A stretch of DNA of 64,000 bases, from contig JAHBUS010000001.1 in NCBI GenBank assembly GCA_019637955.1, positions 310,001 through 374,000 of the forward strand. Reading direction: 5' to 3'. Below are positions 1-64,000 of the stretch, in pieces. Under the pieces are notes generated by a model, which was given only the letters and a program-made list of their open reading frames with translations, had not been told where the DNA came from and ran no database searches. The number at the start of each line of letters is the position of its first letter. The first letter of the stretch is position 1. The translations under genes were made by a program, and so were the position numbers. The stretch comes from Pseudobdellovibrionaceae bacterium. Lineage in GTDB: Bacteria; Bdellovibrionota; Bdellovibrionia; Bdellovibrionales; Bdellovibrionaceae.

Positions 1-730
1 CCTGCGGCCCGTCGCCGGCAAGCAGGTGACGGTAGTTTTTAATATGTTCACGAAGGCGGGTGATCTCTTCGTTGATGTCGGTCTTGTCGATTTGCAACAC
101 GACTTCTTGCGAAAGACGAGCCGAGTCAAGTTCAAGGCCCTGCAGACGGCTTTTGATTTTTTGCTCAAAGCGCGACAGCAAATTTTGATTGGCCTCTTCG
201 CGAACGCCTTCCGCGAGGGCGATTTCTTTTTCGAGAAGGTTCAGATTTTTCTCAAGATCAGCCCGCACGCTCTTGCCTTCGCGCCGACGTTCGGCTTCGC
301 AGGCCTTGCAGGCCTTTTCAAAAGCCTGCAGCAGCGCTTTTTTTTCGGACGGCGTCACTTCGGCTTCGGTTTCGACTTTCAAAACATCCGGAAGACGCGC
401 GATGGATTCGACATGGGCCTCGCCGCGCAGCTTGAGATCTTTCGAAATTTGCTTGTAGGCGCTGAGGTACTGTTTGGCGAGATCGCGGTTGAGAACAACT
501 TTGTGTTGGGCTTGATCGACTTTGACTTTGCGGCTGACAAAAATATCGAGCGTGCCGCGCTCAAAATGCGCATCGATCATTTTTTTAAGATCCGATTCAA
601 ACGGATGAAATTCCCGGGGCAGGTGGAAACGGGTTTCCAAAAAACGACCGTTCACCGCTCTCAAACTCACGTCAATTTGGCTCTTGGGAGATTCGGCTCG
701 TCCCGCGCCAAAACCAGTCATGCTCTTCAT
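1..730 (-). CDS. yicC: YicC family endoribonuclease, 3' end cut by the window edge
   Basis: The reverse strand opens with ATG at 730 and reads MKSMTGFG; the MTGFG pentapeptide near the N-terminus is the hallmark of the YicC/YloC family, stress-linked proteins of which several are endoribonucleases. About 243 codons are visible and the frame is open to the window edge, so the C-terminus, where the family's acidic catalytic residues lie, is not seen. Its ribosome-binding site AGGAGGA lies inside the last codons of miaA and only 4 nt separate the genes, so translation is probably coupled. Family assignment is firm; the substrate is unknown. Confidence 0.85.
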   Translation of the reverse strand, partial: MKSMTGFGAGRAESPKSQIDVSLRAVNGRFLETRFHLPREFHPFESDLKKMIDAHFERGTLDIFVSRKVKVDQAQHKVVLNRDLAKQYLSAYKQISKDLKLRGEAHVESIARLPDVLKVETEAEVTPSEKKALLQAFEKACKACEAERRREGKSVRADLEKNLNLLEKEIALAEGVREEANQNLLSRFEQKIKSRLQGLELDSARLSQEVVLQIDKTDINEEITRLREHIKNYRHLLAGDGPQ

Positions 731-734
731 CGGC

Positions 735-1661
735 CTATCCTCCTAGAAAATCGCGAACTCGGGAAGCGAAAAACGACACCTCACCCGTCTCGCCCCAATG
801 GATCTGTTGATCACGTTGGAACCACGTGCGTTGGCGTTTGGCGAGGCGCATGGTGTTCTGCACGATGCGCGCCTCGAGCGCCTTGCGGTCGGGCAGCTCC
901 TGATCGCCGCGCAAATACTGCCCCGCCTCTTTGTAACCCACGCTCTGCAAAGGGTCCCAGTCGCCAAACCCCTCGTCGATCAGGTCTTGAGTCTCTTGCA
1001 AAAGGCCCGTCTCAACCATGCGCCTTGTGCGCTTTTCGATCCGCCCACGCAGCTCCTCGCGGTCCACGCTCACTCCCAGCTTGAGAAGCGGATACGGAAA
1101 GTCGGGCTTCGAGGCTTTGTACTCGGCCTCGATCTCCGAAAGACGGCGGCCCGTGCGGCGCAAAGTTTCGAGCGCACGCACCAAACGATAGTGATCGTTG
1201 ACCGAGATGCGGGCCCCGACGATCGGGTCCTTTTCGGCGAGTTCCGCGTGCAGGCGCGCGGCGCCCCCGCCTTGGGCCAGTTCGCCTTCAATCGAGGCTT
1301 GAATCTTTTCGTCGGCCTTTTCGATCGGCAGCATCCCGTTCTCGAGCGCGAGCAGGTAAAATCCGGTGCCGCCAACCACGAAGACCACGGGGTAACGCTC
1401 ACGGCACTCCGCCAGCGCTTCACGCGCCAAGCGCGAGTAATCTCCCGCCGTCAGACGCTCGGGCGGCGGCACGGTTTGAAAGAGCAGATGCGGAACGCGG
1501 GCTTTGTCTTCTTTTGAGGGCGCCGCCGAACCGATGACCAAGCGTTGATAAATTTGCACGCTGTCGGCGTTGAGAATCGCCCCGCCGAACTGTTCCGCGA
1601 GGTTCAAGCCCAGATCCGACTTCCCGCTGGCCGTGGGACCGACCAAGAACACAACTTTCAC
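735..1661 (-). CDS. miaA: tRNA dimethylallyltransferase MiaA
   Basis: MiaA transfers dimethylallyl from DMAPP to A37 of tRNAs that read codons starting with U. The 308-residue length is normal. The N-terminal P-loop reads GPTASGKSDLG (residues 8-18), followed by the substrate motif ILNADSVQIYQ and by VVGGTGFYL. The start is GTG, overlapping the mutL stop in a GTGA arrangement, and yicC follows 4 nt downstream. The tRNA-Leu(CAA) at 24103 is a likely substrate because it decodes UUG. The mutL-miaA neighbourhood is also seen in enterobacteria (established knowledge). Confidence 0.95.
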   Translation of the reverse strand: MKVVFLVGPTASGKSDLGLNLAEQFGGAILNADSVQIYQRLVIGSAAPSKEDKARVPHLLFQTVPPPERLTAGDYSRLAREALAECRERYPVVFVVGGTGFYLLALENGMLPIEKADEKIQASIEGELAQGGGAARLHAELAEKDPIVGARISVNDHYRLVRALETLRRTGRRLSEIEAEYKASKPDFPYPLLKLGVSVDREELRGRIEKRTRRMVETGLLQETQDLIDEGFGDWDPLQSVGYKEAGQYLRGDQELPDRKALEARIVQNTMRLAKRQRTWFQRDQQIHWGETGEVSFFASRVRDFLGG

Positions 1662-3508
1662 GAAAGCGTCCGGCCGAAATCTTTTTCAAGTTTGGCGAAG
1701 CCATACTCCACCGAGACGGGGCGTCCGTGCGGACAAAAGCTCGACATCGTGAATTCATCCATCGACGCCAGCAGCGCGTGCATCTCATCGGGTGAGAGCG
1801 ACTGCCCCGCGCGGATCGCCGAATGGCAAGCCATCGTCGCGGCCAAATCACCGACGTAAGTTTCAAACACGAAGCTGCCGCCCTGATCCACCATCTGCGT
1901 GGCGGCCTGATCCAGAACTTTGGGCAGCGACGCCTCTTTGATCCACAAAGGGGCCGCACGCACGCCGATCGTCTGCGGTCCCATCTCTTCCAGATGAACG
2001 CCCAGCTTGGCGAAATCGTCGGCCGATTTGAGCAGGGCTTCTTTTTTATCGGGAGACAAGTCCATCGAAAGCGGAAATAAAAACTCCTGCACTTCGACGT
2101 GGCCGTTTTTCCAGGCCTGCATGATCTTCTCGAACAAGACGCGCTCATGAGCGGCGTGCTGATCGACGAAGACCAAGCCCTCACGCTTCTGGCAGATGAT
2201 GTAGGTGAGATTGGCCTGACCCAAGACTTGAAGGCCGGCCCACTGACCGAGAGAACGCTCGGACTCGCCGGCCCCCATGGCTTCGAGACGCTCACGCGTC
2301 TCGCGCAAATCTTGAACCGTCAAAGGCACCGAGTTCTCGCTCACGCGCGCTTGGTAGACGGGTTGGGCCGTGCCATCACGCAGAGTTTGCAGCGTGGGTT
2401 TGACTTGGTACTGAGTTTTCTGAAGGTCCGCGCCCTCGAAGGTCAGATTCTCGGGCAAAGGCTCCGCCGACACCACCGGGGCGGACGCCGTTCCACGCAG
2501 GATCTGCTGCACCCAAGGTGCGCGTTCAAGCGTTTCGCGAACCGAAGCGCTCACCGCGCGGAACGCCAGCGAGGGTTCGGCAAACTTCACCTGCGACTTT
2601 GTCGGGTGGATGTTGACGTCAATCTGATCGGGCGGCGTTTCGACCCACGTCACCACGAAGGGGTACTCCCCGTGCATGAGCATCGTGCGGTAGGCTTCGA
2701 CCGCCGCGGTTTGCAGCGCGCGGTCCTGAATCCAGCGGTTCTGCGCCATGATCCAGATATTTTTCGATGTCTTCGCCGTTTGGTTGGGATCGCCCATCAC
2801 CGAATACGCGGTGACGCCGTCGCGGGTCGCACGGCCCTCATAGAGCGGCGTGATGCCGAACACTTGCTCGGCGCGCTGCTTGCGGCCGGCGGCGGACGTG
2901 TAGTGCAGATCCAAACGTCCTTCGACAAACATTTGAAACGCGACTTCGGGACGCGCGAGCGACATCGCCTTGATGACGTTGCGGATGGCGGTGATTTCGC
3001 CGGCGGCCGATTTCATGAATTTCAAACGGGCCGGTACGTTTTCGAAAAGTTCGCGGATCTGGATGCGCGTGCCGGTGGTGTGGCCGATGCGGTCCACGGG
3101 TCCCTTGCGGCCAAACTCGGCTTCGAGACGCGCGCCCGTCTCTTCGCCTTCGATTTTTGAACTCAGAGTGAGACGGCTCACCGCCGCGATCGAAGCCAGA
3201 GCCTCACCGCGAAAACCGTACGTCGAGAGGTTCCAAAGATCGTCGGTGCGCAGAATCTTGCTGGTCGTGTGACGGTCCAAAGCGGTGCTGAGTTCGGAAG
3301 GGCGAATGCCCTTGCCATTGTCTTTGACGACGATGTGGCGGCCCCCTTCCGAAACTTCGACGATCACTTCGCTCGCATGGGCATCGAGGCTGTTTTCAAC
3401 CAGCTCTTTCACCAAATGCGCGGGACGTTCCACCACCTCGCCGGCGGCGATTTGATCGATGACTTCACTCGAAAGGGCTTGGATGGCGGGCGAGAGATTG
3501 GGCTGCAT
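1658..3508 (-). CDS. mutL: DNA mismatch repair protein MutL with endonuclease motif
   Basis: This 616-residue MutL links mismatch recognition to strand excision. The N-terminal GHKL ATPase shows ELVENSLDA, DNGKGI and GFRGEALASI, followed by VPARLKFM. The C-terminal domain carries DQHAAHERVLFE (about residues 448-459), which fits the DQHA-x2-E-x4-E metal-binding endonuclease motif, plus ACHSAIRAG and CPHGRP. It is therefore a nicking-type MutL, as in bacteria without MutH, rather than the E. coli type. The stop overlaps the miaA start by 4 nt. The ATG at 3508 leads into the conserved start of the ATPase domain. Confidence 0.96.
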   Translation of the reverse strand: MQPNLSPAIQALSSEVIDQIAAGEVVERPAHLVKELVENSLDAHASEVIVEVSEGGRHIVVKDNGKGIRPSELSTALDRHTTSKILRTDDLWNLSTYGFRGEALASIAAVSRLTLSSKIEGEETGARLEAEFGRKGPVDRIGHTTGTRIQIRELFENVPARLKFMKSAAGEITAIRNVIKAMSLARPEVAFQMFVEGRLDLHYTSAAGRKQRAEQVFGITPLYEGRATRDGVTAYSVMGDPNQTAKTSKNIWIMAQNRWIQDRALQTAAVEAYRTMLMHGEYPFVVTWVETPPDQIDVNIHPTKSQVKFAEPSLAFRAVSASVRETLERAPWVQQILRGTASAPVVSAEPLPENLTFEGADLQKTQYQVKPTLQTLRDGTAQPVYQARVSENSVPLTVQDLRETRERLEAMGAGESERSLGQWAGLQVLGQANLTYIICQKREGLVFVDQHAAHERVLFEKIMQAWKNGHVEVQEFLFPLSMDLSPDKKEALLKSADDFAKLGVHLEEMGPQTIGVRAAPLWIKEASLPKVLDQAATQMVDQGGSFVFETYVGDLAATMACHSAIRAGQSLSPDEMHALLASMDEFTMSSFCPHGRPVSVEYGFAKLEKDFGRTLS

Positions 3509-3570
3509 GGACGGAAACTAGAAAAGCCATCGGGCCTTGTCAAACCTCCGGACGGGTCGACCCGCAGGGA

Positions 3571-4758
3571 CTAGAACGGGAACTGCACGGCGAGACCCAA
3601 AGCCGTGTATTGCATTTTCTCCCAGTAATACTTGATTTCGCCGCGCAGCGCAAACGAGTCGAATTTGTACGCGTAGGCGGCGTTGAAAACAACGCCCACA
3701 CTCATGTCGACCAGCTCGTAAGCCTCTTCCTTGCCCGCCACGGGCAGCGCCACGCTGAACTTCGAATACTTGAGCATCGGACCGAAACCGATCAGGGTCA
3801 TCGACTTCTCACTCCCCGGGATTGCCGACTGAAATAAGAAATCGAGCAGCATGATCATGCCGTCCGCCGATTTGCCGGTCGCATCGCCGTAGTATTTGGG
3901 CGCGCCGAAATGCAAAAGAATGTTCGCATCGACATAGCCGCCTTCAAACAGCACGTCGGGACCCGAAAACTTGGCGCCGTAGAACATCAAGGTTTCGGTC
4001 GGCCGAAGCCCCATGGTCTCTTCGCGGAAGTTCACGTTGGTCAAAGAAAGGCCGCGGTACTTCTGAAACTCGAAGGGCTTTTTGGCGCGGTTCTCGGCGG
4101 CTTTTTTCTGCCGCTCCTCACGTTTTTCGGCTTTCTTCTCGGCGCTCTCTTTCTTTTTCGCTTCTTGTTCTTTGGCCGAGAGAATCAACTTCACGTCCGT
4201 GTCGGCGATGTAGCCGTAAACGCCGTCTTTGACTTTGATTTTGTAAAAGGGACCGACGGTCTTCGAAGAGATCGGATAGGACTTTCCGGGCTCCAGCTTG
4301 GTCACCACTTTTGAATCGAAATTGGCGCTGCGGTAAACGAGGGCATTGCCGTTGACGATCTTACCCAGACGAATGCTGGGCGCCTTGGTTTCGGCGGCTT
4401 TCTTTGCGGGCGCAGGTTTCGGCGCCGGTGCGAGCGGCTCGGCGCTCTCATCATCGATCCAAGCGTCCGGCGCAATTCCATCGTCGACTTTCATCGGCGG
4501 ACGCTCCTGGCGCGTGCGAGCCGGAGCGGCTTTTGGAGTGGGCTTGGACTCTTCGCGGGGACCGTCTTGCATCTTGGAGAGATCGCCGGTGGGATCTAGC
4601 ATCGCCTCGCCCGTGTCACCTTGAAAGGGGCCGGGCTCCGGCGCGTCTTCGCCGGTCCATTCACTTTGCGCGAAAGCCGACAGCGAACAAAAGAGAAGAG
4701 CCACGCTCAAGGAGCGCAAAAAAGAGGACTTAGGTCTGAAATCGGAGAAGCCACACAC
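3571..4758 (-). CDS. exported SH3-domain protein with beta-barrel-like C-terminus
   Basis: Function unknown. The 395-residue product has a hydrophobic N-terminal export segment ending near SAFAQ, a Pro/Ala/Lys-rich linker, a bacterial SH3-like domain (about residues 130-190, with VYRSANFDSKV and YIADTDVKL), a Lys/Glu/Ala-rich charged stretch, and about 170 residues of alternating pattern ending in Phe, which suggests an outer-membrane barrel. The GTG start at 4758 overlaps the glycosyltransferase gene by 29 nt and has no clear ribosome-binding site; an internal TTG (LRSLSVALL) could be the true start. SH3b domains often bind peptidoglycan, so an envelope-anchoring role is inference. Confidence 0.75.
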   Translation of the reverse strand: MCGFSDFRPKSSFLRSLSVALLFCSLSAFAQSEWTGEDAPEPGPFQGDTGEAMLDPTGDLSKMQDGPREESKPTPKAAPARTRQERPPMKVDDGIAPDAWIDDESAEPLAPAPKPAPAKKAAETKAPSIRLGKIVNGNALVYRSANFDSKVVTKLEPGKSYPISSKTVGPFYKIKVKDGVYGYIADTDVKLILSAKEQEAKKKESAEKKAEKREERQKKAAENRAKKPFEFQKYRGLSLTNVNFREETMGLRPTETLMFYGAKFSGPDVLFEGGYVDANILLHFGAPKYYGDATGKSADGMIMLLDFLFQSAIPGSEKSMTLIGFGPMLKYSKFSVALPVAGKEEAYELVDMSVGVVFNAAYAYKFDSFALRGEIKYYWEKMQYTALGLAVQFPF

Positions 4759-5428
4759 GATAAAATGCCTCGATGACGATCTTTAGAGACATTTTACTCT
4801 GACCCACCCGCCGGTCTTCAAACAGAATCGGAACTTCTTGACCTCGACATCCGGCGAGTTTCGCTCGGTATTTCAACTCAATTTGAAAACTGTAACCGTT
4901 CGACTTCACCTCATCGAGTTTGATCTTGCGCAAAGTCTCGATCTTCCAGGCATTGAATCCGCCCGTCCAATCGTTGAGAGGAAAACCCAGGATGAAGCGC
5001 GCGTAAAGGCTTCCGCCGCGCGAGATGATTTTGCGTCCCAGGCCCCAGTTCACGGTCGCGCCTCCGCTCACGTAGCGGGAGCCGACGACGAAATCGTTCG
5101 ACGGGAGCGCGGCGAGAATGTTGACGAGATCTTCGGGCCGGTGCGAGAAGTCCGCATCCATTTCGACCAGGCCTTCATAGCCTTGAGCCTCGCCCCATTT
5201 AAAACCCGCGATGTAAGCGCGCCCGAGACCTTCCTTCTTTTGACGGAGAAGCAGATGCACGCGCGGGTCTTTTTGACCGATCTCGCGCACCGCATGGGCG
5301 GTGCCGTCGGGCGAGTTGTCATCGACAACCAAAATGTGGACTTGCGGCGCCTTCTCGAGGATGGCGCGGATGATGTTGGGAATATTCTCCAACTCATTGT
5401 AGGTCGGAACGATGACGAGTGTTTTCAT
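4730..5428 (-). CDS. polyprenol-phosphate mannosyl/glycosyltransferase (GT2, DPM1-like)
   Basis: This GT2 enzyme is predicted to move a sugar from a nucleotide donor to polyprenyl phosphate at the inner face of the membrane. At 232 residues it is a soluble DPM1-type catalytic domain with no added membrane segments. Visible motifs are VPTYNELENI, VVDDNSPDGTA, EMDADFSHRPEDL (the DxD-type donor site) and GSRYVSGG. The ATG at 5428 is preferred over the in-frame TTG at 5446 because the family begins directly with the first Rossmann strand (MKTLVIVPTYNE). The sugar cannot be read from sequence. It heads the run leading to mutL, miaA and yicC. Confidence 0.88.
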   Translation of the reverse strand: MKTLVIVPTYNELENIPNIIRAILEKAPQVHILVVDDNSPDGTAHAVREIGQKDPRVHLLLRQKKEGLGRAYIAGFKWGEAQGYEGLVEMDADFSHRPEDLVNILAALPSNDFVVGSRYVSGGATVNWGLGRKIISRGGSLYARFILGFPLNDWTGGFNAWKIETLRKIKLDEVKSNGYSFQIELKYRAKLAGCRGQEVPILFEDRRVGQSKMSLKIVIEAFYRVWLLRFQT

Positions 5429-5456
5429 GAAGCGCCAAGATAGCAAGCGTCAGAAG

Positions 5457-5470
5457 CGGGCTCAAGCCCG
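5457..5470 (-). terminator. short GC hairpin after the zinc-motif membrane gene
   Basis: A CGGGC stem closes a TTGA tetraloop between the stop at 5492 and the next minus-strand gene at 5428. There is no T-tract, so it is only a possible terminator or RNA-stability hairpin. Confidence 0.3.
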
Positions 5471-5491
5471 GAATCGCCTTGGAACTGGGGG

Positions 5492-5968
5492 TTAGATTTG
5501 TTTGGAAAGCCTTTGGCCCTTGCCGGGGGCCTTCTTTTCGGTTTTTTTCTCGGGGCGCCGGCTGGGGATGTGCATGGCGGGCCCCAAAAAACGCGCGGGA
5601 TCGTCAGCACGCTTGTCGAGATGCGCGCGCACTTTGGCCGCCGCTTTTTCGGGCTCTTTGACGTAGAGCACGGGATCAAATCCGCAGTGGGGGCAGACGA
5701 CGCCGGTTCTCCAACGCAGCTGAATGAACGTTTCCGAAATGAAAAGCAGGCCGACAAAAAAGAAAATGCCGCGGGCATCGAACTCTTGAAAAATCAAAGC
5801 GGTCAAAACCGCGGCGCCGAGAAACGCGGCAAAAACATCGGCCGCCCCGATGCGCTTCTTTTTGTACACTTGACGGGGGACACGGCAGAACGCGCAAAAG
5901 GCTTTGACCCTTTTTGCGAAGAAGTTGAGGCGCGAGAGAGCGCTGGATTGGTGAAAGTTTTTCGCCAT
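5492..5968 (-). CDS. small membrane protein with CPHC zinc-ribbon motif
   Basis: I do not recognise a named family. The 158-residue protein has a basic N-terminus, two adjacent hydrophobic segments (about residues 44-62 and 68-84), then VVCPHCGFDPVLY, which resembles half of a zinc ribbon, and a Lys/Pro-rich cytoplasmic-type tail. A cysteine pair, CAFC, in the N-terminal part (about residues 25-28) could supply the other two zinc ligands. It is transcribed divergently from the gene at 6050. The minus-strand frame is chosen over an open plus-strand frame because of the ordered hydrophobic segments and the cysteine pairs. Confidence 0.65.
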   Translation of the reverse strand: MAKNFHQSSALSRLNFFAKRVKAFCAFCRVPRQVYKKKRIGAADVFAAFLGAAVLTALIFQEFDARGIFFFVGLLFISETFIQLRWRTGVVCPHCGFDPVLYVKEPEKAAAKVRAHLDKRADDPARFLGPAMHIPSRRPEKKTEKKAPGKGQRLSKQI

Positions 5969-6049
5969 TTCTTTGATCGTATTCTGTTTTTAGTCCAGTC
6001 GAAAAGACCAGGCCCTTGTGGGAGCAAAACTTTCTGTTACGCTTGAAGT

Positions 6050-6715
6050 ATGAAGACATCCAAACGCGCCCCCATTCTTTTGATCGCCTTGGCGATTTCG
6101 CTCTCGACATTCTCTTGGTCCAAGGTCCAGGCCGCTCGCGGCGACGACTACGAAGAAATGGGCTACGACGATCTCGTCAATGAACTCAGTCAGAAGCGCG
6201 ATCAGACGAACAAGGCGCAAAAACGCGGCCCCGGCCGCACGCACTTGGGGCTCGGGATGACCAACTCCTGGAATCAAATCCAAACCGCGGGCAAAACCTA
6301 CACCGCGAACATCACGGGCTACGAACTTTCGACCGGCATGGATCTGAATCAAGAAAACGTGCGCGGCGAACTCGCCTTTCGCTTCATGCCCGAGAGCCAA
6401 AGCGGCTCCGAGTCGGCGTCGCTCAACGAAATCAACGCGGGCCTCGCCTTCCGCCGCGACCTGAACGCGCGCTGGCGCTCGAAGTTCATGGGCGGTTTGG
6501 GCTTTCGCTTCTTGAATTTCAGCGACTCGTCCAACCGCGCCAGCGTGCAAGAAACCTCGAGCATGCTTCTCGGTGCCGCGGGCCTTGAATCCAAACTCAG
6601 CGCCAATGTGGCGCTGGGAGGAGAGATCTCTTTGCGCACGCCCTTCTTCGGCTCCTCGACGCCGGATAAGAACTCGCTGAGCGTGGGACTCAAACTCGAC
6701 ACGAGCTTCGAATGA
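6050..6715 (+). CDS. exported beta-barrel-like protein
   Basis: The 221-residue product has a clear signal peptide (basic start, hydrophobic core, likely cleavage after KVQAA), a short charged segment (DDYEEMGYDDLVNELSQKRD), and then alternating polar/aromatic strands typical of a small outer-membrane barrel. No catalytic motif is visible and I cannot name a family. The stop overlaps the next start as ATGA. Confidence 0.7.
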   Translation: MKTSKRAPILLIALAISLSTFSWSKVQAARGDDYEEMGYDDLVNELSQKRDQTNKAQKRGPGRTHLGLGMTNSWNQIQTAGKTYTANITGYELSTGMDLNQENVRGELAFRFMPESQSGSESASLNEINAGLAFRRDLNARWRSKFMGGLGFRFLNFSDSSNRASVQETSSMLLGAAGLESKLSANVALGGEISLRTPFFGSSTPDKNSLSVGLKLDTSFE

Positions 6716-7125
6716 GCGGGACGCCGAGCTTCCGGCTGCTGACCCTGCATCCGGTCGTGGTTCTCGCCTCCCCTTCTGTGGCCGCCGCGCTCAAGGCCGA
6801 AGGCTACGATGTGATCTCTCTGAGCCCAAAGGGCCTCAACGTCAGCCTCCTGCGCTTCGCCTTTCGCCATCTGTTCTCGGGCCGACGCTTTCATTGGATC
6901 GGCTCCTCGAGACCGCGCGTGCTCTCCGTTTTCTCTTTTTTAATTGCTTCTTGGACGCAATTTGAGAATAACGGAACTCAGGAACTTGACCGCCGCTTGG
7001 AGCTCCTCGCCGAAGAGGATCTGCAACAGGGAAGGCACACAGATGAGCACTCAGATCTTCAGCAAAGCCAAACTTCAAAACCTCACTCAGAGTTTGATCG
7101 CCTTCTTACGCCACCCCATCCGTGA
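6712..7125 (+). CDS. hypothetical protein, doubtful
   Basis: An open frame of 137 codons starts in an ATGA overlap with the preceding gene, which favours translation. The first 80 residues look protein-like (HPVVVLASPSVAAALKAEGY, then VSLLRFAFRHLFSG). The last 83 nt overlap the start of the Yip1-like gene in another frame, and the tail is polar and unstructured in character. It may be a real short gene, or the remnant of a longer one broken by a frameshift. No family is recognised. Confidence 0.4.
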   Translation: MSGTPSFRLLTLHPVVVLASPSVAAALKAEGYDVISLSPKGLNVSLLRFAFRHLFSGRRFHWIGSSRPRVLSVFSFLIASWTQFENNGTQELDRRLELLAEEDLQQGRHTDEHSDLQQSQTSKPHSEFDRLLTPPHP

Positions 7126-7645
7126 AATTCCGCACGTCCCCGATTGGACCTGGCCCGAACTGATCACCGTTCAAGTTTTGGTGACCTCTTTGACCGGCGC
7201 CGTTGCGGGCCTGGTCGCCCGCAGCGTGATCGACATCTTCGTGGGCATCGTGTTCCGCCCGATCATCACCCTGGTCACCCTGCTGATCTCGGCGCTGTTC
7301 TTCTACTACTTCTTTCAGATCTTCGCGCAGCGCACGCTCGACTTCCGCAAACTGACGATCGTCATTTTTTTCTCGAGTTTGCCGTTCTTTATCTTTCACA
7401 TCCTCTCGGGCCTGATTCCGCCGATCAACTTGATCGGATTTGCGTTCACCGCCGTCATCTTGGTGGTCGGACTGGTTGAGAACTTTCAGCTGCCCAAAAA
7501 ACTCGTGCTCCGCGCGATCGCGGGCATTTACATCGTGATCTTCCTGATGTGGATCTGGGGGCGCTGGGACAGCCTGCAGATCGAAACGGGCTGGCGCGGC
7601 GGCTCGATCGAAAACGAAGCTCCCGAAGTTCATCTCGGCCAATGA
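7043..7645 (+). CDS. Yip1-like multi-span membrane protein
   Basis: The 200-residue product has a polar N-terminal 45 residues and then five hydrophobic segments, matching the general layout of bacterial YIP1-domain proteins. Their function in bacteria is poorly defined. The start at 7043 follows a GGGAAGG ribosome-binding site; the frame is open further upstream, but that extension looks non-coding. It ends with TGA overlapping the ATG of the DUF1513 gene, so the two are probably coupled. Confidence 0.65.
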   Translation: MSTQIFSKAKLQNLTQSLIAFLRHPIREIPHVPDWTWPELITVQVLVTSLTGAVAGLVARSVIDIFVGIVFRPIITLVTLLISALFFYYFFQIFAQRTLDFRKLTIVIFFSSLPFFIFHILSGLIPPINLIGFAFTAVILVVGLVENFQLPKKLVLRAIAGIYIVIFLMWIWGRWDSLQIETGWRGGSIENEAPEVHLGQ

Positions 7646-8733
7646 TGAAACGGCGCGAGTTCCTCGGGACATCGCTAACCGCCTTGGCGTGGACACAGTT
7701 TCCGTCCATCGCCTGGAGTTTAAAAACGCAGCACCAATGGCTGCTCGTTGGCAGATCCAACCGCTCACTGGCGGGCGCAAGCCTCGACCGGGCCGGAACG
7801 CCCGTTCCTTCAATCCTTGAAGTTTACGACCACCGCTTTCAGCTTTTGCAGACCGTGCAAATTCCTTTCATCGCGCATTCTTGGGCGCAAAATCGAAAGT
7901 CCCCCCACTTGGCGTACGGCTTTTCAAAATGGGGCAACGAAGCCGGCATCGTGGATCTCAAGGCCCGCCGGTTCACGGCTCTGCTCGAGCGCGAACCCCA
8001 CAAAAGGTTCTTCGGTCACGGCTTGGCCCTCGCCGATGGACGCATGCTGCTCTCCATGCGCAACGATCAAACTAAAAAAGCCGAACTCGTCTTTTACAAG
8101 GATCTCAAACCCACGGGCACCATCGAGTTGGGCGCGTCCTACGCGCACGAACTCAGATTCGCTCCGCAAGACTCAAATCTCGTGGTGGCCGCCGCCGGAA
8201 ACCGTGAAAAAAGCGGACAGATCGCGTGGGTGGATGTGCGCGAGAAAAAAATCGTGCGCGAGATGAATTCCGGATTTCAACTCCCCGCTCACTTTCGCTT
8301 TTTGGGAGCTGATGATCAAAAAATTCTCGTGCTCGGGATTGCCAACAAGCCCGCCATCGAGATCATCGAGGGAAAAACGGCCCATTACCTCGAGTCGGAG
8401 GCTCCCTTTACCGCGCAAAAAGGCAACCGCCCCGAATCGCTCAACGCCGTCTTGGACCCGCAAAACTCCAAAATCGCCTGGGTCGCCGTTTACGGCGGAA
8501 GTGTTTATTTGAAAGTCGACACCACGGCGAAAAAGATCGTCGAGACGGTGGCCAGCCCGGGGGCTCGTCATGCTTTCGGCTCTGACGGCCGCATGTATCT
8601 GGGTCGAATCAGCGAAACTCTTGCCGACGCCCATGCCCGTCTGCAAACCTGGAATTCAGGCTGGAAACCGCTCGATCCTCCCGCCGAAATCGGCAACTCT
8701 TCGCACGTCGATGGGATCCAACCCGTTTCTTAA
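7642..8733 (+). CDS. Tat-exported DUF1513-type periplasmic protein
   Basis: The N-terminus MMKRREFLGTSLTALAW carries a twin-arginine motif (RREFLG) and a short hydrophobic core, predicting folded export through Tat. The mature region of about 335 residues resembles a seven-bladed beta-propeller of the DUF1513 family (GHGLALADGRMLLSMRND, SYAHELRFAPQ). Members of this family often lie near periplasmic iron-uptake genes (established knowledge), but no such genes are visible here. Two ATG codons sit in tandem at 7642 and 7645, overlapping the upstream stop. Confidence 0.72.
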   Translation: MMKRREFLGTSLTALAWTQFPSIAWSLKTQHQWLLVGRSNRSLAGASLDRAGTPVPSILEVYDHRFQLLQTVQIPFIAHSWAQNRKSPHLAYGFSKWGNEAGIVDLKARRFTALLEREPHKRFFGHGLALADGRMLLSMRNDQTKKAELVFYKDLKPTGTIELGASYAHELRFAPQDSNLVVAAAGNREKSGQIAWVDVREKKIVREMNSGFQLPAHFRFLGADDQKILVLGIANKPAIEIIEGKTAHYLESEAPFTAQKGNRPESLNAVLDPQNSKIAWVAVYGGSVYLKVDTTAKKIVETVASPGARHAFGSDGRMYLGRISETLADAHARLQTWNSGWKPLDPPAEIGNSSHVDGIQPVS

Positions 8734-8802
8734 CGTTTCGACGCGAAGCCCTTGTTTTGACACCGGACTTCGGCCTTGGTCCGATGACGATATGGGGGCA
8801 CC

Positions 8803-9744
8803 ATGCTTAGACGCTCACTTCAAATCCTGATGGCGGGTTCGACCGCGATGATGCTGACCGGCTGCCTCGAGTTCATGCCGGGCGGCCCCCTGAGCGGACG
8901 CGATGTCGACTCCCCGCCCGACAGCTTTCGCGGCGAAAAAGCGACGACCTACGAGGCCGCCGAGCTTCAATTCTCGGAAGGATCCACGGTCCGATTGAAC
9001 GCGTTTCGCCCGGCGAAGTACATCCACTACTCGAAGCTGCTGATTCCGTTTCGCATGGAAAACGACACTCAGTTTCGGCTGCTGACCGCCCGTCTGATCG
9101 ATGGCTCCGGCGGGGTCTCGTTTCCCGAGAACATTCCGTTTCGCATTTTGACGGCGTCGCGCGAGATTTTGATCGACGATCTGCGCACCGGCACGACGGT
9201 CACGCTCGATCCGCACACCAACTATTACGTTTCACTTTGCTACCCGCTCTCGGACCGCAAAGCTTGCGACAACGTGTCGCCCAATTATTACCCGTCGTCG
9301 ACGAAGACATTCGATCTGGAGTTTTCGGCCTGGAAAGGCGAAGGGCCGGCGCCGCAAGTCGAAATCGGCTGCGAGACGGTGCAGGGACGACGCCTCTCTT
9401 TTCGCCGCCAGGGAATTTTTGAGCAAGACGGAGCCGCCTATTTTGGCCCGAACCGGGCGTGCGGCGCCCCTGTCGCCAGCACCCACCGCTCGTACATGAG
9501 TGCTTTTTTCGTGAGCGAGGATCCGCGGGCGGAAAACACGCCCCTGCCCGGCTATTCGCTCTGGGCCTACAACAGCAAACCGATCGATCCGCCGTTCGAC
9601 TACTACGGCGCCTCTTTGCGCAAGACCGCCTCCGGTTTTGAACTGACCTGCACAAAACAAAAAGTGCTCTCTTACGAAGAGAGCACCACCGAGTTCGAAG
9701 AGACCCTTCCGGTCGCTTCTTGCGAGAATATGCTGGTCAACTAA
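8803..9744 (+). CDS. outer-membrane or periplasmic lipoprotein of unknown function
   Basis: The signal peptide ends in a lipobox LTGC with the lipidated cysteine at residue 21. The following 290 residues are rich in beta-type sequence and contain several cysteines (CYPLSDRKAC, GCETV, RACGAP, LTCTKQ, ASCENM), which suggests disulfides. A GGGGG ribosome-binding site precedes the ATG. A consensus -35 (TTGACA, 8758-8763) lies upstream with only a weak -10 at 17 nt spacing, so it probably has its own promoter. The stop TAA begins the tandem hairpin repeat shared with the end of dut. No family is recognised. Confidence 0.72.
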   Translation: MLRRSLQILMAGSTAMMLTGCLEFMPGGPLSGRDVDSPPDSFRGEKATTYEAAELQFSEGSTVRLNAFRPAKYIHYSKLLIPFRMENDTQFRLLTARLIDGSGGVSFPENIPFRILTASREILIDDLRTGTTVTLDPHTNYYVSLCYPLSDRKACDNVSPNYYPSSTKTFDLEFSAWKGEGPAPQVEIGCETVQGRRLSFRRQGIFEQDGAAYFGPNRACGAPVASTHRSYMSAFFVSEDPRAENTPLPGYSLWAYNSKPIDPPFDYYGASLRKTASGFELTCTKQKVLSYEESTTEFEETLPVASCENMLVN

Positions 9745-9805
9745 ACGCCCACCTGAGCGCCAAAGGCGCTAAACGCCCACCTGAGCGCCAAAGGCGCTAA
9801 ACGCC
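9742..9805. repeat. tandem 28-bp hairpin repeat between convergent gene ends
   Basis: A 28-bp unit is repeated exactly twice (9742-9769, 9770-9797) and followed by an 8-bp partial third copy. Each unit contains the perfect hairpin AGCGCC-AAA-GGCGCT. The first copy includes the stop codon of the lipoprotein gene, and the partial copy contains the end of dut. The position between convergent genes suggests a bidirectional terminator, although there is no T-tract. Confidence 0.8.
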
Positions 9806-10243
9806 TGTAGAGCCGAAGCCGCCGGCACCGCGCGCGGTGGCCGAGAGCGATTCGACGACTTCAAAATCCGCATGGTAAATCGGGCACAGCACCAGCTGCG
9901 CGATGCGGTCTTGGTCTTTGATGATAAAAGGTTCTTGTCCCAGGTTGATGATGATGATTTTCACTTCGCCCCGGTAATCGGCGTCGATCGTTCCGGGCGT
10001 GTTGACCAACGAAATGCCGTTCTTCACCGCGAGCCCGCTGCGGGGGCGCGCCTGAATCTCGTAGCCGAGAGGCGTTTCGAACGCGAGGCCCGTGGGCACC
10101 AGGGCCCGCTCGCCGGGCTTCAAAATCAAATCCATCGTGAGCTGTGCGCGCACATCGAAGCCGCTCGCGCCGTCGGATTGGTAGGCCGGAAGATCGCCTT
10201 TGAAATGCTCAAACTTTTGAATTCTCATTTTCAGCTTTTCCAC
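9797..10243 (-). CDS. dut: deoxyuridine triphosphatase (dUTPase)
   Basis: The trimeric dUTPase hydrolyses dUTP to dUMP and pyrophosphate, keeping uracil out of DNA. All five family motifs are visible: [37 protein letters not shown] and the C-terminal [11 protein letters not shown] that closes over the active site. Its 148 residues match the usual size. The GTG start at 10243 is chosen because AGAGAGGG lies at good spacing; the ATG 15 nt inside lacks one. It is the last gene of the rimP-to-dut run, 13 nt after the M16 peptidase gene. Confidence 0.95.
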
Positions 10244-10256
10244 GAGCCCTCTCTTT

Positions 10257-11519
10257 TTAAAAGGTCAAATTCTCGATCAAATCGCGGTGCGCTTCGGCCT
10301 CGGCACCCAGAAGAACCACGCCCCACTTGTCCAGATCGTAGTATTCGCGCATGAACTCTTTGATGGACTTCGCGCTGACCGCTTCGATCTCTTCGATCAC
10401 GCGCTCGACCGGACGGTACTCACCGAACACCATCTCGTTCACGGCGATCGAACTCATGCGGTTCTCGACATCGTCCGAACCCAACAGAAGGCTCCCCTTC
10501 ACTTGAGTTTTGAACAGCTCGATGTCAGAGGGCCGGATGCCGCGCTCTTTGAGTGCACGCACTTCGGATTGGATGTTCTTCACCACGCTCTTCATGTTTT
10601 TCGGTTCGCAGGCCGCGTAGACATTGATCATACCGAAATCAACGAAGGTGTTGAGAGACGAATAAATGGAGTAAACCAGGCCTTTGCGCTCGCGCACCTT
10701 TTGATAGAGCTTGGAGGTCATCCCCCCGCCCAAAAGCGCGTTCACGATAAAGGACTCGAAGCGGTACTTGTCTTGAAACGACGTCACCGGCAAACCCATC
10801 AACAAATGCAATTGCTCGCCGGGCTTTTCGATCACTTCGCGCACGGGAAAATGACGGGGCTTCACGCGCTGAACGCTGAAACGGGTTTTCTTCTTTCGGC
10901 GAAGCGCCTTTTCGACGGCATTGACCAAGTCTTGGTGCTCCAGATCGCCGGCCGCCGAAATGATCAGATTGGGGCCCGAGTAATGCTGCTCATAGCGGTC
11001 GCGGACCTGCTTGAGCGTCATCTTGCCGATCGACCCTTGGTTGCCCAAGATCGGCCGCCCGAGAGGGTGTTTGCCGAAGGCGCGGTCAAAATAGACGTCG
11101 TAGATGACGTCTTCTTGGTTGTCGTCGCCCATCGCGATCTCTTGCAAGATCACCGAGCGCTCGAGCTCAAAATCAGATTTCTTGATCTGCATGTTGGTGA
11201 CCAAGTCCGCCAGCACGTCCAAAGCGACATGCCAGTGATCCTTCAAAACCAAAGCGTGATAGCAGGTGTACTCGCGCGTGGTGTAGGCGTTGAGCTCGCC
11301 GCCCAGCTCTTCGAGCGACTTGGCGATCTGAAACGCCGAGCGCGTTTTGGTCCCCTTGAACACCATGTGCTCAAGAAAATGCGAAATCCCCGCCTCACCG
11401 GCGGATTCGTCACGGGTTCCCGACAAGACCCAAATGCCCAACGCCGCAGCCCGAGATTCGGGCTGCATTTCGCTGACCACGCGGATTCCATTCGCGAGCG
11501 TCGTCTTCTTAAAGCGCAT
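10257..11519 (-). CDS. M16 family zinc peptidase (pitrilysin/MPP-like)
   Basis: The 420-residue protein has the inverted zinc motif HFLEH at residues 47-51 (HxxEH) and the downstream acidic helix [11 protein letters not shown] that supplies the third ligand, so this is the catalytic type of M16 peptidase. No signal peptide is visible, which suggests a cytoplasmic enzyme. The second domain, around [16 protein letters not shown], contains the conserved R/Y substrate-binding region. The gene lies 5 nt after pnp and 13 nt before dut, a placement conserved in many bacteria, but the substrate is unknown. Confidence 0.92.
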
Positions 11520-11524
11520 GGAGA

Positions 11525-13630
11525 TTATTGAATTTCTTTAGGCAGCAGGACTTTGCGCGACAGCTTGATGCGGCCCGCGCGGTCCACGTCCAAGACCTTC
11601 ACTTCAATGTCTTCGCCCTCTTTCAAAGCGTCGGTCACCGCGCGCAGGCGCTCGTGAGCGATCTCAGAAATGTGGAGCAGACCTTGAGTGCCCGGCAGGA
11701 TTTCGATGAAAGCACCGAAGTCCGCGATCTTCACGACGCGTCCTTTGTAGACCTTGCCGACTTCCGCTTCGGCGCAGATGTCGTTGATCATCTGGATCGC
11801 CTTTTTGGTGGCCGCCGGGTCTGCCGACGCGATGTGGATCTTGCCGTCGTCTTCGATCTCGATCTTCACGCCGCAAGTCTCGGTGAGCATGCGGATGGTC
11901 TTACCACCCGAGCCGATGACGTCGCGGATTTTATCGGGATGAATTTTGATGGTCTCGATACGGGGAGCGTACTCGCTGATTTGACCACGGGGCGTTTTGA
12001 TGACCTTTTCCATCTCGTTCAAGATGTGAATACGGCCTTCACGCGCCTGGTTCAAAGCGGTTTCCATGATCTGGAAATTGACGCTGTCGATTTTGATGTC
12101 CATTTGCAAAGCGGTGATTCCGGTCGCGTTGCCCGCGACTTTGAAATCCATATCGCCCAAGTGATCTTCGTCACCCAAGATGTCGGTCAAGACGGCGAAA
12201 CGATCGCCCTCTTTCACCAGACCCATCGCAATCCCCGAAACGTTGGTTTTCACGGGAACGCCGGCATCCAAGAGAGCCAGAGTCGCCGAGCACACGGTTC
12301 CCATCGACGACGAACCGTTCGACTCGAGAACGTCGGCAACGACACGGATCGTGTACGGGAATTTATCGTGATCGGGAATCATCGCTTTGATCGAACGCTC
12401 GGCCAAGTTTCCGTGACCGATTTCGCGGCGGCCTTGACCACCGAAGCGGCCGACTTCACCCACCGAGAACGGAGGGAAGTTGTAGTGCAGCATCAAACGG
12501 CGCTTCTCGAAACCGAGAAGGTTGTCGATCATTTGTTCGTCATCGCCGGTTCCCAAAGTCACGGTTCCCAAAACTTGAGTTTCACCGCGAGTGAAGAGAC
12601 CCGAGCCGTGGGCGCGGGGCAGGATGCCGACTTCATTGCTGATCGGACGCACGGTCGTCAGGTTACGGCCGTCGATACGGGTGTTTTCGTCCAAGATTTG
12701 GCTGCGAGCCGCTTTGTACTTGAGGTCTTCAACGATCACGCCGAGTTCTTTCGCGCGCTGACCTTTGAGTTTGTCGTCGGTCAAGGTCGCAACGAAGCGC
12801 TCTTCGGCTTCTTTTTTCGCGGCATCAACGGCCGCGTAGCGCTCCATTTTTTCTTTGATTCGCAAAGCCGAAGTCACTTTCGACGTCAGGAAGGCTTCAA
12901 CCTCGCTACGGAAATCCGCATCGATGGTTTTCACTTTGAAGGCGCGTTTGGCTTTCGAGCCGGCTTTTTCACGCAGCTCTTCTTGGGCATTGAGCAAAGG
13001 CAAAAGAGACTGGTGACCAAACTTCAGAGCGGCCAAAGCGTCGGCTTCTGAAATGAATTTGGTTTCGCCTTCAACCATCAACAAACCGTTTTTAGTTCCG
13101 GCAACGAGGATGTCCATGTCCGAACGCTCCATTTGCTGGGGCGTGGGGTTGGCGATGAACTGACCGTCAACGCGGCCGACTTGAGTCGCCGCCGTGGGGC
13201 CCGCGAAGGGAATGTCGCTGATGTGCAAAGCCGCCGAAGCGCCGATGCTCGCGAGGATATCGATGGGGAACGAGCCGTCGGCCGAGAGAACAGTGGCGAC
13301 GACTTGAGTTTCATGCTGGTAGCCCTCGGGGAACAGCGGACGGATCGGACGGTCGATCAATCGTGCCGTCAGGGTCGCGTTGGTGGTGGGCTTGCCCTCG
13401 CGTTTGAAATAACCGCCGGGGATTTTACCGGTGGCGTAGAATTTTTCGATGTACTCAACCGTGAGCGGGAAAAAGCTCAAAGGCGATTCGTTCTTGGACG
13501 AAACTGCGGTTACAAGAACCATGTTGTTGCCGCAAGTGACGACAACCGAACCGTCGGCTTGTTTGGCCATGCGGCCTGTTTCGATGGTGATTTGTTTGCC
13601 GCCGACCGAGGTCGTAACAGTCGTTTTCAT
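11525..13630 (-). CDS. pnp: polynucleotide phosphorylase
   Basis: PNPase degrades RNA 3' to 5' with phosphate and can add tails; it is a core exoribonuclease. The 701 residues show two RNase PH domains (first: residues 1-140; second: about 310-540, with GDEDHLGDMDFKVAG), a KH domain (IRDVIGSGGKTIRMLTE) and a C-terminal S1 domain (VGKVYKGRVVKIADFGAFIE). The ribosome-binding site AAGGAGTCAGA precedes the ATG. It lies 169 nt after rpsO with a perfect hairpin between them. In E. coli this intergenic region is where RNase III and PNPase act on the pnp message (established knowledge). Confidence 0.98.
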   Translation of the reverse strand: MKTTVTTSVGGKQITIETGRMAKQADGSVVVTCGNNMVLVTAVSSKNESPLSFFPLTVEYIEKFYATGKIPGGYFKREGKPTTNATLTARLIDRPIRPLFPEGYQHETQVVATVLSADGSFPIDILASIGASAALHISDIPFAGPTAATQVGRVDGQFIANPTPQQMERSDMDILVAGTKNGLLMVEGETKFISEADALAALKFGHQSLLPLLNAQEELREKAGSKAKRAFKVKTIDADFRSEVEAFLTSKVTSALRIKEKMERYAAVDAAKKEAEERFVATLTDDKLKGQRAKELGVIVEDLKYKAARSQILDENTRIDGRNLTTVRPISNEVGILPRAHGSGLFTRGETQVLGTVTLGTGDDEQMIDNLLGFEKRRLMLHYNFPPFSVGEVGRFGGQGRREIGHGNLAERSIKAMIPDHDKFPYTIRVVADVLESNGSSSMGTVCSATLALLDAGVPVKTNVSGIAMGLVKEGDRFAVLTDILGDEDHLGDMDFKVAGNATGITALQMDIKIDSVNFQIMETALNQAREGRIHILNEMEKVIKTPRGQISEYAPRIETIKIHPDKIRDVIGSGGKTIRMLTETCGVKIEIEDDGKIHIASADPAATKKAIQMINDICAEAEVGKVYKGRVVKIADFGAFIEILPGTQGLLHISEIAHERLRAVTDALKEGEDIEVKVLDVDRAGRIKLSRKVLLPKEIQ

Positions 13631-13762
13631 TCTGACTCCTTCAAGTTGCCTGGCTCACTCGTTTTCTCTTGAGGAGCCTGTCGTTATTCTGCGCTCACAA
13701 CGAGCGACTTTGTATTCATTTTCGGGAAATTATCGGTGTCCTAGAAAGGGCCGACAAACGAC

Positions 13763-13785
13763 GAAGCGGCCTTTGGGGCCGCTTC
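13763..13785 (-). terminator. perfect 9-bp hairpin between rpsO and pnp
   Basis: GAAGCGGCC pairs perfectly with GGCCGCTTC around a 5-nt loop, 15 nt after the rpsO stop. The U-tract is weak. It may be a partial terminator or processing site setting the rpsO to pnp ratio. Confidence 0.6.
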
Positions 13786-13799
13786 TCGAGATTTGCTGA

Positions 13800-14069
13800 T
13801 TACTTACGCAGATCCAGTTCTTTGATCAGACCTTCGTATTTTTTGAGGTCTGTGCGCTTCAAGTAGTCCAAGAGCTTACGGCGGCGGCTGACGATTTTCA
13901 TCAGACCACGAACACCGTGATTGTCTTTTTTGTGAGTTTTGAAGTGCGACGTGAGTTCGTTGATGCGCGCGGTGAGGAGCGCGACTTGAACTTCAGACGA
14001 GCCTGTATCGAGATCGCCGCGGCGGAATTTTTTAACGATACCTTCGCGTTGTTCTTTCGTGACTGCCAT
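13800..14069 (-). CDS. rpsO: 30S ribosomal protein S15
   Basis: The 89-residue product is full-length S15, which binds the central domain of 16S rRNA early in 30S assembly. Conserved features include [25 protein letters not shown] and [11 protein letters not shown]. The ATG at 14069 has a strong AAGGAGG site; the longer in-frame extension upstream is not conserved sequence. It sits between truB and pnp, the usual bacterial order. Confidence 0.98.
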
Positions 14070-14207
14070 TAAAGCCTCCTTGTGGACATCCAAGACATCC
14101 GGAAATAACCGCGCCAAAAGGGCACAGTCCGGCTCCCGTGAGTTCGTCATGGCTGTCGAAATCCGAGAAAATCCGTGGGTCGTTTGTACCGAGGAGGGGG
14201 TGCCGAA

Positions 14208-15113
14208 TCAAGAACGAAAGACGCGTCGGACCACAAAACCTTGGCCCTCTTCAAGGCCGATGAGCGCCAGCAATTGCCCCTCGCGCGAGAGGACTTTTAC
14301 GCCATAATCCACGCCCGGCTTAAAGAGCGTAATGAGCACGGATTTGAGGTCTTTTGAGATCTGCCCATTGCGGATCAAGGAGAGGCTCTGACCGTCGACC
14401 CGGGCCGATTTCCAGTGCGGGAGGGTGCTTGCTAAAGGCGTCAGCGCCCGAGGGGTCTCCCCTTTTTGCACGGCCTCGGCCAGCTCTTCGAGGGTCATCG
14501 CATTTTCGAGCAAGAAGGGCTCCGAAACCGTGCGGCGAAGTGCGCTCATGGCGGCTCCGCTGCCGGTCTTCTGACCCAACAATTCGACCCAAGAACGAAT
14601 ATAAGAGCCCTTGGAGCATTTGATGCTGGCTTCGACCCAGTCCGCCCCGGTGCCCAGCACCTGAACGTCGTAAAATTTCATGATCTTTTTGGGGGTCTCG
14701 AAGTCCTCACCCCGGCGGGCCTTGTCGTACATCTTCTCGCCCTGAACTTTGACGGCCGAGTACTTGGGCACGTTCAGCTCGAATTCGCCCTGAATCTCGA
14801 GCGCGAGGCGCCCAATCTCCGCGGCGGAGACGGTCACCGGTTTAGTTTCGAGCGTGGCTCCCGTGGTGTCGAGCGTGTCGGTCGTCAAACCGAGCTGTGC
14901 TTTGACCACATAGGCTTTGTCGCGTTCAAGCAGGTAGGGGCTGACTTTGGTGGCCTCTCCGAGCAGCAGGATCATTAGGCCCGTGGCCATTGGGTCCAGC
15001 GTCCCGCAGTGACCGACGGATTTTAGGCCCAGGATGCGGCGCACGCGCGCGACAACATCATGGCTGGTCATCCCCGCCGCTTTGTCGATGAGAAGAATGC
15101 CGTCTTGGATCAA
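14208..15113 (-). CDS. truB: tRNA pseudouridine(55) synthase TruB
   Basis: TruB converts U55 in the T-loop of tRNAs to pseudouridine and also helps tRNA folding. The 301 residues contain GILLIDKAAGMTSHDVV and the catalytic segment GHCGTLDPMATG with its aspartate, then YVVKAQLGLTTDTLDTTG. The start is TTG, forming a TTGA overlap with the rbfA stop and preceded by GAGGA, so coupling to rbfA is likely. The C-terminal part has the PUA-like extension (SLIRNGQISKDL). Confidence 0.95.
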   Translation of the reverse strand: MIQDGILLIDKAAGMTSHDVVARVRRILGLKSVGHCGTLDPMATGLMILLLGEATKVSPYLLERDKAYVVKAQLGLTTDTLDTTGATLETKPVTVSAAEIGRLALEIQGEFELNVPKYSAVKVQGEKMYDKARRGEDFETPKKIMKFYDVQVLGTGADWVEASIKCSKGSYIRSWVELLGQKTGSGAAMSALRRTVSEPFLLENAMTLEELAEAVQKGETPRALTPLASTLPHWKSARVDGQSLSLIRNGQISKDLKSVLITLFKPGVDYGVKVLSREGQLLALIGLEEGQGFVVRRVFRS

Positions 15114-15511
15114 TCGTCATCCTCAGCGGAGGAGGAGGGATCTGCGTTTTTCTTTTCGTTTTTAAGCTCGTGCAGGATTTTGTCGATCTTGAGCACTTTG
15201 TCGAGAGTCTTGTCGGGATAGAATTGAAGCTTGGGCGTGTAACGCATCGGCAGCTCGTTCGCGAGATAGCGCTGCATTTCGGCGGCGCGCTCTTGCAAAA
15301 CTTCGGCGGCGAGTTCGTTTTGCTCTTCGTTTCCGTTGAGAACCGAAACTTGAACCCGCGCCGAGCGCAGGTCCGGAGGCATTTGCACGTTGGTCACGGT
15401 GACGATACCGGGCAGATCCCCTTTGAAAGTTCCCATCAGGAACTTCGAGAGGATCTGCGTCACTTCTTTTTGAACCCGTTCAATGCGGCGTCCGTCACCC
15501 GTGTTTTTCAT
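15110..15511 (-). CDS. rbfA: ribosome-binding factor A
   Basis: RbfA is a KH-type protein that helps mature the 16S rRNA 5' end in the 30S subunit. The 133-residue protein shows RRIERVQKEVTQILSK at the start and LRSARVQVSVLNG in the fold core; the tail is acidic (SSSAEDDD). The ATG at 15511 shares one base with the infB stop; a TTG one codon upstream is an alternative. The gene is coupled to both neighbours. Confidence 0.95.
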   Translation of the reverse strand: MKNTGDGRRIERVQKEVTQILSKFLMGTFKGDLPGIVTVTNVQMPPDLRSARVQVSVLNGNEEQNELAAEVLQERAAEMQRYLANELPMRYTPKLQFYPDKTLDKVLKIDKILHELKNEKKNADPSSSAEDDD

Positions 15512-18414
15512 CAAGCCTCAGCCGAAGGGCCGGAGTCGAGCGTGCGCGCGACTTCTTCTTTGGTGAAGGCTTCGATCACATCGCCAACTTTAACGTCGTT
15601 GAAGTTCTCGATCCCGATACCGCACTCGAAGCCGGTGGCCACTTCACGCGCATCGTCTTTGAAACGCTTGAGCGAGCCGATCTTTCCTTCGTACACGATC
15701 TTGCCGTCACGAATGAGGCGCGCCATGTTCGAACGGTTGATCTTGCCATCCACGATGAAGCAACCCGCGATCGCCCCGATTTTGGGAACGGTAAAGACGT
15801 TGCGGACTTCCGCGCGGCCCATGACCTTTTCGACCACGGTGGGAGCCAAGAGGCCGCCCATCGCTTTTTTCATGTCGTCGATCAGCTCGTACACGATCGA
15901 GTAGGTCCGAATCTCGATGCCCATGCGTTTCGCGGCGTTGGTGGCATTGCCATCCGGACGCACGTTGAAACCGATGATGAGACCTTTCGCGGTCGACGCC
16001 AAAAGAACGTCGCTCTCGGTGATGCCGCCGACACCCGAATGGATGATGCGGACTTTCACCTCGGGCGTGCTCAACTTGGAGAACATCCCTTGCAACGCCT
16101 CGAGCGATCCGTGCACGTCGGTTTTCAAAACGACAACGAGCTCTTTGACGTCGCCAGTTTTGACCTTGGCGAAGATTTCTTCGAGAGAAATCTTGCCGGT
16201 TTTTTGTTTCGCGGCCAGAGCGTTGGATTTACGAATGCCCGCGGCCTCTTCGGCCGTGCTTTCGTCAATCACGACGTCAAAGAGATCTCCCGCGACGGGA
16301 ACGTCGTCGAGACCCAAGACTTCGATCGGCATGCCGGGCGTCGCCTCTTGCACGCGTTCACCGCGGTCGTTCGTGAGCGAACGCACGCGCCCGACAACGG
16401 TACCGGCCACGATGTGCTGACCGACTCGAACGGTGCCGTCTTTGACGAGCAGGCTCGCCACCGGGCCACGGCCTTTTTCAAGGCGGGCTTCGATCACGGT
16501 GCCGGTGCCCGAGCGCGCCGGGTTGGCTTTGAGTTCGGCCATTTCGGCCAGAAGTTTAATTTGGACGAGAAGTTCATCGAGACCGGTTTTCTTGAGCGCC
16601 GAAACGCCCACGAAAATCGTGCTGCCGCCCCACTCTTCGGGAACGACTTCGTACTCGGTGAGCTGCTGTTTCACGCGGTCCGGATTCGCACCCGGCTTGT
16701 CCATCTTGTTGACCGCGATGATCATCGGCACGCCCGCCGCTTTGGCGTGGCTGATCGCCTCCGCCGTTTGCGGCATCACGCCGTCATCCGCCGCGACCAC
16801 GACGATCGCGATATCGGTGACGTTGGCTCCGCGGGCACGCATCGCCGTGAAGGCTTCGTGACCAGGAGTATCCAAGAACGTGATTTTGTAACCGTCATCG
16901 AGCGACACCTGGTACGCACCGATGTGCTGGGTGATGCCGCCGGCTTCGCCTTCGGCCACTTTCGCGCTGCGGATCGCATCCAGAAGCGAGGTTTTCCCGT
17001 GATCGACGTGACCCATGATGGTCACAACCGGAGGACGGGTCACAAGCTCCGCATCGAGATCGCCAAACGCGGTTTCTTTGATCACCGCTTCGGCCGTCTT
17101 CAAGACGTTCTGCGCTTCCCAACCGAAATCGGGAACGATCAGCGCCAACGTGTCAAAATCCAGCGGGGTGTTCGGCGTTGCCATCACCCCGTTCTTCATC
17201 AGAACTTTGGTGAGTTCGGCGACTTTCAGACCCATTTCGGCGGCGACATCCGCCACCTTCATGGTGCCATTCACTTTCAGAATGCGTTTATGAGCAGCGG
17301 CCGTTGTTTTTTGTGTTTGCATGGAAGGACGGCTGAGCATGCCTTTTTTCTTTTTGGGTTGAAACACCATTTCGCGTTTGCGGAACTCGGCCGCGTCGAA
17401 CGCGGGCGGTGCCGCTTCGGCATCACGCGCGGCGGTCGCATCGGCGGTTCCGCCTTTGAGGCCGCGGCGGCGTTCATCACGCTTACGCGCCTCTTCGGCG
17501 CTCATATCTCCGCCGACAACCGGCGGGGGCGCGCTCTGTTGAACGAAGCCCGCGCGCAAGTTCCCGCGCGAACGGTTCAAACCACCGGGGCCAGCACCTT
17601 GCTGTCCACCCGTGCCGCCACCGGGACGGTATCCACCGCCACCTGGCCGCGGTCCCGCAGGAGCCTGAACGCGCGAAAGATCCATGCGTCCGATGATATT
17701 GCGTTTGCCAATGGTGGAAGCCGCGGGAGCTTCGGACGAAACGCCCGAGTTTCCGATCGCGACTTCTTTTTTGCGAGCCACGATGGGCTTGCGTTCGGCA
17801 GCCGGGCCGTCTTCGGCGGCAGGCGCGCTCGCGGCGGCTGCGGCGGCCGGAGCCGGAGCTGCGGGAGCGGAGGCCGGTGCGGGCGTGACTGGCGTCTCGA
17901 CGGGAGCCGCCGCCGCGGCAGGCGGAGCTGCCGTTTCCACTCGAGGAGTGGCAGGAGCCGCGGGCGCGGGAGCTTCTTCCGTGACGGGCGCGGCGGTTTC
18001 GGCCACGGGCGCGGCCGACTCTTCGGCTTCGGCCGCAGCGGCGGCTTCGGCGTCCATGTCCGCTTTTTTACGGCGGACAACCGTCGTTTTCGCGGCGGCA
18101 GGAGCCGCTGTCGCGGCGGCCGGCGCGGCGGCTTTCGCCGCCTTTGTCGCGGGACGAGTCGCTGTCTTCGGAGTGGCCGCGGCTTTCTCGGCGGCTGCCG
18201 CAGCCGGCTTCTTGCGCGCGGTCTTTTTCTCCGCGGGCGCGTCGGCCGGTTTTGCGGGTTCCTTCAACTTGACCTTGATCATCGCAAGCGTGTCGGAATC
18301 AAGCTCCGCCATGTGCGACTTCACCGGAAGTTGCCATTCGCGAATCTTGTCCATCAAGGCCAAGGGGGACATCCCGATTTCTTTGGCAAACTCGAATACT
18401 TTCGGATTGCTCAC
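15511..18414 (-). CDS. infB: translation initiation factor IF-2
   Basis: IF-2 is the GTPase that brings initiator tRNA to the ribosome. The 967-residue protein has an N-terminal IF2_N segment (VFEFAKEIGMSPLALMDKI), a very long Ala/Pro-rich linker, a Gly/Arg-rich stretch near residue 255, a second IF2_N-like segment before residue 440, and the G domain with GHVDHGKTSLLDAI (about residue 467), DTPGHEAF and NKMDKPGA, followed by beta-barrel and C-terminal tRNA-binding domains. The length is in the upper range because of the linker. The start is GTG with AAGGAG 5 nt upstream. It lies 55 nt after nusA. Confidence 0.98.
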   Translation of the reverse strand: MSNPKVFEFAKEIGMSPLALMDKIREWQLPVKSHMAELDSDTLAMIKVKLKEPAKPADAPAEKKTARKKPAAAAAEKAAATPKTATRPATKAAKAAAPAAATAAPAAAKTTVVRRKKADMDAEAAAAAEAEESAAPVAETAAPVTEEAPAPAAPATPRVETAAPPAAAAAPVETPVTPAPASAPAAPAPAAAAAASAPAAEDGPAAERKPIVARKKEVAIGNSGVSSEAPAASTIGKRNIIGRMDLSRVQAPAGPRPGGGGYRPGGGTGGQQGAGPGGLNRSRGNLRAGFVQQSAPPPVVGGDMSAEEARKRDERRRGLKGGTADATAARDAEAAPPAFDAAEFRKREMVFQPKKKKGMLSRPSMQTQKTTAAAHKRILKVNGTMKVADVAAEMGLKVAELTKVLMKNGVMATPNTPLDFDTLALIVPDFGWEAQNVLKTAEAVIKETAFGDLDAELVTRPPVVTIMGHVDHGKTSLLDAIRSAKVAEGEAGGITQHIGAYQVSLDDGYKITFLDTPGHEAFTAMRARGANVTDIAIVVVAADDGVMPQTAEAISHAKAAGVPMIIAVNKMDKPGANPDRVKQQLTEYEVVPEEWGGSTIFVGVSALKKTGLDELLVQIKLLAEMAELKANPARSGTGTVIEARLEKGRGPVASLLVKDGTVRVGQHIVAGTVVGRVRSLTNDRGERVQEATPGMPIEVLGLDDVPVAGDLFDVVIDESTAEEAAGIRKSNALAAKQKTGKISLEEIFAKVKTGDVKELVVVLKTDVHGSLEALQGMFSKLSTPEVKVRIIHSGVGGITESDVLLASTAKGLIIGFNVRPDGNATNAAKRMGIEIRTYSIVYELIDDMKKAMGGLLAPTVVEKVMGRAEVRNVFTVPKIGAIAGCFIVDGKINRSNMARLIRDGKIVYEGKIGSLKRFKDDAREVATGFECGIGIENFNDVKVGDVIEAFTKEEVARTLDSGPSAEA

Positions 18415-18431
18415 TCAAACTCCTTCATGAC

Positions 18432-18459
18432 GGCGCTTGCTCCCTCTGAGCAGGGCGCC
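18432..18459 (-). other. intercistronic hairpin between nusA and infB
   Basis: GGCGC and TGCTC pair with GAGCA and GCGCC around a 5-nt loop, with a small internal bulge, giving a 10-bp stem in the 55-nt gap. There is no T-tract, so a processing or stability element is more likely than a terminator. Confidence 0.45.
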
Positions 18460-18469
18460 TGACGTTTGC

Positions 18470-19867
18470 TTAAGACTCATTGCCTTCCTGGGCATTGAGT
18501 TTTTCAAGTTCTTGTTTCAAGCGCATATCAGCCTGCGCTTTGGCATCGCCCTTCGCCGCGGCCATGGCTTGTGCCTGGGGCGACTGAGGGATCGGCGTTC
18601 CTTCTCGTTGGTACTTCTCGAGCAGGGTTTTCGCCTCCTGGACCAATTTCTCCGCTTTCGCAGGGTCGTCGTAGCCCGGGATGGTCATGATCTCTTCGAT
18701 TTGCGCACCGGCCAGAGCCGTGAACGAACCGAAGCCCGATTGGAAAATGTTCTGAGCCATCGTTTCGTTGATGCCCGGAACCAGCGTCAGGTTGAAGATC
18801 GCCTCGGCCGTGCGTGCCGATGCGGCCGACTCGGAGAGGATGTCGATTTTCCAGCCCGTCAGCTTGGCGGCGAGACGCACGTTCTGACCTTTTTTACCGA
18901 TCGCGAGCGACAACTGATTGTCGGGAACGACGACTTCGAGCTCTTTGTTTTCTTCATCAAGGAAGATGCGCGAAATTTCCGCGGGCGCGAGCGCATTCGC
19001 CGCGAAGCGAGTGACGTCCTCATCCCAAGGAACGATGTCGATCTTTTCGCCGCGCAGCTCTTGAACGATGTTCTGAACGCGCGTTCCCTTCATCCCGACG
19101 CAAGCACCAACGGGATCAACCGCGGCGTCTTTGGAACGGACCGCGATTTTAGCGCGGGCGCCGGGCTCACGAGCCGCGGCCATGATCTCGACGATGCCAT
19201 CGTAGATCTCGGGAACTTCGGTTTCGAACAATTTCATGAGGTAGCGCTCATCGGCGCGCGACATGATGATCTGGGGGCCGCGGGTCGTTTGACGGACTTC
19301 CGACAGGTAACCCTGGATGCGATCGCCGGGTTTGTAAGACTCACCGGGAATCTGTTCGCGAGGAGGAATGAAGGCTTCGGTTTTACCCAAGTCGACGACG
19401 ATGGCGCCGCGCTCAACTCGGCGGGCGATCCCCGAAGCGACCTCGCCTTTACGTGATTCGAATTCGTTGAAGATGATTTCGCGCTCGGCATCGCGCACGC
19501 GCTGCATGATGATCTGCTTCGCGGTTTGCGCGGCGATGCGGCCCAAATCCGAAGAATCGAGTTTGATCCCGATCGAGTCGTCGATCTGCGCGCCGGGATC
19601 GAGCTTGAGGGCCTCGTCCAAGGGAATTTCGACCTCTTCGTCGATGAACTTCTCGCGTTCGACGACCTCTTTGAACTCGAACAATTCGATCTCACCGGTG
19701 TCTTCGTTGTAAGACGCTTCGATTTCACGGTACGTGCCGTACTTCTTGCGAGCAGCGACGAGCATGCCTTGAATCACGGCATCGACGATCACCTGACGGT
19801 CGATCCCTTTGTCTTTACCAACTTGTTCGATCACTCGGCTCAAGTCCGAGAACATATTGTCTGCCAC
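18470..19867 (-). CDS. nusA: transcription termination/antitermination factor NusA
   Basis: NusA binds RNA polymerase and modulates pausing, intrinsic termination and antitermination. The 465 residues comprise the polymerase-binding N-terminal domain, an S1 domain (about 130-200, RRVERGAIVVDLGKTEAF), two KH domains (VGACVGMKGTRVQNI and LSLAIGKKGQNVRLA) and a C-terminal helical repeat (NIFQSGFGSFTALAGA). It follows rimP by 12 nt and precedes infB, the standard order. In several bacteria nusA operons are feedback-controlled through termination, which is relevant to the leader hairpin ahead of rimP. Confidence 0.98.
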   Translation of the reverse strand: MADNMFSDLSRVIEQVGKDKGIDRQVIVDAVIQGMLVAARKKYGTYREIEASYNEDTGEIELFEFKEVVEREKFIDEEVEIPLDEALKLDPGAQIDDSIGIKLDSSDLGRIAAQTAKQIIMQRVRDAEREIIFNEFESRKGEVASGIARRVERGAIVVDLGKTEAFIPPREQIPGESYKPGDRIQGYLSEVRQTTRGPQIIMSRADERYLMKLFETEVPEIYDGIVEIMAAAREPGARAKIAVRSKDAAVDPVGACVGMKGTRVQNIVQELRGEKIDIVPWDEDVTRFAANALAPAEISRIFLDEENKELEVVVPDNQLSLAIGKKGQNVRLAAKLTGWKIDILSESAASARTAEAIFNLTLVPGINETMAQNIFQSGFGSFTALAGAQIEEIMTIPGYDDPAKAEKLVQEAKTLLEKYQREGTPIPQSPQAQAMAAAKGDAKAQADMRLKQELEKLNAQEGNES

Positions 19868-19879
19868 GAGGGTTCCCCC

Positions 19880-20437
19880 TTATTTTGACGGGCGTCCTTT
19901 TGAGGACGAGTTTTTCTTCTCACCCTTTTTCTGACCCTTGGGTTCGAACTCGAAGACGAGTTTGCCCTTTTCGATGTCAGAGAAAGGAATTTTTGCTGTT
20001 TCACCATCGAGCACCATTTCGATGCCCTCTGCATTCGCCGCGGTCAGAGCCTCAGTGGCCTGCTTCAGCGCTTTGTTCTTGGGACTGGTGATGCCGAACG
20101 ACTCGAAAGCACGTCCCGTGCGCACCCAAATCTTTTTTCCCACGGCCCGTTCAAAGTGCCACGGTTTGCGCAGCACGCGATCAAGACCGGGCGTCGACAC
20201 TTCGAGATCGTAGGCACCTTGAATGGGATCTTCGACATCGAGCAAAAGGCTCAAACCGCGGGACACGTTCGAGCAGTCATCGACACTCGCGCCGTTCGGC
20301 GCTTTGTCGATAAAGACGCGCAAAGTGCGGCGTCCGCCCACTCCCGCCATCTCGAGGTCGTAAAGTTCACAACCCTCGCGAACCGCAACTTGGTCCGCAA
20401 GTGTTTCTAATTTCTGCAATATCTCGCTCGATAACAT
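19880..20437 (-). CDS. rimP: ribosome maturation factor RimP
   Basis: RimP assists 30S assembly. The 185-residue product contains REGCELYDLEM and RTLRVFIDK in the N-terminal domain, then YDLEVSTPGLDRVLRKPWHF in the conserved middle, and an SH3-like C-terminal domain with a Lys-rich tail. The ATG at 20437 is used because the family starts with a helix just before the EGCELYDLE segment; the frame is open further upstream, but that part runs through a terminator-like hairpin and is not family-like. It is the first gene of the operon. Confidence 0.93.
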   Translation of the reverse strand: MLSSEILQKLETLADQVAVREGCELYDLEMAGVGGRRTLRVFIDKAPNGASVDDCSNVSRGLSLLLDVEDPIQGAYDLEVSTPGLDRVLRKPWHFERAVGKKIWVRTGRAFESFGITSPKNKALKQATEALTAANAEGIEMVLDGETAKIPFSDIEKGKLVFEFEPKGQKKGEKKNSSSKGRPSK

Positions 20438-20460
20438 GTCTGATCCCAAGGCCAAGAAAC

Positions 20461-20488
20461 AAAAAAAGTGGACTGACCCAGCCCACTT
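20461..20488 (-). terminator. intrinsic terminator 24 nt upstream of the rimP start
   Basis: On the minus strand AAGTGGGCT pairs with AGTCCACTT (one G-U pair) around a 5-nt loop and runs into seven T residues. This is a classic Rho-independent terminator. It could end the acetyltransferase gene, but it lies so close to rimP that any rimP promoter should be upstream of it, so it may work as an attenuator. Confidence 0.75.
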
Positions 20489-20559
20489 ACGAACTCTCCC
20501 ACGAGGGGAAAGCACATCCCTTTGTTAGTTGAAATCGTGAGGAGAAGCAAGGGTTTAAA

Positions 20560-20973
20560 TCAGGGCTGTCGGCTGAGCAGGACGGCGGTTCCGCCATCGG
20601 AGTAATAGCGGGGCCGGCGCCCCACTTCGATGAAACCCAAGGCCTGGTAAAGAGCCCGCGCGGGGGCGTTGGCTTCGTGAACTTCCAGCCAGATTTCAGC
20701 ATCTTGACAGATTGTGTCGAAAAGCTGTTGCAGCAATTTTCGCATCCATCCTTGCCCCTGATGATCGGGGTGGGTGGCCAAAACCGGGATCTCCCAGGCC
20801 TGCGGTAAACGAATCAGCGCGGTAAAGGCGACGGGCCGCCCCGAGTCCATCAGAGCCCAATAATCGTGGCTGGCGGATAAATCTTTCAGCTGCGAGAGGT
20901 TCCAGTGAAAATGCGGGGATTCGAGCCGCTCGATCCAGCCCAGCCCGTCCAGCTGCTCAAGTTTCTGAATCAT
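20560..20973 (-). CDS. GNAT N-acetyltransferase, RimI-like
   Basis: The 137-residue protein has the acetyl-CoA binding segment ATHPDHQGQGWMRKLL (Q/R-x-x-G-x-G) and the RimI-type C-terminal region LEVHEANAPARALYQALGF. RimI acetylates the N-terminus of ribosomal protein S18, and related GNATs modify other protein N-termini; the exact target cannot be read here. The ATG overlaps the stop of the SurA-like gene by 4 nt. The last motif ends GRRPRYYSDGGTAV, the usual RimI ending. Confidence 0.8.
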   Translation of the reverse strand: MIQKLEQLDGLGWIERLESPHFHWNLSQLKDLSASHDYWALMDSGRPVAFTALIRLPQAWEIPVLATHPDHQGQGWMRKLLQQLFDTICQDAEIWLEVHEANAPARALYQALGFIEVGRRPRYYSDGGTAVLLSRQP

Positions 20974-21638
20974 GACTCGGTGGTTCCCAAAAAACGCACG
21001 CGGTACTTGCGGCGTAAAACCTCGAACCAGTCTTTGAGCCGTTCTTCCAAAATCTGGGTCGAGAGCACCTCGCGGATGCTGGTTTTAAACTGCTCGTAGG
21101 GCATGTTGCCAAATTTGAGGCGGTTCTTCTCGTAGTAGTTTTTGGTGTCTTCGTCCGTCACGACGACGCCCGCCGATTCGGTTTTGAATTTCAAAAAGCT
21201 CTGCGCGCGCAGCTTGATCTCGGCCATTTTTTGGACCTCGGCTTCGGAGACCTCGAGTTTTTTCCAGTCGGCCGAGCCTTGCATCGCGGTCAGAAAATTT
21301 TTGGCCGAGGTTTTGACCGCGTCGGCATCGACGCGGGCGACGACGAAATTCTCGGCCTCGAGCGCCACCATCCGCTCGAGCACGAAGGACTGAGTGGCTT
21401 GCTTGAAGGCATCGGTGCCGGGCGTGATTTTCCAATCGGCCTTGGGAGAGCGGGCGGACGCGTCTTTACTTTGCGCCGACAACTGCCAACGCTCGAAAAA
21501 GTGCGACATCACCACCTCGCGCGAAGTCACCACGCGGTCGCCCACCTGCCCGACGGCCGCATTGACGACTTCGGCGCCCTGGACCTGAAGGGCCGGGACC
21601 AAAAAAGCCAGACAAAGAAGACCGCTGAAAAGGTGCAT
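20970..21638 (-). CDS. periplasmic SurA-N-like chaperone-type protein
   Basis: The 222-residue protein has a signal peptide (hydrophobic start to VQGAE) and then AVGQVGDRVVTSREVVMSHFF, which resembles the N-terminal helix region of SurA/PpiD-type chaperones. It continues with long charged helices and ends in YEKNRLKFGNMPYEQFKTSI, typical of the segment before a parvulin domain. The parvulin isomerase domain itself is absent, so it would act as a holding chaperone only (inference). It is coupled by ATGA to the acetyltransferase gene. Confidence 0.65.
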   Translation of the reverse strand: MHLFSGLLCLAFLVPALQVQGAEVVNAAVGQVGDRVVTSREVVMSHFFERWQLSAQSKDASARSPKADWKITPGTDAFKQATQSFVLERMVALEAENFVVARVDADAVKTSAKNFLTAMQGSADWKKLEVSEAEVQKMAEIKLRAQSFLKFKTESAGVVVTDEDTKNYYEKNRLKFGNMPYEQFKTSIREVLSTQILEERLKDWFEVLRRKYRVRFLGTTES

Positions 21639-21739
21639 GCGATCAGACTAGCCGTCCCGGGGTCCAAATTCAAGACCGGCTCTCGGGCCGGCTTTGGGTC
21701 CCATTTGATTTTCGGACGGCAAAGTGGTGTCGTGGGAGC

Positions 21740-22417
21740 ATGAAGAAGGTGGCTTTCGACAAAATCCGTTCGAACATCGAGAAGCGTAAGATCTTGGCGC
21801 AAGCCGTTCAGGACAAGGCCGAGATCACGCTGAAGGTCGGCGACGACCATTTGGCCGCCTTTCTCCCCGCCCTCAACGAGAACTCCGCGCTTACCGGCCA
21901 CCTTCCCGAAGGCGTGCTCCCCGATGGCGAGCATGAAGCTTTGGCCTCGTTTGTCTTGGATCCGCACCGCTATTTTTACAACGGCAAAGCCTCCGTCAAA
22001 AACGGCCATGTCGTGGTGGATGTCGAGGGCGATCTGTTTCAGTTTCAGCGCCGCTCGTCTTTGCGGGTGGAGATCCCGTTCTTTTTAAAGCTCACGATCA
22101 ACATCACCGAGATCAATGGCCGCCCCATTTTTATCCAGGCCCAAGCGCATGACATCTCGGCGGGCGGGCTTCGGTATTTTTATACGGATTACAGCGGGCC
22201 GCCGGCCAAAGCCGGAGATCGCGTGCATGGCGTTTTGCATTCGGGGCCCAACAAGTCCATCGAGTTCGAAGGCCTGATCCGCCATTTGATGCAGGTCAAA
22301 ACCGAACAGGGCACCCACCAAACCCACTACGGACTTGAATTCAGCAAGGGCCCGATGCAGCGGATGCTCAGCCTCAGCCTCGAGATCCAGCGGCGCGCGA
22401 TCGCGGGCTCGTCTTGA
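21740..22417 (+). CDS. PilZ domain protein, likely cyclic di-GMP receptor
   Basis: The 225-residue protein has an N-terminal YcgR-like beta domain (residues 1-105) and a C-terminal PilZ domain. Both ligand-binding motifs are present: QRRSSLR (RxxxR, about residue 101) and DISAGGLRY (D/N-x-S-x-x-G, about residue 138). It should bind cyclic di-GMP and pass the signal to a motility or envelope target; the pilus cluster 25 kb away is one possible partner (inference). It is transcribed divergently from the SurA-like gene, with GGGAG before the ATG. Confidence 0.85.
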   Translation: MKKVAFDKIRSNIEKRKILAQAVQDKAEITLKVGDDHLAAFLPALNENSALTGHLPEGVLPDGEHEALASFVLDPHRYFYNGKASVKNGHVVVDVEGDLFQFQRRSSLRVEIPFFLKLTINITEINGRPIFIQAQAHDISAGGLRYFYTDYSGPPAKAGDRVHGVLHSGPNKSIEFEGLIRHLMQVKTEQGTHQTHYGLEFSKGPMQRMLSLSLEIQRRAIAGSS

Positions 22418-22423
22418 GTTCTT

Positions 22424-22462
22424 AAAAAAAGACAAAACCCCGGCTCTTTCGAGCCAGGGTTT
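22424..22462 (-). terminator. intrinsic terminator of the outer-membrane protein gene
   Basis: On the minus strand, AAACCC and GGCTC pair with their complements across a 4-nt loop, with one internal mismatch, and the stem is followed by TTTTGTCTTTTTTT. It is placed 33 nt after the stop at 22495. The plus-strand direction lacks a T-tract. Confidence 0.85.
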
Positions 22463-22494
22463 GCCTCACAAGGAAATCACTTTTTCGGGAACAA

Positions 22495-23835
22495 TTAGAA
22501 CGTTGCGGTCCCCACGAGCGAGATGTTCATGTAGCTGATGCGCTCGATCGGAGTGTCCGAGCCGTAAACGCTTTGCGAGAACGACTCTTGGAAACCCGAG
22601 GTGTTCGTACGGTTCGTCAAGTTGAACATGTAACGGGCATCGAGACCGATCGAGAATTTTTTCGAAAGAGCCACGTCCACGCCGCCCATCAAGCCCAGAT
22701 CCAGAGCGTGCGACTGAGCGTAGTTGCTCGAGTTGCCGAACTGGCTGTCCGAGAAGGTACGGTACACGTACGACATCACACCACCAACAACGGGACGGAT
22801 CGTTCCGCCGAGCAGTTGGTATTTCACGAGCGCCGAACCGGCGTACTGATCCATGCGAGTGATGCGGGGGTAAGCGGTACAAGAGTAGTACGTACAAACC
22901 ACGCCACCATCGCGCTGTTCAACGTCGAAGTTCGAGTAAATGAACGAACCTTCGGCGAGCAAGCGGTCGTTGAATTTCTGACCGAACGAGAAACCGAGCG
23001 AGTAGTTGCCACGAACGTTACGAACGCCGTAGTCACCCATCCCGGCAAGACCCGAGAAGTACGAATGAGTTTCGGGCTTCTCTTCTTCAACGGTGCTGAG
23101 CTGAGCGCGAACTTCGCTGCGGATCTCTTCTTTGCTGTCGACCTTCATGGGAGCGACAACGACGGGAGTCGTGTCCACAACCGGCGCCGACACCACCGCG
23201 GGAGCGATCACGGGCGTGGTCGTTGCCACGGCACCTTGCTGCTGAATCACGGTCGAGTTGGGGCTGTTGTTGATCAACGCCGCTTGTTCGAGATCTTGTT
23301 TCTGCTCAGTTTTTGACTGAGAGATCGTATTGAATTTATCTCCGAAGAGAACTTCAGAGCGTCGTTTTTCATCTTCGAGACGCGACTCTTCGAGTTTCAC
23401 GACGATGTTTTGCTCGGTCGAGATCTCGGCGTCTTGACGTGATTTGCGGAGGGCTTCCGCTTTCGACTCTTTCAAGGGAGTCGCTTCGATCACGGTCGTC
23501 TCTTGTTTTTGCACCACGGGAGCGGCGATCGGCGCGGCCACGGCAGCGGCGGGAGCCGTCACGGGCTGAGCGATCACGGGTTGCGAAACCGGGGCAACCT
23601 GAGTGGTGGCAGGAGCGGTTTGCGCGGTCGACTGAGTCGTCGCCACGTTCACTTGCACCTGAGGACCTGTTTGCGCTTGAACGGGGTTCGAGCCGCTGTT
23701 GGAACTCGAGGTTCCTTGTCCTTGATACATTTTCTCAAGCTCAGCGTTCACCTCGTCGTCAAACGAGTAGTTGCTTTGCGCCAAGCTGGTCACCGGCATC
23801 AGGACCGCCATGGCTAAATAGGCAAAACGTTTCAT
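22495..23835 (-). CDS. outer-membrane beta-barrel protein with long low-complexity N-terminus
   Basis: The 446-residue product has a signal peptide (cleavage near SLAQS), a Gln/Val/Ala/Pro-rich region to about residue 130, a charged helical part (KAEALRKSRQDAEI), another Val/Pro-rich part, and then a C-terminal domain of about 180 residues with alternating strands ending in Phe, typical of an eight-strand OmpA/OprF-like barrel. AAGGAG precedes the ATG at 23835; the longer open frame upstream runs over the promoter. It has its own near-consensus sigma-54 promoter and an intrinsic terminator, so it is a regulated single-gene unit. Its function is unknown. Confidence 0.82.
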   Translation of the reverse strand: MKRFAYLAMAVLMPVTSLAQSNYSFDDEVNAELEKMYQGQGTSSSNSGSNPVQAQTGPQVQVNVATTQSTAQTAPATTQVAPVSQPVIAQPVTAPAAAVAAPIAAPVVQKQETTVIEATPLKESKAEALRKSRQDAEISTEQNIVVKLEESRLEDEKRRSEVLFGDKFNTISQSKTEQKQDLEQAALINNSPNSTVIQQQGAVATTTPVIAPAVVSAPVVDTTPVVVAPMKVDSKEEIRSEVRAQLSTVEEEKPETHSYFSGLAGMGDYGVRNVRGNYSLGFSFGQKFNDRLLAEGSFIYSNFDVEQRDGGVVCTYYSCTAYPRITRMDQYAGSALVKYQLLGGTIRPVVGGVMSYVYRTFSDSQFGNSSNYAQSHALDLGLMGGVDVALSKKFSIGLDARYMFNLTNRTNTSGFQESFSQSVYGSDTPIERISYMNISLVGTATF

Positions 23836-23878
23836 GTGTGTCTCCTTGTTCGTGTCTTTGTTCAACGAGCGAGCAAAG

Positions 23879-23895
23879 AGCAACCGCTGTGCCAA
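23879..23895 (-). promoter_or_regulatory. sigma-54 (RpoN) promoter
   Basis: The minus strand reads TTGGCACAGCGGTTGCT. It has the -24 GG and -12 GC with the required 10-nt spacing and matches the TGGCAC-N5-TTGCW consensus fully. The start site would fall near 23868, giving a leader of about 33 nt before the ATG at 23835. Confidence 0.8.
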
Positions 23896-23979
23896 GAGGG
23901 ACCAAAAACGGCCAACTGTCGAAACCTTTGATTTACTTGGGTTTTCCCGTCGTGATTTCGGGGGCTTGATTCGCGCTTT

Positions 23980-24030
23980 GCTCAGAAAAGTGACAACCCT
24001 TGTGACGACTCCTGAAATTTCTTCTTGAGC
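23980..24030. promoter_or_regulatory. possible enhancer site for a sigma-54 activator
   Basis: About 110-160 bp upstream of the predicted sigma-54 start site, an imperfect inverted repeat (GCTCAGAA ... TTCTTGAGC) encloses two GTGAC direct repeats 12 bp apart (23990 and 24002). The distance suits an NtrC-type activator. Binding is inference. Confidence 0.35.
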
Positions 24031-24102
24031 CTGGGTCCATCTCCTATTAAATAGAGATCTCCAATTTGACGTGTGACCGCTTTTGAAGCGGATCCGACAG
24101 AG

Positions 24103-24189
24103 GGCCCTGTGGTGGAATTGGTAGACGCGCTGGACTCAAAATCCAGTGCCCGCAAGGGCGTGGGAGTTCGATTCTCCCCGGGGCCACCA
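24103..24189 (+). tRNA. tRNA-Leu (anticodon CAA)
   Basis: The 87-nt sequence folds as a class II tRNA: a 7-bp acceptor stem (GGCCCTG with CGGGGCC), an anticodon loop CTCAAAA giving CAA, a long variable arm with a GCCC/GGGC stem, a T-arm with TTCGATT, and an encoded CCA end. It reads UUG. A TTGACG -35-like box lies at 24066 with a poor -10. Confidence 0.97.
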
Positions 24190-24201
24190 ACTACAAAAAC
24201 C

Positions 24202-24242
24202 GGGATTCCTGTATACAGGTTAACCGGTATACCCGAATTCCC
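24202..24242. other. nested palindromes after tRNA-Leu
   Basis: CCTGTATACAGG, GGTTAACC and GGTATACC follow each other, and an outer pair, GGGATTC with GAATTCCC, can enclose them in one large hairpin. The element lies between tRNA-Leu and the convergent HxlR gene and has no T-tract. It may serve as a terminator for both. Confidence 0.6.
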
Positions 24243-24245
24243 GAG

Positions 24246-24698
24246 TTAGGACCGCAAATACGCGCCCAGTAAGGGTTTGCGGGCTTTTACCATTTCAATG
24301 GCTTCGCGGCTCACTTGCCGATTGTCTTTAGTAATGGCCTCGATCAATCCTGGAATTCTCCGCGCTTCCGACTCCGGATCATACTTCGAACTCCACACCA
24401 TGATTTCAAAGAGCACCGGGATCAGATCCAGCCCTTTTTGCGTGAGCACGTAGTCGTCTTTGCGGGCGTCGGTTTCTTGCGGGCGTTTTTCGAGAATCCC
24501 CTCTTCGATCAACTTCTCGAGGCGTGCGGCCAGAATGTTGGTGGAGAACCCCTCTTCGGATTTGAGGAAATCACCGTAGGTGCACTTGGCGCGAAAGACG
24601 ATGTCCCGGAGGATCAAGAGCGACCATTTGTCGCCGAAGGCTTCGAGCCCAAAATTAACGGGACAATGGGAGCGCAAGTCCTTGTTTTTATTAGCCAT
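24246..24698 (-). CDS. HxlR-type transcriptional regulator
   Basis: The 150-residue winged-helix protein starts with the HxlR signature HCPVNFGLEAFGDKWSLLI, with the conserved Cys near residue 12, then FSTNILAARLEKLIEEGIL (recognition helix and wing) and DARKDDYVLTQKG. HxlR proteins often sense reactive electrophiles or redox changes through that cysteine (established for the family). The gene is divergent from a SRPBCC gene, and a perfect dyad lies between them, so it probably controls both. The C-terminal 40 residues extend past the usual domain. Confidence 0.9.
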   Translation of the reverse strand: MANKNKDLRSHCPVNFGLEAFGDKWSLLILRDIVFRAKCTYGDFLKSEEGFSTNILAARLEKLIEEGILEKRPQETDARKDDYVLTQKGLDLIPVLFEIMVWSSKYDPESEARRIPGLIEAITKDNRQVSREAIEMVKARKPLLGAYLRS

Positions 24699-24718
24699 AT
24701 TCGAATGATCCGATATTT

Positions 24719-24735
24719 ACTTGCAAAATGCAAGT
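24719..24735. promoter_or_regulatory. operator-like dyad between the HxlR and SRPBCC genes
   Basis: ACTTGCA-AAA-TGCAAGT is a perfect 7-bp inverted repeat in the 70-bp divergent spacer, 21 nt from the regulator start and 34 nt from the SRPBCC start. It lies where both promoters should be and is a good candidate for the HxlR binding site. Confidence 0.65.
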
Positions 24736-24768
24736 GAAAGTTTTAAGCTCTTTTCCAGGAGGTCGCGC

Positions 24769-25227
24769 ATGGCGGATATCATTCATCGAATCGGGATCAA
24801 GGCCCCGGTGTCTCAGGTTTACTCGGCTCTCTCCACGATTGAAGGTCTCGCGGGTTGGTGGACGACCAGCACCTCCGGCGTCTCGAAAGAGGGCGGCCGA
24901 CTCGAGTTCACCTTTTTGTCGCCCAAGGGCGATCAGGTTGGAAAGATGGACATGGACGTCACCCAGCTGGTTCCGGGTGAGTGCGTGCGCTGGGTGTGCC
25001 GCGCCGGTCCCGCCGACTGGATCGGCACCGAGTTCGAATTCAAACTCAGCCATCAAGACGGCATGACCTTGGTGCTCTTCGCTCATAAAAAATGGGCTGC
25101 GGCCACCGAATCGATGGCCCATTGTAGTACCAAGTGGGCGGTCTTTTTGTTGAGCCTTCGCGATCTCGTCGAAAAAGGAAAGGGCCAGCCCTCGCCTCAC
25201 GACATCAAAATCGACAACTGGAATTGA
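24769..25227 (+). CDS. SRPBCC (AHSA1/START-like) domain protein
   Basis: The 152-residue protein starts with IIHRIGIKAPVSQVYSALST and continues with GLAGWWTTSTSG, the typical opening of AHSA1-type SRPBCC domains, which form a deep hydrophobic pocket. Such proteins in bacteria often bind small lipophilic ligands or act as hydrolase/cyclase-like enzymes, but the ligand cannot be inferred. AGGAGG precedes the ATG at 24769. Expression is probably set by the adjacent HxlR regulator. Confidence 0.82.
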   Translation: MADIIHRIGIKAPVSQVYSALSTIEGLAGWWTTSTSGVSKEGGRLEFTFLSPKGDQVGKMDMDVTQLVPGECVRWVCRAGPADWIGTEFEFKLSHQDGMTLVLFAHKKWAAATESMAHCSTKWAVFLLSLRDLVEKGKGQPSPHDIKIDNWN

Positions 25228-25237
25228 GCAGCCCTTC

Positions 25238-26698
25238 TTATTGGCCGCAAAACCAACGGCGGCCCTCGGCGTCGGTCTTGAGCTCGCCGCGCATGGTGCC
25301 GGTCATCCCGGCCCCCGTGGCCTTGAGCACACCCTCACCAATCACGACGGACGAGGAGGGCATGATAAACGTGTGCCCTCCACAAGGAACCGAGCGGCCC
25401 GCGAGCTTCACGTCGTTCTTCTTGGCGGCGACGTCCAGAGCCCAGTCCCCGCTCTGAAATTTGACCGTTGAGGTGAACGGACCGAAGATCACGTTCGGCA
25501 GGCTCCGGTCGCTGTAAAAACCGTAATAGCCTTTGGACCCCTCGTTGGATGCGGGCGGCGGCACCACGAAAATCGCGTCGGTGGATTTCACCAGCGCCAG
25601 GTCGGCGGCGATGAAATTTTCGTACTGTTGACTGTAAGTCGCAAATTCTTTGCGGTATTGATCCGCGAGCGGGAGGTCTTCTTCGTCCGCCTGGGCGCTC
25701 ACGTTCTCGAAGAGAATTTCGAGCGGCGTCTCGCTGGCTTTGACTCGTCCTTGCCAGTCGACGCGCTTTTGATTGAAACGAAGGGCGTAGGCCCCCAGGC
25801 TTCCCATCGAATAGCCTTCGCTATCGAGGGCGGTGTTGAGACGCTCGTCCGCCTCGCCGCCCGTGCGCAAAAACTCGACTAGCTTTTGCTGGAGTTCGCT
25901 CTCCGAGAGTTGGCAGCCGTTCAGACTGACCAGGTGAGCGAGCGTCTCCGTGTACTCGGCGGTTCCCTCATAGCCGTCGGTGGCTGAGTTCACCTCGTGC
26001 GGAAACTCGGTTTTCCATTTTTGAAACCAGAACGCGGCCTTGCGCAAAGACGGCGTGTCGGCCTGCCCCGAGACCACGTGCTCTTTGAGACGGCGGGACA
26101 TCAGGCGGCGGTACAAACGAGGTTTATCTTCGAGCGGGAGCAGCGTGGTGCGGGCGCCCCCTTGCTTGTAAGACCAGCCGCTTTGACCGATGTAATGAAA
26201 GCCTTCATGAACGCCCAGGCGAAACATCGCGGTCGCATTGTCGAGGTAGCGGTCGTCTTTTTCCATGAAGAGCGCGACGGTTTTGGCGCCCTGGTATTCG
26301 AAGAACGAGTACATTCCCATGGTGGCGCGCGCGGGAACGTCGGCGGGAGCCACGTCCGAGAGCGCGCCGCCCTGACTCCCCTTCCATAAGATGGTGCCCT
26401 CGCCCTCGGCGGTGAGCATCACATTGACGTTTTTCCAGTCGTAGCTCGGCCAGATCAGCGACGGGCATTGAAGCATCGTCGTCGTGAGCAGCGAAGCGGC
26501 CTGCTCGAGAATCTGCCGTTTCGACAGCGGAGCGTTCGCCTGCGACGAGATTTGCGAAAGTTTCTCGAGCTGGTAGGAGTCGTGGCTCGGGGCGTGCTGG
26601 TGAGGCGCCGGGCCTTGCGTGGCGGTTTTGTCTTGGGACGGTTGGCAGGCCGTCAAAGAAATGGCCATGACGATGAAAAAAATTTGTTGAGCGCGCAT
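25238..26698 (-). CDS. lipoprotein with HExxH metallopeptidase-like motif
   Basis: The 486-residue protein has a lipobox LTAC (Cys18), a His-rich linker (HQHAPSHD), and a central segment RLGVHEGFHYIGQ that gives an HExxH zinc motif at residues 164-168. About 90 residues later, DGYEGTAEYTETLAHL could supply a third ligand glutamate, as in gluzincins. The C-terminal domain is beta-rich and contains one cysteine pair. A surface zinc peptidase is plausible but no named family is recognised. The ATG at 26698 is used because GGAGG lies immediately upstream. Confidence 0.75.
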   Translation of the reverse strand: MRAQQIFFIVMAISLTACQPSQDKTATQGPAPHQHAPSHDSYQLEKLSQISSQANAPLSKRQILEQAASLLTTTMLQCPSLIWPSYDWKNVNVMLTAEGEGTILWKGSQGGALSDVAPADVPARATMGMYSFFEYQGAKTVALFMEKDDRYLDNATAMFRLGVHEGFHYIGQSGWSYKQGGARTTLLPLEDKPRLYRRLMSRRLKEHVVSGQADTPSLRKAAFWFQKWKTEFPHEVNSATDGYEGTAEYTETLAHLVSLNGCQLSESELQQKLVEFLRTGGEADERLNTALDSEGYSMGSLGAYALRFNQKRVDWQGRVKASETPLEILFENVSAQADEEDLPLADQYRKEFATYSQQYENFIAADLALVKSTDAIFVVPPPASNEGSKGYYGFYSDRSLPNVIFGPFTSTVKFQSGDWALDVAAKKNDVKLAGRSVPCGGHTFIMPSSSVVIGEGVLKATGAGMTGTMRGELKTDAEGRRWFCGQ

Positions 26699-26709
26699 GG
26701 GGGCCTCCA

Positions 26710-26726
26710 CGCTTCACCTTGAAGCG
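26710..26726 (-). other. perfect hairpin upstream of the HExxH lipoprotein
   Basis: CGCTTCA-CCT-TGAAGCG is a perfect 7-bp stem between the small exported protein gene (stop at 26764) and the ribosome-binding site of the lipoprotein gene. There is no T-tract; it may be a weak terminator or leader structure. Confidence 0.4.
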
Positions 26727-26763
26727 GCCCCCACTCCAAGAGCAATTGCGATGCCCCCGGATT

Positions 26764-27093
26764 CTAAGGCCGGCAGTTTAACAGCGTCTCACCCTCGAAC
26801 TCGAATCGCATCGACGCCAGCAAAAGTGCCTGCGTGCGCCCCACTTCACTCACCGTGGCAAAACCGCGCGTTTTGGCCGTCTGAATCGGAGACTGGGGGT
26901 CGCCCTCTTTCAGGCGGTAGTGGCGAGTGACTTCCATGTACGGAAGTTGGCCCGAACCCACATCCTGAGTTTCGATCTTGTATTCGCTCAGCGGCACGCC
27001 CGCATCGGCACTTCGGCAGCGGTACGTCCCGTCTTTGTAGGCCTGCGCCCCCAGCGCAAATGTCGTCAGCGCGAGAACCGTCAAGAATTTCAT
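26764..27093 (-). CDS. small exported protein
   Basis: The 109-residue product begins MKFLTVLALTTFALGAQA, a clear signal peptide, followed by about 90 residues of mature protein with two cysteines (YRCRSADAG and the C-terminal LLNCRP) that could form one disulfide. GAGGAGGG precedes the ATG at 27093. The frame is open upstream over the divergent DUF155 gene, but that part is not coding. No family is recognised. It may be co-transcribed with the HExxH lipoprotein gene 65 nt downstream. Confidence 0.68.
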   Translation of the reverse strand: MKFLTVLALTTFALGAQAYKDGTYRCRSADAGVPLSEYKIETQDVGSGQLPYMEVTRHYRLKEGDPQSPIQTAKTRGFATVSEVGRTQALLLASMRFEFEGETLLNCRP

Positions 27094-27207
27094 GACACCC
27101 TCCTCTCCTTGAGGGCTCCAGCCTCCGACAGGGTCCAGATGATGGCAAGCCCACGGCGCGTTGCATTTTGGGGTTCCCTCATGCGCCCCAGCTGTTAGCC
27201 TTGGGTG

Positions 27208-28299
27208 ATGCCAGCGCTTTCCGGAAAAATTCTCAACTATCGCGTCTTTGATATCGGCGCCGATGTCGATCTCGAAAAATTTCAGCGCAGCCTGTTTAGC
27301 GTGACGACTCAGCAGCGGTTCCGTTTGTCGAAGTTTTCGCGCGCGATGATTATCAACAACGCACCCTTGGCCCTGACGTTCGAAAGTGGCCGGCACATGT
27401 GCATGGGTCTGCTGCTCGATTACGACATCGCCGCCAAGGTCTGGCATTTCGGCGCGATCTCGGTGAACATCCAGTTCAACATTCCCGACAACCTCACCTG
27501 GGACCAACTGGTCGAGCTCGGCGCTCTGCTCGAGAACGACGAGGCCGTGCAGCAAATGGCCGTGCAAAAAGTCACGCAAATGCTGCAACAGTTCGACCCG
27601 AACCGCCTGCAAAATCTGAAGTGGACGACGTTCGAAGATTACACGATGTACTTTTTCAGAAGCCTGCCGGGCGCCGAGAAAAATGCGCTCAACGTTTTTC
27701 AGCAGTACGACGTGCACCGGCTGATTCTTTCGGAAAGCCACGAAATTTTGTCCGAGCAGGTCAAGAAAGCCGTCGCCGACGGGGCGATTCAGTACAGCGA
27801 GTCCGATCTCGCCGTGATCAACTGGAACAGCGCTCTCATTATCGAGCCCTCGGGCTCGTTCGACATTCCGGACGTGATCGAATTCGCGCTCTGCCAATTG
27901 CTCGAAATGCGCTACTACGATGATGTCCTTGATGAGCGCTTGGCTTCGCTCTACTCCACGCTCGAAGGCAAGGGCCTCAGCATTTGGGAGACGTATTCGG
28001 AGCGCATGTCGCGCGAAGCGGCCCGCAAATACCTGGAGATCAGCGACACCATCGAAAGCGTCGAGAACTCACTCAAGGTCGTCGGTGATTTTTATCTGGC
28101 GCAGGTGTTCCGGGCGGCCTCCACCCGTCTTCGCTTCAATGACTGGAAAGACAGCGTCGATCAAAAGCTGAACAACTTGGCGCAAATCGCCAAGCTGATG
28201 ACCAACGAACTCAACGAACGCCGCAGCCGCTTGCTCGAGATGATCATCATCGTGCTCATCGCGATCGAGCTGATTCCGTTCGTCACCAAACTTTTCTGA
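27208..28299 (+). CDS. DUF155 (RMD1/RMND1-like) membrane-anchored protein
   Basis: The 363-residue protein matches the DUF155 layout: an N-terminal domain (about 1-180), then YYDDVLDERLASLYSTLEG, LEISDTIESVENSLKVVGDF, LAQVFRAASTRLRFNDW and a single C-terminal hydrophobic segment (LLEMIIIVLIAIELIPFV) that serves as a tail anchor. Yeast Rmd1 and human RMND1 are relatives, the latter needed for mitochondrial translation, but the bacterial role is not established. A GTG lies one codon before the chosen ATG. The TGATG junction couples it to the GNAT gene. Confidence 0.82.
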   Translation: MPALSGKILNYRVFDIGADVDLEKFQRSLFSVTTQQRFRLSKFSRAMIINNAPLALTFESGRHMCMGLLLDYDIAAKVWHFGAISVNIQFNIPDNLTWDQLVELGALLENDEAVQQMAVQKVTQMLQQFDPNRLQNLKWTTFEDYTMYFFRSLPGAEKNALNVFQQYDVHRLILSESHEILSEQVKKAVADGAIQYSESDLAVINWNSALIIEPSGSFDIPDVIEFALCQLLEMRYYDDVLDERLASLYSTLEGKGLSIWETYSERMSREAARKYLEISDTIESVENSLKVVGDFYLAQVFRAASTRLRFNDWKDSVDQKLNNLAQIAKLMTNELNERRSRLLEMIIIVLIAIELIPFVTKLF

Positions 28300-28775
28300 T
28301 GTCTCCCGCGCACGTCATCACTTACGACAGCCGCTTTCTCCCCGCCTTTATCTCTCTCAACGAAGAGTGGATTCAGCGCTATTTCGCCATCGAAGAGATG
28401 GACCGGCGTCAATTGCGGGATCCCCATGGTTTTATCCTGAAGGGCGGCGGAGAAATTTTTTTCGTGATCGAAAAGGGCGCCGCGGTGGGCACCTGCGCGA
28501 TGATCCCCCACGGCGAGAGCGGCTTTGAACTGGCCAAAATGGCGGTCGCGCCCGACACGCGCGGCAAAGGCTACGGCGATCTTTTGATGGTCACCGCCAT
28601 CGACTGGGCCCGCGCCAAGGGCGCCGGCGAAATCCAGATTCTCTCGAACACCGTGCTCGAGCCCGCCATTCAACTCTACAAGAAGCATGGCTTTCAAACC
28701 GTGCATCTGGGCCCGCATCCCGACTACCAACGCTGCAACATTGAGATGGTTCTCAAACTGAGACGGCCGCTTTAA
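28299..28775 (+). CDS. GNAT family N-acetyltransferase
   Basis: The 158-residue protein has the acetyl-CoA pyrophosphate loop APDTRGKGYGDLLM (R-G-x-G-x-G/A type) following the beta-4 strand FELAKMAV, and a C-terminal YKKHGFQTVHLG segment typical of small-molecule or peptide GNATs. The conserved N-terminal substrate part reads NEEWIQRYFAIEEMD. The substrate is unknown. Its start shares one base with the DUF155 stop, so the two are probably co-translated. Confidence 0.85.
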   Translation: MSPAHVITYDSRFLPAFISLNEEWIQRYFAIEEMDRRQLRDPHGFILKGGGEIFFVIEKGAAVGTCAMIPHGESGFELAKMAVAPDTRGKGYGDLLMVTAIDWARAKGAGEIQILSNTVLEPAIQLYKKHGFQTVHLGPHPDYQRCNIEMVLKLRRPL

Positions 28776-28806
28776 GTTTGCACGACCTTCGTCCGATAAG
28801 ATCCTT

Positions 28807-29373
28807 ATGGGGATGCTCTCTCGTGGAAGCCAATGGAAGTTGGGCTCGCTGGTCGTATTGACCGCGTGCTTCGTGCTTTTCCAAAACATGTCCCCCCTCT
28901 CGGAAGAGTTCGACATCCGCGACATCGCGCCCACCAAGCCCGAGGGTTTCAATCAATACGTTTACTTCCCGTCTGAATTTCATGGCGGCTCGGCCTCCGC
29001 GCTGGGACAAGAAATTTTGGATCACAACTTTGGCGAACGCCTGCAGGCGCTGCAATTCGAGGTCGAAATGCAAGGCGCCAAGTGGGGACTTGGCCCTCAC
29101 GCCTCCGGCCGCGGACCCGCCTCGGTTGGGAGCGCCTCGAGGACCTCGGGTTCCTCCGCACCGGCGCCCGCCGTGCTGCGATTCGGCCACCGCGGCGGTG
29201 ACCGCTTCGGTTTTTCTTGGGAGAGCGCCGTGAATGTTCGCTGCGACTACGCCGCGAACTCGAACCGCGTGGAGCTGAGCCTTAACCGCGCACTCACCTC
29301 GCGCGCGGAAGTTTCGTTCAAGCACACCACGGACGATCAACAGAGCACCCTCAACCTGAATTACCAATGGTGA
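28807..29373 (+). CDS. exported or membrane-anchored protein with FQN motif
   Basis: The 188-residue protein has an N-terminal hydrophobic segment (LGSLVVLTACFVLFQNM), a Gly/Ser-rich middle, and a C-terminal part with alternating strands ending in Trp, which recalls a small beta-barrel or a beta-sheet domain. The FQNMSP end of the hydrophobic segment resembles the FQNCAP of the next gene. No catalytic motif or family is recognised. It lies 31 nt after the GNAT gene and overlaps the open frame upstream of the next gene. Confidence 0.55.
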   Translation: MGMLSRGSQWKLGSLVVLTACFVLFQNMSPLSEEFDIRDIAPTKPEGFNQYVYFPSEFHGGSASALGQEILDHNFGERLQALQFEVEMQGAKWGLGPHASGRGPASVGSASRTSGSSAPAPAVLRFGHRGGDRFGFSWESAVNVRCDYAANSNRVELSLNRALTSRAEVSFKHTTDDQQSTLNLNYQW

Positions 29374-29375
29374 CC

Positions 29376-30590
29376 ATGCGCCGTCGCTTATCGCCCTTTT
29401 TGATTCTGATGTCTCTGCTCACCATTCTGATCGCTTTTCAAAACTGCGCCCCCACCAAATTCGAATCGATGATGGACGGCCCCGTCGCGCCCCAGGCTCT
29501 TCTGCCCCTGCCGGCCGCGCCCGCGGGGATCGTGCCGACGCCCACTCCCGGAGGCTCCAGCGATCCGCTCGCCCAGTGCGCCGTGACTGGCGACAGCCCC
29601 CTGATCGCGGTGGGTGCCCGCCGCACCATCGAATGCCCGGCGAACTGCCCCAGCTCGGAGATGTTCGGTTCGGATATTTACACCAGCGACACCTCGGTTT
29701 GCGAAGCCGCCGCTCACAGCGGTGTTATTCGCAAATCGCAAGGCGGAGCGGTGACCTACCAGTATGTGGGGTCTTATCCCGGTCCCTTCTTGGGAGCCGA
29801 ACGTCGGGGGCTCACCAGCGAGTCGTGGGAAGGCTCTTGGAACGCGTTCCAAATTTTGCGGCCCGCCGGCGGCGAAGTCTTCCCTGAAGAAGCCGCCGAG
29901 GAGCCGGGCCTGCAGCCGTCGACGTGCAGCGGTTCGTTTCAAGTGGGCCTTGTTTGCCGCAAGCCCATGAAAGTCGCCATTCTCACGGACAACGGCGCGG
30001 TGGTGAGCGACCTGACCGTGCGCAAGTGCCGCGCTTACTGCCAAGCGCTGGGCGGCGCCAGCTGCTGCGGCTTGACCAAGTCCTCCGAGTTTCCGGGCCA
30101 GTACAACTGCCTGGCGGGACGAGACGAAGTCCCCGCCGTTTACGAAGAGCCGTCACCCTTGGATTATGATTTGAATTTAGCGAACAAGTTCCGCGTGGAG
30201 ACGCGGGCCTTAAGTTGCTCGTCTTCCTTCCCCGCCGAGCACGCCGTCTTACACCAGCCCGGACCGCTGAAATGCGACAACCCCGGCGCCTTTGTTGAGT
30301 CCGAGTACGCTTCGATCGCGGGCCTGACGCCGGCCACCCTTGCGGCGGGAACCGACGTTTTTGGCAACGCCATCTCGGGCGTGCGCGCGCATTACAACTC
30401 GCAAGGTTTTTTGGATCGACGAAGCACGAGCCGTTTCGCGGAGCGCGAACTGAAGCCGTCGTTTGAGGCCGCGGCCTACGCGGCGGTGAACTGGGATGTT
30501 CTGCTGGCGGGAATTCCGGTGTACCACCATTATCAAAACTGCGGCGCGGGCCAGGGGCGCGCGCCCGACCCCGCGGTCGACTTCAAGTGA
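29376..30590 (+). CDS. putative lipoprotein with non-canonical FQNC signal end
   Basis: The 404-residue product starts MRRRLSPFLILMSLLTILIAF and reaches cysteine 24 in FQNCAPTKF; Asn before the cysteine is unlike the standard lipobox, but FQNC endings recur in Bdellovibrio-type exported proteins (recollection, not checked here). The mature part is Pro/Gly-rich, then has many cysteines, including the cluster CRAYCQALGGASCCG, which suggests a disulfide-rich extracellular domain. ATG 29367 is an alternative start. The stop is directly abutted by the stop of the convergent phospholipase-like gene. Confidence 0.62.
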   Translation: MRRRLSPFLILMSLLTILIAFQNCAPTKFESMMDGPVAPQALLPLPAAPAGIVPTPTPGGSSDPLAQCAVTGDSPLIAVGARRTIECPANCPSSEMFGSDIYTSDTSVCEAAAHSGVIRKSQGGAVTYQYVGSYPGPFLGAERRGLTSESWEGSWNAFQILRPAGGEVFPEEAAEEPGLQPSTCSGSFQVGLVCRKPMKVAILTDNGAVVSDLTVRKCRAYCQALGGASCCGLTKSSEFPGQYNCLAGRDEVPAVYEEPSPLDYDLNLANKFRVETRALSCSSSFPAEHAVLHQPGPLKCDNPGAFVESEYASIAGLTPATLAAGTDVFGNAISGVRAHYNSQGFLDRRSTSRFAERELKPSFEAAAYAAVNWDVLLAGIPVYHHYQNCGAGQGRAPDPAVDFK

Positions 30591-31820
30591 TCAGCGGCAG
30601 CCCTTCCCCAGTTTAACGAGCTTGCGAATTTCGGGGACGTGCAGCGCCATGGGCGCGATGGCGCAAGCCGGAACCTGGCCGTCCGCCTGCAGACGCTCGA
30701 GCCGCTCGGCCACAGCGTCGTACTGATCGCGTCCCAATTCAAAAATTGAATTGAATTCATTCACGTACGCGGGCATCACCTGGGCGGCCTTTTCGCCCGC
30801 GAGCTCGATCAAGTTTTCGATGTGCCTGGTTTCGCTGCTGGTCGACCAGTTGAAAGAACCCGCCAGGATTTTTTCGCCATCCGCGATGAGGAATTTATTG
30901 TGCATTTGGTAAGTCATGTAGTCGGAGACTTTCAAGGAGTAGAACTTCACGCGCAGCTCCAGATTTTTGCGCCCAAGCAGGTACGAGGCCCGTCGGCCGA
31001 TATCCATGTAATCGTCTTGACTGATCACGAGCTGGATGTGAACGCCCCGCTCGGCGGCGGCTTTTAGGGCCTCAAGCACCGGCGTCAAACGGACGCGCGT
31101 GGTGGCAATCTGAAGCGTGTGCTGAGCTTCGTTGATCAAACGGACCACTTGGTTCGTGAGCATGGTTTCTTGGGTGTCGGTCACGCCCAACGTGCGGGGC
31201 GAGTTGAAGAAAACGGCCACGCCGTCTTCATCGTCGTAGTCCGCAACGGGACGCTCGGACGCGTCGTCATCACGGCCAAACTCTTGAGACGCACTCCAAA
31301 GGCGTGAGAACTCGAGGTCGTAACGGCCCGTGACCTCGTCTTCACCCGTGAAGAACAAAATATTCTCATTGTAATTGCGGTAAGAGGAGAGCGACCAATT
31401 CGCGCTCCCGGTGACCACCTTGGCCGAAGGCAGGCCCGCATCGATCACGGCGAACTTGTGATGAACCTTCACGCTTTTGCCAAGAAAGCGCACGTCAAGA
31501 CCGAGCTTCTCGAGCTCCGCCATCTTTTTTTCGTTGTCCTGTGGAGCCGCGTACCCTTCAAAAATCAAGCGCACGTGCAGCCGACCGGTCTGAAGGCGTT
31601 TTTGCACCGAGGGTGATTGCAAGGCTTGAATCACCGGCGACGACGCCGACGTCTCCAGATTGTACATCGCGATGTCGATGCTCGATTGGGCCGTCTCGAT
31701 CCACTGGCCGATCTTTTCGAGCGTCGGGTCGTGCGGATGAAAGAGGACTTCAATTTTGGCTTGAGCGGTGTGGACGGCGAAAATGGTGAGCAGGGCCAAG
31801 CCCCAGCATGCTTTTTTCAT
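30591..31820 (-). CDS. exported phospholipase D-like protein, two HKD motifs
   Basis: The 409-residue protein has a signal peptide (cleavage near HTAQA) and two HKD motifs: HHKFAVID followed by GSANWS, and MHNKFLIAD followed by GSFNWS. Both full motifs are intact, so it should be an active phosphodiesterase of the PLD superfamily, acting in the periplasm or outside. PLD-like enzymes of this size include nucleases (Nuc) and phospholipases; which one cannot be decided from sequence. A predator or scavenger could use it to degrade nucleic acid or membrane lipids (inference). Confidence 0.88.
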   Translation of the reverse strand: MKKACWGLALLTIFAVHTAQAKIEVLFHPHDPTLEKIGQWIETAQSSIDIAMYNLETSASSPVIQALQSPSVQKRLQTGRLHVRLIFEGYAAPQDNEKKMAELEKLGLDVRFLGKSVKVHHKFAVIDAGLPSAKVVTGSANWSLSSYRNYNENILFFTGEDEVTGRYDLEFSRLWSASQEFGRDDDASERPVADYDDEDGVAVFFNSPRTLGVTDTQETMLTNQVVRLINEAQHTLQIATTRVRLTPVLEALKAAAERGVHIQLVISQDDYMDIGRRASYLLGRKNLELRVKFYSLKVSDYMTYQMHNKFLIADGEKILAGSFNWSTSSETRHIENLIELAGEKAAQVMPAYVNEFNSIFELGRDQYDAVAERLERLQADGQVPACAIAPMALHVPEIRKLVKLGKGCR

Positions 31821-31882
31821 GAGCGCACTTTAGGCCCGCGCGCTCAGTTCGTCCCGTGCATAGTTGGAAGTTTATTATTCAT

Positions 31883-33703
31883 TTACTGCTTGCTGGAAAG
31901 CTCGTCCCACCGGGCATAGAGCCTCTCGACGGCTTTCTTTTGCTTCTCGAGCTCGGTCGCGAGCTCTTGCAGCTTCACATAGTTCGCCTGCACCTCGGGA
32001 CTCGCCAAGAGGCCTTCGGTCTCGGCCACCTCGGCCTCGGCCTTGGCGATGTTCGACTCCATTTGATCCCACTCACGCTGCTCTTTGTTGCCCAAACGGG
32101 GCTTCTTTTTCTCGGGAACCGAGGGCAAGGGTGCCGGCGCCGCCGTTTCGACTTTCTCCGGGGCCACGGCTTTGCCTTTGTTCTGCTTGCGCCACTCTTC
32201 CCACTGGAACAAGTTGGCAAACTTTTGGATATGGCCTTCACCCGTAAAGACCAGAATCTCGTTGCACACCTGGTCCATGAAGTACCGGTCGTGCGTCACC
32301 AAAATCAAGGCTCCCGGAAACTCGGCGAGCGCCTCTTGCAGGGTGTCCATCGTCGCGATGTCGAGATCGTTGGTCGGCTCATCGAGAACGAACACCGGCT
32401 CGTTCTGCAGCAGCAGCTGCGCGAGAAGCAAGCGCGTCTTTTCGCCGCCCGAGAGCTTGGTCACCGGAAGTTCCATCTGGTCGTTGCGGAAGTGAAACCG
32501 CGCCAAGTAGCTGCGGGCAAAAACCGCACGTCCCTGAACGTGAACGTAGTCCCCCTCGGGGCAGATGTTCTTCAGCACGCTCTCGTTCAACTTGAGGGTA
32601 TTTTTCTTTTGATCGAAAAGCGCGAACTGCACCTTTTCGTTGACCATGACGGTGCCCGCGGTGGGCTCCAACTTTCCGAGCAGGGTCTGAATGAGCGTCG
32701 ATTTTCCGCAGCCATTCGGCCCCATGATTCCGACCCGCGCGCGGGCGCCCAAAATGAACGAGAAATCTTTGACGAGAACTTTGCCATTTCTCTCTTGCGA
32801 GATCGACTTGGCCTCGACGATTTTTTTCGGATTGCGGATTTCATCGGCCATTTCGAACGACATTTTACGCTCGCGGTTTTTTTCGATCAACTCATCGACC
32901 GTGTCGGCCAGCTCGTGCGCGCGGTCGATGCGCGCGGTTTGCTTGGTCTGACGGGCTTTGGCACCACGGCGGAGCCAATAAGTCTCTTGCCGTAGCTGAT
33001 TTTTACGGACTTGCTCGAGCGTCTTTTGCGCGCCCAGCTCGGCCTCTTTCAGAACCAAAAAGTCGGCGTAGGTCCCCTCGATCTGGATCAAGCCCTTGGG
33101 GTTGCGCGGATCGAGATCGAAAATAAAATCGCACGTGTTCTGCAAGAACAAGCGGTCGTGCGTGATCATCAGGTGGCCCATGTCGCGCTGCTGTCCCAAG
33201 AAGGTCTCGAGCCACTCGATGCTTTCGACATCGAGATGATTCGTCGGCTCATCGAAAAGCAGGATCTGCGGCTGCGGTGCGAGCACCTGCGCGAGGGCGA
33301 CGCGCTTCATCCATCCCCCCGACAGTTCGCTCACCGGGCGTTCGACGCCCGCCTCGGGCGAATCGAGCTCGAGGCGTGAAATCAGCTCCCAGACAAATCC
33401 CATCTGTTCGTAGTCGTCGGGATCGGGCATCGCCTTGCGCAGGACTTCGAAAACCGTGTCGCCCGTTTTGAATTTGGGATCCTGTTCAAGGTAACCGACT
33501 TTGAGACCGCGAGCGAAACTCACCTCGCCGCGGTCGGGCGTTTCGAGACGGGCCAGGATTTTGAGCAGTGTGGACTTGCCCGCGCCGTTGGGACCGATCA
33601 AACCGATCTTTTGCCCTTGGTTCATCGCGAACGTCAGATTTTTGAACAAGGTTTGGGCCCCGAAGGATTTGGACAAATCAAAGGCCGAAATCAGAACGCT
33701 CAT
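31883..33703 (-). CDS. uup: ABC-F ATPase, Uup-like
   Basis: The 606-residue protein carries two ABC ATPase domains in tandem: Walker A GPNGAGKSTLL and signature LSGGWMKR in the first, GPNGCGKSTLI and LSGGEKTR in the second, each with a DEPTNHLD or DEPTNDLD Walker B. There are no membrane segments, so it is an ABC-F factor that acts on ribosomes. The charged C-terminal extension (QREWDQMESNIAKAEAEVAE) forms the coiled-coil domain typical of Uup rather than EttA. The start at 33703 has GGGAG upstream. Confidence 0.9.
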   Translation of the reverse strand: MSVLISAFDLSKSFGAQTLFKNLTFAMNQGQKIGLIGPNGAGKSTLLKILARLETPDRGEVSFARGLKVGYLEQDPKFKTGDTVFEVLRKAMPDPDDYEQMGFVWELISRLELDSPEAGVERPVSELSGGWMKRVALAQVLAPQPQILLFDEPTNHLDVESIEWLETFLGQQRDMGHLMITHDRLFLQNTCDFIFDLDPRNPKGLIQIEGTYADFLVLKEAELGAQKTLEQVRKNQLRQETYWLRRGAKARQTKQTARIDRAHELADTVDELIEKNRERKMSFEMADEIRNPKKIVEAKSISQERNGKVLVKDFSFILGARARVGIMGPNGCGKSTLIQTLLGKLEPTAGTVMVNEKVQFALFDQKKNTLKLNESVLKNICPEGDYVHVQGRAVFARSYLARFHFRNDQMELPVTKLSGGEKTRLLLAQLLLQNEPVFVLDEPTNDLDIATMDTLQEALAEFPGALILVTHDRYFMDQVCNEILVFTGEGHIQKFANLFQWEEWRKQNKGKAVAPEKVETAAPAPLPSVPEKKKPRLGNKEQREWDQMESNIAKAEAEVAETEGLLASPEVQANYVKLQELATELEKQKKAVERLYARWDELSSKQ

Positions 33704-33753
33704 CAAATCTCCCGCGGTGATCCAAAAGCTCTAACAGCGCCCGGTCGCGGGCG

Positions 33754-34857
33754 TCAAGAACCGCGGCGGAACAGGTACTTTCGTAAGGAGGCATTGTCAG
33801 AACGCCAGACGACATTGTCGATGAAGTAGTGGTGAATATTGATAAAGAGCTGAAAGACGCCCATGAAAATCGTGGGACTCCAGAACAGGGCCGCATCGGG
33901 ATCCCAGCCTTCCATTTGCCGGTCCAAATAAGACGGAATCCACCAGAACACCGAAAGTCCCGTGATCACCGCGATGCCGAAATACAAAAGTCCATGGCGG
34001 GCGAGCCACCGCCGGCGCTTGGCGGCCATGGCCGCGGGCATTTCGGCACCCCATTGATTTTTTTTGAGCGCGCTCACGAACAAAAGGTATTGCAGCGAAT
34101 GGAAGAACGGAATCATGTAGAAAAAGTGCTGGTGGCTTGCGAACGGAAGATACCAGGCCAAAAGCGACACGTAGGAGACCCACCCCGCGCGCGAGATGCT
34201 GCGGCCCTCACGGATGTAGCGCCCGAGCAACGCGCCGACGGCGGTCAACGACGTGAGAAGCACCACGCCGTAAACGGCGTAGAGCGTGTTCAGTGAAAAC
34301 CCGAGAAGATCGTATCGGATGCCAAAGAACTCCGCCTCGCGGTTTTGCAACTGACCGCCGACAAACGAAAGACCCCAGAGCGAATACAGGCTCGCGAGCA
34401 AGCTCCAGCGTTCAAATTTGCTCAGGTAAAACGACTTCAGGCTCGAGGTCACCACGATGGTCCCGAAAACTTGCTTCACGTAATGCCAGCCGACGGTCAA
34501 AAACATCACGTGCACCATGAGCGAAAAGATCACATCGTCCCGACGGAAAAAACCAGCGGTCAAAATCAGGATTAAGATCGAAGGCGCGACGAACCCGGCC
34601 CAAAAGTACGAAGGTTTGCGCACAAGTTCGCGGCGCTTATCCCAGTACAGCAGCTGGTAGGACAACATGAAGTGCGGCCAGTTGATCACCAAGCTGAGGT
34701 AGTACATCAGCAGCGCGATTTTGCCGGTGTCGGCGCCTTGCGTGACAAAAAAATGAAAGCCGAAGAAAAACGCCAGACTCAAGCCCCCGACAAGAAGCCA
34801 GTCCAGATTTTTGCCGAGCAAGGAGGCGTCCTTCAATTCTGCGGCCGACGCGCTCAT
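33754..34857 (-). CDS. polytopic membrane protein with conserved histidine motifs
   Basis: The 367-residue protein has about eight to nine hydrophobic segments. Histidines cluster in or beside them: NWPHFML, GWHYVKQVFG, ASHQHFFYMIPFFHSLQY, and near the C-terminus INIHHYFIDNVVWR. This spacing recalls membrane metalloenzymes such as desaturases or Brp/Blh oxygenases, but the sequence does not clearly match either, so the function is open. It begins in an ATGA overlap with the DUF4442 gene and is the last gene of the coupled cluster 36638-33754. Confidence 0.72.
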   Translation of the reverse strand: MSASAAELKDASLLGKNLDWLLVGGLSLAFFFGFHFFVTQGADTGKIALLMYYLSLVINWPHFMLSYQLLYWDKRRELVRKPSYFWAGFVAPSILILILTAGFFRRDDVIFSLMVHVMFLTVGWHYVKQVFGTIVVTSSLKSFYLSKFERWSLLASLYSLWGLSFVGGQLQNREAEFFGIRYDLLGFSLNTLYAVYGVVLLTSLTAVGALLGRYIREGRSISRAGWVSYVSLLAWYLPFASHQHFFYMIPFFHSLQYLLFVSALKKNQWGAEMPAAMAAKRRRWLARHGLLYFGIAVITGLSVFWWIPSYLDRQMEGWDPDAALFWSPTIFMGVFQLFINIHHYFIDNVVWRSDNASLRKYLFRRGS

Positions 34858-35357
34858 GCTTTTTTCGGACGGTACTTGGCCGAGAGCGTGACGGTGAATT
34901 CGGCGATGATTTCGTTCGGGTCTTTCGAGGGAACCACGGCGTAAGAGCGGAACGTTTTGCTTTCGCGCTCCCCGCTCTGGATGGTCTTGGCGATCACGTC
35001 TTTAACTTCGATGCCTTGATCCGAAATAAAATGCACATCGCCTTCGGCGCGCTTCATAAAGTTGGCCGTGAAATCTTTAAACAGAAAATCAACGCGCTTG
35101 CCGCTTTTTTGAATCTCTTGAACCGCGCGCACCGCCACGGCGGCCTCGGCGCCCATCGCCAGCGCGCCGAAGTACATCACGCCCAAGTGGTTTTGCGAGC
35201 GGCGGCCGAGCGGAATCTTCAACACGGTTTTGCGCTCATCCATCTCGATGATCGACGGACGCACCCACCAGAGAAGCGGAATTTTCCAAAATGAAAACAG
35301 GCGCAAGAAGGCGGTCGCTTTGATTTGGTCAATTTTTTTCACGGCGGAGTTCTCCAT
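34854..35357 (-). CDS. DUF4442 hotdog-fold protein, thioesterase-like
   Basis: The 167-residue protein shows the DUF4442 core NHLGVMYFGALAMGAEAAV, a hotdog fold related to PaaI-type acyl-CoA thioesterases, then RVDFLFKDFTANFMKRAEGD. The usual thioesterase Asp/Glu catalysts are not clearly placed, so activity is uncertain. The start is ambiguous: ATG at 35357 overlaps the EI24 gene, while GTG at 35342 has GGAG at good spacing. It is coupled to both neighbours, which suggests a shared role in lipid or acyl chemistry (inference). Confidence 0.75.
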   Translation of the reverse strand: MENSAVKKIDQIKATAFLRLFSFWKIPLLWWVRPSIIEMDERKTVLKIPLGRRSQNHLGVMYFGALAMGAEAAVAVRAVQEIQKSGKRVDFLFKDFTANFMKRAEGDVHFISDQGIEVKDVIAKTIQSGERESKTFRSYAVVPSKDPNEIIAEFTVTLSAKYRPKKA

Positions 35358-36006
35358 CCCAATGGGCAAAACTTAGTGCCGAAAGCACCGGCAAAAACAA
35401 ATTTAGGATAGGCACTAAAGAGCCCAAAGCCAAGATCGATCCGAGCACCCATCCTTCAAAACCATACGACCGCCGAAGCCGTTTGATTTCGGTCCAGCTT
35501 TGATTCGTCGACCAGTGATCAAGACCGATCAAGCGCCACTGCACCCATCCCAGCACAAGCACGCCCAACACGGCTGGCAGAACGGGCACCCAGAAAAGCG
35601 CCAACAACAAAATCCAGGTTATAATTCCAAGGCCGGACACCCAGGCCATCTCAAAAACTTGCCGCCCCAGTCCGGTTTCTCCCGTGGCCGCCCGGTCTTG
35701 ATACCCGCGGCGGCGCAGAAAACGGCGCACCCACGGGAACGCCAGGACCGACAGCAAAATCAAACTGACGATGACGACCAGCGGAAAGCTGATCACGACC
35801 AACAGAAGGCCGCCCCAAAAACCCGTGAAGTCCCAACTGGTGAGCTGAGAGATCCACACGAGCAAAGGACCGCCCACCAGCGCCAGGAACGCGCCCCAAA
35901 AAACCAAGCCGAGAACCAAAACCACAAACGAGAGCATCATCACCCGGGGGTGAAAAAAGTCGCGAAGGCCCAGCAGGATCGCGGTGCCCACCCGCTCGAG
36001 TCTCAT
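35329..36006 (-). CDS. EI24/CysZ-like membrane protein
   Basis: The 225-residue protein has five to six hydrophobic segments, and the RVGTAILLGLRDFFHPRVM opening with a C-terminal region (GFEGWVLGSILALGSLVPIL) that is characteristic of the EI24 domain. CysZ, the best-known bacterial member, is a sulfate transporter; whether this protein carries sulfate is unknown, since no cysteine biosynthesis gene is nearby. It overlaps the DUF4442 gene by 29 nt and the upstream exported-protein gene by 4 nt. Confidence 0.75.
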   Translation of the reverse strand: MRLERVGTAILLGLRDFFHPRVMMLSFVVLVLGLVFWGAFLALVGGPLLVWISQLTSWDFTGFWGGLLLVVISFPLVVIVSLILLSVLAFPWVRRFLRRRGYQDRAATGETGLGRQVFEMAWVSGLGIITWILLLALFWVPVLPAVLGVLVLGWVQWRLIGLDHWSTNQSWTEIKRLRRSYGFEGWVLGSILALGSLVPILNLFLPVLSALSFAHWDGELRREKN

Positions 36007-36638
36007 TGGCGTCCGAGCCGGATGGTCACGTAATACGTGTCGAGCACGAAACGATTCGGCTGCGAATGAAAGACGACCGGGATTTCAAGACCGCCCATCG
36101 TCGGGACAAACATGTCGTGGTCCGGGTTGTCGTTGCCGCCGGGATAAATTTTATCGATGCCATTGGCCCAGGAGTAATTGGCAAAGGCAAAGGCGCGCGT
36201 CGCGATTTCGCGCGAGGGCATCTCGATCACGACCTTTTGCTCCACCCGCCATTGTTGAAACATTTGCGAGTTGATTTCGAGCGACGGCGTCCCGAAAGCC
36301 TCGTAGAACTGCACGCGATAGCCCGAGTAAGCGGCGGTCACTTTTTGCAGCACCGCCGGGTCGAACGGATCCAGGGTCCGGTTGATCGAGCACAACGCCT
36401 GATTCGCGGGCTTCAGAAGGCACGAGTACCCCTCTTGCCGGAGGGTCTCCATCCGTGCGCGTTCGGCGTCATTCACGAGCATCAGAATTTCGGAGTGCCG
36501 GTAACCGGTGATCTGATACTGGCCTTCAAAAGCGAAAATCCCTTCAAAAGGCGTGGGTGGGGTCGGCGCCATCATTTGCGCCGAGGCGTTCAGACCGAAA
36601 GAGAGAACCATCGCAAAAAAAAGTGTGGCTGTTTTCAT
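36003..36638 (-). CDS. exported protein of unknown function
   Basis: The 211-residue product starts with a signal peptide (cleavage near NASAQ) and is otherwise beta-rich with two cysteines (YSCLLKPANQALC) about 10 residues apart, likely a disulfide. The C-terminal half includes NYSWANGIDKIYPGGNDNP. No family is recognised. It heads a coupled four-gene run with the EI24, DUF4442 and histidine-rich membrane genes, and is divergent from tldD across a 203-nt spacer in which I see no firm promoter. Confidence 0.68.
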   Translation of the reverse strand: MKTATLFFAMVLSFGLNASAQMMAPTPPTPFEGIFAFEGQYQITGYRHSEILMLVNDAERARMETLRQEGYSCLLKPANQALCSINRTLDPFDPAVLQKVTAAYSGYRVQFYEAFGTPSLEINSQMFQQWRVEQKVVIEMPSREIATRAFAFANYSWANGIDKIYPGGNDNPDHDMFVPTMGGLEIPVVFHSQPNRFVLDTYYVTIRLGRQ

Positions 36639-36841
36639 AGGTCCAGCCTTGCAATTTCACACATCAAAATCAAGGTTTTGTCCCCGAAAGTCCTCTGCCG
36701 CAAGGTCCCCAGAACGGTGCTTCCGAACCCAAAAGAACCCTCCTGGAAGACAGGCGCAGCTCTGTCCTCGACAAGGCCGCTCATTCGGGCGATCCTAAAG
36801 GACTCTGACCGCGCGCCTTTCGCGCGAGAGAAGGATGGTAC

Positions 36842-38245
36842 ATGAGTCTGCTCGCCAAATCCCTCGTGGAAAAAACCCTCAATGAAGCCCTCTCGACCGG
36901 CGCCGATTTCGCCGAGCTCTTTGCCGAAGAGTCGTACTCGAGCGTGCTTTCGGTCATGGACTCCAAGCCCTTTTCGGCTCAGGTCGGCCGCCAATACGGC
37001 GCCGGTGTGCGCGTGCACTTCGGCACCGAAGAGGTTTACATCACCACCAACGATCTCTCGGAACGTGGATTGATCCGCGCGGCGCAAACGGCGGCGGGCG
37101 CGAAACCGACTGGTACGCGCAAAGCCGCTCCCGTTGTTTTGGGCGATGCCGCCCCCACCACTTACGACGGTTTTCACCAGTACGGACAAATGCCTTGGGA
37201 AGTGGACCGTGAGCAAAAATTCAAGTTCTTGCTGGGTCTCGATCAAACGTCGCGCAAAACCAGCTCGCTCGTCACGCAGACCGAGCCCCGCTTGATCGAA
37301 AAAGTTCAGCGCGTGATGATCGCCAATTCCGAAGGCCTTTTCGTGGAAGACGTGCGCCGCAACTTCCGCACCTTCTTGGAAGTGTACGTCGAGGACGCCG
37401 GTAAAAAAGAAACCTATCACAAGAACGAGTGGTCCACGACCAATCCCGTGTTCTACGACGCTTTGAACGGACAAGAGCTCGCCGAAAACACGACCAAATC
37501 GGCGCTCACGCTTTTGCGAGCGGACTTCGCACCGGCGGGCGAGTTCCCCGTGGTCATCGACCAAGGTTTTGGCGGCGTGATCTTCCACGAAGCGTGCGGA
37601 CATGGCCTCGAGACCACCTCGGTGGCCCAGGACGCCTCGGTCTTCTGCGGCAAGCTCGATCAGAAAATTGCCGACTCGTGCGTGACCGCGATTGACGACG
37701 GCACCATCGCCGGCGGCTGGGGATCACTCCAGTACGACGACGAGGGACGGCCCACGCAGAAAACCACGTTGATCGAGAACGGCATTCTCAAATCGTACAT
37801 GGTCGACCGTTTGGGCGCGCAGAAAACCGGGTACCAGATCACCGGCAGCGGCCGCCGTCAGAATTACAAGTTCGCCCCCACCTCGCGCATGCGAAACACC
37901 TACATTGCCGCGGGCAACAGCTCGCTCGAAGAGATGATCCGCGATGTGGATTTAGGCATCTACGCCAAAGACATGGGTGGAGGTTCGGTGTCTCCCGGAA
38001 CGGGCGATTTCAACTTCGCGATTCAAGAAGCCTACATGATCCGCAAAGGCCAGTTGGCCGAACCCGTGAAGGGCGCGAGCCTCATCGGCCGCGGCATCGA
38101 GACGCTCGGCCGCATCACGAAAGTCGGCAACAATTTAAAACTCTCGGCCGGCATGTGCGGCTCGGTCAGCGGCAGCATCCCCGCAGCCGTCGGTCAGCCG
38201 GCTTTGCTCGTTTCGAAAATTCTCGTCGGAGGACGCGCATCATGA
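36842..38245 (+). CDS. tldD: metalloprotease TldD
   Basis: TldD is the catalytic half of the TldD/TldE protease, which unravels and degrades unfolded peptides and processes some ribosomal peptides. The 467-residue protein has the zinc motif HEACGH (HExxxH, residues 249-254), preceded by VIDQGFGGVIF. The third ligand cysteine region lies near GNNLKLSAGMCGSVSG. AAGGAT precedes the ATG. The ATGATG overlap with tldE suggests balanced expression of the two subunits. Confidence 0.95.
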   Translation: MSLLAKSLVEKTLNEALSTGADFAELFAEESYSSVLSVMDSKPFSAQVGRQYGAGVRVHFGTEEVYITTNDLSERGLIRAAQTAAGAKPTGTRKAAPVVLGDAAPTTYDGFHQYGQMPWEVDREQKFKFLLGLDQTSRKTSSLVTQTEPRLIEKVQRVMIANSEGLFVEDVRRNFRTFLEVYVEDAGKKETYHKNEWSTTNPVFYDALNGQELAENTTKSALTLLRADFAPAGEFPVVIDQGFGGVIFHEACGHGLETTSVAQDASVFCGKLDQKIADSCVTAIDDGTIAGGWGSLQYDDEGRPTQKTTLIENGILKSYMVDRLGAQKTGYQITGSGRRQNYKFAPTSRMRNTYIAAGNSSLEEMIRDVDLGIYAKDMGGGSVSPGTGDFNFAIQEAYMIRKGQLAEPVKGASLIGRGIETLGRITKVGNNLKLSAGMCGSVSGSIPAAVGQPALLVSKILVGGRAS

Positions 38246-39606
38246 TGACCTCAAGCGAACTGCAAAAGGAATTCGACCGCATTGAAGCGCTCGCCAAAAA
38301 AGAAGGCGCGGAGGTTGAAATGACCGTGAGCCAAGCCGAGTCTTTCTCGGCCGGCTACCAGCAGCGCAAGCTCAAGAAGTACTCCTCGGACAATGCGGTT
38401 TCGGCGTCGTTCCGCGTTCTGTACGGCAAAGGCACGGGCGTTTCGACGACCGAAAAAATGGACGCCGAGGCGCTCCGGCAGACTTTTAACGAAGCCCTGC
38501 AAACGGCCAAGGATCTCAGCAAATCGAAGACCGCCCAAGATCTTGAGCCCGCGCTCTTTCAAGGCGCGAAGCCTTCGGAACTCAAAGGTCTCTTCCACAG
38601 CGATTACAGCGAGATTCCCGTCAAAGACAAACTGGCCTGGGCCGAAGATCTCGAAAAGTTCGCGCTCGAATTCGATCCGCGCGTGACCAATGTTCCCTAC
38701 TCGGGCTACTCGAATTCGGCGAGCGAACGCTTCCTGTTCAATAGCAAAGGCACGCGCCTGAATTCGCGCTCGAGCCACTTGAGCGCCTACTCTTACGCGC
38801 TCGCCAAACACGGCGAAGACTCAAAGGCGGGTTACACGTCGTTCTTTTCGCGCTCGCCGGCCGAGCTGAATGCAAAAACAATCGCGCACACCGCCGCGCA
38901 AAAGTCGCTGGACCTTCTGGGCGCGGTCCAGCCTGACACCGGCCGATGGACCGTGGTGCTCACGAACGAAGTCGCCTCCGAACTGGTGGGTCTTGCCCTC
39001 GGCCACTTCTCGGCGAAGGCTCTGGATGAGAACACCTCGCTTTTGAAAGACAAAAAGGGCGAGAAGGTGTTCTCGGACCTTTTCAATTGGGTGGACGATC
39101 CGCTTCAAGCCCACATGCCCGGCGCGCGCGCGTTCGATGCGGAAGGCGCCGCGACCCGCAAAACGCCTTTGGTCGAAAAAGGCGTGCTGTCGAATTACCT
39201 GACCAACTATTTCTATTCGCGCAAAATGAACTTGCCCCACACAGCCTCCGCCGTTCGCGGCGCGGCCGAGATGGACATTTCAAGTTCAAACGTGATCGTC
39301 GAAAAAGGTCAAAAGACCCGCGAGGAGCTGCTCAAGTCGGACCGCAAGGTGATCTTGATCACCGAAGTGCAAGCCATCCACTCGGGCTACAAAGACGCCA
39401 CCGGCGACTTCTCGCTCCCCTCGTCGGGATTTTTATATGAGAACGGCGCGATGGTGAGCCCGCTGCACCAATTCGTATTCTCCGGAAACCTGATGTCGCT
39501 CTTGAAGAACGTGAGCGGCCTCTCGAATCAATGGAACACCGATGGCGGCAGCGTGCTGGCGACCGACCTGCTCGTTCCCGACATCTCGATCGCGGGAAAG
39601 ACATAA
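38242..39606 (+). CDS. tldE: TldE/PmbA, non-catalytic partner of TldD
   Basis: The 454-residue protein belongs to the same fold as TldD, but the HExxxH motif is absent: the equivalent region reads TNEVASELVGLALGHFSAK. That is the expected state of TldE/PmbA, which forms the heterodimer with TldD and caps the substrate chamber. Other family regions are SNYLTNYFYSRKM and FSLPSSGFLYENG. Its start codons at 38242 and 38245 overlap the tldD stop, with GGAGGA upstream. Confidence 0.93.
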   Translation: MMTSSELQKEFDRIEALAKKEGAEVEMTVSQAESFSAGYQQRKLKKYSSDNAVSASFRVLYGKGTGVSTTEKMDAEALRQTFNEALQTAKDLSKSKTAQDLEPALFQGAKPSELKGLFHSDYSEIPVKDKLAWAEDLEKFALEFDPRVTNVPYSGYSNSASERFLFNSKGTRLNSRSSHLSAYSYALAKHGEDSKAGYTSFFSRSPAELNAKTIAHTAAQKSLDLLGAVQPDTGRWTVVLTNEVASELVGLALGHFSAKALDENTSLLKDKKGEKVFSDLFNWVDDPLQAHMPGARAFDAEGAATRKTPLVEKGVLSNYLTNYFYSRKMNLPHTASAVRGAAEMDISSSNVIVEKGQKTREELLKSDRKVILITEVQAIHSGYKDATGDFSLPSSGFLYENGAMVSPLHQFVFSGNLMSLLKNVSGLSNQWNTDGGSVLATDLLVPDISIAGKT

Positions 39607-39628
39607 AGGTCTTCTTGAACCCTGACAG

Positions 39629-39657
39629 TGGACAAATGACGTCATTTGCTTTATCTG
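39629..39657 (+). promoter_or_regulatory. candidate tRNA-Arg promoter containing a palindrome
   Basis: TGGACA (39629) and TATCTG (39652) are 17 nt apart and placed to start transcription just before the tRNA at 39667. The spacer contains AAATGACGTCATTT, a perfect 14-bp palindrome at 39634-39647 that could be a regulatory site. The -10 match is weak. Confidence 0.4.
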
Positions 39658-39666
39658 GTTAAGTGT

Positions 39667-39742
39667 GATCTCATAGCTCAACTGGATAGAGCTACCGTTT
39701 CCTAAACGGTCGATCCCCGTTCAAGTCGGGGTGAGATCACCA
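39667..39742 (+). tRNA. tRNA-Arg (anticodon CCU)
   Basis: The 76-nt sequence folds as a standard cloverleaf: acceptor GATCTCA with TGAGATC, D-arm GCTC/GAGC, anticodon stem ACCGT/ACGGT with loop TTCCTAA giving CCT, T-arm CCCCG/CGGGG with loop TTCAAGT, and encoded ACCA. It reads AGG, which is a rare codon in most GC-rich genomes. Confidence 0.97.
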
Positions 39743-39772
39743 TTCTCTCGAACACAACATTGAACGGACGCC

Positions 39773-40918
39773 ATGACGAGCCTGCCTTTTAACAGCAATT
39801 CGCACCTCCGTTTGGGGGTCGAAATCGAGATTCAGCTGATCGACCCGGCGACGGGCGACCTGAAGCCCGTGGGCTTGCAGGTTCTCGATTCGCTCCGGGG
39901 CGCTCCGTTCAGCGAGCGCATCAAGGCCGAACTGTTTCAGAGCATGCTTGAGATCGACACCCCCATCTGCGAAACGGCGCATGACGTGAGCGCCTCGCTG
40001 GACTCCTCGATGGCCTTGGTTCGCGAACACGCGGCCCGCTTTGAGGCCAACGTGATGATGTCCGGGACCCACCCGTTTGCCGACTATTCGGAGCGTTTGC
40101 TCACGCCGCACAGCCGGTATTATCAACTCGTGGATCGAAACCGATGGATCGCACGGCGGCTGCAAATTTTTGGGTTGCACGTGCATCTCGGCATGCGCGA
40201 CGGCGATCACGCCATCGCCATGAACAATGCTCTTTGCCATTACCTCCCTTTTGTTTTGGCCCTCTCGGCAAGCTCACCCTACTGGCATGGCGAGGACACG
40301 GGGCTGGCCTCGAGCCGCATCACGTTTTTTGAAGCCATCCCGACAGGGGGACACCCCTATCTTTTGGCCTCATGGCGCGAGTTTGAGGACTTGATCGAGC
40401 GTTTGACGGTTTCAAAATCCATCACGTCGCTCAAAGACCTCTGGTGGGACATCCGGCCCAACACCGAATTTGGCACCATCGAAGTTCGCATTGCCGACTG
40501 CCCGCCGACATTGCAGGAGACCGAAAGCCTCGTGGCGTTTATCCACGCGCTCGCGGTTTTTATCGACGAGGAACTTTCGAAGGGGCTTCAATTCGCACCG
40601 CCGCCCGAGTGGGTGCTGCGCGAAAACAAATGGCGCGCCTCTCGCCATGGCGTGCAGTGCGATTTGATCCGCGATGCTCGAGGCACCTCGATCCCCTTTG
40701 CCGATCTTTGGCAAGACCTGCGAACGGCGCTCAAGCCCGTGACGGCACGTTTCGGTTACGAAAAGTATTTTTTGAATCTCGATGAGGTTCTGCAGCGGGG
40801 TCCGAGTTATCTGCGCCAGCGTCACGCCTACGACGGCCAGCTTTTGTCCGTGGTTCAGCATCTCACCGAAGAGGGCCGCACCAACCGTCCGCAATGGCCG
40901 CCAAATCACTCGGGCTGA
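39773..40918 (+). CDS. YbdK-type carboxylate-amine ligase (GCS2 family)
   Basis: The 381-residue protein belongs to the glutamate-cysteine ligase 2 family. Diagnostic segments are LRLGVEIEIQLID (metal-binding glutamates), GLHVHLGMRDGDHAIAM, and IRPNTEFGTIEVRIAD. YbdK of E. coli has weak glutamate-cysteine ligase activity, so this may make a gamma-glutamyl compound or another amide bond (inference). It starts 30 nt after tRNA-Arg and may be co-transcribed. Its 3' end overlaps the convergent gene by 13 nt. Confidence 0.9.
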   Translation: MTSLPFNSNSHLRLGVEIEIQLIDPATGDLKPVGLQVLDSLRGAPFSERIKAELFQSMLEIDTPICETAHDVSASLDSSMALVREHAARFEANVMMSGTHPFADYSERLLTPHSRYYQLVDRNRWIARRLQIFGLHVHLGMRDGDHAIAMNNALCHYLPFVLALSASSPYWHGEDTGLASSRITFFEAIPTGGHPYLLASWREFEDLIERLTVSKSITSLKDLWWDIRPNTEFGTIEVRIADCPPTLQETESLVAFIHALAVFIDEELSKGLQFAPPPEWVLRENKWRASRHGVQCDLIRDARGTSIPFADLWQDLRTALKPVTARFGYEKYFLNLDEVLQRGPSYLRQRHAYDGQLLSVVQHLTEEGRTNRPQWPPNHSG

Positions 40919-41844
40919 TCGACGTCCAGCTTTTGAAGCAAATCATCCACGCGTCTCGGGAAGGTGCGCAGCGCTTCGGTCGCTCGGACCAAATCCATGG
41001 TGGGAATGCAGGACGTCGCGGGGACGATCGCAATGCTATCATCGGTCCCAAACGGAACATTCGAAAGTTCATTGCTCATCGCGTACTCGACGATTTCGTT
41101 GAGCACGCCGCCGCTTTGCTCGATGATCTGTGCGCGGCGCTCCTGCCGTTTTTGAATATTTCTTTGGTACTCTTCAAACATCGCCGCGCGCTGCTCGGGC
41201 GGCGCGCGCCAGATCAGGTTGGCGTCCGCATGCATCGCCTCGGCATCCATGGTCATGCTGGCGATGTGCCCCACCGCGTGACGGGTTCCCGTGGCGAACC
41301 AGGAGCTCGAAGCCCCCGCCAAATACCCGCAAAGTGAGCGGCCCGCACTCTGAACGTGGTGCCGGGGATCGGGAGACTGCCCAAGACGGCGCTCTCCATG
41401 CAGAACCTCGTCCTGCATTTGCGCGACCGATCCTCGCTGAGCGCCGTAGTTGTAGGCCGCGAAGAGGCTGCCCACCTGAATCGAAATTTTCGATGCAAAG
41501 TAACCGCTTAAACTGCACGCCAATCCGAGCGAATAACCCGCCACGTAGGAGTAGGTTTTGGATTTGAGTTTCTGGCGAACCTCGGCGGTCTCGATCTCCC
41601 CGAGCATTTGGCAGTCCACGGGGCGAGACGAGGGCTCAAGAATCCGTTTGCAAGCGTGAACTTGAACGCGGGTTCCGACCTCACGGATAAACGCGTAACG
41701 GTACCCCCGGCATTGTGGGGCGCGGGGCGCCTCTTGGGCCTGGCTGGAGAGCGCGCTTAGCAGCAAGGCGCAAAAGAGAAGACCCTGTCGAAAAGATCGA
41801 CAAAGATTCAAGGCCATAACGAAGGCAGTTCTGATGATGGACAT
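40906..41844 (-). CDS. exported protein of unknown function
   Basis: The 312-residue product has a signal peptide (LLFCALLLSALSSQAQE), several cysteines spaced through the mature part (PQCRGYRY, VHACKRIL, PVDCQML, LACSLSG), a hydrophobic middle (SYVAGYSLGLACSLSGYF) and a charged helical C-terminal half. No catalytic motif is recognised. Three in-frame starts exist (GTG 41847, ATG 41844, ATG 41817) and none has a strong ribosome-binding site; the last would give the cleanest signal peptide. It follows the LysR gene by about 30 nt. Confidence 0.65.
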   Translation of the reverse strand: MSIIRTAFVMALNLCRSFRQGLLFCALLLSALSSQAQEAPRAPQCRGYRYAFIREVGTRVQVHACKRILEPSSRPVDCQMLGEIETAEVRQKLKSKTYSYVAGYSLGLACSLSGYFASKISIQVGSLFAAYNYGAQRGSVAQMQDEVLHGERRLGQSPDPRHHVQSAGRSLCGYLAGASSSWFATGTRHAVGHIASMTMDAEAMHADANLIWRAPPEQRAAMFEEYQRNIQKRQERRAQIIEQSGGVLNEIVEYAMSNELSNVPFGTDDSIAIVPATSCIPTMDLVRATEALRTFPRRVDDLLQKLDVDQPE

Positions 41845-41875
41845 CACGGGAGGGAGAGTCCAAGGATCGTGCCAG

Positions 41876-42760
41876 TTACCTTTGCCAGCCCCGTGGAATG
41901 TCCAAGATCGATTGCACCACCGCCGAAAACCAATCGATGCGGGCGAACTCTTTTTGATAGTAGACGTAAAACTGACTGCGGCGGCTCAGTTCGACCGGTA
42001 GCTTGATCCAGCTCAAGCGGGGCTCGGCTTGCGCGTAACCGACCGGCATCAAACTCCATGACTTTTCGTTTTTCATGGATTCGACCAGAATCCGCCAGTC
42101 CGAAAACGTCGTCACCGGCGCCTTGATCGTAAGCCCCGTTTTCTCGAGGACACCTAAGAGCGCCGAGTTCTCGCCGTAGTCAAAACACCGGTGTCCGCTT
42201 AAAATCTCCAAAGTGTCCCGCAAGGGCGCGCCGTCCGGGATCTTCAGGTTCGAACTCCAGCACAGCACGAACTCATCGGCCCAGAGCTTCTTGCGGATCA
42301 GACGGTCCGAATCGATCTCTTTTTGCGAGATGCCGATTTCGATGCTCTTTTCGAGCAGGCCCTCTTCGACGGCCCGTCCTTCCATCGCGCGAAACGCGAG
42401 CGAGCCCTGATAGCGAACGTGCGGAATCAGTCCGTCGAGAATTTCTTTGCGGCCCCCGATGCGCAAGGGTTTGGATTCGGCTTTTTTCAGCAGAGCCTGG
42501 TGAAAATCAGCGGACAATGATCGCAAGTGCGCCGCAATCACCCCCAGCAACTCCTGACCCAGATGGGTCAGGGTTTTCTTACGCCCAATAAATTCAAACA
42601 CCGGGGCACCGACAAGCTCTTCGAAAAGAGCCAGGTGCTTTGAGAGCAAGGGCTGGCTGATCCCGAGGGCCTGCGAGGCGGCAACGATGTTGTCGGCTTC
42701 GGCAAAGACCACGAACGACCGTAAATACTCAAGGGGCGGCAGATTTTTAATATCATTCAT
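41876..42760 (-). CDS. LysR-family transcriptional regulator
   Basis: The 294-residue protein has the N-terminal winged helix-turn-helix (residues 9-68; EADNIVAASQALGISQPLLS and HLGQELLG) and a C-terminal periplasmic-binding-type domain for an effector (RIGGRKEILDGLIPH, then IEIGISQKEID). The effector is unknown. The start codon lies within a perfect inverted repeat, pointing to autoregulation. It is divergent from an exported-protein gene (42858), its most likely target by LysR convention. Confidence 0.9.
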   Translation of the reverse strand: MNDIKNLPPLEYLRSFVVFAEADNIVAASQALGISQPLLSKHLALFEELVGAPVFEFIGRKKTLTHLGQELLGVIAAHLRSLSADFHQALLKKAESKPLRIGGRKEILDGLIPHVRYQGSLAFRAMEGRAVEEGLLEKSIEIGISQKEIDSDRLIRKKLWADEFVLCWSSNLKIPDGAPLRDTLEILSGHRCFDYGENSALLGVLEKTGLTIKAPVTTFSDWRILVESMKNEKSWSLMPVGYAQAEPRLSWIKLPVELSRRSQFYVYYQKEFARIDWFSAVVQSILDIPRGWQR

Positions 42761-42769
42761 ATGATATTA
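42748..42769. promoter_or_regulatory. inverted repeat over the LysR gene start
   Basis: TAATATCA-TTCATA-TGATATTA is a perfect 8-bp inverted repeat. The LysR start codon (42760-42758) is inside it. LysR sites usually follow a T-N11-A dyad, which this can satisfy. It is well placed for autorepression. Confidence 0.5.
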
Positions 42770-42857
42770 TTTAATAGATTATATCTCTTTTTTTGGCAAC
42801 CGCCGCGCGCTAGTTTCCGCCCGAATTCAACCCTTCAACCTTTTTTGAGGAGATTTT

Positions 42858-43397
42858 ATGAACCTTCGCCTCTCGACCCTTGCCGCCCTGATCTTGGCTC
42901 TCTTGCCCTTGCAGTCGTGGGCGGTCAAAACCGCTCACTGTCCCGAAGCCTTAACGGCCGTCGCCGAAGGCTTTGACCTTCGAAAAACCGCCGAAGAGAT
43001 CATGGGTGAAACCGTTTATGAAGACGACATCGAGACTCTGCAGGCGACCCAAGAGTCCCTCAAATACATCGGCGAGACCCTCGAAGAAATGGAAGTCGAC
43101 CTGGCTCTGTCGGAGGCCAAAAATGGCCGCTGCCTGTACCGCGGACCCGGCCACATGCGGATCATGATCTCGTCGTCGAAAGGCCACGACAGCCTGATGA
43201 TGCAAATGCCGATCGGCCCTCGCGGTCAGCTGCTTCGCGTGTACGTCAACAACATCACGCTCGATGAACAAGGCCTCACCTTGCCTGAAGGGCGCACGGC
43301 GATGTACCTGGCCATCCCGCGCACGCCGTACACGGACTACAGTGCGGGCGGTCCTCTCGTGAAGATCGGCTTCGTTGACCGGGTTGGCTTGAAATAA
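42858..43397 (+). CDS. exported protein of unknown function
   Basis: The 179-residue product has a signal peptide (LILALLPLQSWAVKT), one early cysteine (AHCPEAL) and a second in NGRCLYRGPG, with an acidic helical stretch between (YEDDIETLQATQESLKY). GAGGAG precedes the ATG. It is divergent from the LysR regulator. No family is recognised. Confidence 0.65.
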   Translation: MNLRLSTLAALILALLPLQSWAVKTAHCPEALTAVAEGFDLRKTAEEIMGETVYEDDIETLQATQESLKYIGETLEEMEVDLALSEAKNGRCLYRGPGHMRIMISSSKGHDSLMMQMPIGPRGQLLRVYVNNITLDEQGLTLPEGRTAMYLAIPRTPYTDYSAGGPLVKIGFVDRVGLK

Positions 43398-43461
43398 GCT
43401 ATCGGACTTGGCAAGGGGCCAGGCGCAAATCGTTGCCGAACATCATCTGCACGATTCGTCC

Positions 43462-43779
43462 CTACTTGGCCGTCGAAGGAATGACGAAGTTCATTTTGAA
43501 TCCGCTATCAAAACCGTTCGAGCTGAAGCTCACGTCCAAGGTTTCGATCCAATCCTCGCCCGTCGTGAATTTGCGCAGCTCTTTTCCCGCCCGCGCTTTG
43601 AGCGTGCAACGCAGGTGGGGCGCCATCTTGGCCTCGCCGAGCGTTCGCGCCAAAAACTCAAACATCTCGCGGTCCAAAACGCGGCTCGCGACCGGATCTT
43701 TCGCGATCATCGGAAACCCTTGAGCCTGGGTGATGACGGACCCCAAGATCACTGCCAAGAAACAAAACCATGTTTGCAA
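43462..43779 (-). CDS. small exported protein, TTG start
   Basis: From TTG at 43779 the frame gives MQTWFCFLAVILGSVITQAQ, a good signal peptide, followed by about 85 mature residues (DREMFEFLARTLGEAKM, then KFTTGEDWIETLDVSFS). GGAGG lies 4 nt before the TTG, which decides this start over longer versions reaching into upstream non-coding sequence. No family is recognised. It is convergent with the gene ending at 43397. Confidence 0.6.
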   Translation of the reverse strand: MQTWFCFLAVILGSVITQAQGFPMIAKDPVASRVLDREMFEFLARTLGEAKMAPHLRCTLKARAGKELRKFTTGEDWIETLDVSFSSNGFDSGFKMNFVIPSTAK

Positions 43780-43921
43780 AGAAACCTCCGTTTGATGAAG
43801 ATTGCCCCGAAAACGGCCCAAAAGAAAAGGACGGCGTCTGCCACGGCGAGAGGTCCTTATGACTGGTATCACGCAGGAGACGGGAGGCCTTTTCGACAGA
43901 GGATTTTTTACCCAGATCGGG

Positions 43922-43937
43922 GCTCCGCTTGCGGAGC
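43922..43937. other. hairpin upstream of the serine protease gene
   Basis: GCTCCG-CTTG-CGGAGC is a perfect 6-bp stem with a stable CTTG tetraloop, 27 nt before the protease start codon. It may be part of the leader RNA. Confidence 0.35.
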
Positions 43938-43963
43938 TTCGAGGGTTCTTCTAAACCCATGGC

Positions 43964-44905
43964 ATGCGCACACTCTTTTTATCCCTTGTCTTGATGCCCC
44001 TTCTTTCAACGGCCGCCATTTTCGGGACGGACGACCGCGTTCATGTCCTTCCTGGCGACGCGAATTCAAAATTAGGCCGCGCCACCGCGATCGCCGTGCT
44101 CTCGGCCAATATCGCGCCGAGCGCCTCGAACCCTGAACTCCTCGATCTCGACACCACCCCTTTGAGCGAAGCCCTTTGCAAGGACGAAAAATTTGCCTCC
44201 GATCCGAGCCTGTCTTACGCCTGCTCGGGATTCTTGGTGGCGCCCGATTTGATCGCCACCGCCGGTCATTGCATGACCAATGCGGGCGAAACCCGCAATG
44301 AAACCGAGATGTACTGCGAAGCTTTCGGCTGGCTCTTCGACTATCAAAAGGGAGCTTCGGGGACGACCACCACCAAAGGCATCGCCAAAGACCGCTACTA
44401 CAAATGCAAAAAAATCATCTACGCGGTCAAAGAAGAAACCTACCCCTACCGCGACTATGCTTTGGTTCAACTTGAGCGGCCCGTGACCGGGCGCGAGCCG
44501 ATGAAGATCGCGTCCAAATCGCCGGGCGTGGGCGAAGCCGTCTCGATGATGGGCTACCCTTTCGGCACGCCCTTGAAGCTGTCTTCGAAGGCCCAGGTTT
44601 TGATCGACAACCCCGAACGCCAATCGCAAATCACCAACCTCGATGCGTTCGAAGGCAACTCGGGCAGCGCCGTCTTGAATAGCGCCGGCGAAGTGGCGGG
44701 GATTTTGGTGGGTGGAACACCCTACCTAAGCCTCGTCCAAGACAATGTTCAACAGTGCCAGCGTTACAACCGCTGCGACAATCGGGGCGAAAACTGCACC
44801 CTCCCCGACACGCTCAATCCGGGCAGCAAAGACTTTCAGGGCATCGGCTCCGAAGTTCAGCGCATCGCTCCGATTCTGGAACTGCTCCGAACTCAAGTGC
44901 GGTGA
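43964..44905 (+). CDS. secreted trypsin-like (S1/V8-type) serine protease
   Basis: The 313-residue protein has a signal peptide (LSLVLMPLLSTAAI) and the full catalytic triad: His102 in TAGHC, Asp164 in YRDYALVQL, and Ser233 in EGNSGSAVL. The chain also has a disulfide-type cysteine set and a C-terminal cysteine-rich loop (QQCQRYNRCDNRGENC). It resembles V8/glutamyl-endopeptidase-like trypsins. There is a pro-like segment between residues 22 and 85. No strong ribosome-binding site is visible. Its 3' neighbour is the cysteine-repeat gene 68 nt away. Confidence 0.9.
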   Translation: MRTLFLSLVLMPLLSTAAIFGTDDRVHVLPGDANSKLGRATAIAVLSANIAPSASNPELLDLDTTPLSEALCKDEKFASDPSLSYACSGFLVAPDLIATAGHCMTNAGETRNETEMYCEAFGWLFDYQKGASGTTTTKGIAKDRYYKCKKIIYAVKEETYPYRDYALVQLERPVTGREPMKIASKSPGVGEAVSMMGYPFGTPLKLSSKAQVLIDNPERQSQITNLDAFEGNSGSAVLNSAGEVAGILVGGTPYLSLVQDNVQQCQRYNRCDNRGENCTLPDTLNPGSKDFQGIGSEVQRIAPILELLRTQVR

Positions 44906-44925
44906 CAAAAGCGCCCCGATTTCGG

Positions 44926-44941
44926 TGGCCCCCTCCTTGCT
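44926..44941 (+). promoter_or_regulatory. possible sigma-54 promoter of the cysteine-repeat gene
   Basis: TGGCCCCCTCCTTGCT has GG and GC 10 nt apart and an exact TTGCT -12 element; the -24 element differs from TGGCAC by one base. The start site would fall near 44952, giving a leader of about 22 nt that contains AAAGGAG. Confidence 0.45.
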
Positions 44942-44973
44942 AAAAGGCGAACCCCCGCCAAAAGGAGACCACC

Positions 44974-45519
44974 ATGAAATCGATTTTACCCGTCCTCGCC
45001 TTGTTTTTGCTGGCCCTGCCCGCCGAGGCCGCGACCGAGGCCTACTGCTCACGTCCTGAGAACCGCTACGACAATGCCTGCCGATCAAGTGAAGCGTACT
45101 GCTCGCGTCCCGAGAATCGCTATGACAGTTCCTGCCGCTCGAGCGAATCCTACTGCTCGCGCCCGGAGAACCGTTACGACTCCCAGTGCAAAACCAGCGA
45201 GGCCTACTGCGACCGCCCCGAAAACCGCTACGACTCCCAATGCAAATCCAGCGAATCCTACTGCTCACGGCCCGAGAATCGCTACGATTCCCAGTGCCGA
45301 TCGAGTGAGGCTTACTGCGACCGCCCCGAGAACCGTTACGATTCGCAATGCAAATCCAGCGAGTCCTACTGCTCGCGTCCTGAAAATCGCTACGATTCCC
45401 AGTGCCGATCGAGTGAGGCCTACTGCGACCGCCCCGAAAACCGTTACGATTCTCAATGCAAATCCAGCGAGGCTTACTGCTCGCGTCCTGAGAACCGCTA
45501 CGAAACCAGCTGCCGCTAG
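44974..45519 (+). CDS. secreted cysteine-rich tandem-repeat protein
   Basis: The 181-residue product has a signal peptide (MKSILPVLALFLLALPAEA) and is otherwise made wholly of nine 18-residue repeats with the pattern E-[AS]-Y-C-[SD]-R-P-E-N-R-Y-[DE]-x-x-C-[RK]-[ST]-S. It has 18 cysteines in regular C-x10-C-x6-C spacing, consistent with one disulfide per repeat in the oxidising periplasm or outside. Repeats 3-4, 5-6 and 7-8 form a 36-residue higher-order unit. The repeats differ mostly by synonymous codons, so the protein sequence is selected. AAAGGAG precedes the ATG. I recognise no family. Its stop overlaps that of the convergent DUF488 gene (CTAG). Confidence 0.85.
   Translation: MKSILPVLALFLLALPAEAATEAYCSRPENRYDNACRSSEAYCSRPENRYDSSCRSSESYCSRPENRYDSQCKTSEAYCDRPENRYDSQCKSSESYCSRPENRYDSQCRSSEAYCDRPENRYDSQCKSSESYCSRPENRYDSQCRSSEAYCDRPENRYDSQCKSSEAYCSRPENRYETSCR
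45037..45516 (+). repeat. 54-bp coding tandem repeats (nine units)
   Basis: The nine 18-codon units of the cysteine-repeat gene; the last unit is 16 codons. A 108-bp higher-order period alternates Ser and Asp after the first cysteine of the unit (YCS/YCD) in units 3 to 8. Confidence 0.9.
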
Positions 45520-45983
45520 TATTTTCCTTGGGGACGCAAGACCTGAAGGTCTTTGACCTTCAAGCGTCCCCGCGATCTCTTGACCAGCTCTTCGGCGACA
45601 AAGCGCCGGTGGCAGTCGGAGGCGTCGGCCTCGTAACACAAGAGCGCGAGCCCCTTGCGCTTGATCAAAATCTCGAGGGCCTCGAAGGCCTCGGGTTCCT
45701 TGGGCAGAATTTTTTTGACGTAGTCGCGAAACATCTTCGCGCGCGTGATCTCTTCGTTCTTGGCGCGTTTGCGCCACTCGGTGGGAACCCCGAGTTCCGG
45801 AACGTGAGTGTACTCAATTCCATTTTCAGCCAAGGCTTCGGCGAGCTTTCGCTTCGAAAAACCCTTCTTGCGACTGATGGGATTTTTGCGAACATCGGCG
45901 ATGCGCTTCACCTTGTTGCGGACCAAAAAACCCGTGAATTCGTCGATCCCCAAACCTTCATAACCGATGGTGAATAAAGTCAT
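45516..45983 (-). CDS. DUF488 family protein
   Basis: The 155-residue protein has the DUF488 hallmarks TIGYEG at the start, IADVRKNPISRKKGFSK, and the C-terminal LLCYEADASDCHRRFVAEEL with its conserved Cys and His. The family is widespread, and its biochemical role is unsettled. It is convergent with the cysteine-repeat gene, sharing a CTAG stop overlap, and lies downstream of an M15-like lipoprotein gene. Confidence 0.9.
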   Translation of the reverse strand: MTLFTIGYEGLGIDEFTGFLVRNKVKRIADVRKNPISRKKGFSKRKLAEALAENGIEYTHVPELGVPTEWRKRAKNEEITRAKMFRDYVKKILPKEPEAFEALEILIKRKGLALLCYEADASDCHRRFVAEELVKRSRGRLKVKDLQVLRPQGKY

Positions 45984-46057
45984 CCCGTTGTTCTACCGTA
46001 AAACGAAACGCGCCCGCAAAGAGCGGGCGCCGTTTCTGCAAGAAGACAATTTCAACG

Positions 46058-46771
46058 TTAAGGACAGCTTTTTCCCCAGGTGTTCGGCGTGGCATCGCCA
46101 ATTCCGAAGTGAAGCGATTCGCTCGAGTAGTAGCCGAGCGCCCGCATTTCACCTTTGGCGCGCCACTGGCATAAAACCTTGTGGGCCTTTTCTTGATCGC
46201 TCTTCGAACAGAACCGCACGTCCACCGAGGTGCCGTAAGGATGGCGTCCCGCGGCTCCGCCGACGTTCTTGTTGTAAGGCTCCGGTCGCCACCAGTTGTA
46301 GATTTGGCAGACCTTGATCCCCATTCCGCCGAGCCGCTCCACCAGGCGCACGGCCTGAGCCGCGTGCACCCATGTTTTGGTGTCGGGATGGATCAGTTGG
46401 TGCACTTGGGTCGAACCGTACGTGCAGCGAAACGTCGAGAGGCTGCTCGGATTGGGGCGGATGAGCTGTTGGCACCAGCTCGAACCATTGGTCACGCTCC
46501 CGCAGTAATCCAAGAACTCGTTCTTCTTTTGATTGCCGACATTGATCTGCGAGATCTGGCTCGAATTGGCTTTCGCGCAGGCGCGGGCTTCGTACAAGAA
46601 CTCCTCGAACAACTCCACGTCGCCGTGCTCGTGTTCGTCCATGCCCTCGTCGAGGGCTTCGTGGGTGTGATCCTCATCCATTTGGGCGTGCGCGGTCTCA
46701 CTGAGGCGGGCGCAAGAGGTCGCGAGCAGGGCGATTGAAAACAAGAAAACCGTGGTTTTAAAACGGAACAT
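46058..46771 (-). CDS. M15-type (VanY-like) peptidase lipoprotein
   Basis: The 237-residue protein has a lipobox ATSC (Cys20), a His/Asp/Glu-rich linker (EDHTHEALDEGMDEHEHGD), then a domain with GRHPYGTSVDVRF and a C-terminal ESLHFGIGD, matching the H-x6-D ... H metal-binding pattern of M15 D,D-carboxypeptidases and endolysin-like enzymes. It probably trims peptidoglycan cross-links. There are several cysteines in the domain. The ribosome-binding site and start codon are inside a strong RNA stem. Confidence 0.75.
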   Translation of the reverse strand: MFRFKTTVFLFSIALLATSCARLSETAHAQMDEDHTHEALDEGMDEHEHGDVELFEEFLYEARACAKANSSQISQINVGNQKKNEFLDYCGSVTNGSSWCQQLIRPNPSSLSTFRCTYGSTQVHQLIHPDTKTWVHAAQAVRLVERLGGMGIKVCQIYNWWRPEPYNKNVGGAAGRHPYGTSVDVRFCSKSDQEKAHKVLCQWRAKGEMRALGYYSSESLHFGIGDATPNTWGKSCP

Positions 46772-46813
46772 GCCGATTCTCCTTTCCTTGAGAGGCCAAG
46801 AGAAATCGGCATG
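46769..46813 (-). promoter_or_regulatory. RNA stem sequestering the ribosome-binding site and start codon
   Basis: In the mRNA, CATGCCGATT upstream pairs perfectly with AATCGGCATG across the start codon, extended by CTC/GAG after one bulged A, for a 13-bp stem with an 18-nt loop. GGAG and ATG are both in the stem. Translation of the M15-like gene should need the stem to open. Confidence 0.6.
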
Positions 46814-46860
46814 TTGGGATTAAAGCTGAAGTCGAGGTTCTGGATCTAAGTCCTTGATTT

Positions 46861-46881
46861 GCCAGGACTCATAGTCCTAGC
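46861..46881 (-). terminator. hairpin after pilR
   Basis: AGGACT-ATG-AGTCCT is a perfect 6-bp stem with GC outer pairs past one mismatch, 9 nt after the pilR stop. There is no T-tract, so it is a weak terminator candidate. Confidence 0.4.
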
Positions 46882-46889
46882 TTAAAGAC

Positions 46890-48299
46890 TTACTCGTCGC
46901 CGTCACCATCATCCTCGTCCATCGTCCCGAGGTTGTACTTTTCAACCCGGTAACGCATGGATCGGAACGTAATATTGAGCAACTTACTGGCGCGCTTCTT
47001 CACGCCGCCCGCGGTGTGGATCGCTTTGACGATGAGCTCTTTCTCGATTTGACCGAGAATCTTGTCGAGGTCGACGCCGTCCATTGTGACTTCGATTTCG
47101 TTCGACGAGGCCATCTTGCGGCCTTGGGGCGTGTTCACGAACGGAGGTAAGCTCTCGGGAAGGATTGTCGCCCCGCCCTCCAGCGCCACGGTGCGCTCGA
47201 TGATGTTCTCAAGCTCACGCACGTTACCGGGGTAATCGTACTTCTTGAGGTTTTCCATCGCTTCGAGCGAGATGCCCTGAACGCTCTTCCCCAGACGGTC
47301 GTTGTATTTTTTCAGGAAGTGATTGGCGAGCAGCGGAATGTCCTCTTTGCGCTCGCGCAGGCCGGGCGTTTTGATGTTGATGACGTTCAAACGGTAGTAC
47401 AAGTCTTGGCGGAAGCTGCCGTCTTTGACCATGTGCTCGAGATCGCGGTTGGTCGCCGCGATGATGCGCACTTCGATTTTGATGTCTTCATTGGCGCCGA
47501 CGCGGCGGATGACGCGTTCTTGGATCGCGCGGAGCAATTTGACTTGGATCGTGAGCGGAAGCTCACCGACCTCATCGAGAAAGAGCGTTCCGCCATCGGC
47601 CACTTCGAAAAGACCTTGTTTGTCGCTGACCGCGCTGGTGAACGAACCTTTTTTATGACCGAACATTTCGGATTCCATCAATTGTTCCGGGATCGCTCCG
47701 CAGTTGATGGTCACGAAGGGTTTGTCTTTCAGAGGGCCGTTGTAGTGGATCGCCTTGGCGACGACCTCTTTCCCCGTCCCGGATTCTCCGGTGATGAGAA
47801 TGTTCGAGGGTGCCTGCGAGACGCGCTTCACGAGATCGAACACGCGGTGCATGGCATCCGAATTTCCGACCATGTTCTGGAACGAATACTCTTTGGTGAG
47901 CTCTTTTTTGAGGACTTTATTTTCGACTTCCAAGTTGCGCGCGCGCAGGGCGTTGGCGACATTGAGACGAACTTCGTCGATCTTGAAAGGCTTGGTCAGG
48001 TAATCGTACGCGCCCATCTTCATAGCTTCGACGGCCGACTCGGTGGTGCCGAACGCGGTGATCATCATGAAGGTCAAATCGGGATACGATTCTTTGACAT
48101 GTTTGAGCAGTTCGATGCCCGTCATGTTGGGCATCTGCAAATCGGAGATCACCATGTCGAACGAACGTTTCGCCAGAAGATCCTTCGCCTTCGCTCCATC
48201 CTCGGAGCTGGTGACGTCGTAACCTTCTTTTTTGAGCATGATTTCGAGGAACTCGCGAATCGACTCTTCATCATCAACAACTAAAATCCGCGGCTTCAT
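46890..48299 (-). CDS. pilR: NtrC-family response regulator PilR
   Basis: The 469-residue protein has a receiver domain (phospho-acceptor Asp53 in VISDLQMPN), a sigma-54-interacting AAA+ domain (Walker A GESGTGKE; FLDEVGELP), and a C-terminal Fis-type helix-turn-helix (KRASKLLNITFRSMRYRVEK). The sigma-54 contact loop, normally GAFTGA, reads GSFTSA at residues 218-223, so contact may be altered. AGGAGGATCGA precedes the ATG at 48299. It is downstream of pilS, its sensor, in the pil order pilB-pilT-pilC-pilS-pilR. In pseudomonads PilR activates the pilin gene, but no pilin gene is in this window. Confidence 0.93.
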   Translation of the reverse strand: MKPRILVVDDEESIREFLEIMLKKEGYDVTSSEDGAKAKDLLAKRSFDMVISDLQMPNMTGIELLKHVKESYPDLTFMMITAFGTTESAVEAMKMGAYDYLTKPFKIDEVRLNVANALRARNLEVENKVLKKELTKEYSFQNMVGNSDAMHRVFDLVKRVSQAPSNILITGESGTGKEVVAKAIHYNGPLKDKPFVTINCGAIPEQLMESEMFGHKKGSFTSAVSDKQGLFEVADGGTLFLDEVGELPLTIQVKLLRAIQERVIRRVGANEDIKIEVRIIAATNRDLEHMVKDGSFRQDLYYRLNVINIKTPGLRERKEDIPLLANHFLKKYNDRLGKSVQGISLEAMENLKKYDYPGNVRELENIIERTVALEGGATILPESLPPFVNTPQGRKMASSNEIEVTMDGVDLDKILGQIEKELIVKAIHTAGGVKKRASKLLNITFRSMRYRVEKYNLGTMDEDDGDGDE

Positions 48300-48460
48300 T
48301 CGATCCTCCTGATCTACCGTCGCAGGCACTCGCGCAAGACTCGCGTGCGCCCATAGGCGCTCGCGCAAATTGTCACTTTTTTCTATTCTCGGAATAAAAT
48401 GCGAGAGACGCAAATCGTTTCGGGGACTTGGCGGAAAGGTCTAGAATGAAACCGAAACGT

Positions 48461-49996
48461 TTAACTGAGCGGGAATTGCACTTCGAAATCGGTGCCCTTA
48501 CCTTTTTCACTCTCGACGAAAATCTGGCCGCGATGCAGTTCCAAAATCTTCAGCGTGATCGCCAACCCCAGACCCGTCCCCTTGGGCTTTGTCGTATGAA
48601 ACGGTTCGAACATCCGTTTGCGCGTGTTCTCATCCATACCGCAGCCAGTGTCGCTGAAGCGCACGATAACTTTGCCATCCCGGACTTCAGCCTTGGCTTT
48701 AAAGTTCGCGGTCTCAGACTTTTCCATGGCTTGATACGCGTTGATCACGATATTTAAAATCGCCTGCTTCAGTTTGTCCATGTGCACACGCATGCGAAGC
48801 CCCTCACCCACGTGCCGTTCGACTTTGACATCCTGACGAAGCTTGGGATCACGGCTCACCACATCCAGCACTTCATTCAGCATGGGCGCGATGTCGAGAA
48901 TGTCGACCGGCGGCTTTTCGGGCTTGGCGAAATCCAAGAAATCGCCCACGAGCCTATTCAACCGGTCGATCTCCTTCAAAATGATGCGGTTCAATTTCTT
49001 GTCGGTCTCGTTCTGGGCCTGCTCGCTGAGCAGCTCGATCGAACCGCTGATCCCGGCGAGAGGATTGCGGATCTCATGCGCGATCCCGGCGGCCAATTGC
49101 CCCACGGCCGCGAGCTTCTCGGACTGACGAACCGCGTACTCAAGTTTGCGCACCTGCGTTTGGTCCTCGATCAACACCAAATACGCCTCTTGATCGGGAA
49201 GATTTTGCGGGAGCACCTGAACGGTGAAAACCTTCGTGTCATCGCCTTGCTGAAAAAGGTGTTCGACCTTTCCTTTGCCGAGCGCGCTTTTCCAATCAAA
49301 GCCCGGAACGAGCGCACCCACCGAGGAGGTCTCGAGATCGACGTCGCCAAAAATCATCGTCGCGCCGGGGTTGATTTGAATCAACCGCCCGTCGCCGGCC
49401 ACCGTGAGCAGCCCGGTTGGAATCGTCTCGACGATCGACTCATTGATTTTACGAAGCGCCGAGAGACTCAAACCCTGCGCCTCGAGCTGATCGGCCAACA
49501 AACCCGAAATTCCGGCGACCGAGAAGAACGCCAGGTTGTTCAGAATCAGAAGAAAAAAGAACGTGAGCGACTTCATCTCGGGACCCAGCGCCAAGATCAA
49601 CGTCGTCGAGATCGAGAACCCCGCCGCCAAGATCAGCGCACCGCGAGTCCCGAAAACCAGCCCGCACACCAAAATCACGAGCAGATCTAAGAACAGGAAA
49701 ATCGATTGGTTCAGCTCGGTTTGGTACAAAAGATACGAGAGTAGCGCGAGATCCATCAAGAACGTCAGCGCGACGAGCGCGCGGCGTTCAAAGAAAGCGC
49801 GCGAGAACACAAGGCTCGCGACGTGCACGCACAGACCGAGAATGGAGGCGATGTAGAAGTGCTTGAGAAGAGCCCAGTTGAAAAATTGCTCTTGAAACAA
49901 GTGCTGAAAAAGCGCGAGCAAAACGATCAGAACGTAAATGCCCGTGCGCAAACCCTGAATCATCACCCGTTCGAGCGGAAATTTTTCTTGGCTCAT
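48461..49996 (-). CDS. pilS: sensor histidine kinase PilS
   Basis: The 511-residue protein has about six membrane segments in the first 180 residues, a PAS domain (about 185-285, ETIPTGLLTVAGDGRLIQIN), the HisKA domain with AAGIAHEIRNPLAGI (His307), and the ATPase domain (FSDTGCGMDEN, GTGLGLAI). The overall layout matches PilS. It probably phosphorylates PilR (the gene 161 nt further on) in response to pilin levels or a membrane signal. It is coupled by ATGA to pilC. Confidence 0.93.
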   Translation of the reverse strand: MSQEKFPLERVMIQGLRTGIYVLIVLLALFQHLFQEQFFNWALLKHFYIASILGLCVHVASLVFSRAFFERRALVALTFLMDLALLSYLLYQTELNQSIFLFLDLLVILVCGLVFGTRGALILAAGFSISTTLILALGPEMKSLTFFFLLILNNLAFFSVAGISGLLADQLEAQGLSLSALRKINESIVETIPTGLLTVAGDGRLIQINPGATMIFGDVDLETSSVGALVPGFDWKSALGKGKVEHLFQQGDDTKVFTVQVLPQNLPDQEAYLVLIEDQTQVRKLEYAVRQSEKLAAVGQLAAGIAHEIRNPLAGISGSIELLSEQAQNETDKKLNRIILKEIDRLNRLVGDFLDFAKPEKPPVDILDIAPMLNEVLDVVSRDPKLRQDVKVERHVGEGLRMRVHMDKLKQAILNIVINAYQAMEKSETANFKAKAEVRDGKVIVRFSDTGCGMDENTRKRMFEPFHTTKPKGTGLGLAITLKILELHRGQIFVESEKGKGTDFEVQFPLS

Positions 49997-51216
49997 TGCG
50001 CTCCCGCGACACTGGCCATATCGAAGATGGGAAGATACATCGCCGTGACCAAGAACGCGATAATCCCGCCGAGAACGACCATCAGCAGCGGCTCGATCAA
50101 CGACGTCAAACCCTTCACGGCGTTCTCGACGTCGTCTTCGTAGAAATCGGCGATCTTTCCGAGCATGACATCCAAGGTTCCCGACTTCTCGCCGATCGCG
50201 ATCATTTGCGTGACCATGTCGGGGATCTGGGCTTCTTTCAAAAGCGGCGCGGCGAGCGGGCGGCCCGCCGTCACGGCCTCTTTACTGCGCAGAAGCGCCT
50301 CCTCGATCACGCGATTTCCCGCCGTGCGGGCCGCGATTTCGAGCGCTTCGATCACGCTCACGCCCGAGGACAAAAGGGTCGAGAGCGTGCGGGTCATGCG
50401 CGCGACCGCGGCTTTCTGCACCAGCTCACCGAAGAGCGGCGACTCGATAAAGAAGCGGTCCATGGCATCTCGGCCCTCCGCGGTCTTGTACCACTGCACC
50501 AGACCGAACGGAACGCCGACGATCACGGCGATGACGAGATACCATTGATTGATAAAAAGATTCGAGAGCTTGATCACCATCTGCGTAACGCCGGGGAGCT
50601 GCTTGCCGGCGCTGTTGTATAGCTCTTGGAACTTGGGAATGATGAAAACCAAGATCCCCGTCACCACCACGATCGCGACCGCGACGATGACCGAGGGGTA
50701 AAGCATGGCGCCCTTGATCTGTTTTTTGATCTTCTCGGACTTTTCCATGTAGATCGAAAGCCGGCCCAAGATGTTGTCCAAAATCCCCGCCTCTTCACCA
50801 GCGCGGACCATGTTGACGAAAAAGCGGTCAAACACCTGCGGGTGCTGCGCCATCGCATCTCCCAGCCGGCGCCCGCCCTCGATCGCCTCGCGCACGGCGG
50901 AGGCCGTGTCTTTGAGGAGCGGGTTCTTTTTTCCTTCGCTGAGCATTTTGAGTGAATCCACGATCGGGATCCCCGCGTTGATCAGCGTCGAGAACTGGCG
51001 CGTGAAAATCTGCAGATCACGGGAGTTGACGGTCGGTTTAAAGAGATTGTCCAGGCTCGAGAAGGCTTTGGAGCCTCCGCCCGTGTTCACGAGGCGAAGC
51101 GGCGTCAGGTTGCGCGCGCGCAACTTGACGCGGGCATCGCCCTCATCCTGCGCATCGATCTGGCCCGTGGAGAGCTGACCGGCGGCGTTCTTGGCTTGAT
51201 AAAGAAACTTGGCCAT
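49993..51216 (-). CDS. pilC: type IV pilus inner-membrane platform protein PilC
   Basis: The 407-residue protein has the GspF/PilC layout: two cytoplasmic T2SSF domains (about residues 70-190 and 270-395), each followed by membrane segments, and conserved features such as FTRQFSTLINAGIPIVDSL. It sits in the inner membrane and transmits motion from PilB and PilT to the pilus fibre. The gene lies 15 nt after the pilT-like gene and is coupled to pilS. Confidence 0.95.
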   Translation of the reverse strand: MAKFLYQAKNAAGQLSTGQIDAQDEGDARVKLRARNLTPLRLVNTGGGSKAFSSLDNLFKPTVNSRDLQIFTRQFSTLINAGIPIVDSLKMLSEGKKNPLLKDTASAVREAIEGGRRLGDAMAQHPQVFDRFFVNMVRAGEEAGILDNILGRLSIYMEKSEKIKKQIKGAMLYPSVIVAVAIVVVTGILVFIIPKFQELYNSAGKQLPGVTQMVIKLSNLFINQWYLVIAVIVGVPFGLVQWYKTAEGRDAMDRFFIESPLFGELVQKAAVARMTRTLSTLLSSGVSVIEALEIAARTAGNRVIEEALLRSKEAVTAGRPLAAPLLKEAQIPDMVTQMIAIGEKSGTLDVMLGKIADFYEDDVENAVKGLTSLIEPLLMVVLGGIIAFLVTAMYLPIFDMASVAGAQ

Positions 51217-51231
51217 CCTTGCCCTTTACTT

Positions 51232-52245
51232 TTAAATGCCGACTTTTTTCAGCAACAAATCGAACTCGTCCGGATTTTGCGATTCATGGAAAGCGGCGCG
51301 CATCTCGATTTTACGGCGGAGCAAAAGCTGCAAGAGCGATTGGTTCAGCGTGCGCATTCCGGTTTTTTCGCCGGCGGTTTTCATCTCATCTTCGATTTCG
51401 GCCCAGCTTCCCGCGCGCAGGGGAGCGCGCAGTTTTTGCGTGACCAGCAGGAGTTCGACGGCCGGGACCATCGAAGCCTCCAGGCCCGCGATCAAACGGG
51501 TGCCGATTCCCATCTGCAAAGCTTCCAGTCCGCGGCGTCCCGAGCGCTCATGAAACTCGCGCCAGCGGTCCAAGGCCGAGAACAGATCGACCGCGGTCAT
51601 CGAAAACACCACGTGGCGTCCCGATTCGCAGAGATCTAAAATGGTCGACCACATTCCCACGGGAGCACCGTCGATCAAAATCAAATCGGCAGGCCCCACC
51701 GACGCTTGCGTCAACGACTTGAGCGGAAAGCTCGAAACGCGCGCGGGAAGATCCGAATGGGTTTGATCCGAGTACAGATGAACCAAACGCTCCGAGCCCG
51801 ATCCGATTTTTTGCGCGATCAAAGCGAGCAAAGACGACTTTCCCGAGAATCCCGGGCCCGCGATCATCGTCATGCCGCGCGTGCGCGTGAGCACGTCGAG
51901 CGTGTGCACCGGCAGAGTCCAAGAGTCCCAATCCATCGCTTCGGTTCCGCGCCAGCGGAAGGAGCCGGCGATCCCCTGCTCGGTGATTTGCAATTGCAAT
52001 CCCACCGGACGGCCCATGAGGCGCATGGTCCCGTTCCAGTGGCCTTTTTCGAAAAATTCGCGCTTGTCGAACTCGCCCAGTGACGAGCTGAGGAGAGTCT
52101 TCGTGTTCTGCGCGTCCCAGGTTTCGGTGGTGAGGTCTTTCCAGTCGCGGCCGACGCGGATCCGGGCCGGTTGTCCTGGGGCCATCCACATTTCGCCCGC
52201 GCGCATCTCCATCGCTTTCGTTAAGAGTTGATCCAGTCGACTCAT
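51232..52245 (-). CDS. divergent PilT-like ATPase
   Basis: The 337-residue protein occupies the pilT position between pilB and pilC and shares PilT length and domain order. Walker A is intact (GPGFSGKSS, near residue 128), but the Walker B region reads LILIDGAPV in place of the PilT VGEMRD, and the AIRELIRE-type helix is replaced by LRAPLRAGSW. The C-terminal MRTLNQSLLQLLLRRKI still resembles PilT. It may be a regulatory or weak ATPase rather than a standard retraction motor. Start and stop overlap or nearly touch pilB and pilC. Confidence 0.85.
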   Translation of the reverse strand: MSRLDQLLTKAMEMRAGEMWMAPGQPARIRVGRDWKDLTTETWDAQNTKTLLSSSLGEFDKREFFEKGHWNGTMRLMGRPVGLQLQITEQGIAGSFRWRGTEAMDWDSWTLPVHTLDVLTRTRGMTMIAGPGFSGKSSLLALIAQKIGSGSERLVHLYSDQTHSDLPARVSSFPLKSLTQASVGPADLILIDGAPVGMWSTILDLCESGRHVVFSMTAVDLFSALDRWREFHERSGRRGLEALQMGIGTRLIAGLEASMVPAVELLLVTQKLRAPLRAGSWAEIEDEMKTAGEKTGMRTLNQSLLQLLLRRKIEMRAAFHESQNPDEFDLLLKKVGI

Positions 52246-53939
52246 GCATCCCTCACTGAGGCGTTGAGAACCTCTTGAATGGTTGTTTCACCGCGTTTGA
52301 GCTTTAAAAGCGCCGAACGGCGCAGGGTGCGCATCCCCTCCTGGCGGGCGAGCGTGCGCAGTTGATTCGCCGACGCTCCTCCCAGGATGGCTTCTTTCAT
52401 CTTCTCGCTCATTTTCATGAACTCGAAAATCGCGATACGTCCTTTGATTCCGGTGTTGTTGCACGTGTTGCAGCCGCGGCCTTGATACACGTGGTACTCG
52501 GCGATCTCGTTTTGCGGAACGCCAAGGCTCAGTAAAACTTGCGGCTGCACTTCGACGGGCGTTTTGCAGGCCTCGCAGATGCGGCCCACGAGCCGCTGCG
52601 CGACGATCAAACTCACGGTTGACGTCACGACGTAGGGAGCGACGCCCATCTCCACCATGCGCGTGACGGTCTGGGGCGCATCGTTGGTGTGAAGCGTGCT
52701 CACGACCAAGTGGCCCGTGCTCGCGGCCTTGGCCGCGATCTCGGCGGTTTCAAGGTCTCGAATCTCCCCCACCATGATGACATCGGGATCCTGACGCAAA
52801 AACGAACGGAGCGCGTTTGCGAACGTGAGACCGATGTCGGGATTGACCTGCAATTGATTGATGCCGTCCAAGTTGAACTCGACGGGGTCTTCGGCGGTCG
52901 AAATGTTGACGTCCGGTTTGTTGAGCTCCGAGAGCGCCGAGTAGATCGTGACGGTCTTTCCGGATCCGGTCGGCCCCGTGATGAGAATCATGCCCTGCGG
53001 CCGGTGGATCTCGTCCTTGAACAGCGCCAAGTCCTCTTGCTCGAAACCCAACTTGGTCATATCGAGTTGAAGATTGGATTTATCCAAAAGACGCAAAACC
53101 ACTTTCTCGCCGTGCACCGTGGGCATCACGCTGACACGGAAATCCATGTCCTTACCGCCCTTGTAACGGACCTTGATGCGGCCATCTTGAGGGCGCCGCT
53201 TCTCGGCGATGTCGAGTTTGCTCATGATCTTGATACGGCTGGCGATCGCCGCGGCCGCGCTGTTCGGCTGCGAGTTGGCCTCGACCATGTTACCGTCGAT
53301 CCGGAACCGCACGCGGAATTTTTTTTCGTAGGGTTCAAAATGGATGTCCGAAGCTTTCTTGCGGATCGCCTCGGTCATGATCGCGTTCACGAACTTGATG
53401 ATCGGGCCCTCTTCTTCGGAGCCGGAGTCGATGGTCTCAGGTCCGACGCCGAACTGGATTTCGACCTCTTCAGCATCCTGGGCCTGCTCCACTTCGCGCA
53501 CGATATCGCTCACGTTGGCGCCGAAGTATTTTTCGATGGCGACATGGATGGACGTCTCGGTGGAGACGACGGGCTGAATTTTACGACGGGTCAAGAAACG
53601 CAAATCGTCGCGGATCTGAATTTGCGTCGGGTCCGAAAACGCCACGACGAGCGTGGTCTCGCCGACTTTCTGGATCGGGATGAGCGAGTGACGGTCGCAA
53701 AAATCGCGGTTCACCAGATCGAGGGCCTGCTGCTGAATCGCGAACGTGTTCAAATCCACGCCCGGCAACTGGTAGTGCTTTTCGAGAGCTTTGAGAACTT
53801 GTTGATCCTTGACGAAGCCCAGCTGCACGAGCGTGGCAGTCAATTTCGAATTGTTCTTGCGGCTCTCTTCGAGCGCGCGAGCCAACTGCTCGGGCCTGAC
53901 AAGGCCTTGCTTGACGAGGATCTCTCCGATTTTGCTCAT
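52242..53939 (-). CDS. pilB: type IV pilus assembly ATPase PilB
   Basis: The 565-residue motor that extends pili has an N-terminal MshEN domain (residues 1-150; GEILVKQGLVRPEQLARAL), which can bind cyclic di-GMP, and a hexameric ATPase domain with Walker A GPTGSGKT (about residue 320) and Walker B VGEIRDLETAEIA. A zinc tetracysteine (CEAC and CNTC) follows. This is a complete PilB. The start ATG is at 53939; the gene is coupled to the pilT-like gene by ATGA. Confidence 0.96.
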   Translation of the reverse strand: MSKIGEILVKQGLVRPEQLARALEESRKNNSKLTATLVQLGFVKDQQVLKALEKHYQLPGVDLNTFAIQQQALDLVNRDFCDRHSLIPIQKVGETTLVVAFSDPTQIQIRDDLRFLTRRKIQPVVSTETSIHVAIEKYFGANVSDIVREVEQAQDAEEVEIQFGVGPETIDSGSEEEGPIIKFVNAIMTEAIRKKASDIHFEPYEKKFRVRFRIDGNMVEANSQPNSAAAAIASRIKIMSKLDIAEKRRPQDGRIKVRYKGGKDMDFRVSVMPTVHGEKVVLRLLDKSNLQLDMTKLGFEQEDLALFKDEIHRPQGMILITGPTGSGKTVTIYSALSELNKPDVNISTAEDPVEFNLDGINQLQVNPDIGLTFANALRSFLRQDPDVIMVGEIRDLETAEIAAKAASTGHLVVSTLHTNDAPQTVTRMVEMGVAPYVVTSTVSLIVAQRLVGRICEACKTPVEVQPQVLLSLGVPQNEIAEYHVYQGRGCNTCNNTGIKGRIAIFEFMKMSEKMKEAILGGASANQLRTLARQEGMRTLRRSALLKLKRGETTIQEVLNASVRDA

Positions 53940-53983
53940 GATGCTGATATCCCTCTCTCTGAAATTCTAGAGGAAAGCGGGAG

Positions 53984-54778
53984 TCACTTCACCAAAAAGC
54001 TTTTCCTTTTTTGAGTGTACTCCTCGAGAGACCAGGGCAAAAGTCCAGGGAAGAGCGAGAAGGCCTTGGCTTCGAAAAAGGCCTGGGTGTCCGCGGCCTC
54101 GACCAGCGCGATTTTGGAGTTCTGGGTCTCCTCGACCAGGGTGTTTTCGCCCGTGGTTTCGTGGGTTTCGATCACCAGCCCGTCGAGCGAGAGAAAATTT
54201 AAGTAAGACAAGTCGGCGATCACCTCGGGATACTGGGCCGGGTCCAGCGTGTTGACCAAGATCGCGCCGTTGTTCGGTTGAAGCGTCAGCTCCGAGTGCG
54301 GGATCATCCGGATCTCCACGCCAAAACAAAACCGGCGCATCTCGGCCGCCATCTGCTCGCCGTCCTCTATTTTTTCGACGACGATTTCGAGCGAATTGAA
54401 TCCCAGTTGCACGGCCAAAAGCGAGAACAGCTTGGCCCACGGACCGACGCCCGCCACGTACGCCTTTTTTCGGCTGTCGAGAGCACGCCCACCGCGAACG
54501 AAGAGTTCGATCCCATTTTCTCGCAGAAAACTTTTGGGATGCGGCCCCTGCGGCGTCATTTCGATGAAATCCACGAAACCGCCCTCTTGGATCGTGCGCG
54601 GGACGCGTTTGATTTTTCGCAGAATTTCGGAGGAGTCGTCGGGATTGACAAAAATTCCGCCCAAGTCTTTGCGCTTGAGCAGCTCGTCGAAAGAGGCTTC
54701 GACCCACTCGACATCAAGATTGAGCGAACGCCAAAACGCCAAACTCGGCAGACCCTGCGTCGCGCCCAACTTGATCAT
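53984..54778 (-). CDS. shikimate dehydrogenase-like (AroE-like) Rossmann protein
   Basis: The 264-residue protein has a layout like AroE: an N-terminal substrate-type domain (FVNPDDSSEILRKIKRVP), then a Rossmann-like segment AYVAGVGPWAKLFSLLAVQL, and a C-terminal helix set (AKAFSLFPGLLPWSLEEYT) that matches AroE's closing region. The usual AroE catalytic Lys and Asp positions are not clearly conserved and the Gly-rich loop is imperfect, so catalysis is doubtful. It is coupled by ATGA to ribF. A different Rossmann family is possible. Confidence 0.5.
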   Translation of the reverse strand: MIKLGATQGLPSLAFWRSLNLDVEWVEASFDELLKRKDLGGIFVNPDDSSEILRKIKRVPRTIQEGGFVDFIEMTPQGPHPKSFLRENGIELFVRGGRALDSRKKAYVAGVGPWAKLFSLLAVQLGFNSLEIVVEKIEDGEQMAAEMRRFCFGVEIRMIPHSELTLQPNNGAILVNTLDPAQYPEVIADLSYLNFLSLDGLVIETHETTGENTLVEETQNSKIALVEAADTQAFFEAKAFSLFPGLLPWSLEEYTQKRKSFLVK

Positions 54779-55707
54779 GTCAAACTCCCCAAAATCTCGC
54801 GCGCGCGGTCGCCATCGCGCTGAATCTGCGCGCGCAGCTCCGAGAGCGAACCGAACTTCTGCACCCCGCGAAGGAGTTCGAAGAACTCCACCCGCACGCG
54901 CTGCCCGTAGATGTCGCGCGAAAAATCAAACAGGTGGGACTCGAGACGAACCGCCTCGTCCCCAAAGGTGGGGAGCGGCCCCATGTGCGTGACCGAACCG
55001 AAAACCTCGTCACCCACCCACGTGCGCGTCGCGTACACGCCATGCAAAGGGTTGATGACTTTTTCGAGATGCACGTTCGCGGTCGGAAATCCAAGACCGC
55101 GTCCGCGCGCCTCACCATGCTCGACAATCCCCGACAGATAGTAGGGCCGTCCCAATAAAGCGCGGGCGCGGCGGACGTCGCCGACGGCCAGGGCCTTACG
55201 GATCTCGCTCGTGCTCACGAGGCCTTCGGGAATTTGCACGGGCTGAACGATTTCAACCTGGCAGCCCCGGCGCTCGCCCCACTCCTTGAGCGTTTCGACC
55301 GAACCGCCACGCGCCGATCCGAAGCGGAAGTTGAACCCGACAATCAGCACTTGCGGATTGAGTTCGGGCCCCAGAATTTTTTCCAAAAACTCGGCGGCGG
55401 AGAGCTGTGAAAAATCGCGAGAGAACGGCAGGTAGACGACCCCCGCCATGCCATGCGCGCGAAACTGCGCTTGTTGATCCTCAAGATCGAAGAGACGCAG
55501 GTGCGGCGGCCGAAGAACCGACAACGGGTGCGGATCGAAGGTCACCACAACGGGCGGCAGGCCTTTTTTTTCGCCCCATTCCCGTGCGCGCTGAAGCAGG
55601 GTTTGATGGCCCAGGTGGACCCCATCGAAATTGCCGATCACCACCACCTGTGGCTGCTGGCGGTGGGGGTTTTGCGCGGCCCCTTCGGCAATAAAAAAAT
55701 TCTTCAT
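54775..55707 (-). CDS. ribF: bifunctional riboflavin kinase/FMN adenylyltransferase
   Basis: RibF makes FMN and then FAD from riboflavin. The 310-residue protein shows the nucleotidyltransferase segments VIGNFDGVHLGHQ and TFDPHP, the ISTEIR-like GLVSTSEIRKAL, and the riboflavin kinase segment GRGLGFPTANVHL with YGQRVRVEF. The ATG at 55707 is chosen over an in-frame GTG two codons upstream. It overlaps the AroE-like gene and is divergent from the CHASE2 kinase. Confidence 0.93.
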   Translation of the reverse strand: MKNFFIAEGAAQNPHRQQPQVVVIGNFDGVHLGHQTLLQRAREWGEKKGLPPVVVTFDPHPLSVLRPPHLRLFDLEDQQAQFRAHGMAGVVYLPFSRDFSQLSAAEFLEKILGPELNPQVLIVGFNFRFGSARGGSVETLKEWGERRGCQVEIVQPVQIPEGLVSTSEIRKALAVGDVRRARALLGRPYYLSGIVEHGEARGRGLGFPTANVHLEKVINPLHGVYATRTWVGDEVFGSVTHMGPLPTFGDEAVRLESHLFDFSRDIYGQRVRVEFFELLRGVQKFGSLSELRAQIQRDGDRAREILGSLT

Positions 55708-55782
55708 ACCCACCCATCCTATACCGCCTAGAGCCTTGAAAGAACTTGTATTTCGGACGCTCGATGCTAAGTTGCGTCACAC

Positions 55783-57621
55783 ATGATTCAGGTCTCAAAA
55801 AGGGTGCTCCGGGTCCTCGAACTTTCGACCCGGCGAAAATGGGGAGTGATTTGGCGGGGCGCTCTGTGCTGGGCCCTCGGCGGCCTGTTTTTGATCAACG
55901 ACGAAGGCTCGGGTTTCGACACGCGCTTTCAACTGCGCGGCGAAAAACCGCCGCACCAAGAAATCGTGCTGGTCAACATGCGTCCGGCGGAGATGTCGAC
56001 CGGTAAACGCAATCAACGCTTCTCGCCTGACACCAGCGAGCTCATGGACGTCACCGATTCGTTCTACTGGGATCAAAAGGTCTGGGCGAACTTGCTGCGC
56101 AAGATTCTCAAACAAAATCCCAAGAAAGTCGGCGTGACGCTGTTCTTCAACGAAAACCTGGGGCTGCCGCACATGAGCCCGGCGGAGCTGGCGGTCTTTC
56201 AAGATCCGCGTATCGTGTGGGGAGCCTTGGCCAACGTGGCCGACCGGCCCTCCCTCCCCCTGTTCTCCACTTACGACCGCCGCAACGTCGGCTCGCTCGA
56301 CTTGGTCCGCGATCAAGACGGACTCATCCGCCTGTTCTCCCCGGTGCACAATGAGATCCCGCACTTTATCGAACGGCTCACGGGGCAGGTCTTCACCGGT
56401 CCCTTGCAAATCAACTACAAAGGCGGCATCTCCGCCTTTCCTCAGTACAGCATGACCGATCTCCTCGAGGAGATTCTTCCCGAGAACACCCTCGAAGGAA
56501 AGTACGTCATCGTCGGTTCCGAGAGCCTGTCGGCGACGCAGTACCTGACCCCCTTCGGTTCGCAGAACCGCGCCTCGGTGATGGGGCAACTTCTCGACAA
56601 CGCCCTCACCAAGAGTTGGATTAAAAAAGCCCCCTACGTTTTGTACCTTGCGCTGTTCATCCTGCTCGAGATCTTGTGCATCTTTTTGATCACGCAGTAC
56701 CCGCATAGCATCGCGTTCGTGTTTTTAGCCTGGATCGCGACGCTGATCGCCGCCCTCTCGGCATGGGTCTTTGACACCTTTTCGATCTGGATCCCGGTGA
56801 TGTCGCCGGTCCTTTTGCTGCTCACGACCTGGGTGATCTTCATCGGCTATCAGGCCAACAAAATCGAGCAGCGCAATTACGAGCTCAAACAGGAGCAAAA
56901 AGCCCTGCAGGAACTCGAACAGCTGAAGAATAATTTCGTCTCGCTCATCAGCCACGATTTGAAAACGCCGATCGCCAAAATCAGCGGCGTCGTCGACCGG
57001 ATGCTGTCGACATCGCAGGAGCCCGAAACGCGCGCGGACTTAAAAAAGCTGCACGACTACTCCGAGGAGCTCAACCGCTACATCCAGTCGATTCTCAAAG
57101 TCTTGCGGGTGGAATCGCGCGACTTCCGGCTCAATCTCGAGGTCGGCGACATCAACGAAACCATCGTCAAAGTGATCGACCAGGTACGCCCACTTTCTCA
57201 GCAAAAAAACCTGGCCCTGGAAACCGAACTCGAGCCGTTGTTCTCGATCGAGGCCGACTTCACCTTGATCCGCGAAGTCATTTTGAATCTGGTCGAAAAC
57301 GCGATCAAGTACACGCCCCCCGGCGGCCGCATCTTGATCAAATCGGCCGAAATCGACAACGCGGTCATCGTCGAGGTGCATGACAACGGCCCCGGCATCG
57401 CGCCCGAGGAGCTCTCCCAAATTTGGGGCAAGTTCACCCGCGGCAAAGACCAAGAATTGAAAACAAAAGGCAGTGGACTCGGCCTGTACCTCGTGAAATA
57501 TTTCGTGGAACTCCACGGCGGCGACGTCGGCATCGAAAGCGAATTGGGGCGCGGCTCCAAGGTGCGCTTCCGGCTTCCGCTTGAAGTTTCGGGTCCCCTT
57601 GCAGAACAGGAGCTTGCATGA
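55783..57621 (+). CDS. CHASE2-domain sensor histidine kinase
   Basis: The 612-residue protein has one N-terminal membrane segment, an extracytoplasmic CHASE2 domain (about residues 40-280, ending VGSESLSATQYLTPFG), a block of three C-terminal membrane segments (about 283-365), a coiled coil, and a cytoplasmic kinase with SHDLKTPIAKI (His391), NLVENAIKYTPPGG and GSGLGLYLVKYF. The stimulus of CHASE2 domains is generally unknown. It is coupled by ATGA to the NtrC-type regulator gene, which is its likely partner. Confidence 0.93.
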   Translation: MIQVSKRVLRVLELSTRRKWGVIWRGALCWALGGLFLINDEGSGFDTRFQLRGEKPPHQEIVLVNMRPAEMSTGKRNQRFSPDTSELMDVTDSFYWDQKVWANLLRKILKQNPKKVGVTLFFNENLGLPHMSPAELAVFQDPRIVWGALANVADRPSLPLFSTYDRRNVGSLDLVRDQDGLIRLFSPVHNEIPHFIERLTGQVFTGPLQINYKGGISAFPQYSMTDLLEEILPENTLEGKYVIVGSESLSATQYLTPFGSQNRASVMGQLLDNALTKSWIKKAPYVLYLALFILLEILCIFLITQYPHSIAFVFLAWIATLIAALSAWVFDTFSIWIPVMSPVLLLLTTWVIFIGYQANKIEQRNYELKQEQKALQELEQLKNNFVSLISHDLKTPIAKISGVVDRMLSTSQEPETRADLKKLHDYSEELNRYIQSILKVLRVESRDFRLNLEVGDINETIVKVIDQVRPLSQQKNLALETELEPLFSIEADFTLIREVILNLVENAIKYTPPGGRILIKSAEIDNAVIVEVHDNGPGIAPEELSQIWGKFTRGKDQELKTKGSGLGLYLVKYFVELHGGDVGIESELGRGSKVRFRLPLEVSGPLAEQELA

Positions 57622-59054
57622 GCGAACAACTCTCCGTCTTGATCGTCGACGACGAAGCCGAATTGCGTAAAAGCGTCGGCCAGGTGCTGACCTCGCAGTT
57701 CCCGCAAATCAAAATCGAGATCACCGAAGCCGAAGATGGCCTGAGCGCCCTGCAAAAGGTCAAAGCGGCCGATTTCGATCTCGTGATGATGGACGTTAAG
57801 ATGCCGAACATGAACGGCCTCGAGGCGCTCGAGCAGATCAAGCAGCACGACCCCCGCACCTTTGTTGTTATCATGACCGCGCACTCGAACTACCAGGACG
57901 CCATCGTCGCGATCCGCGAAGGCGCCTACGACTACATCGAAAAGCCCGTCAGCCGCGACCGTCTGTCGGAAATCGTGAACAAAAGTCTTGAAGCCCGCGA
58001 ACTGGTTTCGAACCTGGCACTTTCGAACCCGATCTTTGATGACGACATCGACAGCGAATTCGTTGGCGGCTCCGACAAGATGCGCGAAGTCTTTGACCTG
58101 ATCTACAAGCTCTGCAAGGTCGACACGACCGTGCTCGTGCGCGGCGAAAACGGAACCGGCAAAGAGCTGGTCGCCCGCGCGATCCACTTCAACTCGCCCC
58201 GTAAATCGGGGCCGTTCGTCGCCATCAACTGCGGCGCGATCGCCGAGAACTTGGTCGAGAGCGAATTTTTCGGCCACGAAAAAGGCGCCTTCACCGGCGC
58301 GATCGAACGCAAAATCGGCCAGTTCCAATTGGCCAACAACGGCACGCTGTTCCTCGATGAGATCGGCGAGCTGCGTCCCGATTTGCAGGTCAAGCTTCTG
58401 CGCGTGCTGCAAGAAAAGAAGTTCATCCCGGTCGGCGGCTCGCGCGAGGTGAAAACAAATGCGCGCATCATCGCCGCCACCAATCGCAACATCGAAAAGA
58501 TGATCGAGGACGGAGACTTCCGCGAGGATCTCTTTTACCGCCTCAATGTTCTGCCGATTTTCTTGCCGCCGCTCCGCGACCGCGCCGAGGACATCCCCGC
58601 GCTCGTGCAGAGTTTCATCAAGAAATTCTCGAAGCAACACCCGTCCAGCCCCATCACGGGAGCCGCGAGCGAAACCATCGCGCTGCTCAAAGCCCACCGC
58701 TGGCCCGGCAATATCCGCGAACTTGAAAACACCATCGAGCGCGCGTTCATCGTCGAGTCGCAAAGCGTGATCCGCCCCGAGAGTCTTCCGGAGAGCGTGC
58801 GCAGCGAAGCCCGCAAAGCCGGCGCCGCCCCGGCAGCCGTCGCCATGAAAAGCGCCATCCCCGCCGGCGCGACCTCACCGCTCGATTACGAACGGTTCAA
58901 AGAGGATGCGGAAAAGGACTTCATCATCAGCGCGCTTCGCGCCAACAAAGGCCGCATCAATCAGACCGTGGCCCACGCGAACATTCCGAAGAACACGCTG
59001 CTCCGAAAGATCAAAAAATACGGCATCAACGTGAAAGAGTATTTGGAGTCTTAA
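57618..59054 (+). CDS. NtrC-family sigma-54 response regulator
   Basis: The 478-residue protein has a receiver domain (Asp59 in VMMDVKMPN), an AAA+ domain with Walker A GENGTGKE and a canonical GAFTGA loop, FLDEIGEL, and a C-terminal Fis-type helix-turn-helix (IPKNTLLRKIKKYG). It should activate sigma-54 promoters on phosphorylation by the CHASE2 kinase. The sigma-54 promoters at 23879 and 44926 are candidate targets for this protein or PilR (inference). The stop is followed by the EEP gene after 3 nt. Confidence 0.95.
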   Translation: MSEQLSVLIVDDEAELRKSVGQVLTSQFPQIKIEITEAEDGLSALQKVKAADFDLVMMDVKMPNMNGLEALEQIKQHDPRTFVVIMTAHSNYQDAIVAIREGAYDYIEKPVSRDRLSEIVNKSLEARELVSNLALSNPIFDDDIDSEFVGGSDKMREVFDLIYKLCKVDTTVLVRGENGTGKELVARAIHFNSPRKSGPFVAINCGAIAENLVESEFFGHEKGAFTGAIERKIGQFQLANNGTLFLDEIGELRPDLQVKLLRVLQEKKFIPVGGSREVKTNARIIAATNRNIEKMIEDGDFREDLFYRLNVLPIFLPPLRDRAEDIPALVQSFIKKFSKQHPSSPITGAASETIALLKAHRWPGNIRELENTIERAFIVESQSVIRPESLPESVRSEARKAGAAPAAVAMKSAIPAGATSPLDYERFKEDAEKDFIISALRANKGRINQTVAHANIPKNTLLRKIKKYGINVKEYLES

Positions 59055-59057
59055 GCG

Positions 59058-60014
59058 ATGTGGGGAGCGTGGTTGATCGGCATTTTGGCGACCGCGCACC
59101 TCGTGCTTGCTCCCAAGTTCGCCGACACCTGGTGGTTCGACATCACGACGAACTTCCGTCCTTACCAATGGGGCGTGATCGTGCTCTGCGCGGGCGCCGT
59201 GCTTTGGCGCTTCTCGCGCCTGCTCGGCCTGCTCGCCATTCTCACCGTCGTGACCGTCGCGCTGGGTCTCAACGAAGGCCTGCAGAGCAAGTTCTTACCG
59301 CAAGCCCGGGAGCTGCGCGAGACTCCGCCCGCTCTCGCTTTGAGGGGCGTGCAGGTTTTGAGTTTTAATCTGCTCTCGACAAATCCCATGCCCGAGCACG
59401 CGCTTGACTGGGTTTTCAATGAAGCCCTTTCCGGCGATGCCGCCACCCGTCTGATCTTTTTGATGGAGGTCACTCCCGACTGGATCCCACGCTTGGCCGC
59501 CCTGCGCACGAAATTTCCGCACCACATCGAGCTTCCGCGCGACGACAACTTCGGCTTTGCCCTGTACAGCTCGGTGCCACTCAACCGCGTCTTCGTCCGT
59601 TCGTTTGACGACAAGAGCAATGTCCCCGGACTGACGGGACAAATTCCGCACGGCAAAGACTGGATTTCGATCATCGGGGTCCACCCCGTTCCGCCCGTGA
59701 ACGCGCGGTTCTTTCAGGCCCGCAATGAATACTTGGGACACGTGCGTGAACTCATCGGACTCACGCCCGGGCCGGTGCTTGCGTTCGGTGACTTCAACTG
59801 CTCTCGGTGGTCGCCCCACTGGGCGCCCTTCGAAAACCTGGGACTGCAAAATGCGTTCGGCGGGCTTTTCCCGCCCGCAACTTGGTACACGTTTCGTGGT
59901 TTGGTTCGCACGCATGTGGACCATGTTCTTTTCTCGCCTCACTTCGCCGTGAAAAAGGCCGAGGTGAGCGGTTTTTTGGGCTCTGACCACCGCGCTTTGA
60001 AGGTTGAATTCTAG
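59058..60014 (+). CDS. membrane-anchored endonuclease/exonuclease/phosphatase family protein
   Basis: The 318-residue protein has three N-terminal membrane segments (about residues 1-75) and an EEP catalytic domain outside or in the periplasm. Conserved segments are VLSFNLL, FLMEVTPDW (metal-binding Glu), GVHPVPP (His), GDFN, VDHVLF and the closing SDHRAL. The substrate (nucleic acid, phosphoinositide or phospholipid) cannot be read. It is the third gene in the CHASE2 kinase and regulator operon, 3 nt after the regulator, so it may be functionally linked. Confidence 0.88.
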   Translation: MWGAWLIGILATAHLVLAPKFADTWWFDITTNFRPYQWGVIVLCAGAVLWRFSRLLGLLAILTVVTVALGLNEGLQSKFLPQARELRETPPALALRGVQVLSFNLLSTNPMPEHALDWVFNEALSGDAATRLIFLMEVTPDWIPRLAALRTKFPHHIELPRDDNFGFALYSSVPLNRVFVRSFDDKSNVPGLTGQIPHGKDWISIIGVHPVPPVNARFFQARNEYLGHVRELIGLTPGPVLAFGDFNCSRWSPHWAPFENLGLQNAFGGLFPPATWYTFRGLVRTHVDHVLFSPHFAVKKAEVSGFLGSDHRALKVEF

Positions 60015-60135
60015 CAAATGGCACTTTGACGCTTAGCGTTTTCAGCCTCCATTCTCTCGATCTCAAATGAAAAACAACTTAGGAAAGTCCTACCCCGAAA
60101 GGCGTCCTTTCAATATGATCGGAAACCGAGGTTCA

Positions 60136-60711
60136 ATGAAAAACTGGGTCCATGTCTTCGCAATTCTTCCTGTGGCTTTCGCCATTTCGTGCGCGACTGA
60201 CGGCAACCTGGCCGGCAAGACCACCACGACGACCGTGAAAGAGACGCGCACCACGGTTCGTGAAGTGCCCACCCACACTTACGTTCCTCGCTTCAAAGTT
60301 TTAAAAGAAAAAAACCTCAAGGTCGTCATTCTCGACAAGCGCGAAGTCACCGAGCCAGAGAAAGACAACACCCAAGCCTTTCAATTGCGCGACAAACTCG
60401 AAGACATTCTGAAATCGGGCGGCTTTACGATCGACAAAGACAGCAAGGCCAAAATCGTCATCACGCTCGTCGAGGATCAAGAAAAAGATTTTTGCTTGAA
60501 GTTGCAAGGGCAGCTCAAGTCCGAACAGGTCAACCTCTCGGCCGAGAGCAACGCTTGTTCGAGCATTTCCAGCGCCAGCGGCGCCTTGGTCGCAAGCCAC
60601 TCGGCACCCACGCTCAACGTCGCCTTGAGCAACGTGCTCAAAATCTTGGACCAAAAGTCCGACGAGGCTGACCGTTCATCGAAAGTCTCGACCGAAAACG
60701 GCTCGCTCTAA
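60136..60711 (+). CDS. lipoprotein of unknown function
   Basis: The ATG at 60136 has GAGG at good spacing and gives a signal peptide ending in a lipobox AISC (Cys19). The 191-residue protein then has a Thr-rich stretch (KTTTTTVKETRTTVREVP) and a compact domain with LRDKLEDILKSGGFTID and AKIVITLVEDQEKDF, which resembles YajG-type lipoproteins. Upstream, two small hairpins (TAGGAaagTCCTA and GAAAGGcgtCCTTTC, 60080-60113) and a TATGAT box lie in the 5' region. Convergent with the GT9 gene. Confidence 0.72.
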   Translation: MKNWVHVFAILPVAFAISCATDGNLAGKTTTTTVKETRTTVREVPTHTYVPRFKVLKEKNLKVVILDKREVTEPEKDNTQAFQLRDKLEDILKSGGFTIDKDSKAKIVITLVEDQEKDFCLKLQGQLKSEQVNLSAESNACSSISSASGALVASHSAPTLNVALSNVLKILDQKSDEADRSSKVSTENGSL

Positions 60712-60720
60712 TTCTCAATT

Positions 60721-61815
60721 TTAGAGAAGTTGGTGCACGCGTTGGTGCACCAGATTCACCGGCAAACGCTTCATGCATTCGTGCGTGTTTTTGGGACATT
60801 TCATGTGCCCGTGCATCCCGCACGGGCGGCATCGCACATCGAAGAGTTCGGCCACCAGGGCCTGTGAGTTCCAAGGCCTGAAACCGAACTCCAAAATCGT
60901 CGGGCCAAAGATCGCAACCGTCGGTGTACCGGCGACGGCGGCCAGGTGCTGGCCGGCACTGTCGTTGCTGACGACCGCGCGGCTGTGACTGAGCAAAATC
61001 AACGACTGCATGAGCGACAGCTGACCCGCGACGGATTTGGAGCCCTTGGCCCGGACTTCCAGGCGCTTGGTCATCGGCATCTCGTCTTTGGATCCCATCC
61101 AATAGACTTTGAAGCCTTCTTTCATCAATTTTTCGGCGAGCTCGATGAACCCCTCTTCGGTCCACTGCTTCGTCGCCCAGACACTCCCGGGGAACATGCA
61201 GATCGTGCGCTCATCGGCCGGCAGCGCGGGGCTTTTATTCAGCAGCTTCTCGCGCATCGACAGGCTTGCCCATAACGGCACTTGGGGAAGGCGACCGTAG
61301 ACGTCGGCTTTGCGCAGCTCGAGGCCCTTGATGTCTTGCAGCCACATCGCGAGCTCGGGATCTTGATGCGAGAGCAGCGACATCTGACGAAGGGCTTCCG
61401 GCAAATCGAGATTTTTGTGAACGCGGTCTTTGAAAAAGAGGAAGTTCCACCACTGATGGTAGCTGATTTTGAGCTTCGCCGGGATTCCCCAACAAAATTT
61501 GGCGGTGGTGCCGGATTCGTGCGGACTGATGATCCACTCGAATTTGATATGACGAAGACGCGCTTGCACCGAGGCGTACGAGGCGGGATCGCCCTTGCGG
61601 ACCTCGAAGACCTCATCGACAACGTCGAGCTCTTTCAGCAAACGCGCGAAACCCTCTTTACCCACGAGCACGATCGGAGAATTGGGCCGGAGCAGACGGA
61701 GGCGTCGAAGGAGCGGAATGGACAGCAGCAGATCGCCCAAGAATGCGGTCTGCACCACCAAAATCGGCGGGTCGGTTAAATGTGCTTTTGGTCCTCGCTC
61801 AAGGGGCGAGTACAT
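60721..61815 (-). CDS. GT9 heptosyltransferase-like glycosyltransferase
   Basis: The 364-residue protein has the GT9 N-terminus PILVVQTAFLGDLLLSIPLL, the donor-binding segment FPGSVWATKQW, NDSAGQHLAAVAGTPTVAIFG and the C-terminal cysteine set CRPCGMHGHMKCPKNTHEC, typical of LPS heptosyltransferases. It most likely adds a heptose to lipopolysaccharide core. The ATG at 61815 overlaps the upstream GT9 gene by 40 nt and no start lies closer to the fold start. Confidence 0.9.
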   Translation of the reverse strand: MYSPLERGPKAHLTDPPILVVQTAFLGDLLLSIPLLRRLRLLRPNSPIVLVGKEGFARLLKELDVVDEVFEVRKGDPASYASVQARLRHIKFEWIISPHESGTTAKFCWGIPAKLKISYHQWWNFLFFKDRVHKNLDLPEALRQMSLLSHQDPELAMWLQDIKGLELRKADVYGRLPQVPLWASLSMREKLLNKSPALPADERTICMFPGSVWATKQWTEEGFIELAEKLMKEGFKVYWMGSKDEMPMTKRLEVRAKGSKSVAGQLSLMQSLILLSHSRAVVSNDSAGQHLAAVAGTPTVAIFGPTILEFGFRPWNSQALVAELFDVRCRPCGMHGHMKCPKNTHECMKRLPVNLVHQRVHQLL

Positions 61816-62936
61816 TCTTGTGACGTCTTCAACCACTCTAGTGCTTGCTCCACGGCTCGTTCAACGCTCTCGACTTTGATCTGATCGTAACACATCCGCT
61901 CCAGGGCGCAATGTCTCTTCCAGCACGGGCTGCACGGGGCTTCGGTCAAAAGCTTGGCGCCACGACCGTACAATTCGATCTCGTGCGCGCAGCTCGGCCC
62001 GAACCACGCGATGATGTACTTCTTCAGCGCGATTCCAAGGTGCATCCCGAACGAATCGCCGGTGATCACGATGTCGCAGGCGTCGATACTGACCATGCCG
62101 TCGCGAATGCCGGCGGACGTCGGGCTCTGAATGACCGCGAGTCCTTGGCCGATTTCGCGGTTGCGCGACTCATCTTCGGGCCCGCCCAAGAGGACCAAGT
62201 TGCGGTAGCCCAGATCCAGCAAACGCTGAATCACCTGACGGTGGTACGAAACGGTCCACTTTTTAGCGGGCATCAACGGACCGCAGCCCGTGTTCAGTCC
62301 GATCACGGGCTGATCCGGGCGGAGCGCCCACAGACGGCGGCGGGCGGCGCTCTCGGCCGATTCCGATGGCGTGAGCGTCAGGTCGTAGTCGTCCTGCCTG
62401 TAAGGCCCCAACTCCAAGGCCTCGTGGATCAATTGGTTCTCGGTTTTTTGATTCACAAAAAATTTGTCGTGATTGCTGAGTCCGAGCTTCCAAAGCGTCT
62501 CGGCCGCCGGGGTCGCCGGCAGAATCGCGCCGGTGCGGGCATCACTGGTAAAACCAAAGACCGCATCGGCTTGCGTGATCTTAAGAAGACCCGTCGCCAC
62601 CAGCGATTTGTCGACGACGTACGCGACGTCGAATTCGAGCGCGCGCAGCGTGAGCTGGTCTTCAAGCGATGTCGTCAAAACGCGGTCGATCAAGCGGTGG
62701 TTTTTGATCACGAGGTGCATGGGTGATTGAGTGACCCAAGTCAAATGCATCGACGGATGCCGGCGCTTCAAAGCCGCGAGCAAGGCCGTCGAACGCACCA
62801 CCGCGCCCATCGCGCCCAGATGGATCATCAGCACGCGCAGCTGCGGGCGGTCCTTGGCAGGGCAACTCTCGTCACAAACCTCGCTCTTCCCGCAAGGCTT
62901 GTATCCGTTAAAATGGCGGCAATCATGAATGGGCAC
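61776..62936 (-). CDS. GT9-family glycosyltransferase with N-terminal cysteine cluster
   Basis: The 386-residue protein belongs to GT9 (RVLMIHLGAMGAVVRSTALL; GLNTGCGPLMPAKKW; TGDSFGMHLGIALKKYIIAWF), again with C-terminal CSPCWKRHC. Before the GT9 fold it has an extra 30 residues with four cysteines (C6, C15, C21, C25) in HDCRHFNGYKPCGKSEVC-type spacing, possibly a metal-binding or docking element. The start is GTG. The sugar added is unknown; the pair with the next GT9 suggests lipopolysaccharide or surface-glycan assembly. Confidence 0.88.
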   Translation of the reverse strand: MPIHDCRHFNGYKPCGKSEVCDESCPAKDRPQLRVLMIHLGAMGAVVRSTALLAALKRRHPSMHLTWVTQSPMHLVIKNHRLIDRVLTTSLEDQLTLRALEFDVAYVVDKSLVATGLLKITQADAVFGFTSDARTGAILPATPAAETLWKLGLSNHDKFFVNQKTENQLIHEALELGPYRQDDYDLTLTPSESAESAARRRLWALRPDQPVIGLNTGCGPLMPAKKWTVSYHRQVIQRLLDLGYRNLVLLGGPEDESRNREIGQGLAVIQSPTSAGIRDGMVSIDACDIVITGDSFGMHLGIALKKYIIAWFGPSCAHEIELYGRGAKLLTEAPCSPCWKRHCALERMCYDQIKVESVERAVEQALEWLKTSQECTRPLSEDQKHI

Positions 62937-63005
62937 CTCTTGATTTTAAACGAGGCGCGTGGATTTTGCCGGACGGCGAGGTCCAGGTCAGGTCCAAAGA
63001 CCTGC

Positions 63006-64000
63006 CTATTCGTCTTTTCCGGGATCGATGCTCACGACTTCGGACACCAGAGTTCCGATTTTGATCTTGGATTCGATTCGCAAAATGTACTTGCGGTCGT
63101 CATCACTCAGCCAAATGAAAATATCGCCGACCGGCTTGAAGTTGTTTTTCAACTGAACCTCCGGCTTGATCTTGATGGCATTGAAGTCGCCCGCGTCCGT
63201 CGAAAGCTTTTCTCGCTTGATGGCCTTACCGCGGAAAATCAGATTTTCGCCCGATCCGGCCGTGTCGGCGACGCGGAATGAATTTTCTTTCCCGACTTCC
63301 CAGTTGAACACGCGCATGTAGTAAATCGCCGAGAAGATGTTCTGCGAGTATTCGGGAACTTCGAAGCTCAGCTTCTTTTCTTCGGGACCGTCCTTCTTGG
63401 TGACTTTCTTCTCCCAGTAGTTGGCGGTCTTCTTGTCCCAATCAAAAAGAAAGCGCGCCTCTCGCAGCTGGCCCGACTCTTTGACGTGCAAGGTGAACAC
63501 CGACGGAATCAACGTTTCGAAGTCCACCATCGCCGAAACGTAGTCGTCGACCGAGTAGAACATGTCGAAGACCGAGGCGGTTTTAATCGCGGTGTTGAAG
63601 TGGTAGGACTTGCGGCCATTGACCTGCGCGAAAGGGCGCACGCTCATGGTCAAACGGCCCGCCGTGCTCGAGAAATAACTGACCTCGTGAACGACCTTTT
63701 CGCCCGCGCGGAACGGGTCTTTGATCGGCCGGCGGCCCACAAAGCCCTCTTGGCCTTCGAGTTCCGGTTCGTGCTTGGTCGACACCAAAACGGCCTTGGC
63801 CGTCTCTTTGGCGCCTTTTTTCTTGGCTTCTTTTTTCGGGGCGGGGGGCGGTGTCGGCTTCGCGGCCGCTTTCGCCGGAGTCGGCGATGGGGTGGCGACG
63901 GCCTTGACGGCGCCCGAGTCGGCGGCTGCCGGCGTGGGTGTGGTGGCGGCCTCCTCAGGCGGCTCGTTGGTCTCGATTTTAACCCGGTCGTCGAACTCCG
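63006..64000 (-). CDS. DUF3108 periplasmic protein, 5' end cut by the window edge
   Basis: The frame is open to the right edge, so the N-terminus is missing. The visible part has a Pro/Ala/Thr/Lys-rich linker (63790-64000), then the DUF3108 domain with EKVVHEVSYFSSTAGRLTM, NTAIKTASVFDMFYSVDDYV and the closing DIFIWLSDDDRKYILRIESK. The family is a periplasmic beta-rich fold of unknown function. An internal GTG at 63788 is unlikely to be the true start because the linker continues upstream without a stop. A hairpin CAGGTC-CAAA-GACCTG lies just after its stop (62989-63004). Confidence 0.85.
   Translation of the reverse strand, partial: EFDDRVKIETNEPPEEAATTPTPAAADSGAVKAVATPSPTPAKAAAKPTPPPAPKKEAKKKGAKETAKAVLVSTKHEPELEGQEGFVGRRPIKDPFRAGEKVVHEVSYFSSTAGRLTMSVRPFAQVNGRKSYHFNTAIKTASVFDMFYSVDDYVSAMVDFETLIPSVFTLHVKESGQLREARFLFDWDKKTANYWEKKVTKKDGPEEKKLSFEVPEYSQNIFSAIYYMRVFNWEVGKENSFRVADTAGSGENLIFRGKAIKREKLSTDAGDFNAIKIKPEVQLKNNFKPVGDIFIWLSDDDRKYILRIESKIKIGTLVSEVVSIDPGKDE

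Follow-up and report, generated by a model that had tools for sequence, protein, structure and literature searches.

The window, a stretch of 64,000 nucleotides from a Pseudobdellovibrionaceae bacterium, contains a short gene whose product bears what looks like a type I signal peptide and is probably secreted (Table 1). Residues 20-181 (162 residues, positions 45031-45516) divide exactly into nine 18-residue units with the consensus [SAT]-[ST]-E-[AS]-Y-C-[SD]-R-P-E-N-R-Y-[DE]-x-x-C-[RK]. The sequence Y-C-x-R-P-E-N-R-Y was found in 9/9 units, and a second cysteine follows 10 residues on in 9/9 as well, so that the 18 cysteines of these 162 residues are spaced strictly 10,6,10,6 (C-x10-C-x6). 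Given cleavage at the AEA site, the exported protein would be repeats alone. We saw neither a lipobox nor a transmembrane segment or sorting tail in the sequence, and the protein lacks an anchor and a partner domain. The mature chain uses 12 amino-acid types and lacks F, G, H, I, L, M, V and W. It contains 18 Cys, 18 Tyr, 27 basic and 30 acidic residues, and it is very hydrophilic (GRAVY -1.77) with a pI near 5.3 and a net charge near zero.

Table 1. Coordinates of the repeat gene, its parts and the gene upstream (positions in the window), with the relatives sorted by unit length
Feature	Position	Strand	Remarks
Upstream secreted trypsin-like protease	43964..44905	+	PF13365/PF00089; GHC, DYALV, GNSGS motifs
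Shine-Dalgarno-like AAGGAG	44962..44967	+	six bases 5' of ATG; read from sequence
Whole gene, nine-repeat putative secreted protein	44974..45519	+	181 codons (amino acids) plus stop
Putative type I signal peptide MKSILPVLALFLLALPAEA	44974..45030	+	19 residues, AEA before first repeat; read by eye
Unit 1 ATEAYCSRPENRYDNACR	45031..45084	+	from sequence
Unit 2 SSEAYCSRPENRYDSSCR	45085..45138	+	from sequence
Units 3-4, first 36-residue Ser/Asp pair	45139..45246	+	sequence, Tandem Repeats Finder
Units 5-6, second 36-residue Ser/Asp pair	45247..45354	+	sequence, Tandem Repeats Finder
Units 7-8, third 36-residue Ser/Asp pair	45355..45462	+	8 silent bases vs units 5-6; unit comparison
Unit 9 SSEAYCSRPENRYETSCR	45463..45516	+	from sequence
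Relatives with 18-residue units			L008/G154, L037, L011
Relatives with 16-residue units			L012, L013, L017, L044, L045, L048, L050, L096

The residue after the first cysteine alternates between Ser and Asp in units 3-8, and Tandem Repeats Finder scored a 108-base period (82% match) above the 54-base one (70%). Units 5-6 and 7-8 are products of the latest 36-residue duplication: units 5 and 7 differ at five bases and units 6 and 8 at three, all of them silent. For an unselected stretch, the chance that 8/8 changes are silent is roughly 3e-6, a rough estimate that takes about 20% of sites as silent and ignores transition bias. Over all unit pairs, differences at codon positions 1, 2 and 3 numbered 110, 81 and 303, with pS 0.71 and pN 0.14. 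Because the units differ mostly at silent sites, the protein is selected; a non-coding or accidental repeat is ruled out by the codon-position bias together with the silent-only recent differences. These results bear out a preliminary description of the locus, which had proposed a signal peptide followed by repeats only, an invariant Y-C-x-R-P-E-N-R-Y with a second cysteine after 10 residues, stepwise duplication with a 36-residue super-period, and selection that keeps the amino acids while codons vary. Elsewhere in the window, positions 9741-9805 hold a perfect 28-base tandem repeat of 2.3 copies.

A sporadic family of cysteine-pair repeat proteins

No match above the curated cut-off was obtained in Pfam or NCBIfam, a PHROG match spanned 11 residues only (28 bits), and a sequence search of the PDB gave no match to the repeat protein. 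Foldseek found no similar solved structure in the PDB, a result that may reflect masking of repeats, and a fold search of viral models returned poor matches only (TM 0.17). The lack of a match to a named family agrees with the preliminary description, which knew of no similar family, and our literature searches turned up no description of cysteine-pair repeat proteins of this kind. Several candidate matches were set aside. A PDB profile match to 'CVKNPEDSSC' of CD38, a C-x8-C pair that forms a disulfide in that protein, had an E-value of about 1-2 and was judged a chance sequence match. A second match in the window's own genome, on contig 9, was also taken as chance, its frame being broken by three stops. 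Streptomyces DDPWHPSP-repeat and mycobacteriophage matches to 16-residue queries look like low complexity. We rejected a phage or plasmid origin, as the window protein was unmatched in phages, plasmids and viral contigs; viral scans with two 16-residue relatives were likewise empty.

Profile searches of the phylum revealed a convincing family member in 13/369 genomes. We define the family by tandem two-cysteine units with a constant loop of 8 or 10 residues and a six-residue linker in the main array; the window protein has paired cysteines, a constant 10-residue loop and a six-residue linker. A scan of genome contigs identified a close relative (L008, 60% identity) with eight units spaced as in the window protein, in a metagenome-assembled genome labelled Bacteriovorax stolpii, one of these 13. 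This protein is the same as that of G154, which a genome search placed in the window's phylum; the window therefore lies in the phylum of Bacteriovorax (Bdellovibrionota in GTDB). A second G154 gene, L037, has eight units with highly varied loops, and L011 in G293 encodes a probable lipoprotein of seven units with ENTFK loops. The 16-residue C-x8-C form occurs in G005, G053, G085, G143, G164, G177, G218, G227 and G333, and G087 encodes a two-unit protein. The distribution is patchy, with members in distant families of the phylum and none in most close relatives of the window genome. The preliminary description had suggested that a profile search for shared cysteine spacing would settle whether the protein is an orphan; the members found here rule that alternative out, and the protein belongs to an unnamed, sporadic family with 18- and 16-residue forms.

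By eye, export signals are apparent in the window protein and its relatives alike. These proteins share tandem units, C-x10-C or C-x8-C loops and a linker that is normally six residues long, often with S-E-A-Y-C before the loop and S-C ending it. They differ in loop length (10 versus 8) and in loop sequence, PENRY in the window protein and NPY or PW in relatives. One relative is a probable lipoprotein, and in L013, L017 and L045 the repeats follow other N-terminal regions; none of these proteins is characterised. Two further loci were noted. L095 (G227:C160) carries a related array at 1144-1464 and 1648-1980 whose linkers alternate between 3 and 6 residues (YCKYNPMTPGCPTYCKYNPMDSECKSSG...); another reading frame with two pairs lies immediately upstream. 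L018 (G218:C166) encodes an exported protein, long and Gly-rich, whose lone unit of the 18-residue type (EIDCSRPENRSNQAC) may be related to the repeat in single-copy form.

Full-length repeat profiles give inflated E-values: one array, read in antisense, reached 6e-13. Because periodic cysteines inflate profile scores, we adopted a shuffled-column control of 200 decoys in which the cysteine columns were kept and the other columns permuted. When the 18- and 16-residue profiles were compared with hhalign, they aligned with 97.6% probability and a score of 49.3, against decoy scores of 10.6 +/- 4.4 with a maximum of 30.3. The alignment matched S-E-A-Y-C and the loop end Y-x-S-x-C, with a two-residue gap. 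Thus, the likeness of the two forms exceeds cysteine spacing. The two forms are likely to share common descent, and their convergence on one structure is a less probable alternative.

Probable disulfide pairing within each unit

The loop in the main array of relatives is 10 residues throughout or 8 throughout, and detached pairs near their C-termini keep C-x8-C. The distance between pairs is usually 6 and may also be 3, 5, 13, 14, 17 or 25; in G227:C160, linkers of 3 and 6 alternate. Since loop length is kept while the linker varies from 3 to 25 among relatives, one disulfide within each unit most likely closes the loop. The window genome contains DsbA-family genes.

A role in metal binding or thiol buffering could be imagined for a protein with 18 Cys in 162 residues, and one relative has a Pfam match to eukaryotic metallothionein (E 0.0024), which lies below the cut-off. 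However, the repeats have no C-x-C or C-x-x-C clusters, the only cysteine gaps being 10 and 6, and the repeat cysteines are always paired. The protein would also be exported to an oxidising periplasm in a genome that encodes DsbA-family proteins. We therefore regard this role as scarcely credible.

The neighbouring protease gene

The gene for a secreted trypsin-like protease ends 68 bases 5' of the repeat gene on the same strand, and no terminator-like site was found in the gap. This arrangement raises the idea that the repeat protein is a multi-headed inhibitor, a chaperone client or a substrate of the protease. Arg/Lys and Glu recur in every unit, and a Vibrio trypsin-like protease is fused to similar units. 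However, protease homologues occur in 46/60 relatives, and among these 60 only the window genome gave a convincing match to the full-length repeat query. No repeat gene adjoins the four closest protease orthologues, and no homologue of the window protease lies beside other family members, which have mutually unrelated neighbours. The loop's Arg positions also lack conservation in relatives. Because the protease is common in relatives that do not have the repeat gene, inhibitor or substrate pairing is unsupported; the two proteins are probably not functionally tied, and we consider such a pairing very unlikely.

The same protease could be invoked if the protein were a precursor from which nine small cyclic peptides are cut, each after the Lys or Arg at the end of its unit, as every unit of the window protein ends in C-K or C-R. 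In the Bacteriovorax relative, by contrast, the linker C-S-S-T-E has no basic residue, and the linkers of the 16-residue relatives mostly have none at this place, which makes the precursor idea highly implausible. On the other side of the repeat gene, on the minus strand at 46058-46771, the window encodes a secreted protein with a sub-threshold match to peptidase M15 (E 0.12) and an N-terminal stretch rich in His, Asp and Glu (DEDHTHEALDEGMDEHEHG).

A predicted rod and its possible use

An AlphaFold model of the window protein, built with three relatives, had a mean pLDDT of 82.5 (about 90 for residues 51-150) and a pTM of 0.62, although the alignment had four rows and over-confidence is possible on perfect repeats. 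In the model, S-E-A-Y of each unit forms a short helix, and a second helix, of one turn, precedes the second cysteine; the 16-residue family, modelled separately, shows a matching unit layout. The preliminary description had suggested a rod or a sheet of disulfide-closed loops; the stacked model, together with the constant loop and variable linker, points to the rod. We propose that DsbA-type oxidation in the periplasm closes the 10-residue loop (C-x10-C) of each unit, and that the helix and the turn stack on the next unit, so that the exported protein would fold as a short rod of nine stacked units. Because Tyr, Cys and Ala are the sole hydrophobic residues, the fold would have to rest on disulfides and Tyr packing.

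Such a rod would show the charged loop R-P-E-N-R-Y-D nine times. With nine identical charged loops, multivalent, low-affinity binding to a repetitive extracellular or periplasmic ligand would be the most likely use, and candidate ligands include envelope glycans and surface polymers of the bacterium itself or of its prey. Avidity for a single repetitive ligand would fit the uniform loops of the window protein. The units of L037 share an unchanging Cys, Glu and Asn scaffold but diverge at loop positions, where entropy reaches 2.8 bits, a pattern to be expected of a binding scaffold with exchangeable loops. We regard the disulfide-stapled rod as probable and, granted that architecture, multivalent binding as somewhat favoured; a secreted, stapled rod that binds a repetitive ligand multivalently is, as a whole, our best but tentative reading. 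Spacing and modelling argue well for the intra-unit disulfides and the rod; the binding is a weaker proposal. Several points speak against the binding rod: we found neither a ligand nor an anchor or partner domain, family members do not share gene neighbours, and a pure spacer or protease-resistant polymer would look alike.

A passive role as spacer, coat or protease-resistant polymer is an alternative, in which the rod would have no specific ligand and act as a stalk, filler or matrix component. Its hydrophilic character and near-zero net charge would suit this, as would the other N-terminal regions that precede the repeats in several relatives. A further parallel is a trypsin-like protease encoded on a Vibrio breoganii plasmid (NZ_CP016179.1, L071, 127-1839; WP_065211385.1), in which five C-x8-C units with NPY or NPW precede a GlyGly-CTERM-like surface tail. 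These units resemble the cysteine-pair family, but their linkers are one to three residues long and they are part of an enzyme; the match is weak (E 3e-3) and may be convergent, so that the segment fits spacer use while its relation to the family is uncertain. On the other hand, the window protein has no anchor and is joined to no domain that a spacer would hold, and the strict conservation of R-P-E-N-R-Y in its loops exceeds what a spacer needs. A purely passive role is thus possible but rather unlikely.

Short disulfide-closed tandem repeats in secreted proteins are already known as a general kind; what is new here is a cysteine-pair family for which we found no name, solved relative or published description. 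The nearest working precedent for disulfide-closed tandem loops in an adhesin, by analogy, is BAD-1 of Blastomyces, in which each loop of the tandem repeats is closed by one disulfide (PMC3708853). Both are surface or secreted proteins made mostly of short tandem repeats, with the disulfides of the window protein deduced from spacing. BAD-1 differs in being fungal, in its 17-residue loops with WxxWxxW (the mature window protein has no Trp) and in its C-terminal EGF-like anchor; no sequence relation was found or expected. The MAT fibres of Bdellovibrio bacteriovorus are large trimeric beta-helix fibres, and the main text of the paper describing them mentions neither cysteine nor disulfide (PMC10769870). 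They too are exported proteins, used by a predatory relative for prey contact, but have no repeats of this kind.

It is conceivable, although doubtful, that the family represents a new, disulfide-only class of solenoid, a rod that has no conventional hydrophobic core, is built of stapled loops of 16-18 residues and serves predatory bacteria as a length-adjustable modular scaffold for binding prey or self surfaces. If the rod model is true, the architecture would be minimal (one disulfide, one short helix, 16-18 residues and 12 amino-acid types), lengthened in evolution by simple duplication in a group that includes bacterial predators, and it would offer a natural template for designed binding scaffolds. 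Collectively, our analysis brings unannotated proteins together in a single testable family, which, on the same condition, would be a candidate for the poorly known secreted proteins by which such bacteria touch other cells.
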